This document shows positions 1-64,000 of a stretch of DNA of 64,000 bases, in pieces (the first letter of the stretch is position 1; each line of letters begins with the position of its first letter). Source of the DNA: Nitrosopumilus cobalaminigenes (GTDB lineage Archaea; Thermoproteota; Nitrososphaeria; Nitrososphaerales; Nitrosopumilaceae). The stretch spans positions 1,076,590-1,140,589 of the forward strand of contig NZ_CP026993.1 of the NCBI RefSeq assembly GCF_013407145.1, in the 5' to 3' direction. The position numbers and the translations under genes were made by a program. The notes below the pieces were generated by a model. The model ran no database searches. It was not told where the DNA came from and saw nothing but the letters and a program-made list of their open reading frames with translations.

Positions 1-1
1 A

Positions 2-532
2 CCAGTAAAAGGAATTGTAGAATTAGAAAGAAAAAGAATTGGACCAAAAGCAAAACAACACATGGGAAAATTGGTTTCAACATTTAATGAAACAGATCCT
101 GAAGAAATTATTTCATCGCTACAAAAAGAATCAAAATATGATTTTGATATTGATGGTGAAAAAATATCATTAGACAATGAAGATTTTATCATAGACTTTG
201 ATGCAAGTGAGAATTTTGCAGTTGCAAAAAGAGACAATTACACTGTACTAATTTCAACATCAAGAAACAGAGAGATGATGGCAAGAGGATTAGTCAAAGA
301 CATTGCTCGAAGACTGCAAACTCTAAGAAAAGAAAGAGGATACACACCAACGGATGTTTTAGAGGTAGCATCAATTTTGGAATTAGATGAAGAATCACTT
401 GAGATGATGAAAGAAAAAGCAAAAGAATTGGCATTTTTGGTCAGAGTAAAACAAGTCAACTTTACAGAGTCTTGTAAAGAATACAAAGAAGATGACATTG
501 ATGGTCAAAAAATCAAGATTTCTGTAGAATAG
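2..532 (+). CDS. ileS: Isoleucyl-tRNA synthetase, C-terminal part (5' end outside window)
   Basis: The reading frame is open from base 2, so the ATG at 62 is an internal methionine and only the last 176 residues are in the window. The enzyme charges tRNA-Ile with isoleucine. What remains is the C-terminal appended region of class Ia IleRS. The segment ARGLVKDIARRLQTLRKERG, followed by a tail with alternating strands, matches the family's conserved ARGL.R(D/E)..RR.Q..RKE pattern. The catalytic HIGH and KMSKS motifs would lie upstream, out of view. The assignment rests on this C-terminal pattern alone. Confidence 0.8.
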   Translation, partial: PVKGIVELERKRIGPKAKQHMGKLVSTFNETDPEEIISSLQKESKYDFDIDGEKISLDNEDFIIDFDASENFAVAKRDNYTVLISTSRNREMMARGLVKDIARRLQTLRKERGYTPTDVLEVASILELDEESLEMMKEKAKELAFLVRVKQVNFTESCKEYKEDDIDGQKIKISVE

Positions 533-584
533 ATTTTGATTGCTGATGCAATATTTTTATTAGAATCAAAAAGTCCATAAGCAA

Positions 585-1169
585 ATGTCCGAATCAAATC
601 CAAATGTTGTTGGAATTAACGTTCTAAAACAAAATGGCCTAGATGTTGATGAATTGGTTAAAGAACTAATCAAAAATGCAGCAGTTGAATTTACTGCATA
701 CTATTACTTTACCAATCTCAGAGCACATTGTACAGGCATAGAAGGTGAAGGATTGAAAGGAATTATCGAAGATGCAAGACTAGAAGATCTTAGTCACTTT
801 GAATCATGCCTTGAGAGAATCTACCAATTAGGTGGAGCACTCCCAAATGACGCAACTGAATTTATCAAAATTTCAGGTTGTGGATTCTTACAACTTCCAG
901 AAAATCCAACAGATCATAATGCGATTCTAGAAAAATGTCTCAAAGCAGAACAAGGAGCAATTGTCAACTGGAATAAAATTTGTCAGATGACATTAGGAAA
1001 AGATCCTGCCACATATGATATTGCAAAAGATATCTTGGCTGAAGAGATTGAACATGAGTCTTGGTTCCTAGAGCTAATCTATGGAAGACCATCAGGACAC
1101 ATGAGAAGAAAGTATGCAGGTGAAAGACCACATACAAGAAAACATTCTAGAGCATTAGATATGGCCTAA
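585..1169 (+). CDS. Dps-like ferritin-family protein (DPSL type)
   Basis: A 194-residue four-helix-bundle protein, probably a cytosolic iron-storage and peroxide-detoxifying cage. Ferritin-type metal ligands are visible as spaced Glu/His: AAVEFTAYYYF in helix A, EDARLEDLSHFESC in helix B, KAEQGAIVNW in helix C and EEIEHESWFLEL in helix D. Several Cys residues near the bundle (HCTG, ESCLERI, SGCGF, EKCLKAE, NKICQM) resemble the thiol-rich active site of archaeal DPSL or thioferritin proteins. The Arg/Lys/His-rich tail could bind DNA. The family call is firm; the DPSL subtype is an inference from the cysteines. Confidence 0.75.
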   Translation: MSESNPNVVGINVLKQNGLDVDELVKELIKNAAVEFTAYYYFTNLRAHCTGIEGEGLKGIIEDARLEDLSHFESCLERIYQLGGALPNDATEFIKISGCGFLQLPENPTDHNAILEKCLKAEQGAIVNWNKICQMTLGKDPATYDIAKDILAEEIEHESWFLELIYGRPSGHMRRKYAGERPHTRKHSRALDMA

Positions 1170-1281
1170 GTGCCAAATCATTTTCTTTTTAAAATTCACA
1201 CTCAAGGTGACTTTAATGACGACAAATTGTGAAGATGCGTTGTTTTATCACGGTTAAATAGAAAAATCACGTAATCATATC

Positions 1282-1611
1282 ATGGTAAAACAGATTAGTC
1301 TAGATGCATGGCAAATTCAGCATTTATCAGATCTGTTAGAAAAAGGCTCAAACATTGTTGCAAAAACAAACAGGCCAATTGTCCTGTATAGACAAACTCT
1401 AGAAGAAGAAGAAGAATCCTATGAAGAGATTGTATGTACACTTACCAAAGGATATGTAATTGAGCAGATGGTGACATCAGGAGGAATTCTAGTTCCAAGT
1501 TTCCACCAACAGTTTGTATTTACAATTGAAGAATATCCTCAAGAGTTATTGAGAAAAAGCAAAGATCGCTTTTTAGAAATGATTGATTTTCTTGATGAGC
1601 AATTAAAATAG
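1282..1611 (+). CDS. Conserved hypothetical protein, 109 aa
   Basis: No family recognised. A small soluble protein with an acidic run (LEEEEESYEE) near residue 45 and an amphipathic C-terminal helix; no signal peptide or membrane segment. A TATA-like GGTTAAATAG lies about 27 bases before the ATG, which fits a leaderless transcript and supports this start. It stands alone between the ferritin-like gene and sucC. Confidence 0.6.
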   Translation: MVKQISLDAWQIQHLSDLLEKGSNIVAKTNRPIVLYRQTLEEEEESYEEIVCTLTKGYVIEQMVTSGGILVPSFHQQFVFTIEEYPQELLRKSKDRFLEMIDFLDEQLK

Positions 1612-1651
1612 TATCATAGTTAATAAAGACCGTAAAATTCATGATTCTTGC

Positions 1652-2758
1652 ATGCAATTACTAGAATTTCAGGCTAAGGAACTATTCCGAGAGTATGGAA
1701 TTAATCTTCTTCATAGTATCTCATCTACCAATATTGAAGAGGGCAGAAAACATGCAAAAGAATTAGGATATCCATTTGTAATTAAAATTCAAGTTCCAGT
1801 AGGTGGCAGAGGCAAAGCAGGCGGCATTCAAAAATGCCAAAATGATGACGAATTTGAGCTAAAATACCCCCAAGTCATGGACTTGACAATTAAAGGTGAA
1901 AAAGCAAGAGCAATCTTACTTGAAAAAATGGCAGATATCAAAAAGGAATTATATCTTTCAATATTTTTGAATCGTTCAAAAAGATGTTACACTATTATCG
2001 CATCAGCTGAAGGCGGCGTAGAAATTGAATCAGTAAAAAATCAAATTATTAAAGAAGTTGGACTAGGAGATGTTTCAGATGAACTTGCAAGAGAAGTTGC
2101 AAAAGAAATGGAGTTGGAGGGAAACACCGCAGAACAATTTGTTGACACTTTGAAGAAATTATCAAAACTTACAATTGAAAAAGAAGCAGAACTTGTAGAG
2201 ATTAATCCATTAGCCATTATGCAAGATGATTCAATCATGGCACTTGATGGTAAGTTTGTAACAGATGATAACAGTAACTTTAGACATCCAGAACTACAAA
2301 AATACCAAGAAAAAACTGCAATTGAAGAGCAAGCTGAAAAAAGTGGTTTCTCTCTAGTCGAATTAGATGGAGATATTGCAGTAGTTGGAAATGGTGCAGG
2401 ATTAGTAATGTCAACATTGGATATGTTATCAGACAATGGCGGAAAGCCTGCATGTTTCTTAGATGTAGGTGGTGGTGCAACTACAGAATCAGTGTATGAA
2501 GCATTAACTTTGATTAGTAAATTAGATAGAGTGAAAGGAATTCTTGTGAATCTCTATGGAGGAATTGTAAAAACAACTGTTGTTGCAGAAGCATTTCTCA
2601 AAGCATATGAAAATAATCTAATTGATTTGCCAGTATTCTCAAGACTAAAGGGGACAGAATCTGAAAAAGCAAAAGAAATGCTCAAAGGGTCTAGAACTAA
2701 CATCTTTGATTCAGTAGAAGAGGCAATTAATGCAGCAGTAATGGGAGTAAAGAAATGA
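1652..2758 (+). CDS. sucC: Succinate-CoA ligase, beta subunit
   Basis: Beta subunit of succinyl-CoA synthetase, which interconverts succinyl-CoA, NDP and Pi with succinate, CoA and NTP. At 368 residues it is close to the usual 385-400. The N-terminal MQLLEFQAKELFREYGI is the family start; an ATP-grasp nucleotide-binding strand follows (KIQVPVGGRGKAGGI, near 46-60). ELVEINPLAI carries the metal-binding Glu-x-Asn-Pro, and the C-terminal CoA-ligase domain has GNGAGLVMSTLDM and FLDVGGGA. It overlaps sucD by four bases (ATGA), so the subunits are translationally coupled. In ammonia-oxidising archaea the enzyme would connect succinyl-CoA of the hydroxypropionate/hydroxybutyrate cycle with C4 acids. 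Confidence 0.93.
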   Translation: MQLLEFQAKELFREYGINLLHSISSTNIEEGRKHAKELGYPFVIKIQVPVGGRGKAGGIQKCQNDDEFELKYPQVMDLTIKGEKARAILLEKMADIKKELYLSIFLNRSKRCYTIIASAEGGVEIESVKNQIIKEVGLGDVSDELAREVAKEMELEGNTAEQFVDTLKKLSKLTIEKEAELVEINPLAIMQDDSIMALDGKFVTDDNSNFRHPELQKYQEKTAIEEQAEKSGFSLVELDGDIAVVGNGAGLVMSTLDMLSDNGGKPACFLDVGGGATTESVYEALTLISKLDRVKGILVNLYGGIVKTTVVAEAFLKAYENNLIDLPVFSRLKGTESEKAKEMLKGSRTNIFDSVEEAINAAVMGVKK

Positions 2759-3672
2759 CAGACATCTTTGGATTACTAAAAGGAAAACCAGAGGATTCTG
2801 ATTATGAAAATAAAGGAGTCATTGTTCAAGGTATTACTGGAGCATATGGTTCACTACATGCAAAGCAAATGATGGCATACGGAACCAATGTTGTTGCCGG
2901 AGTAACACCAGGTAAAGGAGGTCAAAAATTTGAAGACAAAGTTCCAATTTACAATACAATGCAAGAAGCAGTAGATGCAACTCATGCAAAAATTTCAATT
3001 GTATATGTCCCAGCAAAATTCTTCCTGAGTGCTGCCAAAGATGCACTAAATGCAGGTATCAAATTACTAGTTGCTATCCCAGAACATGTTCCAATTAGAG
3101 ACACCATGGAAGCATTAGATTTAGCAAAGAAAAAAGGAGCAGTGATCATTGGACCAAACACCCCAGGAATTATGATTCCAGAATTAATCAAAGTAGGAAT
3201 CATGCCACCAATGCCATTCAAGGCAGGAAAGATTGCAGTATTATCTAAAAGCGGAACATTACTTTATGAAATTTCAGATGCCCTTACAAATTCAGGATTC
3301 GGACAATCAATTACAATTGGAATAGGAGGAGATCCTGTAAACGGTACAAGATTAATTGACGCATTTGAAATGGTAAAAGATATTCCAGATATGGAAGGTC
3401 TAGTAGTTGTTGGAGAGATTGGAGGAGATTCAGAAGAAATTTTGGCGCAAAGAATTATTGATAGTGGATTTAACAAACCAACTGTAGCATACATTGCAGG
3501 CAGAGCAGCACCTAAAGAAAAGAGAATGGGTCATGCAGGGGCAATTGTAATGGGAACATATGGTTCAGCTGAATCCAAAGTTTCAATGTTTAACAAGGCA
3601 AACATTCCAGTAGCAAAAAGACCAGCAGAAGTACCAGTATTATTAGCAGGAAAGATGGAAAAATCCGATTAG
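2755..3672 (+). CDS. sucD: Succinate-CoA ligase, alpha subunit
   Basis: Alpha subunit partner of the preceding gene, 305 residues. The N-terminal CoA-binding Rossmann domain shows VIVQGITGAYGSLHAKQM near 22-39. The C-terminal ligase domain carries the phosphorylated active-site histidine in KRMGHAGAIV (His260). GRAAPKEKRMGHAG is diagnostic of SucD. The ATG start lies inside the last codons of sucC. L40e follows 31 bases downstream after a weak AGGAG, so it may share the transcript. Confidence 0.94.
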   Translation: MTDIFGLLKGKPEDSDYENKGVIVQGITGAYGSLHAKQMMAYGTNVVAGVTPGKGGQKFEDKVPIYNTMQEAVDATHAKISIVYVPAKFFLSAAKDALNAGIKLLVAIPEHVPIRDTMEALDLAKKKGAVIIGPNTPGIMIPELIKVGIMPPMPFKAGKIAVLSKSGTLLYEISDALTNSGFGQSITIGIGGDPVNGTRLIDAFEMVKDIPDMEGLVVVGEIGGDSEEILAQRIIDSGFNKPTVAYIAGRAAPKEKRMGHAGAIVMGTYGSAESKVSMFNKANIPVAKRPAEVPVLLAGKMEKSD

Positions 3673-3703
3673 AATAAAAGAGAGAGATTAAGGAGACAAT
3701 CAA

Positions 3704-3871
3704 ATGCCAATCACAGACCCAGAAAAGAAAAGAATTGCACAACAAGCACGACTTGTTATGAGAATTTGCTTCAAATGTGGATGTAGAAATGATATTGGCG
3801 CAACAAGATGCAGAAAATGCAGAAACCCATACTTGAGATTAAAGAACAGAAATCTCGGTGTTAAGAAATAG
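3704..3871 (+). CDS. rpl40e: 50S ribosomal protein L40e
   Basis: A 55-residue basic zinc-ribbon ribosomal protein. Residues 22-39 hold the four zinc-binding cysteines as CFKCGCRNDIGATRCRKC, followed by the family ending RNPYLRLKNRNLGVKK. The length matches stand-alone archaeal L40e, which lacks the ubiquitin fused to the eukaryotic protein. An AGGAG lies about 8 bases before the ATG. Confidence 0.92.
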   Translation: MPITDPEKKRIAQQARLVMRICFKCGCRNDIGATRCRKCRNPYLRLKNRNLGVKK

Positions 3872-3873
3872 AA

Positions 3874-4122
3874 TTAAGAAACCATCAATCTTTGCCTATA
3901 ATCAACAATTGCAAGTTTTAATTCAGTATAATATTGTTTGACAAAGGATTTTGCAGCTTCAGGATCATCTAATTCATCAAATGTTAACTGTAAATCATCA
4001 GGAAGTTGATCATTCATTTGATACAAAACTTTAGCAGCTTCCACATATTGTCCCAAATTATCAGCATATTCAAATGCCAATTTCATCCTGTCAATTAATG
4101 CATCAAATTCTTGTAAAGACAT
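3874..4122 (-). CDS. Conserved hypothetical protein, 82 aa
   Basis: A small acidic, probably all-helical soluble protein (for example YVEAAKVLYQMNDQLPDDLQ). No family recognised. It converges on L40e with only two bases between the stop codons. The codon usage looks genuine. Confidence 0.55.
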   Translation of the reverse strand: MSLQEFDALIDRMKLAFEYADNLGQYVEAAKVLYQMNDQLPDDLQLTFDELDDPEAAKSFVKQYYTELKLAIVDYRQRLMVS

Positions 4123-4217
4123 GAAGATTATCTTTTAGAGTTACTAAAAAAGGCCAGGGTAATTGTGACATAATGATATAGCAAAGACAAAAAAACCACT
4201 CTCAAAGTAATTTAGTT

Positions 4218-4314
4218 GGACCGGTCGTCTAGTTTGGTTTGGATGACGCACTCACACTGCGTAAGAGAAATTACTTCTCCGCAAAGGTCGTGGGTTCAAA
4301 TCCCATCCGGTCCA
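4218..4314 (+). tRNA. tRNA-Val(CAC) with a non-canonical intron
   Basis: Acceptor strands GGACCGG and CCGGTCC pair perfectly around discriminator A4314. The D stem is GTC/GAC. The anticodon stem ACGCA/TGCGT closes the loop CTCACAC, whose anticodon CAC (4253-4255) reads valine GTG. The T arm is GTGGG-TTCAAAT-CCCAT. The gene is 97 bases, 22 too long; the surplus lies between the anticodon stem and T stem and fits an intron at tRNA position 44/45. Removing it leaves 75 bases with the normal variable loop AGGTC. No CCA is encoded beyond the discriminator. Confidence 0.9.
4264..4285 (+). other. tRNA intron with bulge-helix-bulge motif (position 44/45)
   Basis: A central 4-bp helix TGCG (4258-4261) with CGCA (4281-4284 region) is flanked by a 3-base bulge TAA on the 5' side and AAG on the 3' side. 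An intron-closing helix GAGAA/TTCTC has loop ATTAC. This is the helix arrangement cut by archaeal splicing endonuclease. Cutting after the second bulge base on each side releases 22 bases and restores a 5-base variable loop. Base pairing is seen directly; splicing is inferred. Confidence 0.75.
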
Positions 4315-4447
4315 TTACATCACTTTGTCAAATCGCAGAAGGTTTGTAATCTCACATTTTACAACATAGTTGAAAATGTGTATACGGTAATACCTACTAA
4401 CATTAACAAACTCACCATTATTGCTTTTTTATCATTTCGAGGTAGTT

Positions 4448-4669
4448 TCAATACGATTCAGAATACGTCATGGACTTAAGCGTATTGGCAATTAGACTAT
4501 AATCTACCCACAAAATTCCTTCATTGATCAAATATTTTATTGCATTTACTATCTCTTCTCTAGCTTTTTCAAATTCTTGATTTGCAAAATACCAAATTAT
4601 TTCACTTATTACAAATACTGATGCTATTGAAATTCCAACTACCATTATGATAGTTATTACCAGTTTCAT
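4448..4669 (-). CDS. Small single-pass membrane protein, 73 aa
   Basis: The N-terminal hydrophobic stretch (residues 2-28) is a membrane anchor or uncleaved signal, followed by a helical, partly acidic tail. Its ATG follows the stop codon of the upstream zinc-ribbon membrane gene with no intervening base, so the two are almost certainly co-transcribed. No family recognised. Confidence 0.5.
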   Translation of the reverse strand: MKLVITIIMVVGISIASVFVISEIIWYFANQEFEKAREEIVNAIKYLINEGILWVDYSLIANTLKSMTYSESY

Positions 4670-5347
4670 TTATCCAAGAATACAAGAATTTGATTCTTCA
4701 TCAAAGATAGTGCCAGGACCACATTTTGAATCAGTTTCATCAGAACTTGTAGTTTTCACTTCACCAATTCTACATGCATTTGTTTCAGGATCTAAGACAG
4801 TTCCTGTACCACATTTTGAATCATATTCACCATAGAAAATATCTTCATTCTCAATTTCAGGAACAGAATTTACAACCGGAGTTTTATCAAAAGCACTATC
4901 AAAATAACCTTGAGAATATCCAGCCCCAAGGATTATCAAAAGGATAACAGGAATGCCAACAATAATTGGGAATTTTAACGGAATAGATTTTGAAACTTTA
5001 GCAGAAGATTTTGTTCCAGGTATTGGTTGTGGTTCTGCACCTACTTCAAAAAGAGAAGTTCCACAAATCATACAAAAATTTGCACTTAGAGGAGTCTGCT
5101 TTCCACATTTCCAACAGTGAATTGTTTCTTTATTTTCAGGTTCATTTTCAAAAACAATTTCATCATCAGTCTCGATTGCTTGTTTTACCAGATATTTTTC
5201 TCTTAAACGCTTTAGATAATTCTCATCAGTGACCCAGATATTCTTATTTTGAATAAAGGATTGTTTAATGTGCTCTAACCTATACGCATCACCCACACCT
5301 AATTTCAGCAAGGCGTTTACTTCATCAACAACATCTATTGAATCCAT
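4670..5347 (-). CDS. Zinc-ribbon membrane protein with two extracellular Cys repeats
   Basis: A 225-residue protein. The cytosolic N-terminal third is helical (a short HTH-like or oligomerisation segment); a zinc ribbon CWKCGKQT...FCMICG follows near 78-97, then one transmembrane helix near 125-147. The outer tail contains two tandem copies of a 20-residue motif of the form SKCG(T/P)GT(V/I)...(N/S).C(R/I), spaced about 28 residues apart and each probably disulphide-closed. It could couple an internal zinc-ribbon domain to an external peptide or surface contact. Function unknown; the adjacent small membrane protein is a likely partner. Confidence 0.6.
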   Translation of the reverse strand: MDSIDVVDEVNALLKLGVGDAYRLEHIKQSFIQNKNIWVTDENYLKRLREKYLVKQAIETDDEIVFENEPENKETIHCWKCGKQTPLSANFCMICGTSLFEVGAEPQPIPGTKSSAKVSKSIPLKFPIIVGIPVILLIILGAGYSQGYFDSAFDKTPVVNSVPEIENEDIFYGEYDSKCGTGTVLDPETNACRIGEVKTTSSDETDSKCGPGTIFDEESNSCILG

Positions 5348-5499
5348 ATTGTATCCAGAAGGGCCATATCACATTAAATACTAACTGAAAAATTCCATTC
5401 TAACTAGGACTAAATTCACAGTATTTTGTCCAAAATGATTAGATACAATCAAGATGGAAATAATAGTAATTATTAAAATCTAGAAAACAAACAAATCCT

Positions 5500-5733
5500 G
5501 TGAATGTAATTCAGAGGAAATTAGAGGTTGAAACATCTAAAGAAATAATATTACAGACAATTTTAAAAAATAAAGAGAATTTGGATACGAATTTGATTGC
5601 TGACGCAATAAAAGATTATGTGAAAAATCATGAAAATTATGATTTTGAGAAAAAAGACTTTTGGAAGTCATTTCAGAAAAATGAAAAAATTGTAAAGTTT
5701 AGACCAGAGCCATCAATAGTTGGGTGTGACTAG
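5500..5733 (+). CDS. Hypothetical protein, 77 aa (GTG start)
   Basis: A small Lys/Glu-rich helical protein, no family recognised. The GTG at 5500 lies about 27 bases after a TATA-like TTATTAAAAT, consistent with a leaderless mRNA. Its last 35 bases overlap, in antisense, the end of the Cys-rich micro-gene read from the other strand (5699-5851), so the two transcripts converge and cross. Confidence 0.5.
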   Translation: MNVIQRKLEVETSKEIILQTILKNKENLDTNLIADAIKDYVKNHENYDFEKKDFWKSFQKNEKIVKFRPEPSIVGCD

Positions 5734-5851
5734 TATCTTTTCTAAAACAGGCATCCAATCTAGATTGTAAAACTTTGAGATAACAATCAGTCGAACAGCA
5801 TCCCTTGTGACCTACATGGTATGATTTTAAACACATTTCACAGATATTCAA
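5699..5851 (-). CDS. Cys-rich micro-protein, 50 aa (TTG start), last gene of mini-operon
   Basis: The TTG start overlaps the upstream stop as TTGA and is preceded by AGGAG with an 8-base spacer, which decides the start. The N-terminus reads MNICEMCLKSYHVGHKGCC, with a further Cys at position 23 and another at 35; CxxC plus CC/C and two His suggest a zinc site. It occupies the same last place as the Cys-rich gene of the TrmB operon (6304-6468), although overall sequence similarity between the two is low. Function unknown. Confidence 0.6.
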   Translation of the reverse strand: MNICEMCLKSYHVGHKGCCSTDCYLKVLQSRLDACFRKDTSHTQLLMALV

Positions 5852-5952
5852 GAGTACATCTCCTGTGTCTGTTGTTTGATTTTTGAAATTACAGTATTGG
5901 TCATTTTGAGTAATTCATCCATTTGTGGATCCTGGACATATTGTAGAGTCAA
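5848..5952 (-). CDS. Micro-protein, 34 aa (TTG start), LLKMTN family
   Basis: TTG start overlapping the preceding gene's stop (TTGA), with AAGGAG eight bases upstream. Same length as, and clearly homologous to, the 34-residue gene at 7618-7722: both start with MT.Q (the TTG is read as Met), keep (L/I)LKMTN.V in the middle and have KIK.QT.E near the end. The protein is predicted to be one amphipathic helix. No known family. Confidence 0.65.
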   Translation of the reverse strand: MTLQYVQDPQMDELLKMTNTVISKIKQQTQEMYS

Positions 5953-6086
5953 AGGTAAGACTCCTTTACAGATAATTTGACTTTCAAAAGTACTTCATTT
6001 GTCATTTGTAAGAGATTTGCCATTTCAGCATCTAGAAAATAGTCTGAATTGGAATCAAACATTGTGGTTTTTTGTGATGTGTTCAT
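5949..6086 (-). CDS. Micro-protein, 45 aa, LLKMTN family, first gene of mini-operon
   Basis: ATG start 22 bases after the conserved promoter block at 6108-6140. It aligns with the 44-residue first gene of the TrmB operon (7719-7853): MN..Q at the start, then DSNS...LDAEM against NSNS..ILDAGM, then NLLQMTNEVLLKVK against SLLKMTNDVMMKIK. The two genes thus arose by duplication together with their promoter. No signal peptide or known domain. Confidence 0.7.
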   Translation of the reverse strand: MNTSQKTTMFDSNSDYFLDAEMANLLQMTNEVLLKVKLSVKESYL

Positions 6087-6107
6087 CTTTTCTTCAATAT
6101 ACTATTA

Positions 6108-6140
6108 GTTACAATGAATATAACCAAGGATTTCGATTAG
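6108..6140 (-). promoter_or_regulatory. Promoter block, copy 1 (mini-operon)
   Basis: On the minus strand this 33-base block contains CTAATCGAAATCC, then the TATA-like GGTTATATTC. It matches the block at 7875-7907 at 31 of 33 positions, and both end exactly 22 bases from the ATG of their micro-operon. With the TATA centre about 34 bases before the ATG, the transcript would have only a few leader bases. Confidence 0.7.
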
Positions 6141-6152
6141 TCATGAACAAAG

Positions 6153-6171
6153 TATCGAAGGTGTCGAACCT
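6153..6171. promoter_or_regulatory. Candidate operator upstream of promoter copy 1
   Basis: On the minus strand, AGGTTCG is followed at a 9-base offset by CCTTCG. The same pair at the same offset (GGTTCG, GGTTCG) occurs upstream of promoter copy 2. The placement, just before the TATA/BRE region, suits a regulator such as the neighbouring TrmB protein. Binding is inferred. Confidence 0.45.
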
Positions 6172-6238
6172 CACGGTAAATATGTGAATTTTAAAAACTA
6201 GCAAGGATGTTCTGAAAAGTCTTTAGAGTTTTCAGAGG

Positions 6239-6263
6239 TTTCATCTAAAATTTTGAGATGAAA
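6239..6263 (-). terminator. Hairpin downstream of the TrmB micro-operon
   Basis: TTTCATCT (6239-6246) and AGATGAAA (6256-6263) form a perfect 8-bp stem with a 9-base loop, about 40 bases after the last stop codon of the operon. It may end or stabilise the transcript. Archaeal termination usually relies on T-runs, so the role is uncertain. Confidence 0.35.
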
Positions 6264-6303
6264 TAGTATTGCTTTATTGTAATTTGACTTGGGAGTTTTT
6301 GTA

Positions 6304-6468
6304 TTAAGCAATTTTTTCAATGGATAAGATTAATTCTTCATCACCAAAACAATGCTTGTTTTCAACACAGTTAGAGCAAACCATCCATTTAGGAGTGTAT
6401 TGACCGCCAGGGGCAGGCCTATAAGTAATCATAAATTTTTTCTCATGTCTATCTTCGCATCGATTCAT
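6304..6468 (-). CDS. Cys-rich micro-protein, 54 aa, last gene of TrmB operon
   Basis: ATG start with AAGGAG seven bases upstream; it overlaps the preceding micro-gene by 20 bases in another frame. Cysteines occur at positions 4, 31, 34 and 40 (MNRCEDRHEK; VCSNCVENKHC), together with His8 and His39, which suggests a small zinc-bound fold. The middle is Pro/Gly-rich (YRPAPGGQYTPKW). It parallels the Cys-rich protein closing the sister operon. Function unknown. Confidence 0.65.
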   Translation of the reverse strand: MNRCEDRHEKKFMITYRPAPGGQYTPKWMVCSNCVENKHCFGDEELILSIEKIA

Positions 6469-6538
6469 CGTCAATCTCCTTTGATAGTTGTTCTACTTGG
6501 CCAGTGAGTAGTAAGTAGAATTTCCTCAATGTATTCAC
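6449..6538 (-). CDS. Micro-protein, 29 aa (GTG start), YLLLTGQVE duplicate 2
   Basis: GTG start overlapping the upstream stop (GTGA), with GAGGAG eight bases before it. The core KFYLLLTGQVEQLSKEI is nearly identical to the preceding 24-residue gene (QFYLLLTGQVEELSEEI), so this is a tandem duplication in which both copies kept their start, stop and Shine-Dalgarno. Predicted amphipathic helix. No known family. Confidence 0.65.
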   Translation of the reverse strand: MNTLRKFYLLLTGQVEQLSKEIDDESMRR

Positions 6539-6609
6539 CAAGATATCTCCTCAGATAATTCCTCTACCTGACCAGTGAGTAACAAATAGAATTGTTTTAA
6601 GAAGTTCAA
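6535..6609 (-). CDS. Micro-protein, 24 aa (TTG start), YLLLTGQVE duplicate 1
   Basis: TTG start overlapping the stop of the 57-residue gene as TTGA, with AGGAG eight bases upstream. It encodes MNFLKQFYLL and then LTGQVEELSEE before a short end. The adjacent homologous copy, with a conserved reading frame and signals, argues that this very short gene is translated. Confidence 0.6.
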   Translation of the reverse strand: MNFLKQFYLLLTGQVEELSEEISW

Positions 6610-6779
6610 TACGTATTCTCCTGTGTTGCTTGTTTGATTTTTTGAACCACATCATAAGTCATTTTGATTAAATGTTCAACTTCAAGATCATTTAGATCCT
6701 CACGACCTTCATCATACGAATGTTGAGCGATAAAAGAAACTTCATTTTGAAGACTTTGAAGAGCTAATACAGTACTCAA
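6606..6779 (-). CDS. Micro-protein, 57 aa (TTG start), LLKMTN family
   Basis: The TTG at 6779 overlaps the TrmB stop (TTGA), and AGGAGG lies nine bases before it inside the trmB coding end; this is preferred to the longer TTG frame from 6803. The N-terminal half is unique. The C-terminal half, LEVEHLIKMTYDVVQKIKQ and then QEN, matches the 34- and 44-residue proteins of the cluster. Probably a third family member, coupled to TrmB synthesis. Confidence 0.65.
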   Translation of the reverse strand: MSTVLALQSLQNEVSFIAQHSYDEGREDLNDLEVEHLIKMTYDVVQKIKQATQENTY

Positions 6780-7624
6780 TATAATGATCCTCCTTTTTCC
6801 CAAGATAGTTCAAATAATGAACTCATCATATCGACAAGAGTTTCAGAATCAGACCACCATGCAAAAACCTGTCTAGTAGGATGTGTTGCATTGCGCATAA
6901 AGATGAGAACCTCTTTTTTGTCATTTACAATGAAACACTTGTTTTCAGAATTTGATGGCATTGCTCTAATAGAATCAGAATTCATTTCAGATAGAAATTC
7001 AGGAGTTTTGTTTAGTGGAGATACCACTAATTTGAGGTTGGTTGGAGATTCATCTATCCAATCAAACACATCTGAATGATACATTCTGAGCAAATCAGAT
7101 ACGCTTCCATAGATTCTCAAATCTTCAGCGCTAGAACCAACCATCTCTCTGATCTTGTTTGTGATCGGACCATTTCCATGCAACAATTGCATTTTTTCTG
7201 ATTTTGATTCATCTGTCTCTACGGCAAAAAATGGAATTTCTTTCCACATCTCAGATAGAGATTCTTCCTTATTTGCCAAGACATCGATTCTATCTTGTTC
7301 CTGTTTTACCAGGGTTGCAACTGCTTCTCTCATATCCATGGCAGTGTATTTGGTAGGATGTGCTAATTCTGCTACAACCAAACCCATGTTTTGGAGAGAA
7401 TTGACCAGATGGTATGTTTCAGTTCTTGGCAATTGTAGTGCTTTTGCTATCTCAGAAGCAGTCTTCGATCCATACTTGCCGAGATAAATGAACACCTTTG
7501 CCTGACTTTTGGTTAGGCCAAAATTGATTAATTCATTCCTGATTTTCTCAAGAGTGAGTTTATGCTTATACATTGCAGTATCTGATTCATTATCAAACAG
7601 ACTGATTTGATCTGAATTCAACAT
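6776..7624 (-). CDS. TrmB-family transcriptional regulator
   Basis: A 282-residue regulator. Residues about 25-95 form the TrmB winged helix-turn-helix (NFGLTKSQAKVFIYLGKYG, TASEIAKALQLPRTETYHLV). A coiled linker (near 100-125) leads to the C-terminal sugar- or ligand-binding-type effector domain with a phospholipase D-like fold (LRIYGSVSDLLRMYH). Family members sense small molecules and bind palindromes near promoters. Its ATG overlaps the stop of the upstream micro-gene by seven bases, and its stop overlaps the next micro-gene, so it is made in step with them. The operon's own promoter carries GGTTCG repeats that could be its operator. Confidence 0.85.
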   Translation of the reverse strand: MLNSDQISLFDNESDTAMYKHKLTLEKIRNELINFGLTKSQAKVFIYLGKYGSKTASEIAKALQLPRTETYHLVNSLQNMGLVVAELAHPTKYTAMDMREAVATLVKQEQDRIDVLANKEESLSEMWKEIPFFAVETDESKSEKMQLLHGNGPITNKIREMVGSSAEDLRIYGSVSDLLRMYHSDVFDWIDESPTNLKLVVSPLNKTPEFLSEMNSDSIRAMPSNSENKCFIVNDKKEVLIFMRNATHPTRQVFAWWSDSETLVDMMSSLFELSWEKGGSLY

Positions 7625-7722
7625 GAAATCTCCATTGTTTGTTTTTTGATCTTGAAAAGGACATCATTTGTCATTTTTAGAATATGATTCATTGAGGAAT
7701 CTTCAGGAAATTGATAGGTCAA
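7618..7722 (-). CDS. Micro-protein, 34 aa (TTG start), LLKMTN family
   Basis: TTG start overlapping the previous stop as TTGA, with TGGAG eight bases upstream. It has the same length as the gene at 5848-5952 and shares the pattern MT.Q...(D/E)...M..(L/I)LKMTN.V...KIK.QT.E. Its stop overlaps the trmB start. Predicted single amphipathic helix; may bind TrmB or a sister micro-protein (inference). Confidence 0.65.
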   Translation of the reverse strand: MTYQFPEDSSMNHILKMTNDVLFKIKKQTMEISC

Positions 7723-7853
7723 AGGGAAATCTCCAGAGAATTTTGTTTAATCTTCATCATGACATCATTTGTCATTTTTAATAATGACTCCATTCCTGCA
7801 TCCAAAATCACAGAATTTGAGTTAAATGCGGGTGTTTGTTGTTCTATGTTCAT
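7719..7853 (-). CDS. Micro-protein, 44 aa, LLKMTN family, first gene of TrmB operon
   Basis: ATG start 22 bases after promoter copy 2. It begins MNIEQQTPAF and carries ESLLKMTNDVMMKIKQ in its second half. It is homologous over its full length to the first gene of the sister operon (5949-6086). The stop codon overlaps the next TTG start. No membrane segment or signal peptide. Confidence 0.7.
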   Translation of the reverse strand: MNIEQQTPAFNSNSVILDAGMESLLKMTNDVMMKIKQNSLEISL

Positions 7854-7874
7854 TGTTCTTCAGAGATTAGAGTG

Positions 7875-7907
7875 GTTACAATCAATATAACCAAGGATCT
7901 CGATTAG
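7875..7907 (-). promoter_or_regulatory. Promoter block, copy 2 (TrmB operon)
   Basis: A 33-base block with CTAATCGAGATCC and TATA-like GGTTATATTG on the minus strand, differing from copy 1 at only two positions. Conservation extends on both sides of the TATA box, more than promoter function alone would need. Confidence 0.7.
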
Positions 7908-7916
7908 GCACAAAAT

Positions 7917-7930
7917 ATGGTTCGAACCAT
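7917..7930. promoter_or_regulatory. 14-bp palindrome, candidate TrmB operator
   Basis: ATGGTTCGAACCAT reads identically on both strands. A further GGTTCG half-site follows at 9-base offset (minus strand). It sits between the TrmB operon promoter and the plus-strand gene at 7976, so it could control both. Confidence 0.5.
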
Positions 7931-7975
7931 GCGAACCTGTCATAATTTGCGTACCAGAAGTGGGATTACATACTA

Positions 7976-8767
7976 TTGCTTATAAAGGAAAATTGGGCAT
8001 TTAGTCTATTGGATAACAGGCAAATAGCCATCATATCGATTACATCTGTAGCAGTATTGCTAACGTTTTCTACAATTTATTCCAATTTTGATATTTTACA
8101 AGCATATGCAGGTGTCACGCTCAGCAGTGACAATGTAGCAAAATCCATTCAAGTTAGAGTCACACCTTCAGGAACATTAGAAGAAAGAGCATATGATTCA
8201 TTTTCAAGAGTTGGTTTTGTGGATGGAGAGAATAATTTCCTATTAGAATCAGTTCCTAGCAAAGACAAAAGATCATACTATGAATTACTAAAGCGATCAA
8301 TTGAAGACAAACGAGCAGAGAGTTCAGATAACAGAATTCATGTTTCAATAGATCTGTTTTCAGGAGATGGTGAAATCATACAATCATTAGAATACAGAGA
8401 TTGCAAGGTAACAGAATATTTTGTTCACGGAGTAGATTCCAAAGGAAAGATTTTCTTTACTGAAGAAGATGGTACCGTTGAGATCAGAGAGGTTAGTAAA
8501 TTTTCATGTGTCTCATTTACACTAAATCTAGAACCACGAAATGCAGGATTAGTAATTGATAAGATAATTGATAGATTTGTAGATGAAGATTCTGACGAAT
8601 TTAAATTCGAATATCATGGAGATGATCCTTATTTCAGTGTAAACCCATTAAACTCGACTGAAGGAGAATTATTCTATAATAGTATGACCAACACACTGCA
8701 GAAATTTGTAAATGGTGAATGGGTAGATATTTCAGGAAAGGGCGGACCACCATCACCTAGAAGATAG
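7976..8767 (+). CDS. Secreted or membrane-anchored hypothetical protein, 263 aa
   Basis: N-terminal hydrophobic segment (near residues 15-35 of this frame) followed by beta-rich extracellular sequence ending in Pro-Pro-Ser-Pro-Arg-Arg. No family recognised. Start uncertain: TTG at 7976 opens the frame, but TTATAAA at 7980-7986 lies inside it and would place a leaderless start at the in-frame TTG at 8009 (MDNRQIAIIS). The next gene starts 4 bases after the stop, so they form an operon. The 14-bp palindrome upstream suggests shared control with the divergent TrmB operon. Confidence 0.6.
   Translation: MLIKENWAFSLLDNRQIAIISITSVAVLLTFSTIYSNFDILQAYAGVTLSSDNVAKSIQVRVTPSGTLEERAYDSFSRVGFVDGENNFLLESVPSKDKRSYYELLKRSIEDKRAESSDNRIHVSIDLFSGDGEIIQSLEYRDCKVTEYFVHGVDSKGKIFFTEEDGTVEIREVSKFSCVSFTLNLEPRNAGLVIDKIIDRFVDEDSDEFKFEYHGDDPYFSVNPLNSTEGELFYNSMTNTLQKFVNGEWVDISGKGGPPSPRR
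7980..7986 (+). promoter_or_regulatory. TATA box of the secreted-protein operon
   Basis: TTATAAA, centred 26 bases before the in-frame TTG at 8009, the usual distance for a leaderless archaeal start. It argues for 8009 rather than 7976 as the true start. Confidence 0.45.
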
Positions 8768-8771
8768 AACA

Positions 8772-11700
8772 ATGAAATTACAAATCATTGTCATTCTGCT
8801 ATTAACAGTTGGAATTACTGCAGGTTTGGCCCAACTAGGAAGTGAGCAGATATTCATCACAGTCACCTCTGAAGGTAAAGCAAAGGTTTCACAATCATTA
8901 TTCCCAGAGACATTTGTATCAACAGTAGACGTAAAGGTCATTTCTGAAAACATTTCAAATTTGTTAGCAATTGATGAAGAGAATATACTTCTCGGAACAT
9001 CTCAAAATGAAGATTTACTAAAAATTGCGACTCTAGGTGCGTCGTCAGTGGATTTAAAATATAATGCAGATATCCTATCCTACGAATCAGGTGTTTTCAG
9101 GCTCAAATACAATAGCAATGTTGAATCCAGAGTTAACCTACCCCCACTCTCAAAACTTGTATCTCTAAATACAATCCCAATTGAAATTTCAGATGGTGAA
9201 TATACTCTCCCTCCAGGAGACATTTCCCTGAGTTTCTCAATCAGACCAGTCACATCAAAGGAGTTTTTTGTTCCAGTTGAGAATACAGAATACAAAATAG
9301 AGACAATAACTGCAGCAAAAATAGAAGAGTTTTCTGCAAATGCAGATGAAATTCAATTTATCATCAAAGACAAGGCAATTGTTTTGACAATCATTCCTAC
9401 AGAAATAATGACAAACCCAAATGACGCATTACTAAACGGTGAAAAAGTGGATTTTAGTCAATTTCATAAAAATTCAACACACTCATGGATTAGAATAGAT
9501 CCTCATGAGAAGGGTTTAGTAAAAATTCTCGATACATCTGAAAAAACAGAAGAGGGCGGAGGTTGTCTGATTGCAACTGCAACATATGGAACAGAGATGG
9601 CACCTCAAGTTCAATTGTTAAGAGAAATTAGAGATAATCAGTTGATGAATACTAATTCAGGAGTATCATTTATGACAGGATTCAATTCGTTCTACTATTC
9701 ATTCTCACCACATGTAGCAGATCTGCAAAGAGAAAACCAATTGTTTAAAGAAATTGTAAAAATTGGAATTACTCCATTGTTATCATCTCTTTTTGTAATG
9801 GAATATGCAGAAACGGATGAAGAAATTTTAGGATTAGGCATCAGTGTCATCCTAATGAACATTGGAATGTATTTTGTTTTCCCATTTGTAATATGTTATC
9901 AAGGTATGAGGATTCTTCGAACCAAAGGCGTGAAGAAATCGAACTGGTCGGTTATATCCAATTGTAACTATAATTCAGTATTGAAAATCGGTCTTCTCGG
10001 CCTAATTGCACTTTTCGTATTAACAGTTAGTTTACCTTCAGCTTTTGCCCAAACAGATTCTGAATCTGAATCACCACTCAGAATGGTTCTTGATATCACC
10101 TATGAAAATATTGTAGAATCAATAACTGATTCAGGATTAGACCAGGAAGAGATCACAGTCAGATTAATCCAGGTAGATGAGGAATATCAGGAAGCAGTTG
10201 ATCTAATTAATGGGGATGATGTAGTTGCTGCCAAACAAAATGTGGTTCAAACCATGGCATTTTTCGAACTGCAAGCAGAAGAAATTTCTGAATCTAGCCC
10301 CACACCAGGCCAATTAACACCTGGTTTTGGAGCAGGAATTGGTAGTGCTTCAGATTCCGGAATAGAGAATGGCCAAGGATTAGGAGTAGGAGGAGTACCA
10401 CCAGGAATTTTCAAGCAAATTTCAGCTGCTAATACATTTGCAGTTTCAGAAGCAATCACATCAATTGATGAAGAGGTAGGACAATATCGTGAATTAGCCA
10501 AATTGAATAATTTAGAGGGTATTGATTTTGGAGAATTTGATGAATCAGTCAATTTAGCAAAAACACTTTTGGCAAATGGAGTTGTTCCTGATGCACAAGT
10601 AAAATTAGAATTAGCAAATCAAATCAAAGATGATCTTTTACAAAAAATTCAAGATGCTGCAAATGAAAACAGTGCAGTATTAATTGAAGAATACGTAGAG
10701 GAACAAAAGAATCTAGGTCAAACTAAAAAAGACATTAGAGAATTAGAAGAAATTTTAGAAGATATTACAACTGACAATAATGAAGAAACAGGTGATGGTG
10801 AGACACCAGAAGATGGCGTTAATGAAGCACCAGGAAACAGTGCAAATGCACCAGGACAAAACAAAGCAGACAGTGGAGATGAAGCACCAGGAAACAGTGC
10901 AAATGCACCAGGACAAAACAAAGAAAATGACAATACTGAAGATAACAAATTTGAATCACCTGAGGATATTCCAGGATTTGACAGTGCATCAGATATTGGC
11001 AAAGCAAATGGTCAGGGTAATGGATTAGGATTAGGAAGTATTCCACCAGGATTAGCTAAATTATTTGGAACAGACGAAGGGGAAATCTTAGAAGATTTAC
11101 CACCAGGATTAGCTAACATTCCACCAGGTCAAGCAAAGAAATTTGAAGATTATTCAGCCAGCTTTGAGCAAAGTATGGATGACTTCTATGAAAATTCCTA
11201 TGAAGCACAAATTGACGATGTATTTGAAATGAACTTTGATGGAACTAACAAAGGTAATGGAGATGGTAAAGGTAAGATGGGCGCATATCCAGGAAAGAGT
11301 GGAGAAGCACCAGGAAAGATCAAAGCAGCTACCAAGGAAGGAGGCAATCCTAACTGTGGAACCAAAGGAATTACCGATGGCAACTCTACTGCATCACTTA
11401 TTGTAGGTCAAGAGCATTTCATTGATGATTTCACTGCAATAGGAAACAATTGTAAAGACATCTCAAGTCAGATTAAATTTAACTTGATTGCACCAAACGG
11501 TACAGTCTACTTTGGATCAAACGCAAATGTATTCCAAGGAACACAACCGGATAGTTTCACACCAGATGTGAATGGGTCATGGGAAATTCAGACCAAGGTT
11601 CAGTCATTTAGACTGGATAGAGTCATGACAGCTACTGGTGGAGATGAAATTCCAACAGTTACAGGAGGAGGCATCCCAGACGATAGTACAGGTGAAGGAG

Positions 11701-11951
11701 TTGATTATGTAATTAATGTTGCAGCATACTTTGATGATGTGGAAGATCTTGATTCAGAAATGACATACACTGGAACAGACTCAAAGGTATCAGGTCAAGG
11801 TAATTTGGTAAATGCCATAACTAGTGATGGCAATACTACAATAACAGTAGATGTCAATGCTGGAAAAACAGGAGTCTACGATATCACTATCAGAGCTACT
11901 GACACAGCAGGCGGATTTGTAGAAGATACGTTTAGACTTACAGTATCATAG
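8772..11951 (+). CDS. Large surface protein with CFI-box, internal signal-like segment and cadherin-like C-terminus
   Basis: 1059 residues. Signal peptide at 1-20; beta-rich domain to about 255; a CFI-box with GGGCLIATATYG (Cys265), then hydrophobic helices near 320-385. At about 398-425 is a second, complete signal-peptide-like stretch ending SLPSAFAQ, followed by a helical acidic region, Gly/Pro-rich repeats (PPGLAK, PPGQAK, APGNSANAPGQNK twice) and a C-terminal domain with FDDVEDLDSEMTYTG and ITIRATDTAGGF typical of cadherin-like folds. The layout suggests fusion of a CFI-box membrane protein with an exported adhesin. Its role at the cell surface is inferred. Check the reading frame around 9900-10000 for a lost stop. 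Confidence 0.75.
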   Translation: MKLQIIVILLLTVGITAGLAQLGSEQIFITVTSEGKAKVSQSLFPETFVSTVDVKVISENISNLLAIDEENILLGTSQNEDLLKIATLGASSVDLKYNADILSYESGVFRLKYNSNVESRVNLPPLSKLVSLNTIPIEISDGEYTLPPGDISLSFSIRPVTSKEFFVPVENTEYKIETITAAKIEEFSANADEIQFIIKDKAIVLTIIPTEIMTNPNDALLNGEKVDFSQFHKNSTHSWIRIDPHEKGLVKILDTSEKTEEGGGCLIATATYGTEMAPQVQLLREIRDNQLMNTNSGVSFMTGFNSFYYSFSPHVADLQRENQLFKEIVKIGITPLLSSLFVMEYAETDEEILGLGISVILMNIGMYFVFPFVICYQGMRILRTKGVKKSNWSVISNCNYNSVLKIGLLGLIALFVLTVSLPSAFAQTDSESESPLRMVLDITYENIVESITDSGLDQEEITVRLIQVDEEYQEAVDLINGDDVVAAKQNVVQTMAFFELQAEEISESSPTPGQLTPGFGAGIGSASDSGIENGQGLGVGGVPPGIFKQISAANTFAVSEAITSIDEEVGQYRELAKLNNLEGIDFGEFDESVNLAKTLLANGVVPDAQVKLELANQIKDDLLQKIQDAANENSAVLIEEYVEEQKNLGQTKKDIRELEEILEDITTDNNEETGDGETPEDGVNEAPGNSANAPGQNKADSGDEAPGNSANAPGQNKENDNTEDNKFESPEDIPGFDSASDIGKANGQGNGLGLGSIPPGLAKLFGTDEGEILEDLPPGLANIPPGQAKKFEDYSASFEQSMDDFYENSYEAQIDDVFEMNFDGTNKGNGDGKGKMGAYPGKSGEAPGKIKAATKEGGNPNCGTKGITDGNSTASLIVGQEHFIDDFTAIGNNCKDISSQIKFNLIAPNGTVYFGSNANVFQGTQPDSFTPDVNGSWEIQTKVQSFRLDRVMTATGGDEIPTVTGGGIPDDSTGEGVDYVINVAAYFDDVEDLDSEMTYTGTDSKVSGQGNLVNAITSDGNTTITVDVNAGKTGVYDITIRATDTAGGFVEDTFRLTVS
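10824..10923 (+). repeat. Two exact 43-bp direct repeats, 57 bp apart
   Basis: Bases 10824-10866 recur exactly at 10881-10923, encoding EAPGNSANAPGQNK twice within the large surface protein. A recent in-frame duplication of a Pro/Gly/Asn linker. Confidence 0.9.
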
Positions 11952-11976
11952 AAAGAAAGTAAAAATTACAAATCAC

Positions 11977-13077
11977 CTAAGTAATTTTTGAATATTTTGA
12001 ATCAGATATAATTTCAGAAGAATGCATTTCATCTAGTTTTGATTTGGTTTGTTCAGATAGATAATCAGATAGTTTCTTGTCATATCCATCTTCATATTTT
12101 TTCTCAGGTTCCTCTACTCTTTCAATGACTTTTTCTACAATTCGCTCTACAGGTTTTTCCTCTACAACTACAGGTACTTTATTCTTGAATTTTCTAAAGC
12201 CGATTGCACCAATAATCAAAATGGGAATTATAATCAATCCAATTACTAGAGAATAGTTTTTCTCTACTTTGGCTGAAACTGTGACAGGACCATCAATGAA
12301 TACTTGAGCAGTATTTCCATCATATGTAACATCTGCACCTTCCCATCCAGAAACTGAATTTAGAATTACTCCATCACTTCCTGCATCAATGCCAATTGGC
12401 ACGGTTTCTCCCTGTTCATACCACCCACTTCCAGTAGTTTCCCCAGAGTCAGAAATTACATTGAGTTTGTATTGATATGCAGTAAAAAAGTCCACTTGAT
12501 GATACTCATTTAGGGTTATTGGTGGAGTTGTAAATGATGTAGAACCATCATCATCTACATTCCAAAATTCTGCCTTGTCTAAAGACCAACCAGTGATTTC
12601 TTGTCGAACCTTGTTTGGTTCAATTTCAGTTGTCTTTTGAACATTCACTGAAACTTCAGTTCCTGCATCAAACCAGTTGTCATTTGTTGGTGAAGAAGGA
12701 AGAAAAGAAAAATCATTTGTTCCCTCTACACTTAGGGCATATTGAGTGACTGCTGAAAATACAAGATTATGGGAAGAATCAGTAGGGATTGTCAGGGTAA
12801 AATCACCTCTAGCAGTTCTTGAAAGCTTTACAGTCTCACCATCCAAAGTATAAGACACAAGATTAAACCGACTGGTTTCATCTTGAACCCAGGAATGATT
12901 CTGTGAGAGAGTGTATGTTTGTCCAGAAACTAATGGAACTTCATATGATGGAAGAAGGTTATTTTCAAAACTTACCTTTAGAGTATTTTGATTTGAAAAT
13001 TGACCATATGAAAAATCACTTGTAAGACTAGCAAAAATTATAGTTAAAACTAAACCTGAAATAATCAATAGTTTCAT
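11977..13077 (-). CDS. Membrane-anchored extracellular repeat protein
   Basis: 366 residues: signal peptide at 1-25, then three beta-rich modules each with a Tyr-x-Leu-x-Val strand and a W(F/Y)..G..V motif (NDNWFDAGTEVSV, GSGWYEQGETVPI). A transmembrane helix near 278-300 is followed by a basic stop and a charged cytosolic tail with EKPVERIVEKVIERVEEPE, a likely coiled coil. It overlaps the upstream gene by four bases (ATGA), suggesting that the cytosolic product acts with its tail. Function unknown. Confidence 0.65.
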   Translation of the reverse strand: MKLLIISGLVLTIIFASLTSDFSYGQFSNQNTLKVSFENNLLPSYEVPLVSGQTYTLSQNHSWVQDETSRFNLVSYTLDGETVKLSRTARGDFTLTIPTDSSHNLVFSAVTQYALSVEGTNDFSFLPSSPTNDNWFDAGTEVSVNVQKTTEIEPNKVRQEITGWSLDKAEFWNVDDDGSTSFTTPPITLNEYHQVDFFTAYQYKLNVISDSGETTGSGWYEQGETVPIGIDAGSDGVILNSVSGWEGADVTYDGNTAQVFIDGPVTVSAKVEKNYSLVIGLIIIPILIIGAIGFRKFKNKVPVVVEEKPVERIVEKVIERVEEPEKKYEDGYDKKLSDYLSEQTKSKLDEMHSSEIISDSKYSKIT

Positions 13078-13688
13078 GATTCAGATACCACCAATGCTTC
13101 TAATCCAGAATATTTTGAATCTAATTTTTCATTAATTTGATCAAGGGATTTTTTGTAATCACTGTTTAGTGTTTCATATTTTCCACGGGGAATCACATCA
13201 GAGTCAAAATCAGAATGCAGTTTTTTTAATGATTGTTCATATCCGTATTTTTTTGCTAATAATAAATAAAATTCATCAGAGATAGGCCAAGTATTTTTTG
13301 GTAATTCAAAGACATCACCAATAGGCTGTGAGCTCTCACCTCTAAAGCTGTCAATCTCTTTGATTTTTTGAAATCGGTATGCAGTCAAAATGTATCTAAC
13401 ATCATTTGATGCATATTTTAGCTTCTCAGCTAATCCACATTTTAAAAGAGACTTCTCTATGGTTAATCGAACCAAATCTTGTTTTGATTTGTCATGAGCT
13501 CCTGTTGTTTTTTCTGCTATTTCAGATAGTTTTACAGGTCCCATTTTTTCAGCACTTAATTCAGCTATTGCAAAAAGGATTTTTTGCGTCAGTAATTCCT
13601 TTGACACGTCTTCAAGATATTTGAAGCAATTTTCCTTTAGACTCTTAACTTTCATTATTCGGGCTATAAGATCCTCTTCACTAAGCAA
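13074..13688 (-). CDS. Conserved hypothetical cytosolic protein, 204 aa
   Basis: A soluble helical protein; the segment at about 45-110 (KLSEIAEKTTGAHDKSKQDL) could be a winged-helix-like fold, but no family is certain. The C-terminal part is lysine-rich and helical (SDYKKSLDQINEKLDSKY). Translationally coupled to the membrane repeat protein that follows. Confidence 0.55.
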   Translation of the reverse strand: MLSEEDLIARIMKVKSLKENCFKYLEDVSKELLTQKILFAIAELSAEKMGPVKLSEIAEKTTGAHDKSKQDLVRLTIEKSLLKCGLAEKLKYASNDVRYILTAYRFQKIKEIDSFRGESSQPIGDVFELPKNTWPISDEFYLLLAKKYGYEQSLKKLHSDFDSDVIPRGKYETLNSDYKKSLDQINEKLDSKYSGLEALVVSES

Positions 13689-13801
13689 TTACAATCACCA
13701 TTTCTCTTTACAACTGACTCTAAAGGGAATAGACATATTATTTTTGATAAAATCTCGATATTTTTTTGGGCGATTTTGCCTAAATTATACAATGAGGCTG
13801 G

Positions 13802-13807
13802 TTTAAA
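13802..13807 (+). promoter_or_regulatory. TATA box for the 43-aa zinc protein
   Basis: GGTTTAAAGG, centred about 26 bases before the ATG at 13831. It supports a leaderless start and the reality of this short gene. Confidence 0.55.
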
Positions 13808-13830
13808 GGGGCCAAAATCAAAGAATACCA

Positions 13831-13962
13831 ATGAAAGCCAGATTTAACGGCAAATGTGTAGAATGCGGAGATACAATCAAGACAGGGAAAGAGATTCTAA
13901 AAAACTCCAAAGATCAATGGGTTCACAAAGCATGTTGCGATTTAGAGGAAGAATTGCCCTAA
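13831..13962 (+). CDS. Small zinc-finger protein, 43 aa
   Basis: KCVECGDTIKTGKEI and then WVHKACCD give a CxxC...HxxC(C) ligand set with the spacing of a single treble-clef or LIM-like knuckle. Conserved thaumarchaeal-style mini-protein; partner unknown. The TATA box at the expected distance favours translation from this ATG. Confidence 0.65.
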   Translation: MKARFNGKCVECGDTIKTGKEILKNSKDQWVHKACCDLEEELP

Positions 13963-14022
13963 TCAAAATTGGTATAAATTAGTAATAAATTTTTTAAATG
14001 ACTTTGAAAAACGAGTAATGAA

Positions 14023-14445
14023 ATGAATGCAAAAACAAATCTTTTGTTAATGGCGTCTATTATGACAGTATTTGGAGCCCTAATGATTCCAGGAAGTATT
14101 TCTGCCGAATCAAGCCAAGTTACTGTAACTCCAATTAACGAAGAAGTTAGTTTAGAAAAGACAGTTACCACAATGAATGTTCCTGAAGATAATGAATTAC
14201 CATGGGGAACGATCAGGGGAGGAGCATCAGATGTTGCTGAAAGATACCCAATCATCATTCAGTTTTACAAAGGAGAAGATCCAATTCACTTTGCCCAAGT
14301 AGACGCAAAAGGAGATGGTTCTTATGAATACAAGTTCAGAGTTAGAAATCTCGATTTGAATACAAATGAATTTGTCAATGTCTTCCAAGGAGAATATACT
14401 GTCAAAATCTACAAAGTAATTCCCAATACTAATGATTTAGTATAA
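14023..14445 (+). CDS. Secreted hypothetical protein, 140 aa
   Basis: Signal peptide at 1-28 (LLLMASIMTVFGALMIPGSISA), then a beta-sandwich-like domain ending FQGEYTVKIYKVI. No family recognised. It converges on the flavin reductase gene, the two stops being adjacent. Confidence 0.6.
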   Translation: MNAKTNLLLMASIMTVFGALMIPGSISAESSQVTVTPINEEVSLEKTVTTMNVPEDNELPWGTIRGGASDVAERYPIIIQFYKGEDPIHFAQVDAKGDGSYEYKFRVRNLDLNTNEFVNVFQGEYTVKIYKVIPNTNDLV

Positions 14446-15015
14446 TCAATACGGAGTCCCAGACTCTCTCTTTTTTGATAATGCAGATACATACCATTCA
14501 AATTCATCTAAAAATCTAGAAATTCTTTGCTCATAATTATTATCCAATAACTTTCCATCATCATCAAATACTTCATGAACTTTAGAAATTGGGAATTGTG
14601 AAGAAATAGCTAAAGTGCCCATTTCAGCTAAAACCTGTCGGAGATGATTTCCTGCAGTAACACCTCCAAATGAACCCACAGAATAAGAAACAATTGCTGA
14701 AGGTTTGAAAAAATATTCTTCTAGAAAATAATCTAATGTATTTTTTAATGCTGATGAAATACTGTGATTGTATTCTGGAGTAATTGGCATATATCCATCA
14801 GCTTCTTTGATAATTTTTTGTAGTTGTTGTAATTTTTCTGACGGGGACTCCATCTCTTTGTACATTTTATCAAGCAAGGGTAAATCTAACTCCACAGGAT
14901 CAACAAGAGATACAGAATGGCCTTTCTCTTCAAGTTTAGATACAATCCATTTTGCCACTTTGATTCCATTTCTCTCAGATCTAACAGAGCCCACAATAAC
15001 TACAATTTTTGCCAT
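14446..15015 (-). CDS. NADPH-dependent FMN reductase family protein
   Basis: A flavodoxin-like protein of 189 residues. IVVIVGSVRSERNG forms the phosphate-binding loop for FMN, and PEYNHSISSALKNTLDY is the diagnostic motif of the family (near 85-101 of the frame). It reduces flavin or a quinone with NAD(P)H. The ATG at 15015 (MAKIVVIVGS) is chosen over one seven codons upstream because the fold begins there. Confidence 0.85.
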   Translation of the reverse strand: MAKIVVIVGSVRSERNGIKVAKWIVSKLEEKGHSVSLVDPVELDLPLLDKMYKEMESPSEKLQQLQKIIKEADGYMPITPEYNHSISSALKNTLDYFLEEYFFKPSAIVSYSVGSFGGVTAGNHLRQVLAEMGTLAISSQFPISKVHEVFDDDGKLLDNNYEQRISRFLDEFEWYVSALSKKRESGTPY

Positions 15016-15119
15016 GAAAAAATCACAATTACACATGATAAAAGATTTTTACTAAATTAAAAAGACCCAAATTCTTTCATAGAATTCATATACTGAATAT
15101 CCAAACGAAGAGCTAGAAA

Positions 15120-15659
15120 ATGAGTAAGAATTTTTGGCACGATATAGAATCAGGCACTGATGTTCCTGAAATTATCAATGCAATTGTAGAAATTCCAAAA
15201 GGTTCCATGAACAAGTACGAATATGACAAAAAACATAACATGATAAAATTAGATAGAGTTTTGTTTTCACCTTTTCACTATCCAGGAGATTATGGTCTAA
15301 TTCCTCAAACATTATCTGATGACGGAGACCCACTTGATGCACTAGTTCTAGTAACAAATCCAACATACCCAGGAATTTTAATTGAAGCAAGACCTATTGG
15401 CCTACTCCAAATGAAAGATGATGGAAAATTAGATGACAAGATCATCTGTGTTGCAACAAATGACCCAAGATACCTGCACACTGCAGATATTACAGACATT
15501 GAAGACCATTATCGTTCAGAAATAGCACACTTTTTCCAAGTGTACAAAGATTTGGAAGGAAAAAAAGTGGAAATACTAGGGTGGAAATCAGCCAAAGAAG
15601 CCAAAGTTGTAATTATAGAATCTATCAAAAGATATAGAGACACTTTGAAAAAATATTAG
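15120..15659 (+). CDS. ppa: Inorganic pyrophosphatase
   Basis: Soluble family I pyrophosphatase, 179 residues, hydrolysing PPi to two phosphates. The signature DGDPLDALV with three metal-binding Asp is at about residues 67-75; FHYPGDYGLIP and NDPRY are also conserved. The next gene begins one base after its stop, so both are in one transcript. A membrane H+-PPase is also encoded in the window, so this cell can waste or conserve PPi energy. Confidence 0.95.
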   Translation: MSKNFWHDIESGTDVPEIINAIVEIPKGSMNKYEYDKKHNMIKLDRVLFSPFHYPGDYGLIPQTLSDDGDPLDALVLVTNPTYPGILIEARPIGLLQMKDDGKLDDKIICVATNDPRYLHTADITDIEDHYRSEIAHFFQVYKDLEGKKVEILGWKSAKEAKVVIIESIKRYRDTLKKY

Positions 15660-15660
15660 C

Positions 15661-15915
15661 ATGGCCAAAGAGTGCGACCATTTTTCTCAAGAAAACAAAG
15701 TTTCTCCAAATACTAAAAATTGTCAAGAGTGTGAGCAAGAACATTTACCAGTAGTTGCACTTCGAATGTGTCTTACATGCGGACATGTAGGATGTTGTGA
15801 TTCATCGATTGGAAAACATGCCACTAAACACTTTGAAGAAACTGGCCATCCAGTAATGCAAGCAGTTCCAGAAAAAATCTGGAAGTGGTGTTACATTCAT
15901 GAAGAATATTATTGA
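15661..15915 (+). CDS. UBP-type zinc-finger protein
   Basis: 84 residues with the ZnF-UBP ligand pattern: C5..H7, CQECEQ, MCLTCGHVGCC, HATKHFEETGHPV and CYIHEEYY. In eukaryotes this domain binds the ubiquitin C-terminus; in prokaryotes it stands alone and its partner is unknown. Located immediately after ppa. Confidence 0.85.
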   Translation: MAKECDHFSQENKVSPNTKNCQECEQEHLPVVALRMCLTCGHVGCCDSSIGKHATKHFEETGHPVMQAVPEKIWKWCYIHEEYY

Positions 15916-15942
15916 TAAAAATTAAAAATTTAATTTAAGATT

Positions 15943-16503
15943 CTAATCGTAAACCATTAGTCCCTTTTCTTCAAGGAGAGCATGAATTTGGTTAACTGAA
16001 CGATGAACATCTTTTTCAAGTTTTGCACCAACACACACCAATTTGCCTGATGCAAAAATTAGAATGACAGTTTTTGGATCAAGCATTCTATGAATCAATC
16101 CTGGGAATTGTTCGGGTTCATACATACTTCTAGGAAGTGTTCTTGCAGCTTGCTCCAAGTTTACCTTTCCTCCAAGATTGATTGAAGATACAATATTTTG
16201 AATTGAAACTATAGGATCATTTTTGATTTTGATTTTTCCTTTTCGTAAGATTTTCACCACTTCAAATACAGCAGTTTCTGCTAATTCCTGAGATTTTGCG
16301 CCTGTACATACCATTTTTCCTGAACCAAAGAGAAGTGTTGCAGTCTTTGGGTTTTTTAATCTGAAAACAGCCCCTGGGAATTGTTCTGGGTGATATTCTA
16401 CAGCAGGGAATTTTTTAGTAATATCTACAAGGTCTAATTTTTGCTCAATTGTTGCAGAAGCTACAACATTTACAATTGCAATTACAGGTTTAGTTTGAGT
16501 CAT
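15943..16503 (-). CDS. tbp: TATA-box binding protein
   Basis: 186 residues made of two tandem TBP repeats: each has a (Y/M).PEQFPG(A/L)(V/I)(F/H)R segment followed by a hydrophobic strand and SGK(M/L)VC.GAK. It binds promoter TATA boxes with TFB to recruit RNA polymerase. It lies 4 bases after the TFB gene on the same strand. Confidence 0.95.
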   Translation of the reverse strand: MTQTKPVIAIVNVVASATIEQKLDLVDITKKFPAVEYHPEQFPGAVFRLKNPKTATLLFGSGKMVCTGAKSQELAETAVFEVVKILRKGKIKIKNDPIVSIQNIVSSINLGGKVNLEQAARTLPRSMYEPEQFPGLIHRMLDPKTVILIFASGKLVCVGAKLEKDVHRSVNQIHALLEEKGLMVYD

Positions 16504-16507
16504 TTTC

Positions 16508-17440
16508 TTATTTTCCTCCCATCATATCCATATTTTGGTCTAATCTCAAGCCTTTGTATCTATTTCTAATTGTTACTTCTGTAACATTTGCTGCCTCTGC
16601 AATGTCTCTTTGAGTTTTATCCTCACCATTTTTAACACAAGACAAGTATAGTGCTGCTGCAGCTAATCCCATTGGATCTTTTCCTGCAGATTCTTCATGA
16701 GCTTGAGCATCTTTGAGAACTTTAACTGCATATCGTTTTGTTTTTTCTGTAATTCCAATAGAGCTTGCAATTCTTGCAACACATTGTACAGGGTCTACAA
16801 CAGGCATCTTTAGTTCTAATTCTTGGTGTAAAATTCTATAGCATCTTGAAATATCTTTTTTCTTTATGTTACCTGCATCTGAAACATCTTTTAGAGTTCT
16901 AGGAGTTTCTGTGTCTCTACATGCAGCATAAAGAGATGCAGCAATTAATGCAGAAATAGAACGACCCTTAACAAGTCCTTTCTCTAATGCTTTTCTGTAA
17001 ATGTAAGATGCTTTTTCAATAACTGCGTCAGATAATGATAATTTGTCTTTTAATGTAGATAATTCACTTAATGCTTGTCTGAGATTTTTATCAGATGAAG
17101 CATTTACTTTACTTCTACTATCCCAAGTTCGTAGTCTTTCAATAGTACTCTTCATTGTAGAGGTTAATGGTTTTCCTGAGGAGTCTTTGTTCATTGGACT
17201 GATAATAGTTGCAAGACCTCGGTCATGCATTGCAAGTGATGTAGGGGCTCCTGTTCGAGTCGGATCTGCGCCACCTTCTTTTGAAAATGATCTCCATTCA
17301 GGTCCTGAATCCTGTAATGTTTCAGTAATCACATAACCGCATTTACCACAGAATCGTTCTCCGGTAACATTGTCAGTTAGCATGGAATTTTTTCCACAAC
17401 GACCACAGGTCGAATCTGCATTGATTGTTTCTTGAACCAT
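16508..17440 (-). CDS. tfb: Transcription initiation factor TFB
   Basis: About 310 residues. N-terminal zinc ribbon (CGRCGK...FCGKCGYV), B-reader (GPEWRSFSKEGGADPTRTG) and two cyclin repeats, the second containing AAALYLSCVKNGEDKTQRDI. It recognises BRE-TATA DNA together with TBP. The ATG at 17440 (MVQETI) has GGAG about 8 bases upstream and lies about 36 bases after a TATA box; an in-frame ATG 27 bases further upstream would be too close to that box. It leads the TFB-TBP operon. Confidence 0.95.
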   Translation of the reverse strand: MVQETINADSTCGRCGKNSMLTDNVTGERFCGKCGYVITETLQDSGPEWRSFSKEGGADPTRTGAPTSLAMHDRGLATIISPMNKDSSGKPLTSTMKSTIERLRTWDSRSKVNASSDKNLRQALSELSTLKDKLSLSDAVIEKASYIYRKALEKGLVKGRSISALIAASLYAACRDTETPRTLKDVSDAGNIKKKDISRCYRILHQELELKMPVVDPVQCVARIASSIGITEKTKRYAVKVLKDAQAHEESAGKDPMGLAAAALYLSCVKNGEDKTQRDIAEAANVTEVTIRNRYKGLRLDQNMDMMGGK

Positions 17441-17471
17441 AAAGATTACTCCTTTTGTGCTATTCATTTCC

Positions 17472-17479
17472 TATATAAA
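17472..17479 (-). promoter_or_regulatory. TATA box of the tfb-tbp operon
   Basis: GTTTATATAGG on the minus strand, a strong archaeal TATA element, about 36 bases before the chosen tfb ATG. Confidence 0.6.
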
Positions 17480-17648
17480 CGACTTATTTCAGGATTTTCA
17501 AGAAAAAGATCGAGCCTATTTTTTAGGAATGAATCTTTAAAAAATTCAAATTTTAACAAATTTCTCAAAAAATTCTAAAAATAAGAAAATATGAAAAGAA
17601 TTCAAATCAGATATTCATTTTTTAATAGTTAGAAATCACCAGACTCAG

Positions 17649-19421
17649 ATGTCATCATATCAATTAGGTAAATGGGATCTATCAGAATTAGCAAAAAATC
17701 CAAAAAGTCCTGCATTTCAAAAACAAATTCAAGAACTTGAACAATTAGCAAAAAAGTTTGAGAAAATTAAATCTAAACTTAATCCAAAAATGTCATCAAA
17801 ACAATTTATGAATATTCTTAAACAAGTAGAAGAAATTTCTGAAAAAATGAGTAAGATTGGCGGTTATGCATCTCTATCATATTCTTCAGATACCCAGTCA
17901 GATGAAGCAACATCATTAATGACAACAATGTCAAAACTTGGTTCTGAAATTTCAAACAAGATTTTATTTTTTGATTTATGGTGGAAAACACAAGTTGATG
18001 ATAAAAATGCAAAAAGGCTCATGAAAGATGCTGGAGAAATTACCGAATACCTATCTCATAAAAGACTATTTGCAAAATATGCACTTAGTGAACCTGAAGA
18101 AAGAATCATCAATACCTTGGATGTGACAGGAATTTCTGCACTAGTAAAACTGTATGACAAGATAACAAATTCTTTTGAATATAAAATGAAAGTTGGAAAC
18201 AAATCAAAAATTATGACCAGAGAAGAACTAACAAACTATGTCAGAAGCACAAATCCAAAAATTCGAGAGACAGCATACAAAACAATTCTTTCAAAATATT
18301 CAGAAAATAAAGGAGTTGTTGGAGAGATTTATCAAAATATTGTTCTTAATTGGAAAGATGAAGGTATCGAGATTAGGGGATATAAATCTCCAATATCAAT
18401 GAGTAATATTGGGAATGATGTAGATGACAAAACAATAGATTCCCTCCTCTCAGTATGTAAGAAAAATTCTCCAGTTTTTCAAAAATTCTTTGCTCAAAAA
18501 GCAAAGATGCTAAAAATGAAAAAACTTCGCAGATATGATTTGTATGCTCCATCTGCTGCTAACATTAAAGAGAAAAATTATTCATATGATAAATCAGTAA
18601 AATTAGTTTTTGAATCACTAGGAAAATTCAGCAGTACTCTAGAAGGATATGCAAGAAAAGTATTTGATGAAAATCACATAGATTCAGGAATAAGACAAGG
18701 AAAGCGAGATGGAGCATTTTGTAGTACTCTGACTCCAAAAATTACGCCATATGTCCTAGTAAATTTTACCGGTAAATCTAGAGACGTATTCACACTAGCC
18801 CATGAATTAGGTCATGCTGTTCATAGTCAAGCTGCACAAGATAGATCCATCCTTGTTCAAGATGCACCATTGCCCCTAGCTGAAACAGCATCAACTTTTT
18901 CAGAATTACTCCTGTATGATAATTTATCAAACAAAATTTCAGATGATGAGAAAAAAACCATGCTATCAGAAAAAATAGATGATCTATATGCAACAATTCT
19001 AAGACAATCATTTTTCACAATCTTTGAAGTCGATGTCCATAAACAAATCGGAGATGGAACTACAATAGATAAGATATCAAAAACATATTTGAATAACCTC
19101 AAAATGCAATTTGGGAATTCTGTAAGCTTGACAGATGATTTTGCAATAGAATGGAGTTGTATTCCTCATTTTTACCATACTCCGTTTTACTGCTATGCAT
19201 ATTCTTTTGGCAATTTACTAGCTTTGTCTTTATTTCAGAGATACAAAAAAGAAGGTAAAGACTTTGTTCCAGCATATATCAGCATTCTTGCAGCAGGAGG
19301 TTCTAAAAAACCAGAAAAATTACTTGCAGAATATGGATTTGACATTACCAGTCCCAAATTCTGGCAAGAAGGATTTGATTATGTCAAAAACCAAGTAAAG
19401 ACATTATCATCATTAAACTAG
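17649..19421 (+). CDS. pepF: Oligoendopeptidase F (M3 family metallopeptidase)
   Basis: 590 residues, cytosolic zinc peptidase cutting short peptides. The catalytic HELGH is at residues 385-389 (LAHELGHAVHS), with the third ligand Glu in PLAETASTFSE downstream. Length and order agree with PepF/M3B. Single gene with its own promoter. Confidence 0.92.
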   Translation: MSSYQLGKWDLSELAKNPKSPAFQKQIQELEQLAKKFEKIKSKLNPKMSSKQFMNILKQVEEISEKMSKIGGYASLSYSSDTQSDEATSLMTTMSKLGSEISNKILFFDLWWKTQVDDKNAKRLMKDAGEITEYLSHKRLFAKYALSEPEERIINTLDVTGISALVKLYDKITNSFEYKMKVGNKSKIMTREELTNYVRSTNPKIRETAYKTILSKYSENKGVVGEIYQNIVLNWKDEGIEIRGYKSPISMSNIGNDVDDKTIDSLLSVCKKNSPVFQKFFAQKAKMLKMKKLRRYDLYAPSAANIKEKNYSYDKSVKLVFESLGKFSSTLEGYARKVFDENHIDSGIRQGKRDGAFCSTLTPKITPYVLVNFTGKSRDVFTLAHELGHAVHSQAAQDRSILVQDAPLPLAETASTFSELLLYDNLSNKISDDEKKTMLSEKIDDLYATILRQSFFTIFEVDVHKQIGDGTTIDKISKTYLNNLKMQFGNSVSLTDDFAIEWSCIPHFYHTPFYCYAYSFGNLLALSLFQRYKKEGKDFVPAYISILAAGGSKKPEKLLAEYGFDITSPKFWQEGFDYVKNQVKTLSSLN

Positions 19422-19436
19422 ATTTTTAGAATAAAT

Positions 19437-19509
19437 GGGGCCGACAGTCCAACGCATGGACTGCCGGCTTGTTCCCCGAACGGTTTGAATTCGATGTCAA
19501 TTCAAAGAC
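19437..19509. ncRNA. Candidate structured RNA with two hairpins
   Basis: A GC-rich island in an AT-rich gap between convergent genes. Hairpin 1: CAGTCC (19445-19450) with GGACTG (19458-19463), extended by GCCG/CGGC and an outer GGG/CCC pair. Hairpin 2: TTTGAATT (19484-19491) with AATTCAAA (19499-19506), followed by ACA. The two-stem plan with a trailing ACA recalls archaeal H/ACA guides, but no kink-turn is clear. Strand undecided. Confidence 0.4.
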
Positions 19510-19537
19510 AATGATAATCCGATTTAAACCTTTGAAA

Positions 19538-20110
19538 TTATTTTAAATCTAATTTTTTAGGTTTGATCTTTCTAATAGAGCCCATCAAAATTCCAATGGT
19601 AATGCCTAGTTGATACAGGAAGTATAGTAAGACCTCAAAGGTACTAGGAGTAAGATCAGTAAATCTACTGACAGCAGTCAATATCAAAATTAATGCACTG
19701 AAAACAAAAACAAATCCTTTGGTAATTCCATTAAGATTTGTAAATTTCAACAAAACAAAACTCATTACAGTTACAGAAATTGCCAACACAGTTAGAAATC
19801 CCGTATTCATCCCAAAAATCAAGAAGAGAGATGATGCAACTTCTCCAGGACTATTTGCAGAGAGAGTAGACAAACTAATTTTTTCTGGAGAGGCAAAACG
19901 AGGAACACTCAAAATTGCATTTATCAAAAATAGAACAAACATGGTAACAGATACTGTTTTGACGTGGTTTTGTAGACGAGGAAATCTAACTAGAATTGCC
20001 CTTCCAAGTATAATTCCTTGGAATAACCCAATTCCAAATGCACACAATACCGCAATTAGTTGAATTACAGGATGTAGGAAAAGATCAACTAAAAATGGAA
20101 TTAGTGCCAT
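19538..20110 (-). CDS. Multi-pass membrane protein, 190 aa
   Basis: Five hydrophobic segments, the last ending LLYFLYQLGITIGILMGS. The same ending (LLYTFYQAGIVGGAFFA) and a preceding NTG segment occur in the 228-residue protein at 32342-33028, so they are paralogues. Function unknown; no transporter or enzyme motif visible. Confidence 0.6.
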   Translation of the reverse strand: MALIPFLVDLFLHPVIQLIAVLCAFGIGLFQGIILGRAILVRFPRLQNHVKTVSVTMFVLFLINAILSVPRFASPEKISLSTLSANSPGEVASSLFLIFGMNTGFLTVLAISVTVMSFVLLKFTNLNGITKGFVFVFSALILILTAVSRFTDLTPSTFEVLLYFLYQLGITIGILMGSIRKIKPKKLDLK

Positions 20111-20242
20111 ATCATATGGATATCACATTCATAGTGATATTAGTTACGAGATAAGGCATTCTTATTAAGAAATTAAAAAAAGATATCCAAAACAGAGTCG
20201 TTATAACAAAATAAGAGTAAATTTAATAATTTCATTTTTAGA

Positions 20243-21403
20243 ATGGTACACATGCAAAAAATGATTTTCTCATTAGTTGTTTTAGTAACTATGATTGGAA
20301 TTACAACAAATTTTGCATATTCTCAAGAAATTAGTCATTCCACATTTCAAGAAACTGCACAGATAGTGATAGACAAAACAATTTCACAAAATGTTACAGC
20401 ATCAATAACATTGCAAAGTACAAGTATTCAAGAAATAAAAATTCCTGCAGAATTAGAACAAGAAATTAGAACAGATCCTAGAATCAAAGCAATCATCTTG
20501 ACAAACCAAGATCAATGTGTATTAGGAGTGGTTGATGAATCATGCATAATGATTAATGTAATTAGAAATCCTGATGATAAAGGAATTATTGCAATTCAAG
20601 ATTCAACAAAAGAAATTTCTAGCATATACATAGATAAGATTAATCAGGTTTTTGATACCAATGCCAAATTTCATTCAGTTTTTCTACATAGTGATGATGT
20701 ATCAAACCTAGCACTAGAAACATCAGGAATTATTTCAGGAAGAGGTATGATTTCTGCAGTGTACACATTGCCAATGGAAGATACAAGTTCCATGTATGAA
20801 AAAATCTCAGGAATCCTACTGCCAAAAATAATTAGAGAGAGTGGAGGATTTTATGATGTTGCTAAAAAATTATCATCAGATGAAAATTCAAAAATGACCT
20901 TTTCATGGATTCCATTAGATTCAAAATCACTATTACAACTAAAATTATCAGTAGACTATCCAAACAAAGCATCAGACATTTCAAATATCAAACCATTAGA
21001 ATTTCTCAATATAGAAAATCTACAAAGATCAGATTATTTCAGTACTGGATTTTATCCACTAAACTCAATCATCCAAGTTGTCATTTTATCCTCTGAAAAC
21101 ACCAATGTTTCAGATGTCAGAGGCAACATTGTACCAACACAAACCATAGATAATGAAGAAATCCCAACAGACATTACAAAAGAAGGGTGGGTTTTTGATC
21201 CTCAAGAAGGACAAAGAATACAAGGCAAATATATTTTTGGTGAAAAATTATCTGTGAGTAATCAAGAACTAGAATTTTCTTTAGGTGGAATTAATCTACA
21301 AAAAGAGAAACAAGAATTTGATGAATCAATTGTAGTTGTAGTAATTATCACCATAGTTGCAATAGCAGCATCACTGTTTTATCTAAAAGGATACAAAAAA
21401 TAA
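20243..21403 (+). CDS. Secreted, C-terminally anchored hypothetical protein, 386 aa
   Basis: Signal peptide at about 5-27, a long extracellular region, and a C-terminal transmembrane helix (VVVVIITIVAIAASLFYL) followed by KGYKK. Two Cys (QCVLGVVDESC) near residue 93 could form a disulphide. No family recognised; probably a surface component. It converges with pdaD, the ORF ends being adjacent. Confidence 0.6.
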   Translation: MVHMQKMIFSLVVLVTMIGITTNFAYSQEISHSTFQETAQIVIDKTISQNVTASITLQSTSIQEIKIPAELEQEIRTDPRIKAIILTNQDQCVLGVVDESCIMINVIRNPDDKGIIAIQDSTKEISSIYIDKINQVFDTNAKFHSVFLHSDDVSNLALETSGIISGRGMISAVYTLPMEDTSSMYEKISGILLPKIIRESGGFYDVAKKLSSDENSKMTFSWIPLDSKSLLQLKLSVDYPNKASDISNIKPLEFLNIENLQRSDYFSTGFYPLNSIIQVVILSSENTNVSDVRGNIVPTQTIDNEEIPTDITKEGWVFDPQEGQRIQGKYIFGEKLSVSNQELEFSLGGINLQKEKQEFDESIVVVVIITIVAIAASLFYLKGYKK

Positions 21404-21955
21404 TTACAATAACAAAACTGCAGCAGCAAAGACAGTAGTCCATTTTCCATCTTTATCGCCTTTTGTAGCTTGAGTAATGTTATGAGTGTTGTAAATTTCT
21501 CCTGAAATTGACCATTGTTGTCTTTTTTCATTCCATGCTTTATCAGCATCAAAAGGAATTCCTAAAGATGATGCAAGCATTTGTGCTGCAATATCCTCAG
21601 CATAATCACCAGCTTGAATTTCATTTTGTCCAAAGGCCTCATATTCAGAAAGATACCCATATCGTGTAGTATCCTTTGGTTGAGCAAGACCTACAGATGC
21701 AGAACAAACTCTATGAGGTTCATTTGTTTGATTTTTTGAATAAATTGTAAATAGAATTTGTCCAGGAGAAATTTTTTTCAGTCCTTCTTTTCTAGAAATT
21801 AATTTTGCTTTAGGTGGGAATATACTTGAAATCAATACAAGATTAGTACCTGCAATACCAGCATCTCTAAGAGCATATTCAAAACTAGTCAATCTATCTT
21901 CGTGAACGCCCTTTCCTTTGGTAAGAAACAAATTTTTTGCAACTAAATCTAACAT
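21404..21955 (-). CDS. pdaD: Pyruvoyl-dependent arginine decarboxylase
   Basis: 183 residues. Converts arginine to agmatine, the first step of archaeal polyamine and agmatidine synthesis. The proenzyme cleaves itself between the two Ser of LVLISSIFPP (near 47-50), making the pyruvoyl group from the second Ser. GLAQPKDTTRYGYLSEYEA is also typical of the family. Single gene. Confidence 0.92.
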   Translation of the reverse strand: MLDLVAKNLFLTKGKGVHEDRLTSFEYALRDAGIAGTNLVLISSIFPPKAKLISRKEGLKKISPGQILFTIYSKNQTNEPHRVCSASVGLAQPKDTTRYGYLSEYEAFGQNEIQAGDYAEDIAAQMLASSLGIPFDADKAWNEKRQQWSISGEIYNTHNITQATKGDKDGKWTTVFAAAVLLL

Positions 21956-22038
21956 TTCTGAATTGTTGATAGATAATTATTATTTATACTTTAATTGAAA
22001 CATAGGCTGAATTTTTAAAATTAGATTTTTAAGATTGA

Positions 22039-22278
22039 TCAATTTTTCCTTTTTTTCTTTCTTTTGTCAGGATCCTTTTTGACTTGTGTCAAATAGATAA
22101 ATGCGAAAAATGCACCTAATCCAATATTTATGACACCCATGAAAGTGATCATTAGAGTCTGTTGAGGTCCGGCAACAGGAGACAATCCAATAATAATACC
22201 AAGAGACCCAGTTGCAAAAAACATTATCATCAAAAACTTGACCCTAGTAGGTTCGATGTATCTCAATACAAGTATCAA
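22039..22278 (-). CDS. Small two-helix membrane protein, 79 aa
   Basis: Two transmembrane helices and a very basic tail (KKDPDKRKKKRKN) that would face the cytosol. No family recognised. Confidence 0.55.
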   Translation of the reverse strand: MILVLRYIEPTRVKFLMIMFFATGSLGIIIGLSPVAGPQQTLMITFMGVINIGLGAFFAFIYLTQVKKDPDKRKKKRKN

Positions 22279-22357
22279 AAGACAGGAATATTATAAACTG
22301 ACGGTGAATTTAGCGATTTTCGAATAAATTTATTTTCAAACCAACCACAGGTAACAC

Positions 22358-22363
22358 TTTAAA
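22358..22363 (+). promoter_or_regulatory. TATA box of tRNA-Thr
   Basis: TTTAAA, centred about 29 bases before the tRNA 5' end. Confidence 0.5.
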
Positions 22364-22389
22364 CCTTCAAAAATTTCATTTTACTTCGT

Positions 22390-22463
22390 GCCAATGTAGC
22401 TCAGCCTGGTAGAGCAATTGATTTGTAATCAATAGGTCATGGGTTCAGATCCCGTCATTGGCT
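22390..22463 (+). tRNA. tRNA-Thr(TGT)
   Basis: 74 bases, no intron. Acceptor GCCAATG/CATTGGC, anticodon stem ATTGA/TCAAT with loop TTTGTAA giving anticodon TGT for threonine ACA codons, variable loop AGGTC, T arm TGGGTTCAGATCCCG, discriminator T. No CCA encoded. Confidence 0.95.
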
Positions 22464-22528
22464 TTTAATTTTATAAAATTTTAATTCAAGATTTGGCAAT
22501 ACGAATAAGTATGCTGGATTTTGAATAA

Positions 22529-23326
22529 ATGAAAATGAGTTCTGATGAAGTTAGCAATCAAAAAGTTACAGTCAAAAAATCAACATTTAATGGATTGATT
22601 TTAGGAGTTATCATATTAGTAGGAATTGCTTCATTCTTTGCAGGATCATATACATCAAATTTAAATTCTGACCAAATTTCAGAGCAAGATCTTGAAAAGG
22701 CATTATCAAAATTAGAATTGAAACTCTTACAAAATCAATTACATACAAAACAAGCAGTAGCGCCAGTAAAAATTTCAGCAGATGATGATCCAATCATAGG
22801 AGATTCAAATGCACCTATCACAATAATAGAATTTTCAGATTTTCAATGTCCATTCTGTGCAAGATTCAACTCCCAAACATTACCCGCAATTCTTGATGAA
22901 TATATTGAACAAGGCAAAGTGAAATTAGTTTTCAGAGATTTCCCCATTCAGAGTATTCATCCAAATGCATTACCAGCATCAGTTGCAGCAGAATGTGCAA
23001 ATGATCAAAACAAATTCAAAGAAATGCATGACATATTGTTTGAAAAACAAAGTGAATGGAATAAAATGGAAACAGCAGCAGTATTATCATTGTTTAGTCA
23101 ATATGCATCTAAGATGAATTTAGACCAAGAAGTATTTGACTCGTGTTTAACAAGTGGCAAACACATTGAAGAAATCAAAAAAGATCTTGAAGATGGAAGA
23201 GATTATGGAGTCACTGGAACGCCAGGATTTTTCATCGGTAATGATCATATAGGATTTGTAGAATTGAAAGGAGCCCAACCATTTGAGAGTTTCAAAAAAG
23301 TAATTGACGCTCAATTAGATGCATAA
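22529..23326 (+). CDS. DsbA-family thiol-disulphide oxidoreductase, membrane-anchored
   Basis: 265 residues. One N-terminal transmembrane anchor (near 22-42), a short coiled linker, then a thioredoxin-fold domain with active site CPFC (Cys107, Cys110) and the cis-proline loop GVTGTPGFFIG. It would make or rearrange disulphides in exported proteins on the outer face of the membrane, useful given the many Cys-bearing secreted proteins in this genome. Confidence 0.9.
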   Translation: MKMSSDEVSNQKVTVKKSTFNGLILGVIILVGIASFFAGSYTSNLNSDQISEQDLEKALSKLELKLLQNQLHTKQAVAPVKISADDDPIIGDSNAPITIIEFSDFQCPFCARFNSQTLPAILDEYIEQGKVKLVFRDFPIQSIHPNALPASVAAECANDQNKFKEMHDILFEKQSEWNKMETAAVLSLFSQYASKMNLDQEVFDSCLTSGKHIEEIKKDLEDGRDYGVTGTPGFFIGNDHIGFVELKGAQPFESFKKVIDAQLDA

Positions 23327-23428
23327 AAAAATAACAAGCGTTTATTAGACCACAAACGGCATTGAGCATCAGAATAATGACGAGTGGGCAATGAGCTTTT
23401 TCGTCATTGCCAAAGAGAAAAAAACAAA

Positions 23429-24745
23429 ATGACAAAATTTCAAGATTTAGGATTAAGCGACGATGTGCTGAAAGGAATTACTGATCAAGGTTTCGAAGAA
23501 GCATTTCCAATTCAAGAAGCAGTTATCCCAGTACTACTTTCAGGAAGAGATGTTGTAGGACAAGCACATACAGGTTCAGGAAAAACCGCAGCGTTTGCAC
23601 TATCCATGTTAGAAGAGATTCAACCAAAACAAGGAATTCAAGGTTTGATCATGGCACCAACAAGAGAACTTGCTATGCAAATTACCGATGAAATCAAAAA
23701 ATTTGGAAAACATACAGGAATCAGAATAGCTACAGTGTACGGCGGACAAGGAATGGGAATTCAATTAGATGCCTTGCACAGAGGAGTTGAAATTGTTGTT
23801 GCAACTCCAGGCAGATTAATTGACCATCTCAAAAGAGGTTCAATTGAACTGAGAGATATTTCTCACATTGTTCTTGATGAAGCAGATACCATGTTAGATA
23901 TGGGATTCGTTGATGATATTTCATTTATTTTAGATTTAGCACCCGAACAAAGAGTAATGTCATTGTTTTCTGCAACAATGCCAACAGAGATTTTAAGACT
24001 TTCAGAAGAATATTTGAATAATCCAAAACAATTCTTGTTAGATGCAGATGATCTCAGTGGTGAAGGAATTGACCAATCATATTTAGTAATCAAAGACAGA
24101 GACAAATTCAAGTATCTGATTGACTTTATCAAGCCAATTAAAGGACAAATTATTGTATTTTGTTCAACTAAATATAGAACTAGAGATGTTGCAAAGTTTC
24201 TCCATCAAGAAAAATACAATGCAGTAGCTATTGAAGGAGACATGTCACAACACAGAAGAGAGCAATCCATGGGTAAATTTAGAAGCGGTAAAGCAGACAT
24301 TCTTGTTGCAACAGATGTAGCATCAAGAGGAATTGATGTACCAAGAGTAGAACTAGTAGTAAATTACGATGTACCAAATCAAGAAATGGCATACTTCCAC
24401 AGAATTGGAAGAACTGCAAGAGCAGGTGCAAAAGGAAGAGCAATAACATTTGTTTCATATTCATCAGTAGGAGATTGGAATCTAGTCAAACGTCAAATCA
24501 AAGTTCCAATTACCGATTTAAATAAAGAAATGGGAATTCAAATCTCAATTCCAGACCCACTAAAAAGACAAACACCTTCAAGAAGATATGGCGGACAATC
24601 AAGATCCAACTATTCCAGAGGAGGACGTTCTGGTGGATATGGAGGTTCTAGAAGAGGAGGAAATCCAAGAGACGACAGAGGGGGTAGAAGAAGAAATGAT
24701 AGAGAAGGAAATAGAAACAGCTACGGCGGACGTAGTAGATGGTAA
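23429..24745 (+). CDS. DEAD-box RNA helicase
   Basis: About 438 residues. Q motif, AHTGSGKT (motif I), PTRELAMQ (Ia), LDEADTML (II), SATMP (III), and HRIGRTARAG (VI) in order. The C-terminal tail is rich in Arg-Gly (RGGRSGGYGGSRRGG), an RNA-binding extension. Likely unwinds structured RNA during ribosome assembly or stress. The ATG at 23429 (MTKFQDLGLS) is chosen over GTG at 23384 because the Q-motif region begins there. Confidence 0.93.
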   Translation: MTKFQDLGLSDDVLKGITDQGFEEAFPIQEAVIPVLLSGRDVVGQAHTGSGKTAAFALSMLEEIQPKQGIQGLIMAPTRELAMQITDEIKKFGKHTGIRIATVYGGQGMGIQLDALHRGVEIVVATPGRLIDHLKRGSIELRDISHIVLDEADTMLDMGFVDDISFILDLAPEQRVMSLFSATMPTEILRLSEEYLNNPKQFLLDADDLSGEGIDQSYLVIKDRDKFKYLIDFIKPIKGQIIVFCSTKYRTRDVAKFLHQEKYNAVAIEGDMSQHRREQSMGKFRSGKADILVATDVASRGIDVPRVELVVNYDVPNQEMAYFHRIGRTARAGAKGRAITFVSYSSVGDWNLVKRQIKVPITDLNKEMGIQISIPDPLKRQTPSRRYGGQSRSNYSRGGRSGGYGGSRRGGNPRDDRGGRRRNDREGNRNSYGGRSRW

Positions 24746-24795
24746 TACTGTAAAACTTAAAGACCTGAACAACGTAATTAATTCAAGATAAACCA

Positions 24796-25029
24796 ATGCA
24801 CAAAGGATTCATTTTATTAAATTGTGACTTAGGGGCCGAAGAATACATTGTAGATGAATTAAAACAAATGCAAGATATTACCAACGCATATCTTACTTTT
24901 GGGGCATATGATGTAATTGCAGAGATTCAAACTGAAAATCAAGATGGATTTGAAAAAGTAATTGCAACCATTAGAAAACTTTCAAGAGTGGTCAGTACAA
25001 TGACACTAAATGTCATAGTTCCCGAATAA
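24796..25029 (+). CDS. Stand-alone Lrp/AsnC effector (RAM) domain
   Basis: 77 residues: a ferredoxin-like RAM domain with LGAEEYIVDELKQ, NAYLTFGAYDVIAEI and a VV.TMTLNVI ending, without a DNA-binding domain. Such stand-alone domains can bind amino acids or pair with full-length Lrp regulators. A paralogue lies at 33332-33562. Confidence 0.8.
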   Translation: MHKGFILLNCDLGAEEYIVDELKQMQDITNAYLTFGAYDVIAEIQTENQDGFEKVIATIRKLSRVVSTMTLNVIVPE

Positions 25030-25062
25030 TTGTTATATGAGTAAATTCAGGATTGTTTCAAA

Positions 25063-25353
25063 TTGCAGAAAATTGATTATGAAGGAAAAGTTTGGGTACT
25101 AAACTATAACAATCCAGAACCCCTACTAAATCACGCCATTCACATGCTTGAAAGACACGGAGTAAAACGTGAAGATATGGAAATTACAGAAACACCAACT
25201 GCAAAAGTAGGCGCAATCGTAGTAGAAATTTGGCCATATGAACTTGTTATCGGAAGAGTCAGAACAACTAGAAATGACTCTTTTATCAGTGGTACAGAAT
25301 TTTTAATTGAATTAAAATTAGATGAAGATGGGAATTACATAGATTATCTTTGA
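25063..25353 (+). CDS. Conserved hypothetical protein, 96 aa (TTG start)
   Basis: A small alpha-beta protein (HAIHMLERHGVKREDM; IVVEIWPYELVIG). No family recognised. Its stop overlaps the next gene's TTG start as TTGA, so translation is coupled. Confidence 0.6.
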   Translation: MQKIDYEGKVWVLNYNNPEPLLNHAIHMLERHGVKREDMEITETPTAKVGAIVVEIWPYELVIGRVRTTRNDSFISGTEFLIELKLDEDGNYIDYL

Positions 25354-26039
25354 AGAAAAATAAAATACAGAATATTTCAATTGTTGCAATAGGAGTTATC
25401 ATCATAATTGCAATCATAGCATACAATTATTCGGCAGATCAAACAAAACAGAAAGGATTTCAATTTGGAAATGAGCTTGCACAGATCCAAATAGATGTTG
25501 CAGAATTACAAACCAAATTTTATTCTGAAAAAACCAAATGGGATGAAGGAGACATTACTAAAGAAGAATTGTTAAATTATTATGAAAAACACATAGCAGA
25601 ATTTGAAAAAATAATATCAAGATACGATGTATTAGACACACCAGAATTGTTTGAAAGTTCAGTTGAATTATTCAAGATTTCATCTGAAACACAATTGGAT
25701 AGCGATATTGAATATATCAAATGGATTACAACAGGAGATGAATCAGCAAAAGTAAGATCAGACACACAGATTCAAGAAGCATATGAATATGAAAATCTAG
25801 GATTGGTAGAATTTCAACTAGCTAAAGCTGGAATTATAGAATTTGATGAGGCAGATAAATTTTCACCTCCAGATAATGTACTAAAACAAAAAGTGCTTCA
25901 AATATCAGAAAATAAAAAATCAAAGTGTGATTTAGAATTCAAAAATGAATTGAATGAATTTGATTCAGATGAACTTGAAGTAGAGTGGTTTAACTGCTTT
26001 AATGAGGCTGAAAAGTGGAAGAAAGACCATCTACCATAA
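25350..26039 (+). CDS. Membrane-anchored helical hypothetical protein, 229 aa (TTG start)
   Basis: One N-terminal transmembrane helix (near 8-25), then a mostly helical acidic extracellular region with two late Cys (SKCDLEFK; FNCFNEAEKW). Coupled to the preceding gene by a TTGA overlap, as in the micro-operons. No family recognised. Confidence 0.55.
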   Translation: MKKNKIQNISIVAIGVIIIIAIIAYNYSADQTKQKGFQFGNELAQIQIDVAELQTKFYSEKTKWDEGDITKEELLNYYEKHIAEFEKIISRYDVLDTPELFESSVELFKISSETQLDSDIEYIKWITTGDESAKVRSDTQIQEAYEYENLGLVEFQLAKAGIIEFDEADKFSPPDNVLKQKVLQISENKKSKCDLEFKNELNEFDSDELEVEWFNCFNEAEKWKKDHLP

Positions 26040-26047
26040 ATTAAAAA

Positions 26048-26506
26048 TCAAAGTAACTCAGAATTTTTTAATTTTTCCAATATTTCAAAGAGTTCTTTTT
26101 CTAAAGCCTTCTTTTCAAGAGGAGTAGGAGTTGAAAAAGTAATAGGAAATGCAATTGTTAGCATATCTTGATCAGTATGAGAAATTCTTACTGAATGAGC
26201 ATCATGATTAGTATCATTCATGAATTTTTTCCATTTTTGTAAATGGGTGTTTACTCTAGTAACTTGTTCTTCAACGTTAGTTAACGAAGTATCCAAATCG
26301 GTATCAAATAGTCTAAACTTTACAAGCGGAACCATCATCACCCCACCTGAAATTTTATCATGGTTTTTCAGCATAGATTCTATAATTTCTTCAGATTTTT
26401 CTTTAGGGAAAATTTTGCCATAATCAGGATCAAAATATCCAGCAACCAGTTTTTTGGAATCATATATTCGAAAAAAATCTTCATCAGAATCTAATTTCCA
26501 CAACAA
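26048..26506 (-). CDS. Conserved hypothetical protein, 152 aa
   Basis: Soluble, with a Trp-Lys-rich helix (THLQKWKKFMNDTNHD) and a lysine-rich C-terminal helix. No family recognised. Converges with the preceding operon; ORF ends 8 bases apart. Confidence 0.55.
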   Translation of the reverse strand: MLWKLDSDEDFFRIYDSKKLVAGYFDPDYGKIFPKEKSEEIIESMLKNHDKISGGVMMVPLVKFRLFDTDLDTSLTNVEEQVTRVNTHLQKWKKFMNDTNHDAHSVRISHTDQDMLTIAFPITFSTPTPLEKKALEKELFEILEKLKNSELL

Positions 26507-26581
26507 TTTGAAAATAATTCATGAATAAATAAACGATTAATCAAAGACAATTAAATAAACTAGAAAATTAAGAAAAAACAG

Positions 26582-26926
26582 ATGGCAATTTCTAAAGAGA
26601 ACAAAGATTTCATCGATAGTTTGATTGATTATTACATTAGTGAATCAGAATCATACAAACAGATTGCAGAGAATTTTGTTCCAGAAATTGAATCAGTTCC
26701 AGATACAGCATTTGGAATAATTACAGGATGTGTATATTCAGGATTTTTGCAGGCATGCCAAAATCAGCAACAAACACCGAGTTTAGATGATATGAGAGAA
26801 TTTAATGAAATAATTAAAGAAAGAGCCGCATTAATCAAAAAAGCAATCCTGGATCCCGCAAAATCAGATACAGTTAATCAAGATACTAAAACCGAGCCTG
26901 AAAAGCCAGACTCGGAAAATAATTAA
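26582..26926 (+). CDS. Conserved hypothetical protein, 114 aa
   Basis: A helical acidic protein with a disordered Glu/Lys/Pro-rich tail (TKTEPEKPDSENN). No family recognised. The candidate structured RNA begins right after its stop, so that element could instead be its 3' UTR. Confidence 0.55.
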   Translation: MAISKENKDFIDSLIDYYISESESYKQIAENFVPEIESVPDTAFGIITGCVYSGFLQACQNQQQTPSLDDMREFNEIIKERAALIKKAILDPAKSDTVNQDTKTEPEKPDSENN

Positions 26927-26929
26927 AAA

Positions 26930-27020
26930 GAGTGCCCAAATGGGCACCCATTATGACTCCTGTTGGACTGGTCGTACTATCGCAGGTGTATGAATACAGT
27001 TAGTATGCGATAACAAACAG
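26930..27020. ncRNA. Candidate structured RNA or 3' UTR element
   Basis: GTGCCC (26932-26937) pairs with GGGCAC (26942-26947) in a perfect 6-bp hairpin. TATCGCA (26978-26984) pairs with TGCGATA (27006-27012), enclosing TGTA-TGAA-TACA. An outer CTGTT/AACAG can close the second domain. The GC content is well above its surroundings. Strand and role unknown. Confidence 0.4.
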
Positions 27021-27123
27021 TAGTAATTTTGTATTAAAACACTTACGTAGAAATCATCAGTAAGTTGATTTCAAAAAGATGAAAATTAGCACAGTTTAAT
27101 TCCAACTATCAAAAATAACCACT

Positions 27124-27216
27124 ATGAATGTAGATGGAAGTAAAATTATCTTTTTTTTAGGAGTGGCTTCAGCAGTTGTAACAGCAGTTGTTGCATTGTA
27201 TTTTTCAATTCGTTAA
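27124..27216 (+). CDS. Single-pass membrane micro-protein, 30 aa
   Basis: MNVDGSKIIFFLGVASAVVT continues as one hydrophobic helix and ends in SIR. Very short, but entirely consistent with a small membrane subunit; a similar one-helix protein lies at 62072-62152. No recognisable family. Confidence 0.4.
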   Translation: MNVDGSKIIFFLGVASAVVTAVVALYFSIR

Positions 27217-27247
27217 AGATAAATCATCATTAAACCTGAGCAACATC

Positions 27248-27568
27248 ATGTCAGATACAAATGAATTCAAAATTACACAAATTGTTGATAATGGTCAAAT
27301 AGTACAACTATCACTAGTTGAAAATATTTCAACTGAACCTATCTCCCAAAAACAGATGATCATAGAGAATGTTTCAAACAAACTTGATGCAGAAACCAAA
27401 GAGCAAGTAATGCCATTATTAGAAGCAATTTTACAAGCACAGCCAACAGTTAATGTAAAAACATATCAACAAACTCAAATTACAATCGGAATGCCAAAAG
27501 GAAGATATGACAACATGGGAAGACCTCAAGTTGGGAATATTATAGAAGTAGATTTAAAGAAAGTCTAA
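27248..27568 (+). CDS. Conserved hypothetical protein, 106 aa
   Basis: Soluble alpha-beta protein with a [16 protein letters not shown] segment near the end. The ATG at 27248 (MSDTNEF) is preferred to one 20 codons upstream, whose extra N-terminus overlaps the membrane micro-gene. No family recognised. Converges on the DUF255 gene with a 4-base overlap. Confidence 0.55.
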
Positions 27569-29592
27569 AGATTTGAATTTATTTCTTCAATAGTGCGTAA
27601 TGGTAAAGAGCAAGTAAAATCTTTACAAACAAAAACCGAAGTTTTGTCTTCAAATAATTTTCCTGCAAAGAAAGGATATTTTGAAAGAGAATCTAGTTGA
27701 GAAGGATTTTTTATTGTAATTAAAATTGAATTTGGTAAATAATCTAAATTAAGAGACTCGCAGATTTGAGAATTTTCAGAATTGATAACCGTAATTTCTG
27801 TAGGTTTTTGAATATACATTGTAATTGTATTTAGTAGATATCCAAATCCAAACGGATTTTCAGCAGCCATTTGTGCCTGAGATTCCATTATTTTTGTAGT
27901 AATTTCAAGAAAACTTTGTTCTTGTGAGAGATGATATAATCTGAGCATCACAAATGCTGATACAGAATTTCCCGAAGGCAAAGACAAGTCATAATTACTC
28001 TTAGGTCGAATAATCAGTTTTTCATGATCATCAGAAGTCATAAAGAAACTATTATTTTCAGAATCCCAAAAGTGATCAACTAAATGATGGCCCAATTTTA
28101 TAGAGAGTTTGAGATATTTCTCATCAGGTTCAATTTCAAATACATCCAATAAGGCATTGATAAAATAAGAATAATCTTCCAAATAACCATCAATTTTTGC
28201 CACATCATTTTTGTAAGTTCGTAATAGTTTTTCATTTACAATTAAATTATTTTCAATAAAAGAGATACAATCTTTTGCAGCATTTAGATACCTAGCATCA
28301 CCAGTAACACGGTAGCCCTTTGCAAAAGCAGTAATCATCAAAGAATTCCAAGACACTAAGACCTTATCATCTAAACCAGGAGGAACTCGAGTGGAACGGA
28401 CTTTGAGTAATTTTTCAGAGCATGAATGTATTGTTTTTTTAACCTCAGATTCAGACACACCAAAATTAAATGCAACTGTAGAGATATTGAGATTGTTACA
28501 TAGAATGTTATTTCCTTCCCAATTTCCACCATCAGTTACATCATAGTACAAACAAAATAGATCTGCATCGCCTCCAAGAATTTCTTTAATCTCACTTTTC
28601 TTCCAAACATAGTACTTTCCTTCTATCCCTTCTGAATCAGCATCATATGCAGAATAGAATCCATTTTCTGGAGAAGTCATTTCACGTAAAACAAAATCAA
28701 GTGTTTTTTGTAAAACTTCAAGGTAAAAAGGATCTTTTGTTATTTGATAAGCTTCAGCATAGTTTACTGGAATCAACGCATTGTCATAAAGCATTTTTTC
28801 AAAGTGAGGAACAAGCCATTTTGCATCAGTTGAATATCTAGAAAAACCTCCTCCAATTTGATCAAAAATACCACCATTTGCCATTTTTTTCAGTGTTTTA
28901 AGCGCAAATTCATTGAATTTATTCAAACCAGAAAGTTTTGCATATCTAAAAAGAAATGACACATTTGCCGCGTTTGGAAATTTCGGAGCAGAACCAAAAC
29001 CACCATACGTTGCATCTCCCAATTGGAATAGATTCATGGCAGCCTCATCTAGAATTGTCCTCTCTAACTTTGAAGGAATTTGAATTGCTTCTGCTTTGTT
29101 TAATGCACCAAGAAATCTTTCTGCAGAATTTTCAATGTCTTTAGGTTTTTCTTTCCAAGCTTGTGAAAGTTGTCTGCAAATACTTCCAAATCCGGGACGG
29201 CCATAAGAATCCAAAACTGGAAAATATGTTCCAGCATAGAATGGTTTTTGATCAGGAGTTAGAAAAATGCTTAATGGCCAACCACCTTGACCTGTTGCTA
29301 TTTGACAAACTTTTTGATAAATGTCATCAATGTCAGGTCTTTCTTCTCGGTCAACTTTGATATTAATAAAATTCTCATTCATAAACTCTGCAACATCATC
29401 GTTTTCAAAGGATTCATGAGCCATTACATGGCACCAATGGCACGAGCTGTATCCGATACTAAGAAAGATAGGTTTGTTTTCATCTCTTGCTTTTTTTAAT
29501 GATTCATCATTCCAACCATACCAATTAACTGGATTGTTTGCATGTTGAAGTAAGTAAGGACTACTTTCATTGATGAGATTATTTTCAACCAT
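27565..29592 (-). CDS. DUF255 thioredoxin-domain protein (YyaL / SPATA20 family)
   Basis: 675 residues. The N-terminal thioredoxin-like domain has [16 protein letters not shown] near 49-64 and [21 protein letters not shown]; the remainder is an (alpha/alpha)6 barrel like N-acylglucosamine 2-epimerase (GGFDQ-type [15 protein letters not shown]). Widely conserved; the cellular role is not established. Single gene. Confidence 0.9.
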
Positions 29593-29634
29593 AATTTTTC
29601 AGATTTGTTTCAATATTAGTACCTAATTAGGAAA

Positions 29635-29868
29635 TTAACTCCAAATCCCTTTGCCTTCAGTTAGTTCATAAATTCGGACATTGATTTTTCCAAGTAATTT
29701 TACTTTTGATTTATGAGCCTTTTTGTCATGACTGTAATCTTTTTTCTCAACTAATTCTTGTAGTCGTTTTAATTGTTCCAAAGAGAGTTTTTTGAATTCA
29801 TGTTTTGAACTAGTGACAATTTGTAACAATTTCACTCTTTCACGATCCTCATCAGTGATTTCAGGCAT
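29635..29868 (-). CDS. Conserved hypothetical protein, 77 aa
   Basis: A highly charged helical protein rich in Lys and Glu (SLEQLKRLQELVEKKDYSHD), suggesting nucleic-acid or protein contact. No family recognised. Confidence 0.5.
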   Translation of the reverse strand: MPEITDEDRERVKLLQIVTSSKHEFKKLSLEQLKRLQELVEKKDYSHDKKAHKSKVKLLGKINVRIYELTEGKGIWS

Positions 29869-29997
29869 ATTTTTGATATTATCAATTTTGCAAATAAATC
29901 TTAGCGTAAAAACAAGATAGGCCTATTGCTTAGGATAAACCAATAAAATCTAAATAATTTAACGAATCTTAAAATTTCGTGACGAATCTACCAGATC

Positions 29998-31032
29998 ATG
30001 GAAAAGATGCGAGCCATGGTATTAGATGAATGTGCGAAAATAGAAACAAACCCATTGAAATTAACTGAAATAGATAAACATGAAATTAAAAGATCAAACG
30101 AGATTTTATTAGAAATTGAGGCCTGTGGAGTGTGTCATTCACAACTTCATGGAATAGAAGGAGATTGGAAAGATATTGGCATCCCTCCAACATTACCAAC
30201 AGTTCCAGGTCACGAAGTTGTAGGTAAAGTAGTACAGATAGGAGACAGTGTCACAAAATTCAAAGTGGGAGACAGGGCAGGAATTACTCCATTACTAGAA
30301 GCTTGCAAAGAATGTCAGTATTGTAAAGAAGGAAAAGAATACCTTTGTGAATCATCAATCATTACAGGAGAATCTTTCAAAGGAGGATATACAGAATACA
30401 TCACAGTGGTTGAAGATTTTGCAACCAAAGTTCCTGAAAACATGAAAGCAGCATATGCTGCTCCATTATTTTGTGCAGGAATTACAGCATACAAAGCAGT
30501 GAAAGCAGCAGAACCAAAACAAAATAAAAAAATTGGAATTTATGGAATTGGCGGTGTAGGACACATGGCAATACAGTTTGCAAAAGTAGAAAATTGTGAC
30601 GTGATTGCATTTTCTAGATCTCAAAATCATCTTGATGTTGCAAAGAGATTAGGGGCATCTGATGCAATGGTATTTTCTGAGAATCAGCAAGAATTTCTAG
30701 ATAAATTAAAAGAAACACACGGGTTATTGGATGCTGCCATAGTATTTGCCCCAGCAGATATTGTAACTGATACTGCCATCAAATCAGTAAAGAAAGGAGG
30801 ATTAATCGTCATCGCCACAGTAGGAGAAAATCCAACATTTATGGCATTTGAAGAAAAAACTATTCGTGGAACACTTATTGGTTCTACAAAAGATATGGAA
30901 GAAGTAATCAAAATATGCGATAAAGAAAATATCGAGGTTATTTTTCAAACATTCCCATTAGAAAAAGCAAATGAAGCTCTCAAGAAATTAAAAGATTCAG
31001 AAATAGAAGCAAGAGCAGTATTGATTCCTTAA
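29998..31032 (+). CDS. Zinc-dependent alcohol dehydrogenase
   Basis: 344 residues, MDR superfamily. Catalytic-zinc ligands in CGVCHSQ and PGHEVVGKVV; four structural-zinc cysteines in CKECQYCKEGKEYLC; NAD(P)-binding GIYGIGGVGHMAIQFAK in the Rossmann part. It oxidises alcohols or reduces aldehydes; the substrate is not evident. Confidence 0.9.
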   Translation: MEKMRAMVLDECAKIETNPLKLTEIDKHEIKRSNEILLEIEACGVCHSQLHGIEGDWKDIGIPPTLPTVPGHEVVGKVVQIGDSVTKFKVGDRAGITPLLEACKECQYCKEGKEYLCESSIITGESFKGGYTEYITVVEDFATKVPENMKAAYAAPLFCAGITAYKAVKAAEPKQNKKIGIYGIGGVGHMAIQFAKVENCDVIAFSRSQNHLDVAKRLGASDAMVFSENQQEFLDKLKETHGLLDAAIVFAPADIVTDTAIKSVKKGGLIVIATVGENPTFMAFEEKTIRGTLIGSTKDMEEVIKICDKENIEVIFQTFPLEKANEALKKLKDSEIEARAVLIP

Positions 31033-31068
31033 TCCTTGGCTTAAATATTAGAACAATATGTTTTTTGT

Positions 31069-31221
31069 ATGAATTGTAACAGATGCCATCATACTGATGA
31101 AGCCCATAGTAAAAGTGAAAATAACAATTCACTAATGAGGGCAGGAAAATGTCAAATCCCAACATGCACGTGTCAGCAATATTTAGATCCTATTCAAGAA
31201 ATTGATGAAGACCTTTTGTAA
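31069..31221 (+). CDS. Small Cys-rich protein, 50 aa
   Basis: MNCNRCHHTDEAHSKSE and later GKCQIPTCTCQQYLDP. Five Cys (3, 6, 31, 36, 38) and several His resemble a single zinc-binding knuckle; the spacing CxxCHH...HS recalls small thaumarchaeal zinc proteins. It starts 37 bases after the dehydrogenase gene. Too short for standard gene calling. Confidence 0.55.
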   Translation: MNCNRCHHTDEAHSKSENNNSLMRAGKCQIPTCTCQQYLDPIQEIDEDLL

Positions 31222-31253
31222 CAATTCATATATCAAAAAAATTTTAGATAATC

Positions 31254-31487
31254 ATGGACAAGCACAAACCATCAGAAGAAATGATAAAAGATTTAGATAA
31301 TTTACTATCAAAGCTAAACGCTATGGAAATTATTGCATCAGATGAATTCCAAAAAAATTCAATAAAAATACAAAGAGCTCTAGTTGAAGGTCAAATTCAT
31401 ACAATCAATGAATTTCAACATATGAAAAAGGCATTAGATTTACTAACACTACAATTATTTGAGGTTCAAAACAAAGTTAAGAATTAA
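31254..31487 (+). CDS. Conserved hypothetical coiled-coil protein, 77 aa
   Basis: Nearly all helix, with heptad-like Leu/Ile spacing (LDNLLSKLNAMEII; MKKALDLLTLQLFEVQNK). No family recognised. Its stop overlaps the end of the convergent gene. Confidence 0.5.
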   Translation: MDKHKPSEEMIKDLDNLLSKLNAMEIIASDEFQKNSIKIQRALVEGQIHTINEFQHMKKALDLLTLQLFEVQNKVKN

Positions 31488-31971
31488 TTTTTGTGTCACT
31501 CAATCCACAACCCGTACATCTAAACAATGTTGATTTCTCAAGAACTTTTTCAGGTTTCATTTCAGCACCACAGCAAAGACAGGAGATTTTTTCAGAATCT
31601 GTACTTTCAGATGATCTTACAACATAATCAGGTTTTGTTTCAGGAATATCAGCAGCATTGCAAAGAGGTTTGTAATGAGTTAAAATTTTGCTAAATACGT
31701 TTTGTCTTTTTTCTGCACTAGATTCGAATAATGGCAAAATAGCCAAATAGAGAGATTTCTCTGAGCCAGATTTTTCAACCCAGCATTTGTAGTTAGGATT
31801 TTGTTCAAAAAATGCCTTGTCTTCAGTCTTTTCGCAGTCACCAATATAGATAATATTGAATTTGTCTTTATCCCTAGAGAGGATCAAATAGACTAATTTT
31901 TCCATTGGAGGCCCCCATTCTTTTAGAGGAATTGGCCCTAGAAACTCATATTGAAGAATTTGAATGCTCAT
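31477..31971 (-). CDS. Hypothetical protein with C-terminal zinc ribbon, 164 aa
   Basis: The N-terminal part has VYLILSRDKDKFNIIYIGD, reminiscent of the first strands of a GIY-YIG-type fold, but the catalytic Arg/Glu cannot be confirmed. The C-terminus has CLCCGAEM...FRCTGCG, a CxxC/CxxC zinc ribbon. Nucleic-acid binding is plausible. Confidence 0.5.
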   Translation of the reverse strand: MSIQILQYEFLGPIPLKEWGPPMEKLVYLILSRDKDKFNIIYIGDCEKTEDKAFFEQNPNYKCWVEKSGSEKSLYLAILPLFESSAEKRQNVFSKILTHYKPLCNAADIPETKPDYVVRSSESTDSEKISCLCCGAEMKPEKVLEKSTLFRCTGCGLSDTKINS

Positions 31972-32091
31972 TATAGGTATTTTTGACTACTTTCTTTTCA
32001 TCTTTTCTCAAAAAAATCCCTAGTGCCACAAATTTGATCGCAAAAGTTCAACTTGAAAAGATTAAATTCAAGAGTTATGGATTTTCCGTAA

Positions 32092-32340
32092 ATGAAAGAC
32101 CCTCACAATTATGCCAAAGTGGGATACTCCATGATTGCAGTAGCTGGAAGTTTAGCAGCGATAGGTATCATAGCACTATTTACTGCAGATGATGTGTTAT
32201 TATCAGATAATATTTCAAGAGATAAAACAGCTCATTTTGATGCATGCAAAGAAAATGATTTCAAAACAGATGGTTGTGAAAAATACTGGGACAGAATTAA
32301 TAACAAAGCTTCAGGAATTTACGTAGATCTTCCAGAATAA
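32092..32340 (+). CDS. Small membrane-anchored protein, 82 aa
   Basis: One transmembrane helix (SMIAVAGSLAAIGIIALF, near 13-30), then an extracellular tail with two Cys (DACKENDFKTDGCEKYW) likely forming a disulphide. No family recognised. Converges on the next membrane gene, ORFs 1 base apart. Confidence 0.55.
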   Translation: MKDPHNYAKVGYSMIAVAGSLAAIGIIALFTADDVLLSDNISRDKTAHFDACKENDFKTDGCEKYWDRINNKASGIYVDLPE

Positions 32341-32341
32341 A

Positions 32342-33028
32342 TTAAAAACCACGACTAAAGTCTTCAAGCATATTTTGATTTTTAGTAAGGCGATTCATAG
32401 CAAAAAATGCTCCTCCAACAATTCCTGCTTGGTAAAAAGTATACAATAAAACTCCAGATGAGGTAGGATCTGATTTTGTAAAACTTAGTACAAGCATTGT
32501 GAAAAAAACAAAAGTTCCAACGAATGTAACAATTCTATTAATTATTCCAGTATTCATCCCTACAATTCGTTTTGATGCACCTGCCATCAAACCAATACTG
32601 GTTATAATTAGAAAAGTTGCACCACCGTTTGCAGAAATAAAACTATCAACCCATGGAATTAATCCATCCTCTAAAATTGCAATATCAGGCATTATACTAC
32701 CTCCATTAATTGCAAAGTTTACAGAGCTGAACATCCCACCTATAACAAAAAAGAATAAGAATATTTTTACAATTGATCTTTTCAATGGACTTCTAATTTC
32801 TGATGGACTAACAGCTCTTTCGGTAATTCGAACACCATAAAGGAAACCTACAGCCATTGCTGGGATAAACATGATATTGATGAGAATTGGAGATTCTCGG
32901 TTAATTTCCTCAATTTGTGGATGAAAAATCAGAAATAGAATAATTGCTAGTAATGCTGCTGAACCAAATAGAATCAAGCCTAAATGACTATGAACACTTG
33001 ATTCTTCATAATCATTCCAATTAGACAT
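32342..33028 (-). CDS. Multi-pass membrane protein, 228 aa
   Basis: About six hydrophobic segments; shares a NTGI(I)...VLLYTFYQAGIVGGAFFA C-terminal half with the 190-residue protein at 19538-20110. No enzymatic motif. Function unknown. Confidence 0.6.
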   Translation of the reverse strand: MSNWNDYEESSVHSHLGLILFGSAALLAIILFLIFHPQIEEINRESPILINIMFIPAMAVGFLYGVRITERAVSPSEIRSPLKRSIVKIFLFFFVIGGMFSSVNFAINGGSIMPDIAILEDGLIPWVDSFISANGGATFLIITSIGLMAGASKRIVGMNTGIINRIVTFVGTFVFFTMLVLSFTKSDPTSSGVLLYTFYQAGIVGGAFFAMNRLTKNQNMLEDFSRGF

Positions 33029-33131
33029 TTTATCACATCAAAAGAAAATAATTAAAAACCAAATCCGAAAATCATTTGGTCAAATTATCAATTCTGTTTA
33101 CCCTTTTTTAGGGCAAATAAGGAGATAAACT

Positions 33132-33335
33132 ATGAAGGGAGGGAAAACCCTAATAATCATAGGAGTCATTGTAGGAATTTTTGGCTTTATTTTTCATTTA
33201 CAGGGTCAGTCAATATTAGGACCAGAATCGTCATTCATGTATTCTAATCCAGATTGGATTACATATGGAATTCAAATTATAATTGTAGGAATAATAATTT
33301 TAGCCGCAGGGTTTTTGGTAATTAAAAAAAATTAG
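33132..33335 (+). CDS. Small two-helix membrane protein, 67 aa
   Basis: Helices at about 5-25 and 44-63 around a short loop. AAGGAG lies 7 bases before the ATG. Its stop overlaps by four bases the end of the convergent RAM-domain gene. No family recognised. Confidence 0.55.
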   Translation: MKGGKTLIIIGVIVGIFGFIFHLQGQSILGPESSFMYSNPDWITYGIQIIIVGIIILAAGFLVIKKN

Positions 33336-33562
33336 TTTGTCACTCTAAGTGTGATGGTACTTCTAATTTTTTCTAATTTTCTAATTTTGGATGTAATTAT
33401 TTCATTTATTTGAGAAGGGGAATCAGTTACAAATTCTGCTACAATATCATAGCTGCCATAAGTTATCAAACAATTTTTAATTTCAGGAATTTCTTTTAAT
33501 TGAGAATAAAGAGATTGCTCTTCTCCAATTTCACAACTAATCAACATGTAAGCTTTTTCCAA
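33332..33562 (-). CDS. Stand-alone Lrp/AsnC effector (RAM) domain
   Basis: 76 residues, paralogue of 24796-25029: MLISCEIGEEQSLYSQLK, CLITYGSYDIVAEF and STITLRVT at equivalent places. No helix-turn-helix. Possibly forms mixed oligomers with Lrp-type regulators (inference). Confidence 0.8.
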   Translation of the reverse strand: MEKAYMLISCEIGEEQSLYSQLKEIPEIKNCLITYGSYDIVAEFVTDSPSQINEIITSKIRKLEKIRSTITLRVTN

Positions 33563-33627
33563 CTAAATCATATTTTCTTAAAAAAACACCAACTTAAAGA
33601 CACCGAAGAAATGATTCTCTAAGAGAT

Positions 33628-34824
33628 CTAAAATCCGGCAAGAATTGGATCTGTAGGTTTCATAATTTCTCGTAACAAAATTGTAGCAAATGAGCCTCTA
33701 GACAATGAAAAATCTACAACATTACCATGTGCAGAGTAATCTGTACAATGAATTGCAGCTTGTCTAAAACCACCTTCGCTACTTACTTCTTGCATTTCTT
33801 TAATGAAGAAATCTTTTGGAGTAATTTCTTCTTGTCTCAAGATTTTAGAGATTTGAAAATCAAATCTTGTTTTTTTGTAATATGAATAGCCTACAAAGGG
33901 CAATGCCAAATTTTGATCCATTCCTTTAACATATTTCCCAATTATGCTATGATTATCAAAACAAACATCTCCAGATTCAGCCTCAAACAAATTTTCACCA
34001 TCTTGAAATGCAGAACTCAAAGACTGATTAAAAATAAAAGACTGGTAAGCTTGTATGTAAAACCGTCGCAACGAGACAGGGATTGCTCTAATTGCACGGA
34101 TAGATTCACCATGTTCAATCATTTCTTTTAGTACAATTCTTTCAATATCCATTTGAACTGGAACTTGATCAAAATATTGCTTATAGTTATTCTTATCAGA
34201 CAATTTTTCACGAATTTCGGTATTTTCTTTGGAATCATATGAAGATGTAAAAGACAAGATTAAATCGATGACTTTATCAAAATCCCTATGCAATATGGCC
34301 TTACCAATTAGATGAGTAACAGGTCTTTGAGAACCAAATCTTTGGTATCCATAAAAATTGAGAATTTTATCATGCTCTGTAAAAGATTCCAATCTATTTT
34401 GACATTCAGAGATTTTTAAAGTGAAATGATTGCCAACCATATCTTTTTTTGATAATTGTTTTTTTACAAACCCAATTTTTTCAAGGGAATATTTATCACT
34501 AGAAAAATCATCTACAGGTTTACCTTTGTGTCCGGAGCAAACGAATTGTTCTGTAATAGCTGATGCATCTTTTAACCCAAGAGATTTTAGGCGGACTCCG
34601 GTTTTTCTAAAAATTCCAGATAATGCATGGTTTGTATCAATCTTTTTCTTTTTTAGTTTGTATACAGCATATCCATCTTTATCATTGATTGATTTTGTTG
34701 CTTTATCTGAAAGTAATTCAGTTACTTTGAAATCTTCAGGTTCAACTCTAATCTTCCCTCCAATCCCATCAAACTTTGTACTGTATACAGAAATGCCAAT
34801 TTTAGAATCTATGTTAGGTATCAC
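33628..34824 (-). CDS. truD: tRNA pseudouridine synthase D
   Basis: 398 residues. Makes pseudouridine-13 in tRNA. The catalytic Asp lies in LGLKDASAITEQ (near 90-100), and NFYGYQRFGSQRPVTHLIG is the TruD RFG motif. Family length 350-430. It overlaps the upstream beta-propeller gene by four bases, an unexpected operon partner. Confidence 0.92.
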   Translation of the reverse strand: MIPNIDSKIGISVYSTKFDGIGGKIRVEPEDFKVTELLSDKATKSINDKDGYAVYKLKKKKIDTNHALSGIFRKTGVRLKSLGLKDASAITEQFVCSGHKGKPVDDFSSDKYSLEKIGFVKKQLSKKDMVGNHFTLKISECQNRLESFTEHDKILNFYGYQRFGSQRPVTHLIGKAILHRDFDKVIDLILSFTSSYDSKENTEIREKLSDKNNYKQYFDQVPVQMDIERIVLKEMIEHGESIRAIRAIPVSLRRFYIQAYQSFIFNQSLSSAFQDGENLFEAESGDVCFDNHSIIGKYVKGMDQNLALPFVGYSYYKKTRFDFQISKILRQEEITPKDFFIKEMQEVSSEGGFRQAAIHCTDYSAHGNVVDFSLSRGSFATILLREIMKPTDPILAGF

Positions 34825-36425
34825 TCTATTGTCACTGTAACATATTTGCTGATTGCAACATCAGATAATTGAGCCCCAAGTAGAACTTTGTATGTACCGG
34901 GTACTGCATCTTCAGATGCATATATTGTAAGAGAGATTGGACGGGGAGCATCAAAATCTAATTGGAATGATTCAGGATAATTCTCATTCAATTCAACATT
35001 CAAAAAGTCATGAGTGGAGGATAGAATTAACGAAACACCCATTAGATCTTTTTGAGACGTGGATGAAACTACAAAGTCAAAGTCTTTGGAATCCCCAGAA
35101 GTTAGCATCAGAACGTTTGAATCCAATTGGATTTCCAGTGGCAAAGGAATAGAAGTATCAACTACACCAATATTATTTTCAACCCATTCAGTAAACCAGA
35201 TTTTGTCACCATCAACAGTGAAATCAAAGATTTGTGCAAGACCACAATCAGCCAACATCATTCCTGTTCCAGGATCACAGTCACCCCAGTTAGGATTCTT
35301 TGAAGGTACATGGTATTCTACTAGAGATTGAGAGACAGGATCCATTACAGAGATATTATTTGCTGTTTGTTCGTTGAAAACAATTCTTCCTTGATCATCA
35401 GATTCAATCCAATAAGGTCTAGAAATAGGAGTCTTTACAATACCAGTTTGATTTCCATAGGTACTCAACAAAGGATCAGCCGTCACATATTGAATAAATT
35501 TTTCAGTCATAGGATCAAAGCTAAAGAATGATGATGAAGTAGTGTCTGCCAACCAAACAGTTCCATCTTTTCCTACAACTGCACCATTAGGAGTAAGAAG
35601 AGACACGGGTAATTGGTAGAGTTCGATAAAATCAATTAATGGAAGATATTGTTCGCCAGAAGTTGCAACAGTATTACGATATCCGTTTTGATCAAACTTT
35701 ACTAAAACTCCTCCTTGTTGAAATAGCCAATTTGTAAACCATACATTGTCGTCTTCATCTATTGCAAAGTCTGCAGTAACAGAATCATCTACAGGAGAAG
35801 GAATACTAAGATAATTTACATCCTCACCAGATTGGTTAGGATCTAAGAAAGTGAGTTTGTTTCCAGTAAAGTCATTTACAATAATTTGAGAACCATCAAT
35901 TCGTAGTTTTTGAGGTAAAGAATCACCACCCTCTGAAGGATATGCTATTCTATCATACTTTTCATCTAAAGTAGAAAACTTCCAAACAGAATCAAAAGAT
36001 TCATCAGTATACCAAATTGAGCCATCAGGAGCATAATCAATTCCCCACATCATAGAACGACCTCCAGGAGGCCACAATGGATTTTCATATTCAGTAAAGG
36101 ACTCAAAGTTTGGATCAAATTTTACTATTTTACCAGTATTAGTTTCTGCAAACCAAACATTCCCATCATAATCAGTAGTGATTGCTAACGGATTGGTACA
36201 TTCTGTAGGAATCGAATATTCTTGAACATACTTTGTAGACTTTGCATCACCTGAACCGCAGAATTGAGCTCGTTGTTCATCTGGGAAATTATCAGCAGGA
36301 GTTCCAGTAACCGAAACTTCAGGAGAATCAGAATTAGGATCCATACCAGGCATTACTAGCATAATGGTTGATGAAAGTAAAATAAATCCAAAAAATATAG
36401 TTACGATAACTCCCTTTTTCTTCAT
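34821..36425 (-). CDS. Secreted Vgb/SMP-30-like beta-propeller protein
   Basis: 534 residues: N-terminal transmembrane anchor (8-28), then repeated blades of the virginiamycin-B-lyase type (GNVWFAETNTGKIVKFDP; GSIWYTDESFDSVWKF; DNVWFTNW; GTVWLADT; KIWFTEW), and a C-terminal immunoglobulin-like domain ending YKVLLGAQLSDVAISKYV. The propeller is probably extracellular; the ligand is unknown. The call to Vgb-type is by repeat pattern and does not imply antibiotic lyase activity. Confidence 0.8.
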   Translation of the reverse strand: MKKKGVIVTIFFGFILLSSTIMLVMPGMDPNSDSPEVSVTGTPADNFPDEQRAQFCGSGDAKSTKYVQEYSIPTECTNPLAITTDYDGNVWFAETNTGKIVKFDPNFESFTEYENPLWPPGGRSMMWGIDYAPDGSIWYTDESFDSVWKFSTLDEKYDRIAYPSEGGDSLPQKLRIDGSQIIVNDFTGNKLTFLDPNQSGEDVNYLSIPSPVDDSVTADFAIDEDDNVWFTNWLFQQGGVLVKFDQNGYRNTVATSGEQYLPLIDFIELYQLPVSLLTPNGAVVGKDGTVWLADTTSSSFFSFDPMTEKFIQYVTADPLLSTYGNQTGIVKTPISRPYWIESDDQGRIVFNEQTANNISVMDPVSQSLVEYHVPSKNPNWGDCDPGTGMMLADCGLAQIFDFTVDGDKIWFTEWVENNIGVVDTSIPLPLEIQLDSNVLMLTSGDSKDFDFVVSSTSQKDLMGVSLILSSTHDFLNVELNENYPESFQLDFDAPRPISLTIYASEDAVPGTYKVLLGAQLSDVAISKYVTVTIE

Positions 36426-36472
36426 ATTACAAAAAATATGAAGCCTTGTTATATCTTATTCCAAGAATCAGA

Positions 36473-36826
36473 TTATAGTAATTTAAGATCTCCAGTAATT
36501 TTATCAATTAAATTTTCTGGGGCAGGTCCTATAGAGATGCAAGTTGTGGTTCCAGGAGCTAACTGAGTGTGGCCAGCATCAGAAACTTCAGACCAAGGTA
36601 GATTAAGTTCAATTGCACCTCTTTTCACTTCTTGTAATTCTTTAATTCCAGAAACTTTGACAACTACTTTTTCTTGTCCTCCCCACCATTGACTGAACCA
36701 TTCAGGGTGTGATTTTCTCACATGTTCTGCACCAAGAACACAAGCATGACCTACTTGTGCAGCAATCTTCCCTTTACCCATATCAAGATCAGTTCTAACG
36801 ACTATCACTTGTTTGATGTCCCCCAT
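36473..36826 (-). CDS. pth2: Peptidyl-tRNA hydrolase 2
   Basis: 117 residues. Frees tRNA from aborted peptidyl-tRNA. Signature strands VIVVRTDLDMGKGKIAAQVG(H)A near 6-28 and VSDAGHTQLAPGTTTCISIGPA carry the conserved Lys, Asp and Thr-rich loop. The size is typical of archaeal and eukaryotic Pth2. Confidence 0.95.
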   Translation of the reverse strand: MGDIKQVIVVRTDLDMGKGKIAAQVGHACVLGAEHVRKSHPEWFSQWWGGQEKVVVKVSGIKELQEVKRGAIELNLPWSEVSDAGHTQLAPGTTTCISIGPAPENLIDKITGDLKLL

Positions 36827-36892
36827 AATATAATCAAAAATAGGCTTAATGAAAAACTTTTGAATTAAATAATTGACAAAGAAACAAAATCT

Positions 36893-38029
36893 GTGAACTT
36901 TGACGTAGTGGTTGCTGGAGGAAGTGTTGCAGGATTACTCTGTGCCAGAGAAATTGCAGGAAAAGGCTTCACCGTTCTAGTAATTGAAGAAGATTATGAA
37001 ATTGGAACTCCAGAACATTGTGGTGGATTAGTAAGCTTATCAGGACTAGAAGAACTTGGAGTGATACCTTTTAGAAAGACTTTTGATCACATGATAGAGT
37101 CAGCAGAAATCAGTTCTCCAAATGGCAAGAGTTTTACAATTAATTCAAAAAATCAAAAAGTAATCGAAATTAGTAGAAGAGAATTAGATAAACAGATTGC
37201 ATTTCAAGCTCAAAAAAATGGTGCAGTCATTAAAGTCAGAACAAGTTTTCAAGAAATTACAGATTCAGGGATTAGAACTAATGAAGAAAAAATTGATTGT
37301 AAATTATTTGTAGATGCAAGAGGAGTATCATCATTAATTCACAAAGATAGAACAGGGATTTTATCATCTGCTCAATATGAAATCTATGCAAATTGGATTA
37401 AGAAAGGTAAAGTTGAAGTAATTTTTGACCAAGAAAAATATCCAAGTTTTTTTGCCTGGATCATTCCATCAGGAGAAGGTAAAGGAAAGGTAGGAGTTGC
37501 AGGAAGAGGAATCAAAGTTGCAAACACATTAGATAATATTCTAAATGAACGTGGAGGATTTTCAACGATAAGAAAGATTTTTGCTCCAATTTGGATTAAA
37601 GGTCCTATCAAAAATTTTGTTGAAGGTAAAACAATAATCATAGGAGATGCAGCAGGGCAAGCAAAACCAACTACTGCAGGAGGTATATTCACTAGTGGGA
37701 TGGGCGGAGTATATGCAGGACAAGCAATTTCAGAATTTTTGAAATCCAACAAGAGAGAAGATTTGGAACAATATCAAAAAAAATGGACTGCAAGATTTGG
37801 AAAAGAATTTGAGAAACAAGTACTAGCAAGAAAAATTTTAGAAAGAATTGATAACAATACAATCAATAAATTATTTGAAACAATAACTCCCGATATCATA
37901 AATGAGATTTCAGAAAAAGATGATTTTGATTTTCACACAGGTTCAATTGTAAAATTATTGGGATTGAAAGGATCTATCAAAACTGCTCAAACCCTAATTG
38001 GCGGAGAAATTAAAAAATTACTTAGTTAG
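36893..38029 (+). CDS. Geranylgeranyl reductase family protein
   Basis: 378 residues, FAD-dependent. N-terminal FDVVVAGGSVAGLLCAREIA binds ADP; PEHCGGLVS and the second FAD motif IIIGDAAGQAKPTTAGGI are typical. The enzyme saturates isoprenoid chains of archaeal membrane lipids (digeranylgeranylglycerophospholipid reductase) or of quinones. GTG start. Single gene. Confidence 0.9.
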   Translation: MNFDVVVAGGSVAGLLCAREIAGKGFTVLVIEEDYEIGTPEHCGGLVSLSGLEELGVIPFRKTFDHMIESAEISSPNGKSFTINSKNQKVIEISRRELDKQIAFQAQKNGAVIKVRTSFQEITDSGIRTNEEKIDCKLFVDARGVSSLIHKDRTGILSSAQYEIYANWIKKGKVEVIFDQEKYPSFFAWIIPSGEGKGKVGVAGRGIKVANTLDNILNERGGFSTIRKIFAPIWIKGPIKNFVEGKTIIIGDAAGQAKPTTAGGIFTSGMGGVYAGQAISEFLKSNKREDLEQYQKKWTARFGKEFEKQVLARKILERIDNNTINKLFETITPDIINEISEKDDFDFHTGSIVKLLGLKGSIKTAQTLIGGEIKKLLS

Positions 38030-38051
38030 ATTGTGCTTAATTTCTAAGGAA

Positions 38052-38060
38052 GGTATAAAT
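38052..38060 (+). promoter_or_regulatory. TATA box deciding the zinc-finger gene start
   Basis: GGTATAAAT, centred 27 bases before ATG 38083. It argues against the upstream ATG at 38059, which lies inside the box. Confidence 0.55.
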
Positions 38061-38082
38061 GATGTTTACAGAAAATCGGGGT

Positions 38083-38262
38083 ATGTCTTCTACTATTTCA
38101 TTACCGACATGTAGTTGCTGTCACAGACATATTATGCCTAATGATAAATGTGTAAAATTCAATTGCCCTAGTTGTGGCGCAGATTTGATGTGGAGATGTC
38201 AAAGTTGCAGAGAAGCAGCAAGAAACTATACTTGTTCTTCATGTAACTTTACAGGACCTTAG
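38083..38262 (+). CDS. Small zinc-finger protein, HVO_2753-like
   Basis: 59 residues with CSCCHRHI, FNCPSCGADLMWRC, QSCRE and YTCSSCNF, giving two zinc sites. This mini-protein is typically found next to the archaeal EF-1beta gene, as here (3 bases before it). The leaderless ATG at 38083 is chosen from the TATA position. Confidence 0.85.
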   Translation: MSSTISLPTCSCCHRHIMPNDKCVKFNCPSCGADLMWRCQSCREAARNYTCSSCNFTGP

Positions 38263-38265
38263 AAA

Positions 38266-38547
38266 ATGACTCAATTACTATTCATAACAAAAATTCTACC
38301 TGAAGGAATGGAAGTAGATTTAGATAAATTAGCTGAGACAATAAAATCTTCATTACCTGCAGATATGTCAATGAAAAGACATGCAAAAGAGCCACTTGCA
38401 TTTGGATTAGAATGCATCAAAGCAGAATTTGTAATAGAAGATAAAGAAGGTCAAAGTGATGCTCTAGAGAACGCAATAAGAGGAACTGACGGTGTAAGTG
38501 AGTTTGAAGTTCTCAACATGAGTAGAATGTCAGTTGACATGAAATAG
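38266..38547 (+). CDS. ef1b: Elongation factor 1-beta
   Basis: 93 residues. Nucleotide exchange factor of aEF-1alpha during translation. [20 protein letters not shown] and [18 protein letters not shown] are the conserved family strands. Same transcript as the upstream zinc finger; Cdc48 follows 8 bases downstream. Confidence 0.93.
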
Positions 38548-38555
38548 GTGATTTT

Positions 38556-40724
38556 TTGGCACGCAAAGAAGAACCTTTGCAAATGAGAATTGGAGAAGCA
38601 AAACAACGAGACGTAGGAAAGAAACGTGCTCGAATTGGTCCAGAAGCCATGGATTTTCTCAAGGTTACACCAGGAGACATTATTGAAGTGATGGGTTCAA
38701 GATCAAGTTGTGCAGTTGTTTGGCCAGTTGATGAAGATGAAAAATTACCAGACATCATTAGAGTCGATGGACAAACAAGAAAAAATGTGGGGGCATCACT
38801 AAATGATTTTGTTAAAATTAGAAAAGTGACATCAAAGTTTGCAAAAACAGTTTCCTTAACTCCAGTAAATGATTCAGTTACTGTCGATAAAGAATTTACA
38901 GATTTTGTTAAAAATAGATTGAAAGGATTACCAATTACACATGGGGATGAAATTTCAGTTATGATTTTAGGAAATTCCATGGACTTTAAGATATCCAAGA
39001 CAACGCCCAAAGGAGTTGTAAAAATAGATCGTACAACAAATCTTAACATTTCAACTGAAACATCAGTCGATAGAAAAGTTCGAGTAACCTATGAGGAAGT
39101 TGGAGGATTGAGACAAGAAGTTAAAGCAATGCGAGAAATTGTAGAGTTGCCATTAAAACATCCAGAGTTATTTGCAAGACTTGGAATCGAACCACATAGT
39201 GGAATTTTACTTTACGGGCCACCAGGATGTGGAAAAACACTACTTGCAAAAGTTATGGCAAGCGAATCAGAAGCAAACATGTTCCCAATTAACGGTCCAG
39301 AAATAATGAACAAGTATTATGGAGAAACAGAAGCTAAACTTAGAGATATTTTCAAAGAAGCAAAAGACAATTCTCCAAGTATAATTTTCATAGATGAAAT
39401 TGATGCTATTGCACCAAAAAGAGAAGAAGCATACGGAGATGTAGAAAAAAGAGTTGTTGCACAACTATTAGCATTAATGGACGGTCTAAATGATAGAGGA
39501 AACGTAATAGTTCTTGGAGCTACAAACAGACCAGACAGTGTAGATCCAGCACTTAGAAGGCCAGGAAGATTCGATAGAGAGTTTGAGATTTCAGTACCTA
39601 ATGAAGATGGAAGGTTAGAGATTCTTGAAATTCATACAAGAGGAATGCCAATTAGTGAAGATATTGATTTGAAAGACTTGTCATCAGAATTGCACGGATA
39701 TACTGGTGCAGACATCAAGTCACTTTGTAGAGAAGCTGCTCTAAAATCAATAAGAAGATATCTTCCAGAAATTGATTTAGAAACTGAAAAAATTCCTTCA
39801 GAAGTTTTACAATCAATGCAAATCAAATTAATCGATTTTTACGATGCAATGCACGAAGTGGTCCCTACAGCAATGAGGGAATTTTATGTTGAAAGACCAA
39901 AAGTATGGTGGCAAGATGTGGGAGGACTAGAGGAGATAAAAAAATCATTGACAGATAATCTAATCATGGCAATGAAAGAGCCATCAAAATTTACCAAAAT
40001 GGGAATTAAACCACCAAAAGGAGCTTTGATTTACGGGCCACCAGGATGTGGAAAAACGTTGCTTGGTAGAGCCTTAGCTACAGAAACAGGTGCAAATATG
40101 ATTTTAGTTAGAGGTCCCGAAATTCTTTCAAAATGGCTGGGCGAATCTGAAAAAGGAATCAGAGAGATTTTCAGAAAAGCAAAAGCATCCTCTCCATGTG
40201 TTGTAATTTTTGATGAATTAGATTCCATAGCAAAATCAAAATCAGGTGAAGGAGGATCTAGTGAGACGATTCTCAGTCAACTACTTACAGAGATAGAAGA
40301 AGGAATCTCATCACGAGTAGTCGTTATAGGAATCACAAATAGACCAGATGTTTTAGATAATTCCCTTCTAAGAACAGGAAGATTAGATTTAGTGTTGTAT
40401 GTAGCCCCTCCAGATGAAAAAGGTAGATTAGAGATTATCAAAATTCTTACAAGAAAGATGCCATTAGCTAGTGATGTGAAATTGCAAGAGATTGCAGTAG
40501 CAACACAGAATTATAGTGGATCTGATTTAGCAGCACTTTGTAGAGAAGCAGCAGTTGAAGCAATGAGAAACAATTCTGCAAAAATATCTAGTCATGACTT
40601 TGCAAATAGTTTGAAACAAGTCAGACCATCCATCACAAAAGAGGTAGACCAGTGGTACAATACAGTGAAGGAAAGTATATCTAACGTTGTGCCAAAGTCA
40701 GGGGATAAAACATTCTACGGATAA
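38556..40724 (+). CDS. cdc48: Cdc48/VCP-type AAA ATPase
   Basis: 722 residues: double-psi barrel N domain (about 1-180), D1 with Walker [13 protein letters not shown] from 221, and D2 with [12 protein letters not shown] from 494; Walker [13 protein letters not shown] and [12 protein letters not shown]. Uses ATP to unfold proteins. The last residues are TFYG, a hydrophobic-Tyr-x (HbYX) end known to dock AAA rings on the 20S proteasome. The frame begins at TTG 38556 ([10 protein letters not shown]), 8 bases after the EF-1beta stop. Confidence 0.95.
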
Positions 40725-40726
40725 AA

Positions 40727-41023
40727 ATGGCAATACCAATCAGAAACACTGTATTTGATAAGATAAAAGAAGCAAATCGCTTGACGGACGTTGAACTTTT
40801 CAAAAGTTTAGTCAAAGATGGACATGTAATTGCAGAAGATAGATTTAACAAAATTCTGTTAGATTTAGAAATTTTGGGCCTCATAACTGTCTCATGGGTT
40901 ACCAAAGATGAACGTAGAATTGAAATCGTAGTGGTTGAAAAACCAGTTGATGAAATCAAAGAACAAGTAAAGGAAACTGAAGAAAGAGATTATGAAGCTA
41001 GTTTCCCTGGTGCGGATAAATAA
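40727..41023 (+). CDS. Winged-helix-like hypothetical protein, 98 aa
   Basis: Starts 2 bases after Cdc48. The middle, LFKSLVKDGHVIAEDRFNKI and LDLEILGLITVSW, looks like a winged helix of the archaeal transcription-factor type; the tail is acidic. It may be a partner of Cdc48 or a small DNA-binding protein. Confidence 0.6.
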   Translation: MAIPIRNTVFDKIKEANRLTDVELFKSLVKDGHVIAEDRFNKILLDLEILGLITVSWVTKDERRIEIVVVEKPVDEIKEQVKETEERDYEASFPGADK

Positions 41024-41026
41024 TTC

Positions 41027-41914
41027 CTAAAACAAAGGAAAATGAAATGCTGCATCTAATGCAACAGCTACAAAAATTATTGTGAGATAAGGAGCAGTTA
41101 CTTTGTATGCTTTCCATGCAAATTCAGATGTAGGGTTCTTTGTAAGTTTGTAATGATAAACAAGCATCAATCCTCCAGAAACAATTGCAATCACAGTATA
41201 AACAACTCCCATTCCATCTGGAATAAATGAAAGTATCAAAGAATACGGAATTAAAATTAATGTATTTCCTAAAATGAATTTGGATGTTTTTTGCATTCCA
41301 ATAACTACTGGAAGCATTGGAACTTCAGCTTGTGCATATTCATCTTTGATTTTCATTGCAAGACACCAAAAATGAGATGGAGTCCATACAAACACCAAGA
41401 AACCAACTAGAAATCCTAACAAGTCCATACTACCAGTTGCTGCTGCCCATCCTGCCCAAGCAGCTGCACTACCAGCAATACCACCAATTACAATGTTTGA
41501 AGTATTTCTTCTTTTGAGCCAAACGGTGTAAATTATAACATATGAAAAAATACCAACTGCAATAAAAAATGCAGATACTGCGTTTAATGCAAAGAATCCG
41601 TAGATTACAGAAATACAGCTTACAGCAATACCATAAATTAACACATTAGATGCGGCCATACGTCCAGAAGGGATTGGTCTAGTGCTGGTCCTAGTCATTT
41701 TAGGATCAATATCTTTATCATAATAGTGATTTAGAGCACTTGAACCTGCAGATGCCAATGCACCTGCGACGATAATATGCAAATAAAACCAATAATCAAG
41801 TTCAGGAGCGCCTGGAACTAGTTTACTTGCAGCATACATGGATGTAACTGCAGTGATTACTAACAGAACAACAATTCGGGGTTTGGATATCTCCAATATT
41901 TCATTAAATCCCAA
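41027..41914 (-). CDS. ctaB: Haem O synthase (protoheme IX farnesyltransferase)
   Basis: 295 residues, UbiA-family membrane prenyltransferase with about eight helices. The Asp-rich motif NHYYDKDIDPKMTRTSTRPI (near 63-82) binds the prenyl diphosphate and metal. It makes haem O for terminal haem-copper oxidases. Divergent from the membrane cupredoxin gene, as expected for respiratory genes. Confidence 0.93.
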   Translation of the reverse strand: MGFNEILEISKPRIVVLLVITAVTSMYAASKLVPGAPELDYWFYLHIIVAGALASAGSSALNHYYDKDIDPKMTRTSTRPIPSGRMAASNVLIYGIAVSCISVIYGFFALNAVSAFFIAVGIFSYVIIYTVWLKRRNTSNIVIGGIAGSAAAWAGWAAATGSMDLLGFLVGFLVFVWTPSHFWCLAMKIKDEYAQAEVPMLPVVIGMQKTSKFILGNTLILIPYSLILSFIPDGMGVVYTVIAIVSGGLMLVYHYKLTKNPTSEFAWKAYKVTAPYLTIIFVAVALDAAFHFPLF

Positions 41915-42012
41915 TTCAATCTATCCTATTCCAAAGCCATTTAATTTCTTCGTCCATGTGATCTCATGTATTTCGCAAGGAATAAGTATCTCAGTCCTAT
42001 CAGCTATCTTAA

Positions 42013-43104
42013 ATGAGTAATTGGGACCTCATGATGCCGGGAATGGGACTAACCTCTATAGGGTTAGCTGGTCTTGTATTATCCTATGCAGGCATCGCAC
42101 ACACATTCATTGATGGCATGCATGCTCTAACAGGCCTTACAATGTTTGTAGGGTTGATTTTCCTAGCAGCAGGTATTCTAGATGGAGGGGTTTCAACCAG
42201 TAATAGAGCCAAAGCTACGACTTTGGTAATTTTGTCCATATCCTTAGGATTCGGAATGTATGCTATGGTAATGAACACATCAAACTATACAGTAACTATT
42301 GCAGGAATTTTAATGGCAATTGCCTTCCCTGCAATTATAATTTCATATCTATACATGAAACATCCAACAGTAGCAAAACCAATTGGAGCAATTGTTTCAC
42401 TGGCAGCTGCTACAGGTATTATCATGTGGGTATCATTTGGTATTTTCTCAGCGCCTGACACATACATGATTCCTCAAGCAGTAGTTGATGAACCAGCAGA
42501 AGATCTTACACCATCAGGACCAATATTTGTAATTGAAATTCTTGCGGACTCAACAATAGAAGGAAATCCAGATTATGATCCAGATGTTGCAACGGTATCA
42601 CAAGGGCATGTAATAGAATGGACTAACGCAGATACACTTCCACACACTGTTACAAGTTCTGTAGATGTTGGAGATACTTTTGACTCAGGAATGATTGGAG
42701 CAGGTGAAGTTTACACTTTAGATACAAATGATTTGGAAGCAGGTGAATACGAATACTTTTGTGTAGTCCATCCATGGATGGTTGCAACATTAATCATTGA
42801 AGCACCAACAGAACCAATTAAAGTTTTGATTCCAGAAGGAGCAGCAATTCCAGCAGATGATCAATTATACTATGACCCAACAGTTCTAGATATTTCAGTT
42901 GGAACTACAGTAATTTGGGATAATGTAGACAACACAATGCACACAGCATCATCAGGTACACCTGACGCAGGATTGGATGGAGTGTTTGACTCAGATATAA
43001 TGTCTGCAGGAGATACTTTTGAATTTACATTTAATAACGCAGGAAGTTACGATTACTATTGTATTTTACATCCTTGGATGGTCGGAACAGTTAACGTAGA
43101 ATAG
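42013..43104 (+). CDS. Membrane protein with two extracellular cupredoxin domains
   Basis: 363 residues. Five transmembrane helices occupy about 1-150. Two plastocyanin-type domains follow: the first has HTVTSS and YFCVVHPWM (Cys, His, Met ligands), the second HTASSG and YYCILHPWM. Likely an electron carrier in the copper-based respiration of ammonia oxidisers; two blue-copper sites on a membrane module could pass electrons to the terminal oxidase. The exact partner is inferred. Confidence 0.85.
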   Translation: MSNWDLMMPGMGLTSIGLAGLVLSYAGIAHTFIDGMHALTGLTMFVGLIFLAAGILDGGVSTSNRAKATTLVILSISLGFGMYAMVMNTSNYTVTIAGILMAIAFPAIIISYLYMKHPTVAKPIGAIVSLAAATGIIMWVSFGIFSAPDTYMIPQAVVDEPAEDLTPSGPIFVIEILADSTIEGNPDYDPDVATVSQGHVIEWTNADTLPHTVTSSVDVGDTFDSGMIGAGEVYTLDTNDLEAGEYEYFCVVHPWMVATLIIEAPTEPIKVLIPEGAAIPADDQLYYDPTVLDISVGTTVIWDNVDNTMHTASSGTPDAGLDGVFDSDIMSAGDTFEFTFNNAGSYDYYCILHPWMVGTVNVE

Positions 43105-43106
43105 AT

Positions 43107-43499
43107 TTGCAGAAAATCAAACTATCTCAAACACATAAAAAAATTCTAACTGAACATGCTCAAAAAGATGAACCAAATGAATCATGTGCAATACTATTTG
43201 GAAAAGACAATACAGTGTCAGAGATTTTCTTAACAGAGAACATTGAGAAATCTCCAGTGAATTTTACTATATCAAATGATGAATTAATTGAGGCATACAA
43301 AATAGCTGAAGAGAAAAAAATGGAAGTCATGGGTATTTTTCACTCACATCCAAATTCTGAAGCATATCCATCAAATACAGATAAAAAATTCATGCAGGGG
43401 AATCCAGTGGTTTGGATAATCTATTCAGGAACAAATGAAGATTTTAGAGGATATACTCTTGAATCAGACATTCAGGAAATTTTAGTAGAATTTAGTTAA
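43107..43499 (+). CDS. JAMM/MPN+ metalloprotease (Mov34 family), TTG start
   Basis: 130 residues. The JAMM motif HSHPNSEAYPSNTD has the required His-x-His-x7-Ser-x2-Asp, with the upstream Glu in NESCAILFG. In archaea such enzymes cleave ubiquitin-like SAMP conjugates or process sulphur-carrier proteins. Starts 2 bases after the cupredoxin gene's stop, hence co-transcribed. Confidence 0.85.
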   Translation: MQKIKLSQTHKKILTEHAQKDEPNESCAILFGKDNTVSEIFLTENIEKSPVNFTISNDELIEAYKIAEEKKMEVMGIFHSHPNSEAYPSNTDKKFMQGNPVVWIIYSGTNEDFRGYTLESDIQEILVEFS

Positions 43500-43500
43500 T

Positions 43501-43890
43501 TCAAGATTTTAAGCTAAAGGTGGCGTGTTCACTATGTGCATTTTCTAAAATAGATTTGTCTGGAGAAATTATTTTTCCAATTATATTTACAGGTGATGCA
43601 GGAGTAATTTCCCCAGGATTTCCAATAGGAGTAGGACCATAAAACAAGCAGATTGCTTTTCCCGTTGGCCAGTATGCCACATCATTTAATTCGACAGGAG
43701 ACTTTGCATTTTCCTCAGGTTGTGAGACAGGGGATTTTGAAGTGTAAATTTCATCTCCCCACACATTAAGTTCAACAGTGAAAGGCAACTTTTCAATAAA
43801 CTCATGCACGGTATTTGGAGAATCTTTATCATCTAATTCTAATGATATGTTTGAAGAGTGTGAGATTTCTATAATTACAGAATATTTCAT
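43501..43890 (-). CDS. Cyclophilin-like fold protein (TM1367 type)
   Basis: 129 residues: ELNVWGDEIYTSKSP, AYWPTGKAICLFYGPTPIG and LENAHSEHATFSL are typical of the cyclophilin-like domain family. Prolyl isomerase activity is not established for these. Stops one base from the convergent JAMM gene. Confidence 0.8.
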   Translation of the reverse strand: MKYSVIIEISHSSNISLELDDKDSPNTVHEFIEKLPFTVELNVWGDEIYTSKSPVSQPEENAKSPVELNDVAYWPTGKAICLFYGPTPIGNPGEITPASPVNIIGKIISPDKSILENAHSEHATFSLKS

Positions 43891-43938
43891 GATTTACCAT
43901 GATCTTTGAATTAAATATCCCTTTTTTTAATTACAATC

Positions 43939-44196
43939 ATGGAAATTCACGTATACGACACTTATGTCAAAGCAGCAGATGGTCATACCATGCACTTTGA
44001 TGTAATTACTGGTGAAAAAGACCACGATAAAGCCATCACATATGGTAAAGAATGGTTACAATCCGTCGGTGAAGGAGAAGCAGAGATGACTACAAACGAA
44101 TGTCAATTCTGCCATTCACAAGGAGCACCAGAGCCTGTTGAACAGGCAATTAAGGAAAAAGGCTACTTTATCCAAAAGATGGAAGGCTGTCCTTAA
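43939..44196 (+). CDS. DUF2024 family protein, 85 aa
   Basis: MEIHVYDTYVKAADGHTMHF opens the DUF2024 fold; ECQFCHSQGAPEPVEQAIKE holds a CxxCH that could bind metal. Function unknown. Confidence 0.75.
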   Translation: MEIHVYDTYVKAADGHTMHFDVITGEKDHDKAITYGKEWLQSVGEGEAEMTTNECQFCHSQGAPEPVEQAIKEKGYFIQKMEGCP

Positions 44197-44252
44197 TCAT
44201 TTTTACTTTTTCTTAAAGACATATTTTTTAGATCAATCAATATAGAATTAAC

Positions 44253-44435
44253 ATGTCTGAAAACAAATATTCAAAGTGGACTGTAGAGGGAGATAAGAAA
44301 ACAAAATGGATTTGTGGATGTTTTCAAACATCTGATAACTATTTCAAATTCTGTGAAAAACACACCCCAACTTTACAAAAAGCAATTCAAGCTCAGATTG
44401 ATGAATTGGATATGACATTGATTGTAGAAGAGTAG
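44253..44435 (+). CDS. Small Cys-containing hypothetical protein, 60 aa
   Basis: KWICGCFQTSDNYFKFCEKH supplies CxC...CxxH, a possible zinc site; the helical tail is acidic. No family recognised. Confidence 0.55.
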   Translation: MSENKYSKWTVEGDKKTKWICGCFQTSDNYFKFCEKHTPTLQKAIQAQIDELDMTLIVEE

Positions 44436-44484
44436 AACATTGTCAAGTTCTTATCAAAAAATCAGTGTTATGAGAAATGAATTA

Positions 44485-46542
44485 TTAAATTGCAATAATT
44501 GCGACAAATGCAGATACGAATACGATTGCAATTGTGTTTAGTAATTTGATTACGGTGTTGAGTGCAGGACCTGCAGTATCTTTGTAAGGATCACCAATAA
44601 TATCTCCGACTACTGCAACTTTGTGTACTTCAGAACCTTTCTCTCCTTTCATTTCAACTAGTTTCTTTGCATTATCCCATGCACCACCAGTATTTGCCAA
44701 GTGGTATGCTAGCAAAATTCCAGTGACAACTGAACCCATTAGTAATCCAGCAACTGCTGTTGGACCTAGTAAAATACCTAAAATGATTGGAGAAATGATT
44801 GCTACAAGTGCTGGTTTCCATAGTTCTTTGATTGATGCAACAGTGGCAATATCTACACATTTAGCATAATCAGGTTTTGAGGTTCCTGCAAGTATTCCAT
44901 CATCTGCTTTGAACTGACGTCTTACCTCATCAACCATTTTTCCTGCTGCACGAGATACACCATTGATTAATTGGCCTGTAATGATAAATGGAATCAAACC
45001 ACCAATGAGTAATCCAACAATGATTGCAGGATTTGTTAAACTGTAATCTAAATCTAAAACACCTTCAAACACATGTGCTGCTTCGAATTGGAATGCTTGA
45101 ATCATTGCCAAGGCAGCTAAAGCGGCACTTGCAATTGCAAAGCCTTTGGTGACGGCTTTGGTCGTATTTCCAACTGCATCAATTTCATCAGTGACTTTAC
45201 GATTTTCTTCTCCCATTCCAGTCATCTCAACTATTCCACCTGCATTATCTGCAATTGGACCAAATGCATCAATACTAAGAACAATTCCTGCTAAACTCAA
45301 CATGGCCATTGCAGTCAATGCTGTTCCAAAGATTCCATAAAGTACGGGGTCTGCACCTTCAGGTGCGGCTGCAGATGCAATACTGTAAGATACGATGATT
45401 GCGACAACTAATGCAATCATGAATGGACCTGTTGATTGCATACCTTTGATAATTCCCATCAAAGTTAATGATGCATATCCCCATTTTGCAGAGTCTGCAA
45501 TTTCAATAACGGGTTTTTGTTTGTAACTAGTATAATAATCGGTAATTTTCTGAATAACTGGAACAAGAATTACACCAATAACAGTAGAACCAAATAATGC
45601 ATATGATGCTGCAGAATCTCCAATAAACTGAGTGATGAACACATAGTTTAATCCAATTGCAATTGCAGCTGATACATAGAATGAGCGATTCAGAGGTTTC
45701 ATTACATCAGTGATATTCTTGGAACCTACAATAACAACACCAATGATTGATGCTATCATTCCAGATGAACCAATTAGAATAGGATAAAGGAAAAAGTTTG
45801 GTGCGCCAATTAGTGCTGCAATAAGTAATGCTGCAAGGATTGTTACAATATATGATTCATAAACATCAGAGCCCATTCCTGCTGCATCACCAACATTGTC
45901 TCCCACATTATCTGCAATAGTTGCAGGGTTTCTAGGATCATCTTCTGGAATGTTTGCTTCAACTTTTCCTACCAAGTCAGCACCCATATCTGCTGCCTTT
46001 GTGAAAATACCACCACCAATTCTAATGAATAATGCAATTAGACTAGCTCCAATACCAACACCTGCAATCGTGATTGGATCTGGATAAATCAAATAAAGTC
46101 CAGTAATTGCCAATAGAGCCATTGCTGGAACTGCTAAACCTACTGTTGCTCCACCTCTAAAGGCCATGGCAAATGTCTGTCCAAGACCACTGCCACTAAG
46201 ATTTGCAGCTCTAACTGCGGCTTTTACTGTAATTTTTAATGAAATAATTCCTGCAACTGCTGAAAGTGCTGCACCTACTGCAAATGCAATTCCATTTGAA
46301 GGAGTCAAGAAAATACCAATAATCAAAGATAATGCAATAGCAACTGGAATGATAATTTTCATCTCTCTTTTTAAAAATGCAGAAGCACCTTCTTTGACGG
46401 CGTTGGAAATATCCATCATTTCTTTTGTTCCTGCAGGTTGTTTGACAATCCATGCAACCAAGCCACCTGCAACTAAAAATGATGCAATACCTGCGATAAA
46501 GGGCAGAATTTCAGCTATTTCCATGTTATACTCGGATGCCAA
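44485..46542 (-). CDS. hppA: Membrane H+-translocating pyrophosphatase
   Basis: 685 residues, about 16 helices. Uses PPi hydrolysis to pump protons. DNVGDNVGDAAGMGSDVYES is the PPi/Mg2+-binding motif. In GNTTKAVTKGFAI the Lys marks the K+-independent subfamily, where K+-dependent enzymes have Ala. It complements the soluble Ppa, conserving energy from biosynthetic PPi. Confidence 0.95.
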   Translation of the reverse strand: MASEYNMEIAEILPFIAGIASFLVAGGLVAWIVKQPAGTKEMMDISNAVKEGASAFLKREMKIIIPVAIALSLIIGIFLTPSNGIAFAVGAALSAVAGIISLKITVKAAVRAANLSGSGLGQTFAMAFRGGATVGLAVPAMALLAITGLYLIYPDPITIAGVGIGASLIALFIRIGGGIFTKAADMGADLVGKVEANIPEDDPRNPATIADNVGDNVGDAAGMGSDVYESYIVTILAALLIAALIGAPNFFLYPILIGSSGMIASIIGVVIVGSKNITDVMKPLNRSFYVSAAIAIGLNYVFITQFIGDSAASYALFGSTVIGVILVPVIQKITDYYTSYKQKPVIEIADSAKWGYASLTLMGIIKGMQSTGPFMIALVVAIIVSYSIASAAAPEGADPVLYGIFGTALTAMAMLSLAGIVLSIDAFGPIADNAGGIVEMTGMGEENRKVTDEIDAVGNTTKAVTKGFAIASAALAALAMIQAFQFEAAHVFEGVLDLDYSLTNPAIIVGLLIGGLIPFIITGQLINGVSRAAGKMVDEVRRQFKADDGILAGTSKPDYAKCVDIATVASIKELWKPALVAIISPIILGILLGPTAVAGLLMGSVVTGILLAYHLANTGGAWDNAKKLVEMKGEKGSEVHKVAVVGDIIGDPYKDTAGPALNTVIKLLNTIAIVFVSAFVAIIAI

Positions 46543-46559
46543 ATCCTAGTAAATATAAA

Positions 46560-46937
46560 TCAAATAGCAGAGATCTTGCTTCTTTTTCTATATGGCGGAA
46601 ATGTTTTTCCTCCAAGTCCTCGTCTCACTAGTTTGTTGAATCTTTTCCCATGAGCAAGATATGGGAATCTCATATGGATCAATTCATGAACCAATGTATT
46701 CTCCAGAGTTTTTTCATCAGGAATTTTTCTAACATTGATGAAAACAAGATTGTGTAAAAGATATGAGACTCCATAATACTTGTATGCAGAAGTTCGTCTG
46801 CCCTCAGTCATTTCTTTTGGGGCATCTAATACTTCCTTAGTAGTCAACAGAATTTGCGGTTCAGGAATTGAGAAACGATTTGAGTAAATACCAACTTTTT
46901 CTAAAATTTGTAATTTAAGATCAGGATCTAATTTCAC
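46560..46937 (-). CDS. SprT-like zinc metalloprotease
   Basis: 125 residues. HELIH at 84-88 and His96 (YLAHGKRF) give the HExxH...H zinc site. Basic C-terminus (PPYRKRSKI). SprT-like enzymes in eukaryotes digest DNA-protein crosslinks; this short archaeal version is related but its substrate is not known. Confidence 0.8.
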   Translation of the reverse strand: MKLDPDLKLQILEKVGIYSNRFSIPEPQILLTTKEVLDAPKEMTEGRRTSAYKYYGVSYLLHNLVFINVRKIPDEKTLENTLVHELIHMRFPYLAHGKRFNKLVRRGLGGKTFPPYRKRSKISAI

Positions 46938-47027
46938 AATTAGTAGTATTGGAATCTGTGTTTATCATGAAATGTCAATTCTTGTATGGAATTTGGTGTA
47001 TTTTGATTCGATAAATTATGAATTAAT

Positions 47028-47087
47028 AGGGTCAGAGGTTATGTGGAGTAATCATCAATCATACAGCCACCGTCTCATCACACCCCG
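47028..47087 (-). ncRNA. Candidate C/D box guide RNA
   Basis: On the minus strand: C box GTGATGA (47081-47075), D' CTGT (47066-47063), C' TGATGA (47057-47052), D box CTGA (47035-47032), closed by GGG/CCC ends. About 60 bases, the standard archaeal length. The 16-base guide before D is TTACTCCACATAACCT; the guide before D' is only about 8 bases. Modification target not identified. Confidence 0.55.
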
Positions 47088-47088
47088 A

Positions 47089-47583
47089 TTATTCCATTAA
47101 ATCAAGTAGGCTTTGTGCTTTATTTCTAATTTCGGTAGTAATACTGACTATTACCAGCCCCTCATGTGGTTGACCATACATTACAATAGAATTTTCAGGA
47201 GCATGAACACACACTGGAAGAACTAAAAGATCTTCTTCACCATTAACAAAAATCCTCACTGGAGATTTCATAGTGAACGCCTTTTTGATTGTCGAGACAC
47301 TTTGAGATGTAATTTCAGCTGCAGGATTATCAACAGTCAGTTCAATTGCATTATCTAATTTGGGAGGATCTCTCTTTTCTCGTTTCTCTTGACCATCAAT
47401 AATTTGCAAAGAAGGAATCAGACCAAAATTTATCATTTTTTCTGTAGTTCTATCACCAACCGTAATTAGATACGAATTTTCTGAAAGAAATTTTTGAATA
47501 TCACTTTTTTGGGTTTGATTTTCAGGTAAAAGTATCCCTAAAGGAATTTTCATTTGTTCTCTAAGAGATTCAGGTAATTTCAC
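47089..47583 (-). CDS. dpcK: GTP-dependent dephospho-CoA kinase (DUF359)
   Basis: 164 residues. Last step of coenzyme A synthesis in archaea, phosphorylating dephospho-CoA with GTP. PLGILLPE, YLITVGDRTTEKMINFGLIP, LQIIDGQEKR and VNGEEDLLVLP are the family blocks. Located 11 bases downstream of the Mrp gene, probably in the same transcript. Confidence 0.88.
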   Translation of the reverse strand: MKLPESLREQMKIPLGILLPENQTQKSDIQKFLSENSYLITVGDRTTEKMINFGLIPSLQIIDGQEKREKRDPPKLDNAIELTVDNPAAEITSQSVSTIKKAFTMKSPVRIFVNGEEDLLVLPVCVHAPENSIVMYGQPHEGLVIVSITTEIRNKAQSLLDLME

Positions 47584-47594
47584 AGGAATCGAGA

Positions 47595-48707
47595 TTAATT
47601 TGTGCTGGCCTCTGGTGTTGGTTCTTCACCAGAACTTTCAGATTCCATCTCTTCTTGAAGCTTTGCTGCAATAATACTACATTGTGCTGCAATATTTTTT
47701 GCGCTAACTCTAAATGCTTCAGCACTTGGAGAATCAGGATTTGTAATCATAATTGGTTTACCCAAGTCAGAACCGGCCATGATTCCAGAATTCAATGGAA
47801 TTTCACCTAAGAAAGGCATGTTAAATCGTTCACTAATTTTCTTTGCACCACCTTCACCAAAGATGTAATGTTTGTCATCACAGTTTGGACAAATAAAATG
47901 ACTCATGTTTTCAACAACTCCAATAATTGGAACATTTAGTTTTTCAAACATTGAAACTGCTTTAACTGCAACATCACTTGCTACATCTTGAGGAGTTGTA
48001 ACTACAAGAATTCCTGTGATAGGAATTGTTTGTGCAAGAGTTAATGGGATATCACCAGTTCCAGGAGGTAAGTCTACAATCAAATAATCTAGTTCAGACC
48101 AATTTGTGTCTACTAGAAATTGTTTTAAAATTCCAGATATAATTGGGCCACGATAAATTGCTGCTTGGTTTGATTGATCAGCAAAGAAACCAAATGATAC
48201 AACTTTTAATCCGTTTGAATCAGCTGGCTGTAATTTATTATCTTCAACTTCCATAAAACCATCTTTCATTCCAAGCATTAGTGGAATACTAGGTCCATAG
48301 ATATCTGCATCAAGTAAACCTACTTTAGCTCCAGACTGAGATAATGCAAGAGCCAAGTTTAATGAAACAGTTGATTTGCCGACACCGCCCTTTCCACTTG
48401 CAACACCAATAATGTTTTTGACAGTTTTCATTCCAGTGTCATCATCAAGTGAACGACCTTCCATGACTTTGGCAGTCACATTCAAATCAAAATTCTTCAA
48501 ATCAGATAATTCAGCAACTGCTTTTCTAACATCATCTTCAATTTCGACATTGAAAGGACATGCAGGAGTTGTTAATTCTAAAGTAAATTTGAGATTACCA
48601 TCATTTAGTTCTAAATCTTTAATCATACCCATAGATACGATATCTTTTTTCAAATCAGGATCAATCACGGTACTAAGTTTTTCAAGAACTTGATCGATTC
48701 CAACCAT
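47595..48707 (-). CDS. Mrp/NBP35-family Fe-S cluster carrier ATPase
   Basis: 370 residues. N-terminal MIP18/DUF59 domain (LSTVIDPDLKKDIVSMGMI) then a P-loop domain: GVASGKGGVGKSTVSLNLA from 101 (deviant Walker A), DLPPGTGD and CPNCDD (CxxC). It assembles or carries 4Fe-4S clusters to target proteins such as NadA, encoded nearby. Confidence 0.92.
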   Translation of the reverse strand: MVGIDQVLEKLSTVIDPDLKKDIVSMGMIKDLELNDGNLKFTLELTTPACPFNVEIEDDVRKAVAELSDLKNFDLNVTAKVMEGRSLDDDTGMKTVKNIIGVASGKGGVGKSTVSLNLALALSQSGAKVGLLDADIYGPSIPLMLGMKDGFMEVEDNKLQPADSNGLKVVSFGFFADQSNQAAIYRGPIISGILKQFLVDTNWSELDYLIVDLPPGTGDIPLTLAQTIPITGILVVTTPQDVASDVAVKAVSMFEKLNVPIIGVVENMSHFICPNCDDKHYIFGEGGAKKISERFNMPFLGEIPLNSGIMAGSDLGKPIMITNPDSPSAEAFRVSAKNIAAQCSIIAAKLQEEMESESSGEEPTPEASTN

Positions 48708-48856
48708 TGCGTCAAAAAGTCAGTCTACTTTATTTAAACATAATTCAGACATTTATAGAAATTGGCATTAATTTCAAAAATAAGAAAAAACTTTGGATTT
48801 TCAAGCCTAAAATCACCTAAACATTCATAAATTGAAATTCGAGAAAAACTGTACAT

Positions 48857-49453
48857 TTGTTTTCTATATCTACCCTAGTTGATGTTGTTAGGATTCCTCC
48901 AAGCTTATTTGGAACTACACTCAAAAAGGCTGCAGTAAACATTCTCAAAGAAAAGTACGAGAGTATGATTAATGCAGATTTAGGATATATCATTATGATT
49001 TTAGATGCTAAAGTTGACGAAATGGGAAAGATGATTGCAGGAGACGGTGGAACTTTCCATAAAGTTGAATTTGAAGCATTGACATTTTATCCAAAATTAC
49101 AAGAAATTGTTCAAGGTGAAATTGTAGATATTACTGACTTTGGGGCATTTGTAAGAATTGGTCCAACTGATGCTTTACTGCACTTGTCACAAGTGATGGA
49201 CGATTATCTAAAGAGTGATGTTAAATCTGGAATGATTTTAGCAAATCAAAGTGGTAGAACACTAAAAGTTGGCTCTACACTTCGTGCAAGAATCACTGCA
49301 GTATCATTAGGAAAAGCTGCTGCAATGGGTAAGATTGGAATCACATGTAGACAACCATTCCTTGGTGCAGATGAATGGATTGTAGAAGAAATTAAGAAAG
49401 CCAGTGGTGGCAAAGAAGAGCCAGCAAAGGAAGAAAAAGTAGAGGCAAGTTAG
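48857..49453 (+). CDS. rpo7: RNA polymerase subunit Rpo7 (RpoE')
   Basis: 198 residues. Stalk subunit of archaeal RNA polymerase: N-terminal RNP-like domain and an S1 domain from about 83 (VQGEIVDITDFGAFVRIGP), with a charged tail EEPAKEEKVEAS. TTG start 27 bases after a TATA-like TCATAAATTG. Followed by Spt4, the standard archaeal pair. Confidence 0.93.
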   Translation: MFSISTLVDVVRIPPSLFGTTLKKAAVNILKEKYESMINADLGYIIMILDAKVDEMGKMIAGDGGTFHKVEFEALTFYPKLQEIVQGEIVDITDFGAFVRIGPTDALLHLSQVMDDYLKSDVKSGMILANQSGRTLKVGSTLRARITAVSLGKAAAMGKIGITCRQPFLGADEWIVEEIKKASGGKEEPAKEEKVEAS

Positions 49454-49454
49454 A

Positions 49455-49643
49455 ATGGCACGAGAAATGGCATGCCGCAAATGTAAACATGTAACAACTC
49501 TAAAGGTATGTCCAAATTGTAAATCATCAGACTTGACACCAGATTGGAATGGAGTTGTACTAGTAGTTGATCCAACAAATTCTGAAATCTCAAAAACATT
49601 AGGAATTACTACAAAAGGCAAATACGCAATTAAAGTAACATAA
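49455..49643 (+). CDS. spt4: Transcription elongation factor Spt4 (RpoE'')
   Basis: 62 residues. Zinc ribbon CRKCKHVTTLKVCPNC followed by SDLTPDWNGVVLVVDPTNSE, diagnostic for Spt4. Pairs with Spt5 to keep RNA polymerase processive. Starts 1 base after rpo7 ends. Confidence 0.95.
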   Translation: MAREMACRKCKHVTTLKVCPNCKSSDLTPDWNGVVLVVDPTNSEISKTLGITTKGKYAIKVT

Positions 49644-49678
49644 AATCTTTAAAATCACATTAACATTTCATCATTATA

Positions 49679-50494
49679 TTGACATTCAATTCAAAAAAAC
49701 AATTATCACAATTCCTTGCTGAAGATATTGGTAAAGGAGACATTACCAGTAATTTATTACCCAAGAAAAAAATTTCAGTAAAAATTATCTCAAGAGAAAA
49801 TGCTATTGTTGCAGGTACATCATATGCAAAAGAGATTTTCAAATTAAAAGGGTGCAATGCTAAAATTTTGAAAAAAGATGGTTCAAAAGTAAAACCAAAT
49901 CAAACTATAATGGCAATCACTGGGAATGCAGGGAATATTTTGACATGTGAGAGGACAGCACTTAATCTCTTAACAAGAATGAGTGGGATTGCTACTCAAA
50001 CAAATCAACTTGTTAAAAAAATTCCAAAGAAAACAAAATTGTATGCTACTAGAAAAACAGCCCCAGGATTAAGATATTTTGATAAAGAAGCAGTTGAAAT
50101 CGGTGGAGGTAAAAAGCACAGGCTCACATTAGATGAAATGGTTATGATTAAAGATAATCACATTGCAATTGGAAATTCTCTATTATCTCTGATTAAAAAA
50201 ACAAAGAAAAAACATAGGAAATTTGAAGTGGAAGTTGAAAATACACCAGATGCAGTGTTAGCAGCAGAAGAAGGGGCTACAATAATTATGCTAGATAATT
50301 TTACACCATCTCAAATTAAAAAAACAATTCAAATACTAAAAAATCATAAATTGAGAAACAAAGTCATGCTTGAAGCATCAGGAGGAATTAATTCTAAAAA
50401 TATCACAAAATATGGTCAAACAGGTGTAGATATCATTTCTGTAGGAAGTATTACAAATTCTGTAAAAGGAATTGATATGAGTTTAGAGATTTAA
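49679..50494 (+). CDS. nadC: Nicotinate-nucleotide pyrophosphorylase
   Basis: 271 residues. Forms nicotinate mononucleotide from quinolinate and PRPP. EDIGKGDITSNLL, RKTAPGLRYFDKEAVEIGGG and EVEVEN are conserved family motifs. TTG start, leaderless after TATA-like CTTTAAAATC. Convergent with the TPR gene; nadA and nadX lie just beyond. Confidence 0.95.
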   Translation: MTFNSKKQLSQFLAEDIGKGDITSNLLPKKKISVKIISRENAIVAGTSYAKEIFKLKGCNAKILKKDGSKVKPNQTIMAITGNAGNILTCERTALNLLTRMSGIATQTNQLVKKIPKKTKLYATRKTAPGLRYFDKEAVEIGGGKKHRLTLDEMVMIKDNHIAIGNSLLSLIKKTKKKHRKFEVEVENTPDAVLAAEEGATIIMLDNFTPSQIKKTIQILKNHKLRNKVMLEASGGINSKNITKYGQTGVDIISVGSITNSVKGIDMSLEI

Positions 50495-50880
50495 TTTAAT
50501 TCTTCTAACAAATTTGCTACGGATTTATTTTTTGGATCTATCTCTTTAATTTTGTCACAGCATTGAAGGATTTGTTTATTTTCCCCTAATTTTTGATGAG
50601 AATATGCCTTTAATAATAATACATCAACATCATATGTTCCAATTTCAAGTGCTTTGTCAAAATATGAAATAGCAGTTTTGTATTTTTTTTTCAAATAGTA
50701 AATTCCACCTACAGTAAACAAGACATCATGATTGTTAGGAACTTTTTGTAAATATTCCGTGCCTAATTTTAAAGCCTCAGCATATTTTTTGTCCTTGACT
50801 AGTTTTTTTATTTCCTTTAGTTTTTGGGCATTTTTTTTCTTTTGAGGATCTTTTGGCTCTCTAGAAAACAGTCCAGTCAT
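50491..50880 (-). CDS. TPR-repeat protein, 129 aa
   Basis: About three tetratricopeptide repeats (LKLGTEYLQKVPNNHDVLFT; YKTAISYFDKALEIGTYDVD) after a basic N-terminus. A protein-protein adaptor of unknown partner. Starts 11 bases after nadA ends on the same strand. Confidence 0.75.
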   Translation of the reverse strand: MTGLFSREPKDPQKKKNAQKLKEIKKLVKDKKYAEALKLGTEYLQKVPNNHDVLFTVGGIYYLKKKYKTAISYFDKALEIGTYDVDVLLLKAYSHQKLGENKQILQCCDKIKEIDPKNKSVANLLEELN

Positions 50881-50891
50881 AATTTTATAGA

Positions 50892-51848
50892 TTAGCTTAT
50901 TGCAAGCATTCTATCTATTGCTAAACGGGCTTTATCTGCAATTTCTTTTGGAACTGTTACAATGTTTTTTTCATTTATCAATGCATCATACACTTTTTCA
51001 AGAGTGATCATTTTCATATATTGACATTCTGCTTTTTCAGATGCAGGAATGAAAGTTTTGTCAGGATTTTGTTGTCGCATTCTATACAAGATTCCAGTTT
51101 CGGTTGCAACAACGAAATTTTTTGCTTTAGATTTAGTTACATGATTTAGCATTCCTTCAGTTGAAAGAATTGAGACTTTTTGATCATCATAACTTCCATC
51201 AGCAACATCATACATCATTGGAGTAGTACAACTACATTCAGGATGAATTACAAATTCAGCATCTTTCATTGATTCTAATTTTTTAGTAACATCTTCAGGA
51301 GTAATTCCAGCATGAACATGGCATTCACCAGCCCAGATATGCATATTTTTCCTTCCTGTCATTTTTGCAACATAGGAACCTAGGAACATATCAGGTAAAA
51401 ACAAAATTTCTTTATCTTCAGGAATTGCTTTAACTACATTTACAGCATTTGAAGAAGTGCAACAATAATCCAGTTCTGCTTTAATTTCAGCCGTAGTATT
51501 TACGTATCCAACTGCAATAGCATCAGGATGCTGTTTTTTCCAATTTCTTAATTCATCTACAGTTATTGAATCAGATAATGAACAACCAGCTTCTAAATCT
51601 GGTAGAAGTACTTTTTTCTCAGGACTGATAATTGCGGCAGTTTCTGCCATAAAATTTACACCACAAAAGAGAATTGTTTTTTGTGGAACCGTTGCTGCTT
51701 GTCTAGATAATCCTAATGAATCACCAGTAAAATCAGCTATATCTTGTACATCTGGAATCTGATAATTGTGTGCTAAAATTACCACGTCTTTTTCTTTTTT
51801 GAGTTTCAAAATCTCTTCTTTGAGTTCCGAGGATTGTTGTACGAGCAT
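50892..51848 (-). CDS. nadA: Quinolinate synthase A
   Basis: 318 residues. Condenses iminoaspartate and dihydroxyacetone phosphate to quinolinate with a 4Fe-4S cluster. Cluster-binding Cys in FCGVNFMAETA, GECHVHAGI and HPECSCTTPM; VILAHNYQIPDVQDIADFTG at the N-terminus. A TATA-like CTTTAAATCC lies about 27 bases before the ATG. Confidence 0.95.
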   Translation of the reverse strand: MLVQQSSELKEEILKLKKEKDVVILAHNYQIPDVQDIADFTGDSLGLSRQAATVPQKTILFCGVNFMAETAAIISPEKKVLLPDLEAGCSLSDSITVDELRNWKKQHPDAIAVGYVNTTAEIKAELDYCCTSSNAVNVVKAIPEDKEILFLPDMFLGSYVAKMTGRKNMHIWAGECHVHAGITPEDVTKKLESMKDAEFVIHPECSCTTPMMYDVADGSYDDQKVSILSTEGMLNHVTKSKAKNFVVATETGILYRMRQQNPDKTFIPASEKAECQYMKMITLEKVYDALINEKNIVTVPKEIADKARLAIDRMLAIS

Positions 51849-51924
51849 AAACTATAGAAAATTGATATGGTGGGGATTTAAAGAATGGGAAATAGTCTAT
51901 AATTCTCTGAAAAGTTAGCAAATG

Positions 51925-51939
51925 TGGCAATTATTGCCA
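51925..51939. promoter_or_regulatory. Palindrome upstream of nadA
   Basis: TGGCAATTATTGCCA, two perfect 7-base arms around one base, upstream of the nadA TATA box. Placement suits a regulator of NAD synthesis. It could also be part of the 3' end of nadX. Confidence 0.4.
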
Positions 51940-51941
51940 TA

Positions 51942-52760
51942 TTACGTGCCAATCTGAATATCATTTGAGCAGTATTTTTTCAAGGTCTCAATTGCAGATA
52001 AAATTGCCAATCTACTTGTTTTGGGATTATTTTCATCAGGATAATTTTCAATAGTATATGTCATCTTTCCAAATTTTCCTTCAGCTTCAATATGATGCGT
52101 ATTTTTGTCAGTGTTTGGATCTGCAACTATTTTGACATGAGTTTTTTCACTTCCAATTCCAGTTAAAGAAAGTAATGCTGCTACATTGATGTTTGCAGGG
52201 AATAAAGAAACAGCTTCTTTTGCAATTCCTTCAAAGATCACAGTTGATGAATTAATTTCATCTAAGTTGATTTCAGAGTTTTCAAAAAACTTGGCGCCTT
52301 TTAATGAACGAGGGTGTTTTGTAGTAGTTATAGAAATGGATTCTAATTCACCCTTGACTGATTTAATTCCATCAAGACCTGCAATTGCACCGGAGGGGAG
52401 ATAGATTGTTTTTTTAAAATCCTTACAAGCATCAGATAAAATGTCATAAATTGATTCATCTAACAATGCTCCAACACTCATTATCATCAGATCTTTTTTG
52501 TTTTGCAAAACACTTAATCCTGCATCCCTTACAGCATCTTGAGATGCAGCTTCTACAACAATATCAATAGGATTAGAGGATAGTAAGTGGGAATTTTCAA
52601 CAATTTCAGGTTTGTGTGTTAATTTTTCAACTAATAATTTGGATTTTTCTTTTGAATCATCAAACACGTGTGTGAGGGTTGCAGGAACTTTTCCAGAATC
52701 AATTGCAAGTGCAATTTGAGTTCCCATAGCACCACATCCTAACAAACCTATTCTTTTCAA
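51942..52760 (-). CDS. nadX: Aspartate dehydrogenase
   Basis: 272 residues. NAD(P)-dependent oxidation of L-aspartate to iminoaspartate, the substrate for NadA, replacing NadB. Rossmann GLLGCGAMGTQIALAID at the N-terminus; SGAIAGLDG and ENYPDENNPKTSRLAILSAI are family motifs. Upstream of nadA on the same strand. Confidence 0.93.
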   Translation of the reverse strand: MKRIGLLGCGAMGTQIALAIDSGKVPATLTHVFDDSKEKSKLLVEKLTHKPEIVENSHLLSSNPIDIVVEAASQDAVRDAGLSVLQNKKDLMIMSVGALLDESIYDILSDACKDFKKTIYLPSGAIAGLDGIKSVKGELESISITTTKHPRSLKGAKFFENSEINLDEINSSTVIFEGIAKEAVSLFPANINVAALLSLTGIGSEKTHVKIVADPNTDKNTHHIEAEGKFGKMTYTIENYPDENNPKTSRLAILSAIETLKKYCSNDIQIGT

Positions 52761-52783
52761 CTAGACATTCTAGAAGTTATCAC

Positions 52784-53365
52784 TTAATTAATTCTAGGCA
52801 AAGAGTTTCCAAATGAGAATTTATGAGTAAAGTAAACCAAGCCTAGAATTGTAATACCTAAAATCAAAACAGAGTAGGCTCCAAATTCAGGAATTACTCT
52901 AGTTCCAATGATTTCAATATTTTTTGTATCTTCAGAAATAACAAAACCTACGACATAGTCATTAGGAAACTTCATCAGATCATATCTTGTATCAACTCCA
53001 TCAACCAACACTTTGAATTTCTCACCATCAGCATACAGAACATCTTCAGGAGTTCTCACCCAAAAATCAGTTTTTTCAGGAACATCTTCCATTACAATTT
53101 CAATAGATTTTCTTTCCTCATTGATATTCATCGAAGACAAAATTGGATATTGTTCATCAGAGCCCATAGAGTCCAAACTACCACGATATCCATAATAGAT
53201 ATCATATGATTTCTCATCAAATGTGAAAGTGACTTTTTTAGATTCTATTTGAGAAATATCAAGATATTGTGCATATGCTTCAGAGTTAAAGATGTGTTCA
53301 GCAAAAACAAAACTAGATGTTGGAATTATTAAAAGTAAAAATATTGCAAGTGAGATTTTGATCAT
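52784..53365 (-). CDS. Surface protein with PEFG-type C-terminal anchor
   Basis: Signal peptide (MIKISLAIFLLLIIPTSSFV), a beta domain, then PEFGAYSVLILGITILGLVY and a short basic end, matching the PEFG-CTERM arrangement of thaumarchaeal exported proteins processed by a sortase-like enzyme. ATG 53365 is chosen because TTATATT lies about 26 bases upstream; ATG 53374 is also possible. Its domain resembles the protein at 62188-62745. Confidence 0.75.
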   Translation of the reverse strand: MIKISLAIFLLLIIPTSSFVFAEHIFNSEAYAQYLDISQIESKKVTFTFDEKSYDIYYGYRGSLDSMGSDEQYPILSSMNINEERKSIEIVMEDVPEKTDFWVRTPEDVLYADGEKFKVLVDGVDTRYDLMKFPNDYVVGFVISEDTKNIEIIGTRVIPEFGAYSVLILGITILGLVYFTHKFSFGNSLPRIN

Positions 53366-53493
53366 CAATAACATAGTTAATTTCTCAAATATAACCAAGT
53401 ATCAGATTCTCAAGATTGGTTATCCAGAGATATCAGAATTTTTACGATTAATTCATCCTCAATACTTTTAAGAAAAAAATTCAAAGAATATCA

Positions 53494-54483
53494 ATGAGAC
53501 GAGATCAAAAAAACATTATTTTCATGGTATTATTTTCAATTTTAGTTTTAGCTACAACATCACCAGCAAGTGCAGAAACAGAATCACCAAAAAAGCAGAT
53601 GGCCCGAGGAATTTCTGCCGAAAATATAATTTGTAAGGCAGAATTAGAACTAGTAATCAGAACGAACGGGGCTCCTGCTTGCGTAAAACCAGAAACTGCC
53701 GAAAAGATGCAAAAAATAGGCATATTATTTACTCCAATAAAATTTACAGATTTGAGTGACGTAACAAGATCTTTTCAAGCTAGTGAAAAAGAAATTGTAA
53801 CAGTTCCTGCATCATCAATGTCTGTTGTGAATTTTTACATAACTGATCATGACTTGAATATTGCACACAGTGGTGTAGAAGTTATTCCTACGGAAGGATT
53901 GTTTGAATTTACAATTAATGGAATTTTGATTGAAGGTCCAAAAAACATGATTGAGACCGGACCTAATACAGGGCAATTTTACATTAAACTAGAATTGCCT
54001 GAAACAATAAATGGAAATCCACTAAGTCAAGATGACATTGTCTTGATAAAATATCTGGATGAATCAGATTACTCTGGAGAAGAAAGAATACTTGTGAAAT
54101 CAGTTCCACTTACCAAAACATTTGCAAAAGTGCAAACAGTTGGTGGAGGTTCAAGAATCGGTCATGATTTTACAGTTAGAATTTACGAACCTGATGCAAA
54201 CAGAGATTCTAAAAATGAAGACAAGATTCCATTGAGAGAATTAGAATACAGAGGGGATGGCGGGATTAGAATCACTTTAGATAATCCAAGTTTTGATGCA
54301 AATTCAGGATACCTTGTAGAAACAGGACCAAATTCAAATATTTTTGAAGTTATAATTAAAATTCCACGTCAATTAGACGGAAAAACAATCCATATTGGTG
54401 ATGAGTATGAAATCAGATACATTGACAAATCAACACCATCAAACACAAATGAAAAAATTATTCTCAAAGGCAGAATAGGATAA
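53494..54483 (+). CDS. Secreted protein with S-layer-like repeats, 329 aa
   Basis: Signal peptide at 9-27. Two repeated beta modules, each with TGPN(T/S)..(F/I) and a (I/E).I.Y.D(E/K)S strand, as in thaumarchaeal S-layer and surface proteins. Two Cys (IICKAELELV; GAPACVKP) near the N-terminus. Role inferred from architecture. Confidence 0.65.
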   Translation: MRRDQKNIIFMVLFSILVLATTSPASAETESPKKQMARGISAENIICKAELELVIRTNGAPACVKPETAEKMQKIGILFTPIKFTDLSDVTRSFQASEKEIVTVPASSMSVVNFYITDHDLNIAHSGVEVIPTEGLFEFTINGILIEGPKNMIETGPNTGQFYIKLELPETINGNPLSQDDIVLIKYLDESDYSGEERILVKSVPLTKTFAKVQTVGGGSRIGHDFTVRIYEPDANRDSKNEDKIPLRELEYRGDGGIRITLDNPSFDANSGYLVETGPNSNIFEVIIKIPRQLDGKTIHIGDEYEIRYIDKSTPSNTNEKIILKGRIG

Positions 54484-54556
54484 GGGATTACATGGATCAG
54501 TTTTGTCAAAGTTTAACATAACCTAAAGATTTTATTCGAACCTACAAAGTATTGTT

Positions 54557-55393
54557 GTGCTCAATACAGTCTACAAAGATGCCATAATTAACAGAGATAA
54601 GATGCTCTCCATTCTAAAAGGGCCTAAATTTGACCAAATTCTGCAAAAAGCACGGGATAACTGGATAGAATTTATGCCTACAAAAGAAGAAGTAGTTACA
54701 GCAGGAATCGATAGTAGTTTTAACAATACAAAATTTCAAGGAATTGAATTATGGGCTACAACTGCAGTCTCAGTCAAATCCAACGGGGAAATTTTAGTTG
54801 ATCTTCATAAATCAGGATTAGGTTCGGCAGATGACATATCAAGTGTTGCCAGTAAAATGGAGATTGAAGCATGTGAAAAAACAGTAGATGAAGTAGACAT
54901 GGTTTTGATGGATGGTTCACTACATTCTCAATTAATGACTAGACAGGCAAATTTAGGATCAACAATTGTTAGAATAATGAAAAAAAAAGATAACGTAGTT
55001 TTCATTGCCAAGACATCAAACACAAAAAAACAATTTGAAAAATTAGGATCCCTTGCAGGAGATATTTTCTATTATAATCATGTAACAAACAATCCAGGAT
55101 TTAGTAAAATTTTTGTAGAAAAAAAATATGGTTCAGATAAAATTATCTCATCTACATTTGTAAGATTAAGTGATTCTACTCCAATTATAAAATTAGAATT
55201 TTTAGGAGATCATCATGATGAATCGGAAATTAAATCAATCATGAATAAATTATACAAAACCAGTGTTGGCGGATATCCGTATGCCTTAAAGCTAGCACAT
55301 AATAACTGTAAAATATCTGATAAAGAACTTGCAAAGATGGTAAGTTTGTTAGGTTTGAGTAATGAAATAGGTTCACGGGAGGTTCTAGGATGA
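54557..55393 (+). CDS. nurA: NurA 5'-3' nuclease
   Basis: 278 residues. Acts with HerA to resect DNA ends. Catalytic Asp in AGIDSSFNNTKFQGIELWAT (near 48-67) and VLMDGSLHSQ (RNase H-like fold). GTG start, leaderless. First gene of the repair operon; its stop overlaps herA (ATGA). Confidence 0.9.
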   Translation: MLNTVYKDAIINRDKMLSILKGPKFDQILQKARDNWIEFMPTKEEVVTAGIDSSFNNTKFQGIELWATTAVSVKSNGEILVDLHKSGLGSADDISSVASKMEIEACEKTVDEVDMVLMDGSLHSQLMTRQANLGSTIVRIMKKKDNVVFIAKTSNTKKQFEKLGSLAGDIFYYNHVTNNPGFSKIFVEKKYGSDKIISSTFVRLSDSTPIIKLEFLGDHHDESEIKSIMNKLYKTSVGGYPYALKLAHNNCKISDKELAKMVSLLGLSNEIGSREVLG

Positions 55394-56922
55394 GTTTAGG
55401 GTTTGTAATTGGAGAATCAAAACCGACATTTGTTACAGCAATTACTTCAAGAGCATTATCTGTAGGAGAATATATCAAAATCAGTTCAGATGAAGGAGAA
55501 ATTCTAGGATTAGTAGAAAGGTCTGCAGTGTCAAGTGCAGCATTTACAGATGTAAAGAATTTTGACGAAGCATCTGAAAGTACAGAAATTGCAGAATTAA
55601 ACAAAAGAGATAAAACATTTACTGCACATATTGGAATTTTGGGATTCTTAGAAAACCTAAGAAGAGGACAATCAATAATACCTGCAATACCACCTATTCC
55701 AGGCACGGAAATCACTTTACCCACCAAGCAAGATCTAGAGGAAATTTTTAGTCCTAAAAAAGAAGGATGGGTTAGCATCGGAAATCTATTACGAAATAAA
55801 TCAATTGATGCCAAAGTGAATTTAGATAAAATAGTTTCCAGACATTTAGGAATTTTAGCGATGACAGGAATGGGGAAAAGTAATCTAGTATCGTTAGTTA
55901 CAAAACAAATTTCAAAACTAAAAGGCACTGTGATAATTTTTGATTACCATAATGATTACACTAGTCTAAACATTCCACGAATTAATGTAATCGATGCAAA
56001 AATAAATCCAAGATTGTTAGATTCTGAACAACTCTCAGATGTATTAGAAATTAGAGAAAGTGCAACTGTTCAACAAAGAGTATTGAGAATGGCATTTACA
56101 GAAAATGTAAAAAAATCAAGTGAATTTTGGAAGAAATTAGAAAGTGAAGTGGATTTTATTATTAATTCAGATGACAATAAACTAAAGGAAATTAGATCAT
56201 CAGCATATAGAGTTCAAGACATAGTAGAAGATGCTCAAAGAAGATTTGAGGATATTCTAGATCCAGACATGGGAGATCCAATTAGCTTTATCAAAGAAGG
56301 ATGTGCCAATGTACTAAACATTTCAGAGTTGTCTGAAAAACAAGCAAACGTGGCTTTGGCATTCTATTTACAACAGTTACTCAAAGATAGAAAAGATGCA
56401 AGTATTGCACAACATGGAAAAACAAAGAGGGAGAGAAATTTCAAATTTAATTCGCCAGTATTTGTCATTATTGAAGAAGCTCATGTCTTTATTCCAAAAG
56501 ATCACGACACCAGTGCAAAGTATTGGGCTGCAAAAATTGCCAGAGAAGGAAGAAAGTTCGGGTTGGGTCTAGGAATTGTTTCACAAAGACCACGCAGTGT
56601 AGACCTGAACGTATTAAGTCAAATGGGCTCATTTGCAATTATGAAAATTATTCAAGAAGATGATCAAAGGCAAATTGCCTCAGCTACAGAGTCAACTAGT
56701 CGTGAATTAATCTCTCAATTGACATCTCTAAACGTTGGAGATGCCGTACTTGTAGGGCAATGGAGCAATCTACCATCACTGGTTCACGTTGAAGAAGTCA
56801 AAGAAAAGATAATGGGAGCAGATCAAAGTGCAATTAATGCCTGGGCCAAGGCAGATAAAATGAAAGGAATTGCAGTGGAATCAACACAAGGATTGGTACA
56901 GAAAGATTTGTTATTAGACTAA
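55390..56922 (+). CDS. herA: HerA DNA-end translocase
   Basis: 510 residues. N-terminal HAS barrel, then a hexameric FtsK/HerA ATPase: AMTGMGKSNLVSL (Walker A, near 156-168), VFVIIEEAHVFIPK (Walker B), and REGRKFGLGLGIVSQRP with the arginine finger. Overlaps nurA by 4 bases and mre11 by one (TAATG). Confidence 0.95.
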   Translation: MSLGFVIGESKPTFVTAITSRALSVGEYIKISSDEGEILGLVERSAVSSAAFTDVKNFDEASESTEIAELNKRDKTFTAHIGILGFLENLRRGQSIIPAIPPIPGTEITLPTKQDLEEIFSPKKEGWVSIGNLLRNKSIDAKVNLDKIVSRHLGILAMTGMGKSNLVSLVTKQISKLKGTVIIFDYHNDYTSLNIPRINVIDAKINPRLLDSEQLSDVLEIRESATVQQRVLRMAFTENVKKSSEFWKKLESEVDFIINSDDNKLKEIRSSAYRVQDIVEDAQRRFEDILDPDMGDPISFIKEGCANVLNISELSEKQANVALAFYLQQLLKDRKDASIAQHGKTKRERNFKFNSPVFVIIEEAHVFIPKDHDTSAKYWAAKIAREGRKFGLGLGIVSQRPRSVDLNVLSQMGSFAIMKIIQEDDQRQIASATESTSRELISQLTSLNVGDAVLVGQWSNLPSLVHVEEVKEKIMGADQSAINAWAKADKMKGIAVESTQGLVQKDLLLD

Positions 56923-58064
56923 TGTTATTTTCACATATTTCAGACACGCATTTGGGATTAGTACAATATGGTTCAGAGGAACGTGAACAAGATGTCTATG
57001 ATGTTTTCAATCAGGCAATAGATACATCAATTGCAGATAAAGTAGATTTTGTTATTTTTGCAGGGGATATTTTTCATGTGCCAAACCCTAATGGTACTGC
57101 AATAATTCAAATGGCAAATGGATTAAAACGACTAAAACAAAATAATATTGATTCATTTTTTATTTTAGGAGAACACGACATTAGTAGGATTAGAACGACA
57201 CCAATCCCATATGTTTATCATAATTTAGAATTTTCAAAATATATTGGTCAAGGAAAACCAATTGAATACAAAGGAATACTTCTTGCAGGATTTGACAAAA
57301 TAAGAAAAACAGAAATTCCACAATATGAAGAAAAATTTGCAGAAATAGATAAAGTTGCAGAAAAATTTTCAGGACATAAAATTTTAGTATTACATCAAGG
57401 AATAACTGAATTCAATAAATTTGCAGGAGAAATACAATCAACAGATCTTCCAAAAAATTTCACTTACTATGCAATGGGACATCTTCATGATACAGAAGTT
57501 AAACAATTTAATCATCTAAATGGACCAATTGCATATCCAGGTTCTATTGAACTAACAACTAGTGAAGGAATTAAAGAAACAAAAAAAGGATTCTTCGAAG
57601 TAGATATTTCAGATAAAGAAGCAAAACCAAAATGGATAGAGCTTGGTACAAGACCTCAATTTTCATTTAAGACAAAATATGAAGAATTATCAAAAACAAT
57701 AGATGAGATTTCTGAAAAAATTACTGGATTGGCAAAAAAACCAATGGTAGAGATTAACATCCAGGGCGAAAATGTTGAAACAGATCAAATTCAGGCACAG
57801 ATTGCTAGACTTAATTCACTGGTGTTAAGGTGCTTTTGGAGAATTAGTACAAAAAAAATCTCAGATTCATCAGTATTCTTAGACAGACCAAACATCATAG
57901 ATGATGAGATGTTTAGGTTGTCAATAGATGCATTAGGTTCAGAACAAGCTGCCAGTTTTGCAATCAAAGAATTGCTCCCAGTATTAGCATCAGGGGAAAT
58001 CAAAGAAGCTTCTGAAATAATAATTGAAAATTTTGAGAAATTTAAAAAGGAGAAAAAACAATGA
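56922..58064 (+). CDS. mre11: Mre11 nuclease
   Basis: 380 residues. Metallophosphatase motifs SHISDTHLGL, FAGDIFHVPNP, LGEHD, LHQGI and MGHLHDTE in order. GEHD replaces the common GNHD, an acidic residue at the Asn position. C-terminal part binds Rad50. Overlaps rad50 by four bases. Confidence 0.93.
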   Translation: MLFSHISDTHLGLVQYGSEEREQDVYDVFNQAIDTSIADKVDFVIFAGDIFHVPNPNGTAIIQMANGLKRLKQNNIDSFFILGEHDISRIRTTPIPYVYHNLEFSKYIGQGKPIEYKGILLAGFDKIRKTEIPQYEEKFAEIDKVAEKFSGHKILVLHQGITEFNKFAGEIQSTDLPKNFTYYAMGHLHDTEVKQFNHLNGPIAYPGSIELTTSEGIKETKKGFFEVDISDKEAKPKWIELGTRPQFSFKTKYEELSKTIDEISEKITGLAKKPMVEINIQGENVETDQIQAQIARLNSLVLRCFWRISTKKISDSSVFLDRPNIIDDEMFRLSIDALGSEQAASFAIKELLPVLASGEIKEASEIIIENFEKFKKEKKQ

Positions 58065-60139
58065 TCACATCAATTGAATTAGGGGATTTTTTAGCACATT
58101 CAGATACTAAACTAAATTTTGACAATGGGGTTACAGTTTTTGTAGGACATAATGGTGCTGGAAAATCAAGCATTATTGATGCAATCACATTTGCATTATT
58201 TGGGCATCATACAAGAAAGTCAAACAAGGGCCTTATCAAACGTGGAGCAAACCAAGGATATGCAAAAGTAAATTTTTCAGTAAATGAAAAAAAATACGAG
58301 GCAGTAAGAAAAATTGATAGTAAAGGAACTCTTTCAGCAAAATTCTCAGAAGTAACAGGAAACGAAATAGTGGAAATAGCTGCAGGAGAAAGAAAGCAAT
58401 TTGGGGAATCAATGACTCAAGAAGTTGAAAAGAAAATAGGTCTTGATTTTGAAAAATTAAAAGTTGCATCAATTGTCCAACAAGGAGAATTAAATGCAAT
58501 AATCAATGCAAAACCAAAAGAATTCAAAGAATTGCTCAATGCAATAATAGGAATTGATAAGCTGGATGTTGCTTCTGAATCAATGAAAATTGTGAATAAA
58601 GAATTTCGTGAAAACATTAGAGAGAAAATTGGATATGATGATACACACATTGAAATCCTATCAAGAGATTTAGAAAAATATCAGAAAGAGATTAACGAAT
58701 CCACACCTCAAAAAAACCAGTTACAAACAAAACAAGAAAAATTACAAAAGGAAGTTGAAGAGTTAAGGAAAAAAGTTGAAACAGAGGCTCCAAAAATTGA
58801 TAAAATTAATCAATTAGAATTAAGGAAAAAAGAACTCATAGAATATGCAAAAGAAGCAATTCGTGAAATTCAACGTGAAATCAATGAAAATGAGCGAAAA
58901 ATACGTGATTGTGAAGGATGTTTTGAGCCTGCGAGTCTAAAAGAAGATTTTGAATCTAAAATTCAAAAAGTAGAGCAGGCAGTAGATGAAACACTAAACA
59001 CAATACAGGAGATGAAAAGTAAGACAGCATCTCTAAATGAGAAACAATTACTTGCATCAAAACTCCAACTAAAAGATAACAAATGTCCCGTTTGTGATTC
59101 AAGTGTAGAAAAACTAAATCCGTTATTCCAAGAAGAACATCTAAATCAAGAGTTAAGATCATTACATGAACAAATCGCATCAAAAGAAAAAGAGCATCAG
59201 ATGTATAATCAAAAAAGAAAAGAGTTTTCTGAAAAGTTACAATCTTCAAGAGATGCAGAAGCCACACTTAGAGCATATTCTATTAATTCAAAAGAAGAAT
59301 TAGTTAAAATTCAAGAAGATGTTGAAATAAAAAAACAAAATATACAAAAAATTCCAGGAATTAGTAATACAAATCTTGTTGAAATATCACAGATAGATTC
59401 TCATGCAAAAATGGTTTTTGAAAATATTTCAAAATTAGAAGCAGAAACTAAAGGATTTGATGAACAAGAATTTTTGAATCTAAAAAAATCTGTTAATGAA
59501 AAGCAGATGGAACTTTCAGGTATTGATCAACAGATAGGAGCTATTTTAGAAAAAATATCCAAAGGTAGTGAACAAATCAAAATAATTGAAAATGCAATTT
59601 CAGAATTGCGGGTTGTTAAAGAATACGTAACAAATCTTGATGAGATTCAAAATAATATTTTTAGCAGAGATGGTCCTGTTGCTACAAGCTTGAGATCATG
59701 GGCACTCAATGCAATTTCTGCTAAAGCATCAGAGTATCTTTCACTATTAAATACAAAAATTCAGAGAATTCAATTGACAGAAAAAGCCAGAGATATTTCT
59801 ATAATTTGTAATTCAAAAACAGAGGAATTGGATTTGGAATCACTTAGTGGAGGTGAAAAAGTTAGTGTAGCATTAGCCTTAAGATTAGGCATGGCAAGTC
59901 TTCTAGGAGCATCAAATCTCAATTTGATGATACTTGATGAACCTACAACACATCTTGATGCTGAGAGAAAAAAATCCCTCGTAGGAGTTTTATCTCAATT
60001 ATCAAACATTTCAAATTCAGATACACCAATGCAATTTCTAATTATTACTCATGATGCAGAAATTTTTGAGGATTCTACAGTAGAGCAAATTTACAAATTT
60101 GAATCATCAGAGCAAGGAAGTAAAGTTACTACACTCTAG
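58061..60139 (+). CDS. rad50: Rad50 ATPase
   Basis: 692 residues: Walker [16 protein letters not shown] near 30, coiled coil, zinc hook CPVC at 342-345, second coiled coil, then [15 protein letters not shown] signature and [11 protein letters not shown] Walker B. Shorter coiled coils than in most archaea (commonly about 880 residues). Bridges DNA ends with Mre11. Confidence 0.95.
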
Positions 60140-60816
60140 TTAACATTAACAATACCAGTCATCCAAGGATGAACCATACAGAAATAATCATAAGTTCCTG
60201 CTTCATCAAAAGTAAATTCGTAAACATCTCCAGCCATAAATAAACTAGAATCAAATACACCAGTTGTTCCCGCAGTTACACTTCCACTTGTAACAGTATG
60301 AGCTGCGGAATCATCATTACTCCAAGAAACAGTTGCACCTATTGCAACGTTAATTTCATATGGTAAATAACATTCATTGGTATCTTCACATCCTGGAACT
60401 GCAGATCCTGGGGGTAGTGAAACAATAGCAGTCATTGGAGATGATTCTGGTGTTGGTTCAGGTTCTGGTGTTGGTTCAGGTTCTGGTGTTGGTTCAGGTT
60501 CTGGTGTTGGTTCAGGTTCTGGTGTTGGTTCAGGTTCTGGTGTTGGTTCAGGTTCTGGTGTTGGTTCAGGTTCTGGAATAATACATTCACCTTCATAATC
60601 TAATTTAGCATTGGCAGCATCTAACTGACACATATTTCCATAAGTTTCTCCATCAACACCACACATAGGATCCCATTGCATTGTACATGCAACCATGTTT
60701 TCTTCACTTTCAACTATTCTAGGTTCAATAATCGCATTAGGTTCCATAGATATAAAACCAATAGAAATTGCTGCTAGAATTCCAACTGCTGCTATAACAC
60801 CATAAGAAAAATTCAT
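60136..60816 (-). CDS. Kazal-cupredoxin secreted protein
   Basis: About 226 residues: N-terminal anchor helix, a four-Cys Kazal-like domain ([20 protein letters not shown]...GEC), seven exact PEPEPT repeats as a stiff spacer, and a plastocyanin domain with HTVTSG and YFCMVHPWM copper ligands. Kazal domains inhibit serine proteases; the combination with blue copper is unusual. ATG 60816 preferred to a GTG three codons before. Translationally coupled to the HEAT gene. Confidence 0.8.
60445..60576 (+). repeat. 18-bp minisatellite, about 7.3 copies
   Basis: Unit TTCTGGTGTTGGTTCAGG repeated without a mismatch through the spacer of the Kazal-cupredoxin gene, where it encodes PEPEPT on the minus strand. 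Perfect copies suggest recent expansion. Confidence 0.95.
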
Positions 60817-60817
60817 C

Positions 60818-61306
60818 TCATCCACCTGTTAACTTTGCAAACTTCTCGTTCTTACTTAACTTTTCCATAAATTCAATATTAGATAATGCAACTACAGCAG
60901 ATTCCACAACTGGTTTTTCAGAATCGTTTAATGCTTTTTGAAGGGATTCTTTAGCTTCTTTTGAACCAACTACACCTAAAGCGATAGCAGCTTCATGACG
61001 GACAAACATACTAGGATCATTTAGTGTTGCATCAGTTAATGGAGGAATTGCACTTGAATAGGACATTTGTCCTAATGCAAATGCTGCTTCATGTCGAACT
61101 AATTCATTGTCATCATTTTTCAAAACTTTAGCAATATGAGGAACCTTATCTTCTCCTCCAAAATCAACCAAGATACATGCAACTCTGGTTCTTACCACAT
61201 AATCAGGATGATCTAAAAGAGAAACAAAGTATTCAGTATCTTTTTGTTCATATTTTGATTCCATCTCAGCAAAAAGTGCCATTCTATCTTCAGTAATTAC
61301 CTGCAT
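60818..61306 (-). CDS. HEAT-repeat protein, 162 aa
   Basis: About four HEAT repeats with the PBS-lyase-like pattern: [17 protein letters not shown] and [20 protein letters not shown] protein-binding scaffold. Co-transcribed with the Kazal-cupredoxin gene that starts inside its end. Confidence 0.85.
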
Positions 61307-61404
61307 TTTGTTTTAGAACTTTCTGAGTCATATATTAGGTTACTTGAGAAAAATCAAAAATCAGAGTAGTTATGTATTTAATGGAAAAAATTAGTTAATC
61401 AACT

Positions 61405-62070
61405 ATGAGTGCAAAAATAGGCGAAAAAGCACCAAATTTTGGAGTATCAGAATGGGTACAAGGTGCTCCAACAAATTTTGATCAGGAAAAAGATCACATT
61501 GTATTGTTAGAAGTTTTTCAAGTAAATTGCCCAGGATGTTTCATGCATGCAATCCCTGAAGCAATTAACATCTATAGCAAATACAAAGATGAAGGTGTAT
61601 GTGTTTTAGGTCTAGCAACAGCTTTTGAAGATTTTGATAAAAATACATTAGATAATTTGAAAATGCTTGCAGAAACAGGAGAGGTCATTGGTGAAACAAA
61701 AGATGCGCTTTCATCATATGGTCAATTACAAGAAGGAAACAAACTATCTTTTAAAATTCCGTTTCCATTAGGAATGGATAATTTAACAAAAACATCCGGA
61801 GAAATCAGTCAAGAGAAAATTATGGAGTTTATCTATCCACAAATTCCAGAATTTGATTCACAGCCAGAAGAATACAAAAATCAGATCATTGAACGAGTAA
61901 AAAGTTACATGAAATCAAAAGAGTATTCTGCGGAAACATTTGAGAAATTTGCTCTACAGGGAACACCTTCCACGATATTAGTAGATAGAAAAGGAATACT
62001 CAGAGATGTTTCATTTGGTCAAACAGGTCACGTTGATGCCATGATCCAAAAATTATTAAATGAAAATTAG
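61405..62070 (+). CDS. TlpA-like redoxin, 221 aa
   Basis: Thioredoxin fold with VFQVNCPGCFMHAIPE (CPGC near 39-42) and the cis-proline LQGTPSTILVDRKG. Insertion of about 80 residues in the middle. No clear signal peptide. Thiol-disulphide exchange inferred. Confidence 0.85.
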   Translation: MSAKIGEKAPNFGVSEWVQGAPTNFDQEKDHIVLLEVFQVNCPGCFMHAIPEAINIYSKYKDEGVCVLGLATAFEDFDKNTLDNLKMLAETGEVIGETKDALSSYGQLQEGNKLSFKIPFPLGMDNLTKTSGEISQEKIMEFIYPQIPEFDSQPEEYKNQIIERVKSYMKSKEYSAETFEKFALQGTPSTILVDRKGILRDVSFGQTGHVDAMIQKLLNEN

Positions 62071-62071
62071 T

Positions 62072-62152
62072 TTATTTAGCCAAAACTAGTACTACTGACA
62101 ATACCACAACTATTACAAATCCAGTTACAAGAGCAATTTTTGCATTATCCAT
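62072..62152 (-). CDS. Single-pass membrane micro-protein, 26 aa
   Basis: MDNAKIALVTGFVIVVVLSV leads to LAK: one hydrophobic helix with Asp/Lys ends. GGAAG lies a few bases before the ATG. Its stop nearly touches the convergent redoxin gene. Similar in plan to 27124-27216. Confidence 0.4.
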   Translation of the reverse strand: MDNAKIALVTGFVIVVVLSVVLVLAK

Positions 62153-62187
62153 ATTGCTTCCAATAATTCAAAAAATCAACAGTTCTA

Positions 62188-62745
62188 TTATGTTCTTCTT
62201 CTCTTAATTGTAAAAATAATTATCCCGATAATACCACCAACAATCAAAACTATGATGAGTATCAACACATAGATCATACTATAATCATAATCAAGGGAAG
62301 GAGAAACATCAGGCTTAGGAAGTTCAGTGGAGATTTCAGTCAAGCCTGAAAGATACGTAGTCCCAACAATTTCTAATTTATTTTCACCAGAACCTGTAAA
62401 ATTCAAGGTTACAAAAGAAATTTTATCATTAGAGTTTATCTCTGGAAAATATTCTTTATCATTGAGATAAAATGTAAGGTTTCCACCTAGAAGATTTTGA
62501 GGTATTATAATTTCACTCAAATTATTTTCCAATCCACTACTAATGAAGAGAGTTAGTTGTTTCTCATCTTTATCAAATTTGAAATCAGATATAGCAAAAT
62601 TAGAAACAGTCTTTATTTCAAAAGAATGGCCACCAGTTTGTATATCCAATCTATTTACCAATCCAGTTGCATCTGAAAGTAGACCACCATAAGCAGGAGT
62701 GATAACAAATAGTAACGCTATAGAGAATAGAAATATAATTTTCAA
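62188..62745 (-). CDS. Membrane-anchored surface protein, 185 aa
   Basis: Signal peptide at 1-20, beta domain with SGENKLEIVGTTYL, C-terminal transmembrane helix then KRRRT. Its domain resembles that of 52784-53365 (NIEIIGTRVIPEFG), so they are paralogues with different anchors. TTG start one base after L15e. Confidence 0.65.
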   Translation of the reverse strand: MKIIFLFSIALLFVITPAYGGLLSDATGLVNRLDIQTGGHSFEIKTVSNFAISDFKFDKDEKQLTLFISSGLENNLSEIIIPQNLLGGNLTFYLNDKEYFPEINSNDKISFVTLNFTGSGENKLEIVGTTYLSGLTEISTELPKPDVSPSLDYDYSMIYVLILIIVLIVGGIIGIIIFTIKRRRT

Positions 62746-62746
62746 T

Positions 62747-63202
62747 TTATGCAGTTCGAGGAATTCTTTTTGTTAATTCTTTATCCTGAGCAATTCTAGG
62801 ATGGTCTGGATCTGCCAAAATGACTTCAAACCAATAATGTTTTCCGTCCTTGTAGACAAAATAAGAACCTAAAACTTTCATGTTTGGATATCTTTGTTGA
62901 ACTCTTCTATCTGCAACAGTTTTCATATCATCATCAGCTTTGATTCTAGTGACACCAAGATGTTTTGGTCTTCTACCACCAGTTGGTCTTTGTTTTCTCA
63001 TACCACCAGTACCAACTCTCATTCTAACAACAACAATTCCTTGTTTTGCTTTGTAGCCTAATCTTCTTGCCCTTTGTAATCTACTAGGTTTATCAATTCG
63101 AGTAACTGCATTTTGTTTACGCCATCCAACTACACGTTCACGGATCTCAGGTGAGTTTTCTTTCCAGAGTCTGATCCATGTTTGGTCTTGATAACTAGGC
63201 AT
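62747..63202 (-). CDS. rpl15e: 50S ribosomal protein L15e
   Basis: About 151 residues, basic. RARRLGYKAKQGIVVVRMRV and RPTGGRRPKHLGV are diagnostic. ATG 63202 (MPSYQDQTWI) is chosen; the longer frame would begin inside the promoter. TATA-like TTATTAAAGG lies about 26 bases upstream. Confidence 0.93.
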   Translation of the reverse strand: MPSYQDQTWIRLWKENSPEIRERVVGWRKQNAVTRIDKPSRLQRARRLGYKAKQGIVVVRMRVGTGGMRKQRPTGGRRPKHLGVTRIKADDDMKTVADRRVQQRYPNMKVLGSYFVYKDGKHYWFEVILADPDHPRIAQDKELTKRIPRTA

Positions 63203-63283
63203 ATCGAGATTAGAAAAATCCCCTTTAATAACTGTAAATCGAAAAACAAACCTAAGCAACGCTAATCAGTTAAAATTTCCTTG

Positions 63284-63350
63284 AGTGGGGTTTCACAAGC
63301 CACGCACCCAAAGAGTTTGCTCCCGCAGAAAACTCGATAAATCAAGTAGG
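63284..63350. ncRNA. Candidate structured element upstream of L15e
   Basis: GC-rich island with GTGG/CCAC and GAGTTT (63313-63318)/AAACTC (63330-63335) stems between divergent genes. Could be an RNA or a regulatory site; evidence is weak. Confidence 0.25.
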
Positions 63351-63422
63351 CCAAAGTTATTAAAAAAGATTCCTCAGTATTGCTTTGAGATTTTTATTGA
63401 ACGTTAAGAATTTGAAGGAAAG

Positions 63423-64000
63423 ATGAAAGTTTCAATTTTTTCAATTATTTTTGTAATTGGAATTACATTGTTTTTGCCCCAAGTTCAAGCTCAGCCAACA
63501 ATCTCAATAATTATGGAAAAAACCACATACAGTTATTGTGAAAAATTATTCTATACTATCGAAGTTTCCGAAGTAACAGGAGATCCAGCCATAATTCACA
63601 TCAGTGATGAATCTGGAAAAGGAAGCAGTGCAATTCCAATAGCAATAACAGAATTACAAAATCCCATTCCATCATTAATTCCATTTGATGCAGAGATTTT
63701 TCCACTAGGGAAATATTTCATTGATGTTCAATATTCAGGAGCAGAAGCGAATGCAGAATTTGAATTAATAGACTCAGATTCAATTTGTATTCCTGAATTA
63801 ATCAAACCAATTATGGCCAACTGGCTTTCAGGAAACATATCAGATGGATTTCTTTTGGATGCATTTCAAAAATATGTAGACAGTAAATTAGTTAACGTTC
63901 CATTTGAAATTAATGAAAAAAATGTTTACGATGTAGAAGTGCCTGAATGGGTAAAAAATATCGGATACTGGTGGTTAGAAGGAGTAATTTCAGATGATGA
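63423..64000 (+). CDS. Secreted thaumarchaeal repeat protein, N-terminal part (runs off window)
   Basis: Frame open from ATG to the window end, at least 192 residues. Signal peptide at 1-23 (SIIFVIGITLFLPQVQA), a beta domain, then VPEWVKNIGYWWLEGVISDD, the beginning of a WVKN..WW repeat typical of thaumarchaeal exported proteins. C-terminus and anchor out of view. Confidence 0.75.
   Translation, partial: MKVSIFSIIFVIGITLFLPQVQAQPTISIIMEKTTYSYCEKLFYTIEVSEVTGDPAIIHISDESGKGSSAIPIAITELQNPIPSLIPFDAEIFPLGKYFIDVQYSGAEANAEFELIDSDSICIPELIKPIMANWLSGNISDGFLLDAFQKYVDSKLVNVPFEINEKNVYDVEVPEWVKNIGYWWLEGVISDD

Follow-up and report, generated by a model that had tools for sequence, protein, structure and literature searches.

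The 64,000-nucleotide stretch of the Nitrosopumilus cobalaminigenes genome that we analyzed (the window) contains a tRNA-Val gene with the anticodon CAC, whose positions 4264 to 4285 are almost certainly a noncanonical archaeal tRNA intron. The genome (G000) is a single contig of 1.56 Mb; the introns of its tRNA genes, its two-subunit splicing endonuclease (EndA), and its overall make-up suggest an ammonia-oxidizing thaumarchaeon. The gene comprises the following features:

4218..4314, + strand: tRNA-Val(CAC) gene, unspliced, without encoded CCA (ARAGORN, Rfam)
4218..4263, + strand: 5' exon, 46 nt, tRNA positions 1-44 (splice model)
4246..4250, + strand: 5' strand of the anticodon stem, ACGCA (27-31), whose CGCA part is repeated in the intron
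4253..4255, + strand: anticodon CAC
4258..4261, + strand: 5' strand of the core of the predicted bulge-helix-bulge (BHB) motif, TGCG (39-42), which in the mature tRNA belongs to the 3' side of the anticodon stem
4262..4264, + strand: 5' bulge TAA, predicted cut after base 2 (general cut rule, which fits the intronless relatives)
4264..4285, + strand: intron at 44/45, 22 nt, composed of A, a 5-bp hairpin with a 5-nt loop, CGCA, and AA
4265..4279, + strand: intron hairpin GAGAA-ATTAC-TTCTC, inner helix of 5 bp (4265-4269/4275-4279)
4280..4283, + strand: 3' strand of the BHB core, CGCA, within the intron
4284..4286, + strand: 3' bulge AAG, predicted cut after base 2 (general cut rule, which fits the intronless relatives)
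4286..4314, + strand: 3' exon, 29 nt, tRNA positions 45-73 (splice model)

ARAGORN reports a tRNA-Val with the anticodon CAC at 4217-4315 without an intron, and the match to Rfam family RF00005 (4218-4314, 49.4 bits) leaves an insert in the variable region unmatched. A script that searched for a 4-bp core flanked by 3-nt bulges, with a helix on the inner or the outer side, and that passed the spliced product to ARAGORN, found a single solution for this gene: 22 nt are removed after nucleotide 46 (tRNA position 44). In this solution the 4-bp core TGCG/CGCA lies between the 3-nt bulges TAA and AAG on opposite strands; BHB motifs are cleaved after the second base of each 3-nt bulge. Without 4264-4285, the gene is 75 nt long and yields a complete cloverleaf with a variable loop of 5 nt, AGGTC, which ARAGORN reads as tRNA-Val(cac). 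The preliminary description had placed a 22-nt intron with a 4-bp core at 44/45 rather than 37/38 and had predicted a 75-base mature form; the script recovers each of these features, and the relatives discussed below agree with the site and the core. It had also called the motif perfect, a term that is too strong: the inner helix (h') has 5 bp, but the exon-side helix (h) has 2 bp only, C38-G46 and A37-U47. Under the strict hBHBh' definition given in the passages of PMC7714728 available to us, in which the flanking helices have at least two Watson-Crick pairs, the intron in the window only just qualifies. The motif is more than a chance arrangement: when the 23-nt segment was shuffled 200,000 times by single nucleotides, the in-register 4-bp Watson-Crick core and the 5-bp inner helix occurred together in three shuffles; the comparative evidence for the intron is far stronger than this shuffle test.

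Among 250 genomes of the family, a hand tally places the intron at 44/45 in at least 152 and finds the gene intronless in at least 45; from the other 53, which include nearly complete genomes (e.g., G008), the gene was not recovered. The tally draws on a pattern that includes the core, on one that fixed only the anticodon loop and the T loop (run separately on 52 of the genomes after G205), and on a further search of 14 of the unrecovered genomes, which resolved four of them. The pattern that includes the core matches in 108 of the 250 family genomes and in 79 of the 95 genomes of the genus (the genus being counted by hand), although these numbers do not test the core because the pattern demanded it. 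When 61 genomes were searched with the DNA, 31 full-length matches with at least 81% identity were obtained, the window included, all of them from the same genus, and 30 of these (window included) were taken as loci. The exons of these 30 loci are nearly constant, and their introns measure 16-22 nt; a strict exon-intron expression fits 27 of them, and the remaining three, read by eye, each deviate by a single substitution, located next to the 3' cut or within the variable loop. The recovered genes are intronless in genus g34 (12 of 12), in most of g35 (29 of 32), and in most of g38 (4 of 5), so that both intron states occur inside g35 and inside g38. In family f8, genome G340 has a like match, which may reflect assembly contamination or transfer.

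The core strand of the intron copies positions 28-31 of the host's anticodon stem, and the three strands covary: CGCA/TGCG/CGCA is replaced by CGCT/AGCG/CGCT, and most other variants are GU pairs. All four core pairs are kept in 59 of the 60 rows of a 60-row table, and 11 of 12 rows are fully paired in a three-strand table; G082, in which one core pair is broken, is the sole exception to the CGCT rule. Both tables are selections typed from listings. The larger one contains 36 of the 43 intron genomes that lie outside the pattern that includes the core (the seven left out, G084, G098, G100, G243, G246, G248, and G252, are close to rows that were used) and 11, the window counted, of the 108 genomes that match that pattern. 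Matches that the broad pattern made by chance (e.g., G121, G133, G001, and G144:C17) were dropped, as were matches from f9 and f10 for which a simple 44/45 parse was not obtained (G058, G301, G295, G353, and one of two in G361). Across the 60 rows the intron at 44/45 ranges from 16 to 48 nt. The exon-side helix is missing in 8 of 11 rows from f10 and is therefore not conserved beyond the family.

Several genes of this comparison are unusual in their own right. At 48 nt, the intron of G081 (L095) exceeds all others observed at 44/45 and has an extended hairpin. In family f10, the tRNA-Val(CAC) gene of G355 (L090) seems to be interrupted twice: besides the intron at 44/45, about 15 nt near 29/30, within the 5' strand of its anticodon stem, look like another intron. 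G385 (L093), from the same family, has two tRNA-Val(CAC)-like genes about 1.4 kb apart, one intronless with the odd variable loop AACGC, the other with a 44/45 intron and no recognizable 5' half; they may represent a chimeric, decayed, or split tRNA.

Instead of being spliced out, the insert could be retained as the long variable arm of a class-II-like tRNA-Val. It does fold as a 5-bp hairpin between the anticodon arm and the T arm, and the cloverleaf with this variable-arm hairpin scores slightly better than the best BHB form (-28.8 versus -27.2 kcal/mol). The modeled BHB forms span -27.2 to -25.3 kcal/mol, and folding energy does not discriminate between the two structures and is uninformative as a criterion; the unconstrained minimum (-35.4 kcal/mol) keeps the core and the hairpin and misfolds the remainder into the T stem. 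A retained arm is very improbable on other grounds: in the 45 or more intronless genomes of the family, Val(CAC) is a class-I tRNA without the insert, an arm would have no need for a CGCA linker whose sequence follows that of the anticodon stem, the length of the insert varies from 16 to 48 nt, and the passages of PMC4033280 available to us name Ser, Leu, and bacterial Tyr tRNAs as those with long variable arms. The isoacceptor homologues of Val(CAC) do not all retain the arm, as would be expected of those of a class II tRNA. We reject the class-II arm on the strength of the intronless orthologues and of the covariation between intron and anticodon stem.

The intronless relatives also bear on the exact position of the noncanonical intron. 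G206, from the same family, reads TGCGTAGGTC, which is exactly the predicted spliced junction of the gene in the window, and in family f10 the intronless gene of G331 and the predicted spliced gene of G059 have the same sequence across the anticodon arm and the variable loop, GGCGAAAATC. The comparison with orthologues, which the preliminary description had named as a check, thus gave the predicted junction. The cut in the same intron might be displaced from 44/45 by a base or more, because A44 is followed by another A and the 3' bulge is A-rich, which in principle permits register shifts; but this is hardly credible, since the sequence of G206 and the symmetrical geometry of the two bulges yield the same cut. 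Least probable of all is that the gene is a decaying, unexpressed tRNA copy with an insertion: the only observation found in its favor is the Rfam score, which is below that of most tRNAs of the genome, whereas the gene is the sole CAC gene among 43 tRNA matches, its exons hardly vary within the genus, and its insert is constrained.

For the noncanonical intron, we infer the following path from precursor to mature tRNA. In the precursor, UGCG (39-42), on the 3' side of the anticodon stem, would pair with the CGCA copy near the 3' end of the intron, and this core together with the intron hairpin would form the BHB. A splicing endonuclease of the (alpha-beta)2 type would cut once in each bulge, at UA^A and at AA^G, and free the 22 nt; RtcB would then ligate position 44 to position 45, and the freed UGCG would re-pair with 28-31 to give a normal 75-nt tRNA-Val(CAC).

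The genome encodes candidates for each of these enzymes. Two tRNA_int_endo (PF01974) genes lie outside the window. One encodes a protein of 178 aa with a crenarchaeal-type EndA match (2cv8 at 5.2e-43; 3p1z, which we take to be the A. pernix EndA, at 1.3e-40); the catalytic residues Y116, H124, and K154 are present, and K35 aligns with position 44 of 3p1z_B, if the numbering of this chain equals the residue numbering, as we assumed. The second subunit (199 aa) matches 1a79, presumably the M. jannaschii EndA, and lacks the histidine of the active site. Its gene (L074, G000:C1 near 414871) sits between the genes for tRNA-Gly(GCC) and tRNA-Glu(CTC). An RtcB gene is present as well (596 bits). According to the portions of PMC6379350 accessible to us, the loop lysine K44 of A. 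pernix, in a crenarchaea-specific loop, gives broad specificity, and by alignment K35 is taken to be this lysine. The two subunits, a single Tyr-His-Lys set, and the loop lysine are the gene-level features of an (alpha-beta)2 EndA with the crenarchaea-specific loop, an enzyme type that cuts relaxed BHB motifs, as stated in the accessible parts of PMC4090602 and PMC6379350. As judged from the protein sequences, the genome thus probably encodes the enzyme type expected for relaxed BHB cutting.

RF00005 detects 43 tRNA genes in the genome, and a further search adds only one sub-threshold fragment. Judged by their length and by ARAGORN, seven of the tRNA genes bear introns (Val(CAC), Arg(CCT), Met(CAT), Gln(CTG), Tyr(GTA), Leu(CAA), and Ser(GGA)); the script placed no intron position for the Met, Gln, and Ser genes. 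The intron of tRNA-Tyr(GTA) is a canonical 37/38 intron, for which enzyme and motif class are presumably the same as for Val(CAC). However, in Tyr(GTA) the anticodon stem remains closed and serves as the exon helix, whereas in Val(CAC) it must open for the core to form. The gene for tRNA-Arg(CCT), outside the window (L062 101-193; G000:C1:1505402-1505494, + strand), has an 18-nt D-loop intron after nucleotide 15, with the core GCGC/GCGC, in which a D-stem strand pairs with a copy of its partner strand; ARAGORN alone reports no tRNA at this locus. Genes for tRNA-Leu(TAA), Pro(CGG), and Arg(CCG) are absent from the 43 RF00005 matches in the whole genome, and D-arm patterns for Leu and Pro, also applied to the whole genome, returned only genes already listed. 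Because a tRNA-Leu(TAA) gene at least is expected, one or more of these three may be hidden by introns or splitting.

The passages of PMC8450103 available to us describe, for tRNAscan-SE 2.0, a covariance model and 107 noncanonical introns in Thaumarchaeota. The Val(CAC) intron shares with these the BHB, a site outside 37/38, and apparently the phylum, and, as with them, the mature tRNA is more regular than the unspliced one; we found no difference from them, in passages that carry no list of positions. For Crenarchaeota and others, the excerpt of the review PMC4090602 lists noncanonical introns at 20/21, 25/26, 29/30, 45/46, 59/60, etc.; the Val(CAC) intron resembles these in its site outside 37/38 and in the two-subunit endonuclease, and 44/45 is not spelled out in that list, which ends in "etc.". 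Our literature search found no text naming 44/45 in Val(CAC), and the part of PMC3293823 available to us contained no matching passage. The intron may well be catalogued already, since tRNA databases were outside the reach of this search. The Val(CAC) intron is confirmed as real and well supported, and it belongs to a class that, going by the passages of PMC8450103, is already described for Thaumarchaeota. Its value for understanding endonuclease specificity, which the preliminary description had mentioned, is incremental because such introns are a documented class in this phylum.

A more speculative reading, to which we give a low probability, combines stem mimicry, recurrent gain or loss at 44/45, and a locked anticodon stem, and regards 44/45 as a reused insertion site and splicing as a quality gate for the anticodon arm. 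The intron would carry a copy of a host stem strand (28-31 in Val(CAC), a D-stem strand in Arg(CCT)), and any tRNA stem would therefore be a ready-made half splice site; gain or loss would recur at 44/45, both states being found inside g35, g38, and f10; and the anticodon stem of the precursor would be locked until splicing. For the noncanonical intron itself, the meaning is otherwise one of routine annotation, as ARAGORN, which has no model for introns of this kind, misses the one in Val(CAC). Beyond this, the family offers a natural series for the study of endonuclease specificity: a single site at which the intron measures 16-48 nt and the exon-side helix is present or absent, together with intronless sister genomes as controls.

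Follow-up and report, generated by a model that had tools for sequence, protein, structure and literature searches.

Two operons of overlapping micro-genes

The window analysed here (64,000 nt) spans positions 1,076,590–1,140,589 of the Nitrosopumilus cobalaminigenes genome, which is 1.56 Mb long and assembled in one contig. On its minus strand lies a compact operon of three genes at 5699–6086 (45, 34 and 50 codons), which we term the sister operon. Its first gene, S1′ (5949–6086, 45 aa), starts at ATG and encodes 15 residues resembling a TrmB N terminus, followed by a KMTNEV-type helix. S2′ (5848–5952) encodes a 34-aa helix micropeptide, and Cys (5699–5851) a 50-aa C4 zinc-finger-like microprotein. 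Both of these start at a TTG lying within a 4-nt overlap (TTGA) with the gene before, whose tail contains a GGAG ribosome site; relatives use ATG for S2′. A 77-aa open reading frame on the plus strand (5500–5733), convergent to the sister operon, is kept in three relatives (...ILKNKENLDTNLIA...), with a 3′ end that differs in this genome, where it extends 35 nt into Cys.

Upstream on the same strand, the TrmB operon (7853–6304) is richer in genes than the first-pass annotation described, with seven overlapping members in the order S1-S2-TrmB-S3-S4-S5-S6. S1 (7719–7853, 44 aa) and S2 (7618–7722, 34 aa, starting at TTG within a TTGA overlap) are matched over their full length by S1′ and S2′. The regulator (6776–7621) has 281 aa from TTG at 7621, or 282 from ATG at 7624; its winged-helix domain is clear (PF01978, 2.5e-15, 56.5 bits against a cut-off of 25.6) and it matches TrmBL2 structures at 5e-6, and the C-terminal effector domain (Regulator_TrmB, PF11495) is below cut-off (8.7e-4, 19.0 bits against 22.2). 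TTGA coupling also joins TrmB to S3 (6606–6779), a third helix gene whose 57-aa product has the same helix core and an N-terminal extension. S4 (6535–6609) encodes 24 aa (MNFLKQFYLLLTGQVEELSEEISW), S5 (6449–6538) its 29-aa paralogue, and S6 (6304–6468) a 54-aa zinc-type microprotein (CxxxH..WLVCxxC) whose gene shares 20 nt with S5. Five copies of a 62-nt repeat are spread over the two operons, one of them inside S3. Divergent to the TrmB operon (8009–11951, plus strand) are genes for two proteins, one of 252 aa that begins with a signal-peptide-like segment and one of 1,059 aa and surface type; neither has a Pfam match, and the pair is syntenic in genomes G002, G011, G035 and G063.

Both full operons occur in three related genomes (G002, G011 and G035), giving four Nitrosopumilus genomes in which the three sister genes are intact. 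We compared orthologues by pN/pS on phylogenetically separate pairs, with Fisher tests and shifted frames as control. The sister genes are under purifying selection (S1′ 0.38, P = 2.7e-4; S2′ 0.25, P = 2.5e-8; Cys 0.17, P = 5.6e-15), and in shifted frames the values are 0.76–1.69, none significant. Across all ten genes of both operons pN/pS is 0.06–0.38 (P from 2.7e-4 to 2.5e-87; 0.06 for S4 and 0.16 for S5), with no signal in the other two frames. Between paralogues, where nearly saturated synonymous sites make the comparison weaker than that of orthologues, S2/S2′ shows constraint in each of the four genomes (0.42–0.53, P 0.008–0.0003) and S1/S1′ (0.48–0.74) shows significant constraint in this genome only (P = 0.002). 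A search for frameshifts in the orthologues found none in G002, G011 and G035, where all operon genes are intact save S4 in G011; there an in-frame deletion joins the tail of S3 to that of S4, S4 is lost and the coupling of S5 is preserved. An Rfam search for structured RNA returned no match. The helix peptides share a conserved Glu at the C terminus; we considered this residue as a protein feature and rejected it, since its codon coincides with the GGAG site of the next gene and is therefore not evidence for protein-level selection. The first-pass annotation had proposed a sister mini-operon without TrmB, sharing the promoter of the TrmB operon and selected at the protein level, and the data bear this out; we regard the coding status of the micro-genes and their common promoters as well supported.

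With the exception of S5/S6 (−20 nt), every junction within the operons measures −4 or −1 nt (G002, G011 and G035), and most internal starts have GGAG some 9–12 nt upstream, an architecture kept in all four genomes. Two studies report that archaeal gene overlaps give termination–reinitiation coupling and are enriched for genes of heteromeric complexes (PMC6728339, PMC10666635). For Haloferax, complex subunits are encoded by 45% of gene pairs spaced at −8 to +10 nt, compared with 5.6% of distant pairs (PMC10666635). The coupled gene pairs of archaea such as Haloferax share 4-nt and 1-nt overlaps with the operons here; unlike those pairs, the present operons form runs of up to six junctions, with genes mostly of 24–57 codons that start mostly at TTG or GTG in this genome.

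A shared promoter with candidate TrmB operators

The regions upstream of S1 and S1′ share 68% identity over 88 nt and contain a near-identical core of ~33 nt, with an almost unchanged block around the TATA box (CTAATCGA(A/G)ATCCTTGGTTATATT(C/G)ATTGTAAC). In the TrmB operon, a perfect GGTTA-N9-TAACC dyad lies over the TATA box of the core promoter (7874–7902, minus strand) and a perfect GGTTCG-N7-CGAACC dyad lies distal to it (7919–7937, minus strand), so that both elements are perfect 19-bp GGTT-N11-AACC dyads. The sister promoter has one weakened half-site in each: its core (6107–6135, minus strand; CGAAATCCTTGGTTATATTCATTGTAACT) places the TATA box TTATAT inside an imperfect GGTTA-N9-TAACT dyad, and its distal element (6152–6170, minus strand; GGTTCGACACCTTCGATAC) is a degenerate GGTTCG-N7-CGAACC dyad. 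The TrmB operon and the divergent 252-aa/1,059-aa pair have this operon's distal dyad between their promoters, and the pair could therefore also be under TrmB control.

These motifs are close to exclusive to the two operons. The 28-nt core, allowing two mismatches, occurs only at their promoters in seven genomes of two genera (reversed-pattern control, 0), and is found twice wherever both operons are present, G063 of the second genus among these genomes. Without mismatch, GGTTCG-N5-TTCGA is restricted to the two promoters in this genome, G002 and G011; G035 and G162 have one exact site each, at the TrmB operon, the sister site of G035 carrying one mismatch. The GGTTA-N9-TAACC dyad over the TATA box is the sole such site in this genome, and four of its six sites in eight genomes are the operons' promoters.

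In Pyrococcus and Halobacterium, TrmB proteins recognise palindromes that coincide with or adjoin the BRE/TATA, act there as repressors and autoregulate (PMC4158304). The nearly unique inverted repeat over the TATA box of TrmB's own promoter is a candidate operator, and the present regulator resembles Pyrococcus TrmB, TrmBL1 and TrmBL2 and Halobacterium TrmB in its winged-helix domain, its palindromic candidate operators at the BRE/TATA and its likely autoregulation. It differs from them in the candidate operator itself (GGTT-N11-AACC here; TACT-N3-AGTA, TATCAC-N5-GTGATA or TACT-N7-8-GAGTA in the known family), in an effector domain below the Pfam cut-off and in a regulon of micro-genes rather than sugar genes. 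Control of sugar genes is a trait of some TrmB members, but here the exact motifs lie at the two micro-gene operons only.

Micro-gene families in Nitrosopumilaceae

The helix core (LLKMTNDVxxKIK) was found in 28 of 200 sampled Nitrosopumilaceae genomes, from 6 of 22 genera (E ≤ 0.05; chance may account for the weakest matches), and searches outside the family indicate that it is essentially confined there. A helix-like match in a 132-aa protein from another family of the same order (G248) is probably due to chance. Helix micro-genes are coupled to, or lie directly 3′ of, diverged TrmB paralogues (three loci) and follow TrmB genes of other genera too (L116, L117 and L120). Others are stand-alone genes of 30 aa in conserved neighbourhoods. 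One such gene, at another locus (L063, 2460–2558, minus strand; MTRNFAGDxxINNLLKMTNDVMDKLKKEIQ, with homologues at eight further loci) is conserved across Nitrosopumilus, has its own upstream region and sits between BtuF-like and B12-binding-like genes. Another (L129) lies away from TrmB between other metabolic genes.

Helix and zinc-type genes also meet elsewhere. At another locus a helix gene directly precedes an S6-type zinc microprotein, and at L115, L127 and L133 an S6-type protein and a C-terminal helix are fused in one product; these natural fusions argue for joint action of the helices and zinc microproteins that are encoded separately. The same three loci form a conserved cluster of aldo/keto reductase, DUF6659, an S3-type micropeptide and the S6-type/helix fusion. 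A further protein (L174) carries two helices in tandem. A model of the S6–helix fusion has a pLDDT of 68, with low confidence in the helix part, and a comparison with the PDB found no significant match. The hydrophobic moment of the S1′ helix is not significantly above that of shuffled sequences, and S1′ and S2′ are polar proteins with little net charge (−2 and −1). Searches of Pfam, NCBIfam, PADLOC, PHROGs and the PDB for known homologues of the helix family gave weak unrelated matches only (Lactococcin, 0.014; IF1, 0.023).

The first-pass annotation saw the sister as duplicated together with its promoter. The common promoter stands, but a single duplication is too simple, because micro-gene types have been redistributed between or within operons in N. 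salaria BD31, CSMAG_1990 and PL23a, and because this core promoter already heads two operons in G063 of the second genus. The first 15 residues of S1 and S1′ resemble those of TrmB, most closely between the G063 TrmB and the G035 S1′ (MNTTQxxxxFDxxSE; 0 of 400 shuffles). One simple possibility is that a copy of the promoter and first TrmB codons became joined to a helix gene, giving rise to S1.

The third sister gene is Cys-rich, as had been noted, but it is not the counterpart of the Cys gene in the TrmB operon: we rejected homology of Cys (CxxC..CSxxC..SHT) and S6 (CxxxH..WLVCxxC), as the profile of either fails to retrieve the other. Cys has four invariant cysteines (CxxC-x11-CSxxC) and an invariant C-terminal SHT. 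Its AlphaFold2 model (pLDDT 84) is confident in the CxxC/CSxxC part and a helix; the fold search yielded no significant match, the best Foldseek hit being zf-HIT (probability 0.21). No MYND/FCS-type zinc-finger profile matches Cys above cut-off, and a paralogue shows a weak sub-threshold match (zf-C6H2, 0.0063). Haloarchaeal one-domain zinc-finger micro-proteins (C(P)XCG; brz and the Haloferax set), of which brz regulates its neighbour gene, resemble Cys in having ~50 aa, four conserved cysteines and likely one zinc (PMC6562870). Cys lacks their pair of C(P)XCG motifs (it has CEMC and CSTDC, and CPxCG is absent), and is set apart by its CxxC-x11-CSxxC spacing, long helix and SHT tail and by its encoding in an operon coupled with helix peptides. 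Paralogues of Cys (C4 plus SHT) occur in Nitrosopumilaceae at four loci (L114, L128, L131 and L132), convergent to an ATP-NAD kinase fused with a MarR/TrmB-like winged helix; these are homologous to Cys, but are single genes outside coupled operons.

A proposed two-promoter regulon

Our best explanation, to which we give an even chance, is a two-promoter, TrmB-autoregulated regulon of coupled microproteins that form complexes among themselves and perhaps also with TrmB; its protein-level mechanism is inferred. Promoter 1 would drive S1-S2-TrmB-S3-S4-S5-S6 and promoter 2 S1′-S2′-Cys. A TrmB dimer would bind both GGTT-N11-AACC dyads of a promoter, at the TATA box and upstream of it, repressing both operons together, presumably more loosely at the sister with its degenerate dyads. 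Coupling would fix the ratios of putatively amphipathic helix peptides, and these would pack as helix pairs or bundles, both among themselves and against the zinc microproteins. The helix peptides would probably dock on TrmB and alter its DNA binding, with S1 and S1′ contributing a duplicate of the regulator's N-terminal arm. On this view the sister operon would act as a satellite that adds further helix subunits and an alternative zinc subunit, with no added regulator. Comparison between genomes supports the TrmB–helix linkage, and likewise joint decay in G179, where TrmB is cut to ~107 matched residues, S6 and Cys are each split by a stop codon and the promoter is kept. Counting against this explanation, G031 and G032 have TrmB at the same site without micropeptides, so TrmB itself needs none. 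The helix genes that stand alone, the low confidence of the fusion model in its helix part and the unremarkable hydrophobic moment of the S1′ helix weigh on the same side.

The main rival holds that the micropeptides are targets of TrmB rather than its partners, forming a separate small complex (for example, at the membrane, RNA polymerase or ribosome) whose dose TrmB sets. We judge it a serious contender at somewhat below even probability: helix genes stand alone away from TrmB, as do helix and S6 pairs such as the aldo/keto reductase–DUF6659 cluster with its S3-type and S6-type genes, and the stand-alone genes together with the micropeptide-free TrmB of G031 and G032 leave room for it. Set against it are the TrmB-like N terminus of S1 and the recurrence of the helix gene beside several diverged TrmB paralogues, whose promoters differ. 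That the short frames act mainly in cis, as leader or coupling frames setting downstream translation with products of little weight, is improbable; most genes do bear the ribosome site of the next, and TrmB lies downstream of two, yet purifying selection is strong and frame-specific, conserved stand-alone copies have no coupled downstream gene and each operon ends in a microprotein gene. A toxin–antitoxin, bacteriocin-like or defence module seems about as improbable, the small genes, a Lactococcin-like Pfam match of S2′ (E 0.014, below cut-off) and the resemblance of the TrmB winged helix to Csa3/CasR regulators being offset by the polar, near-neutral character of S1′ and S2′ and by the lack of any match for S1′, S2′ and Cys in PADLOC, PHROGs and NCBIfam.

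Extending the preferred two-promoter regulon, we suggest tentatively, as a possibility we rather doubt, that KMTNDV helices, FYLLLTGQVE helices and the two zinc microproteins make up a set of split micro-subunits, modular and shuffled, that assemble combinatorially on Nitrosopumilaceae TrmB regulators, whose effector part would be separate peptides of 24–57 aa, with the satellite operon altering the mix. We found no relevant papers on Nitrosopumilus TrmB or small open reading frames in the open-access literature. Beyond the first-pass annotation, what stands out most is the two-promoter regulon, together with the modular micro-gene families, which have no family match in the libraries searched. 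Genes of 24–57 codons with non-ATG starts and no library match can thus be recognized as selected, co-regulated protein families, and a defined two-promoter regulon is offered for an archaeal TrmB-family regulator. If the micropeptides do bind TrmB, building a transcription regulator from co-translated pieces in this manner would be unusual. The regulon is ecologically relevant, since Nitrosopumilus and its relatives oxidise ammonia in the sea.
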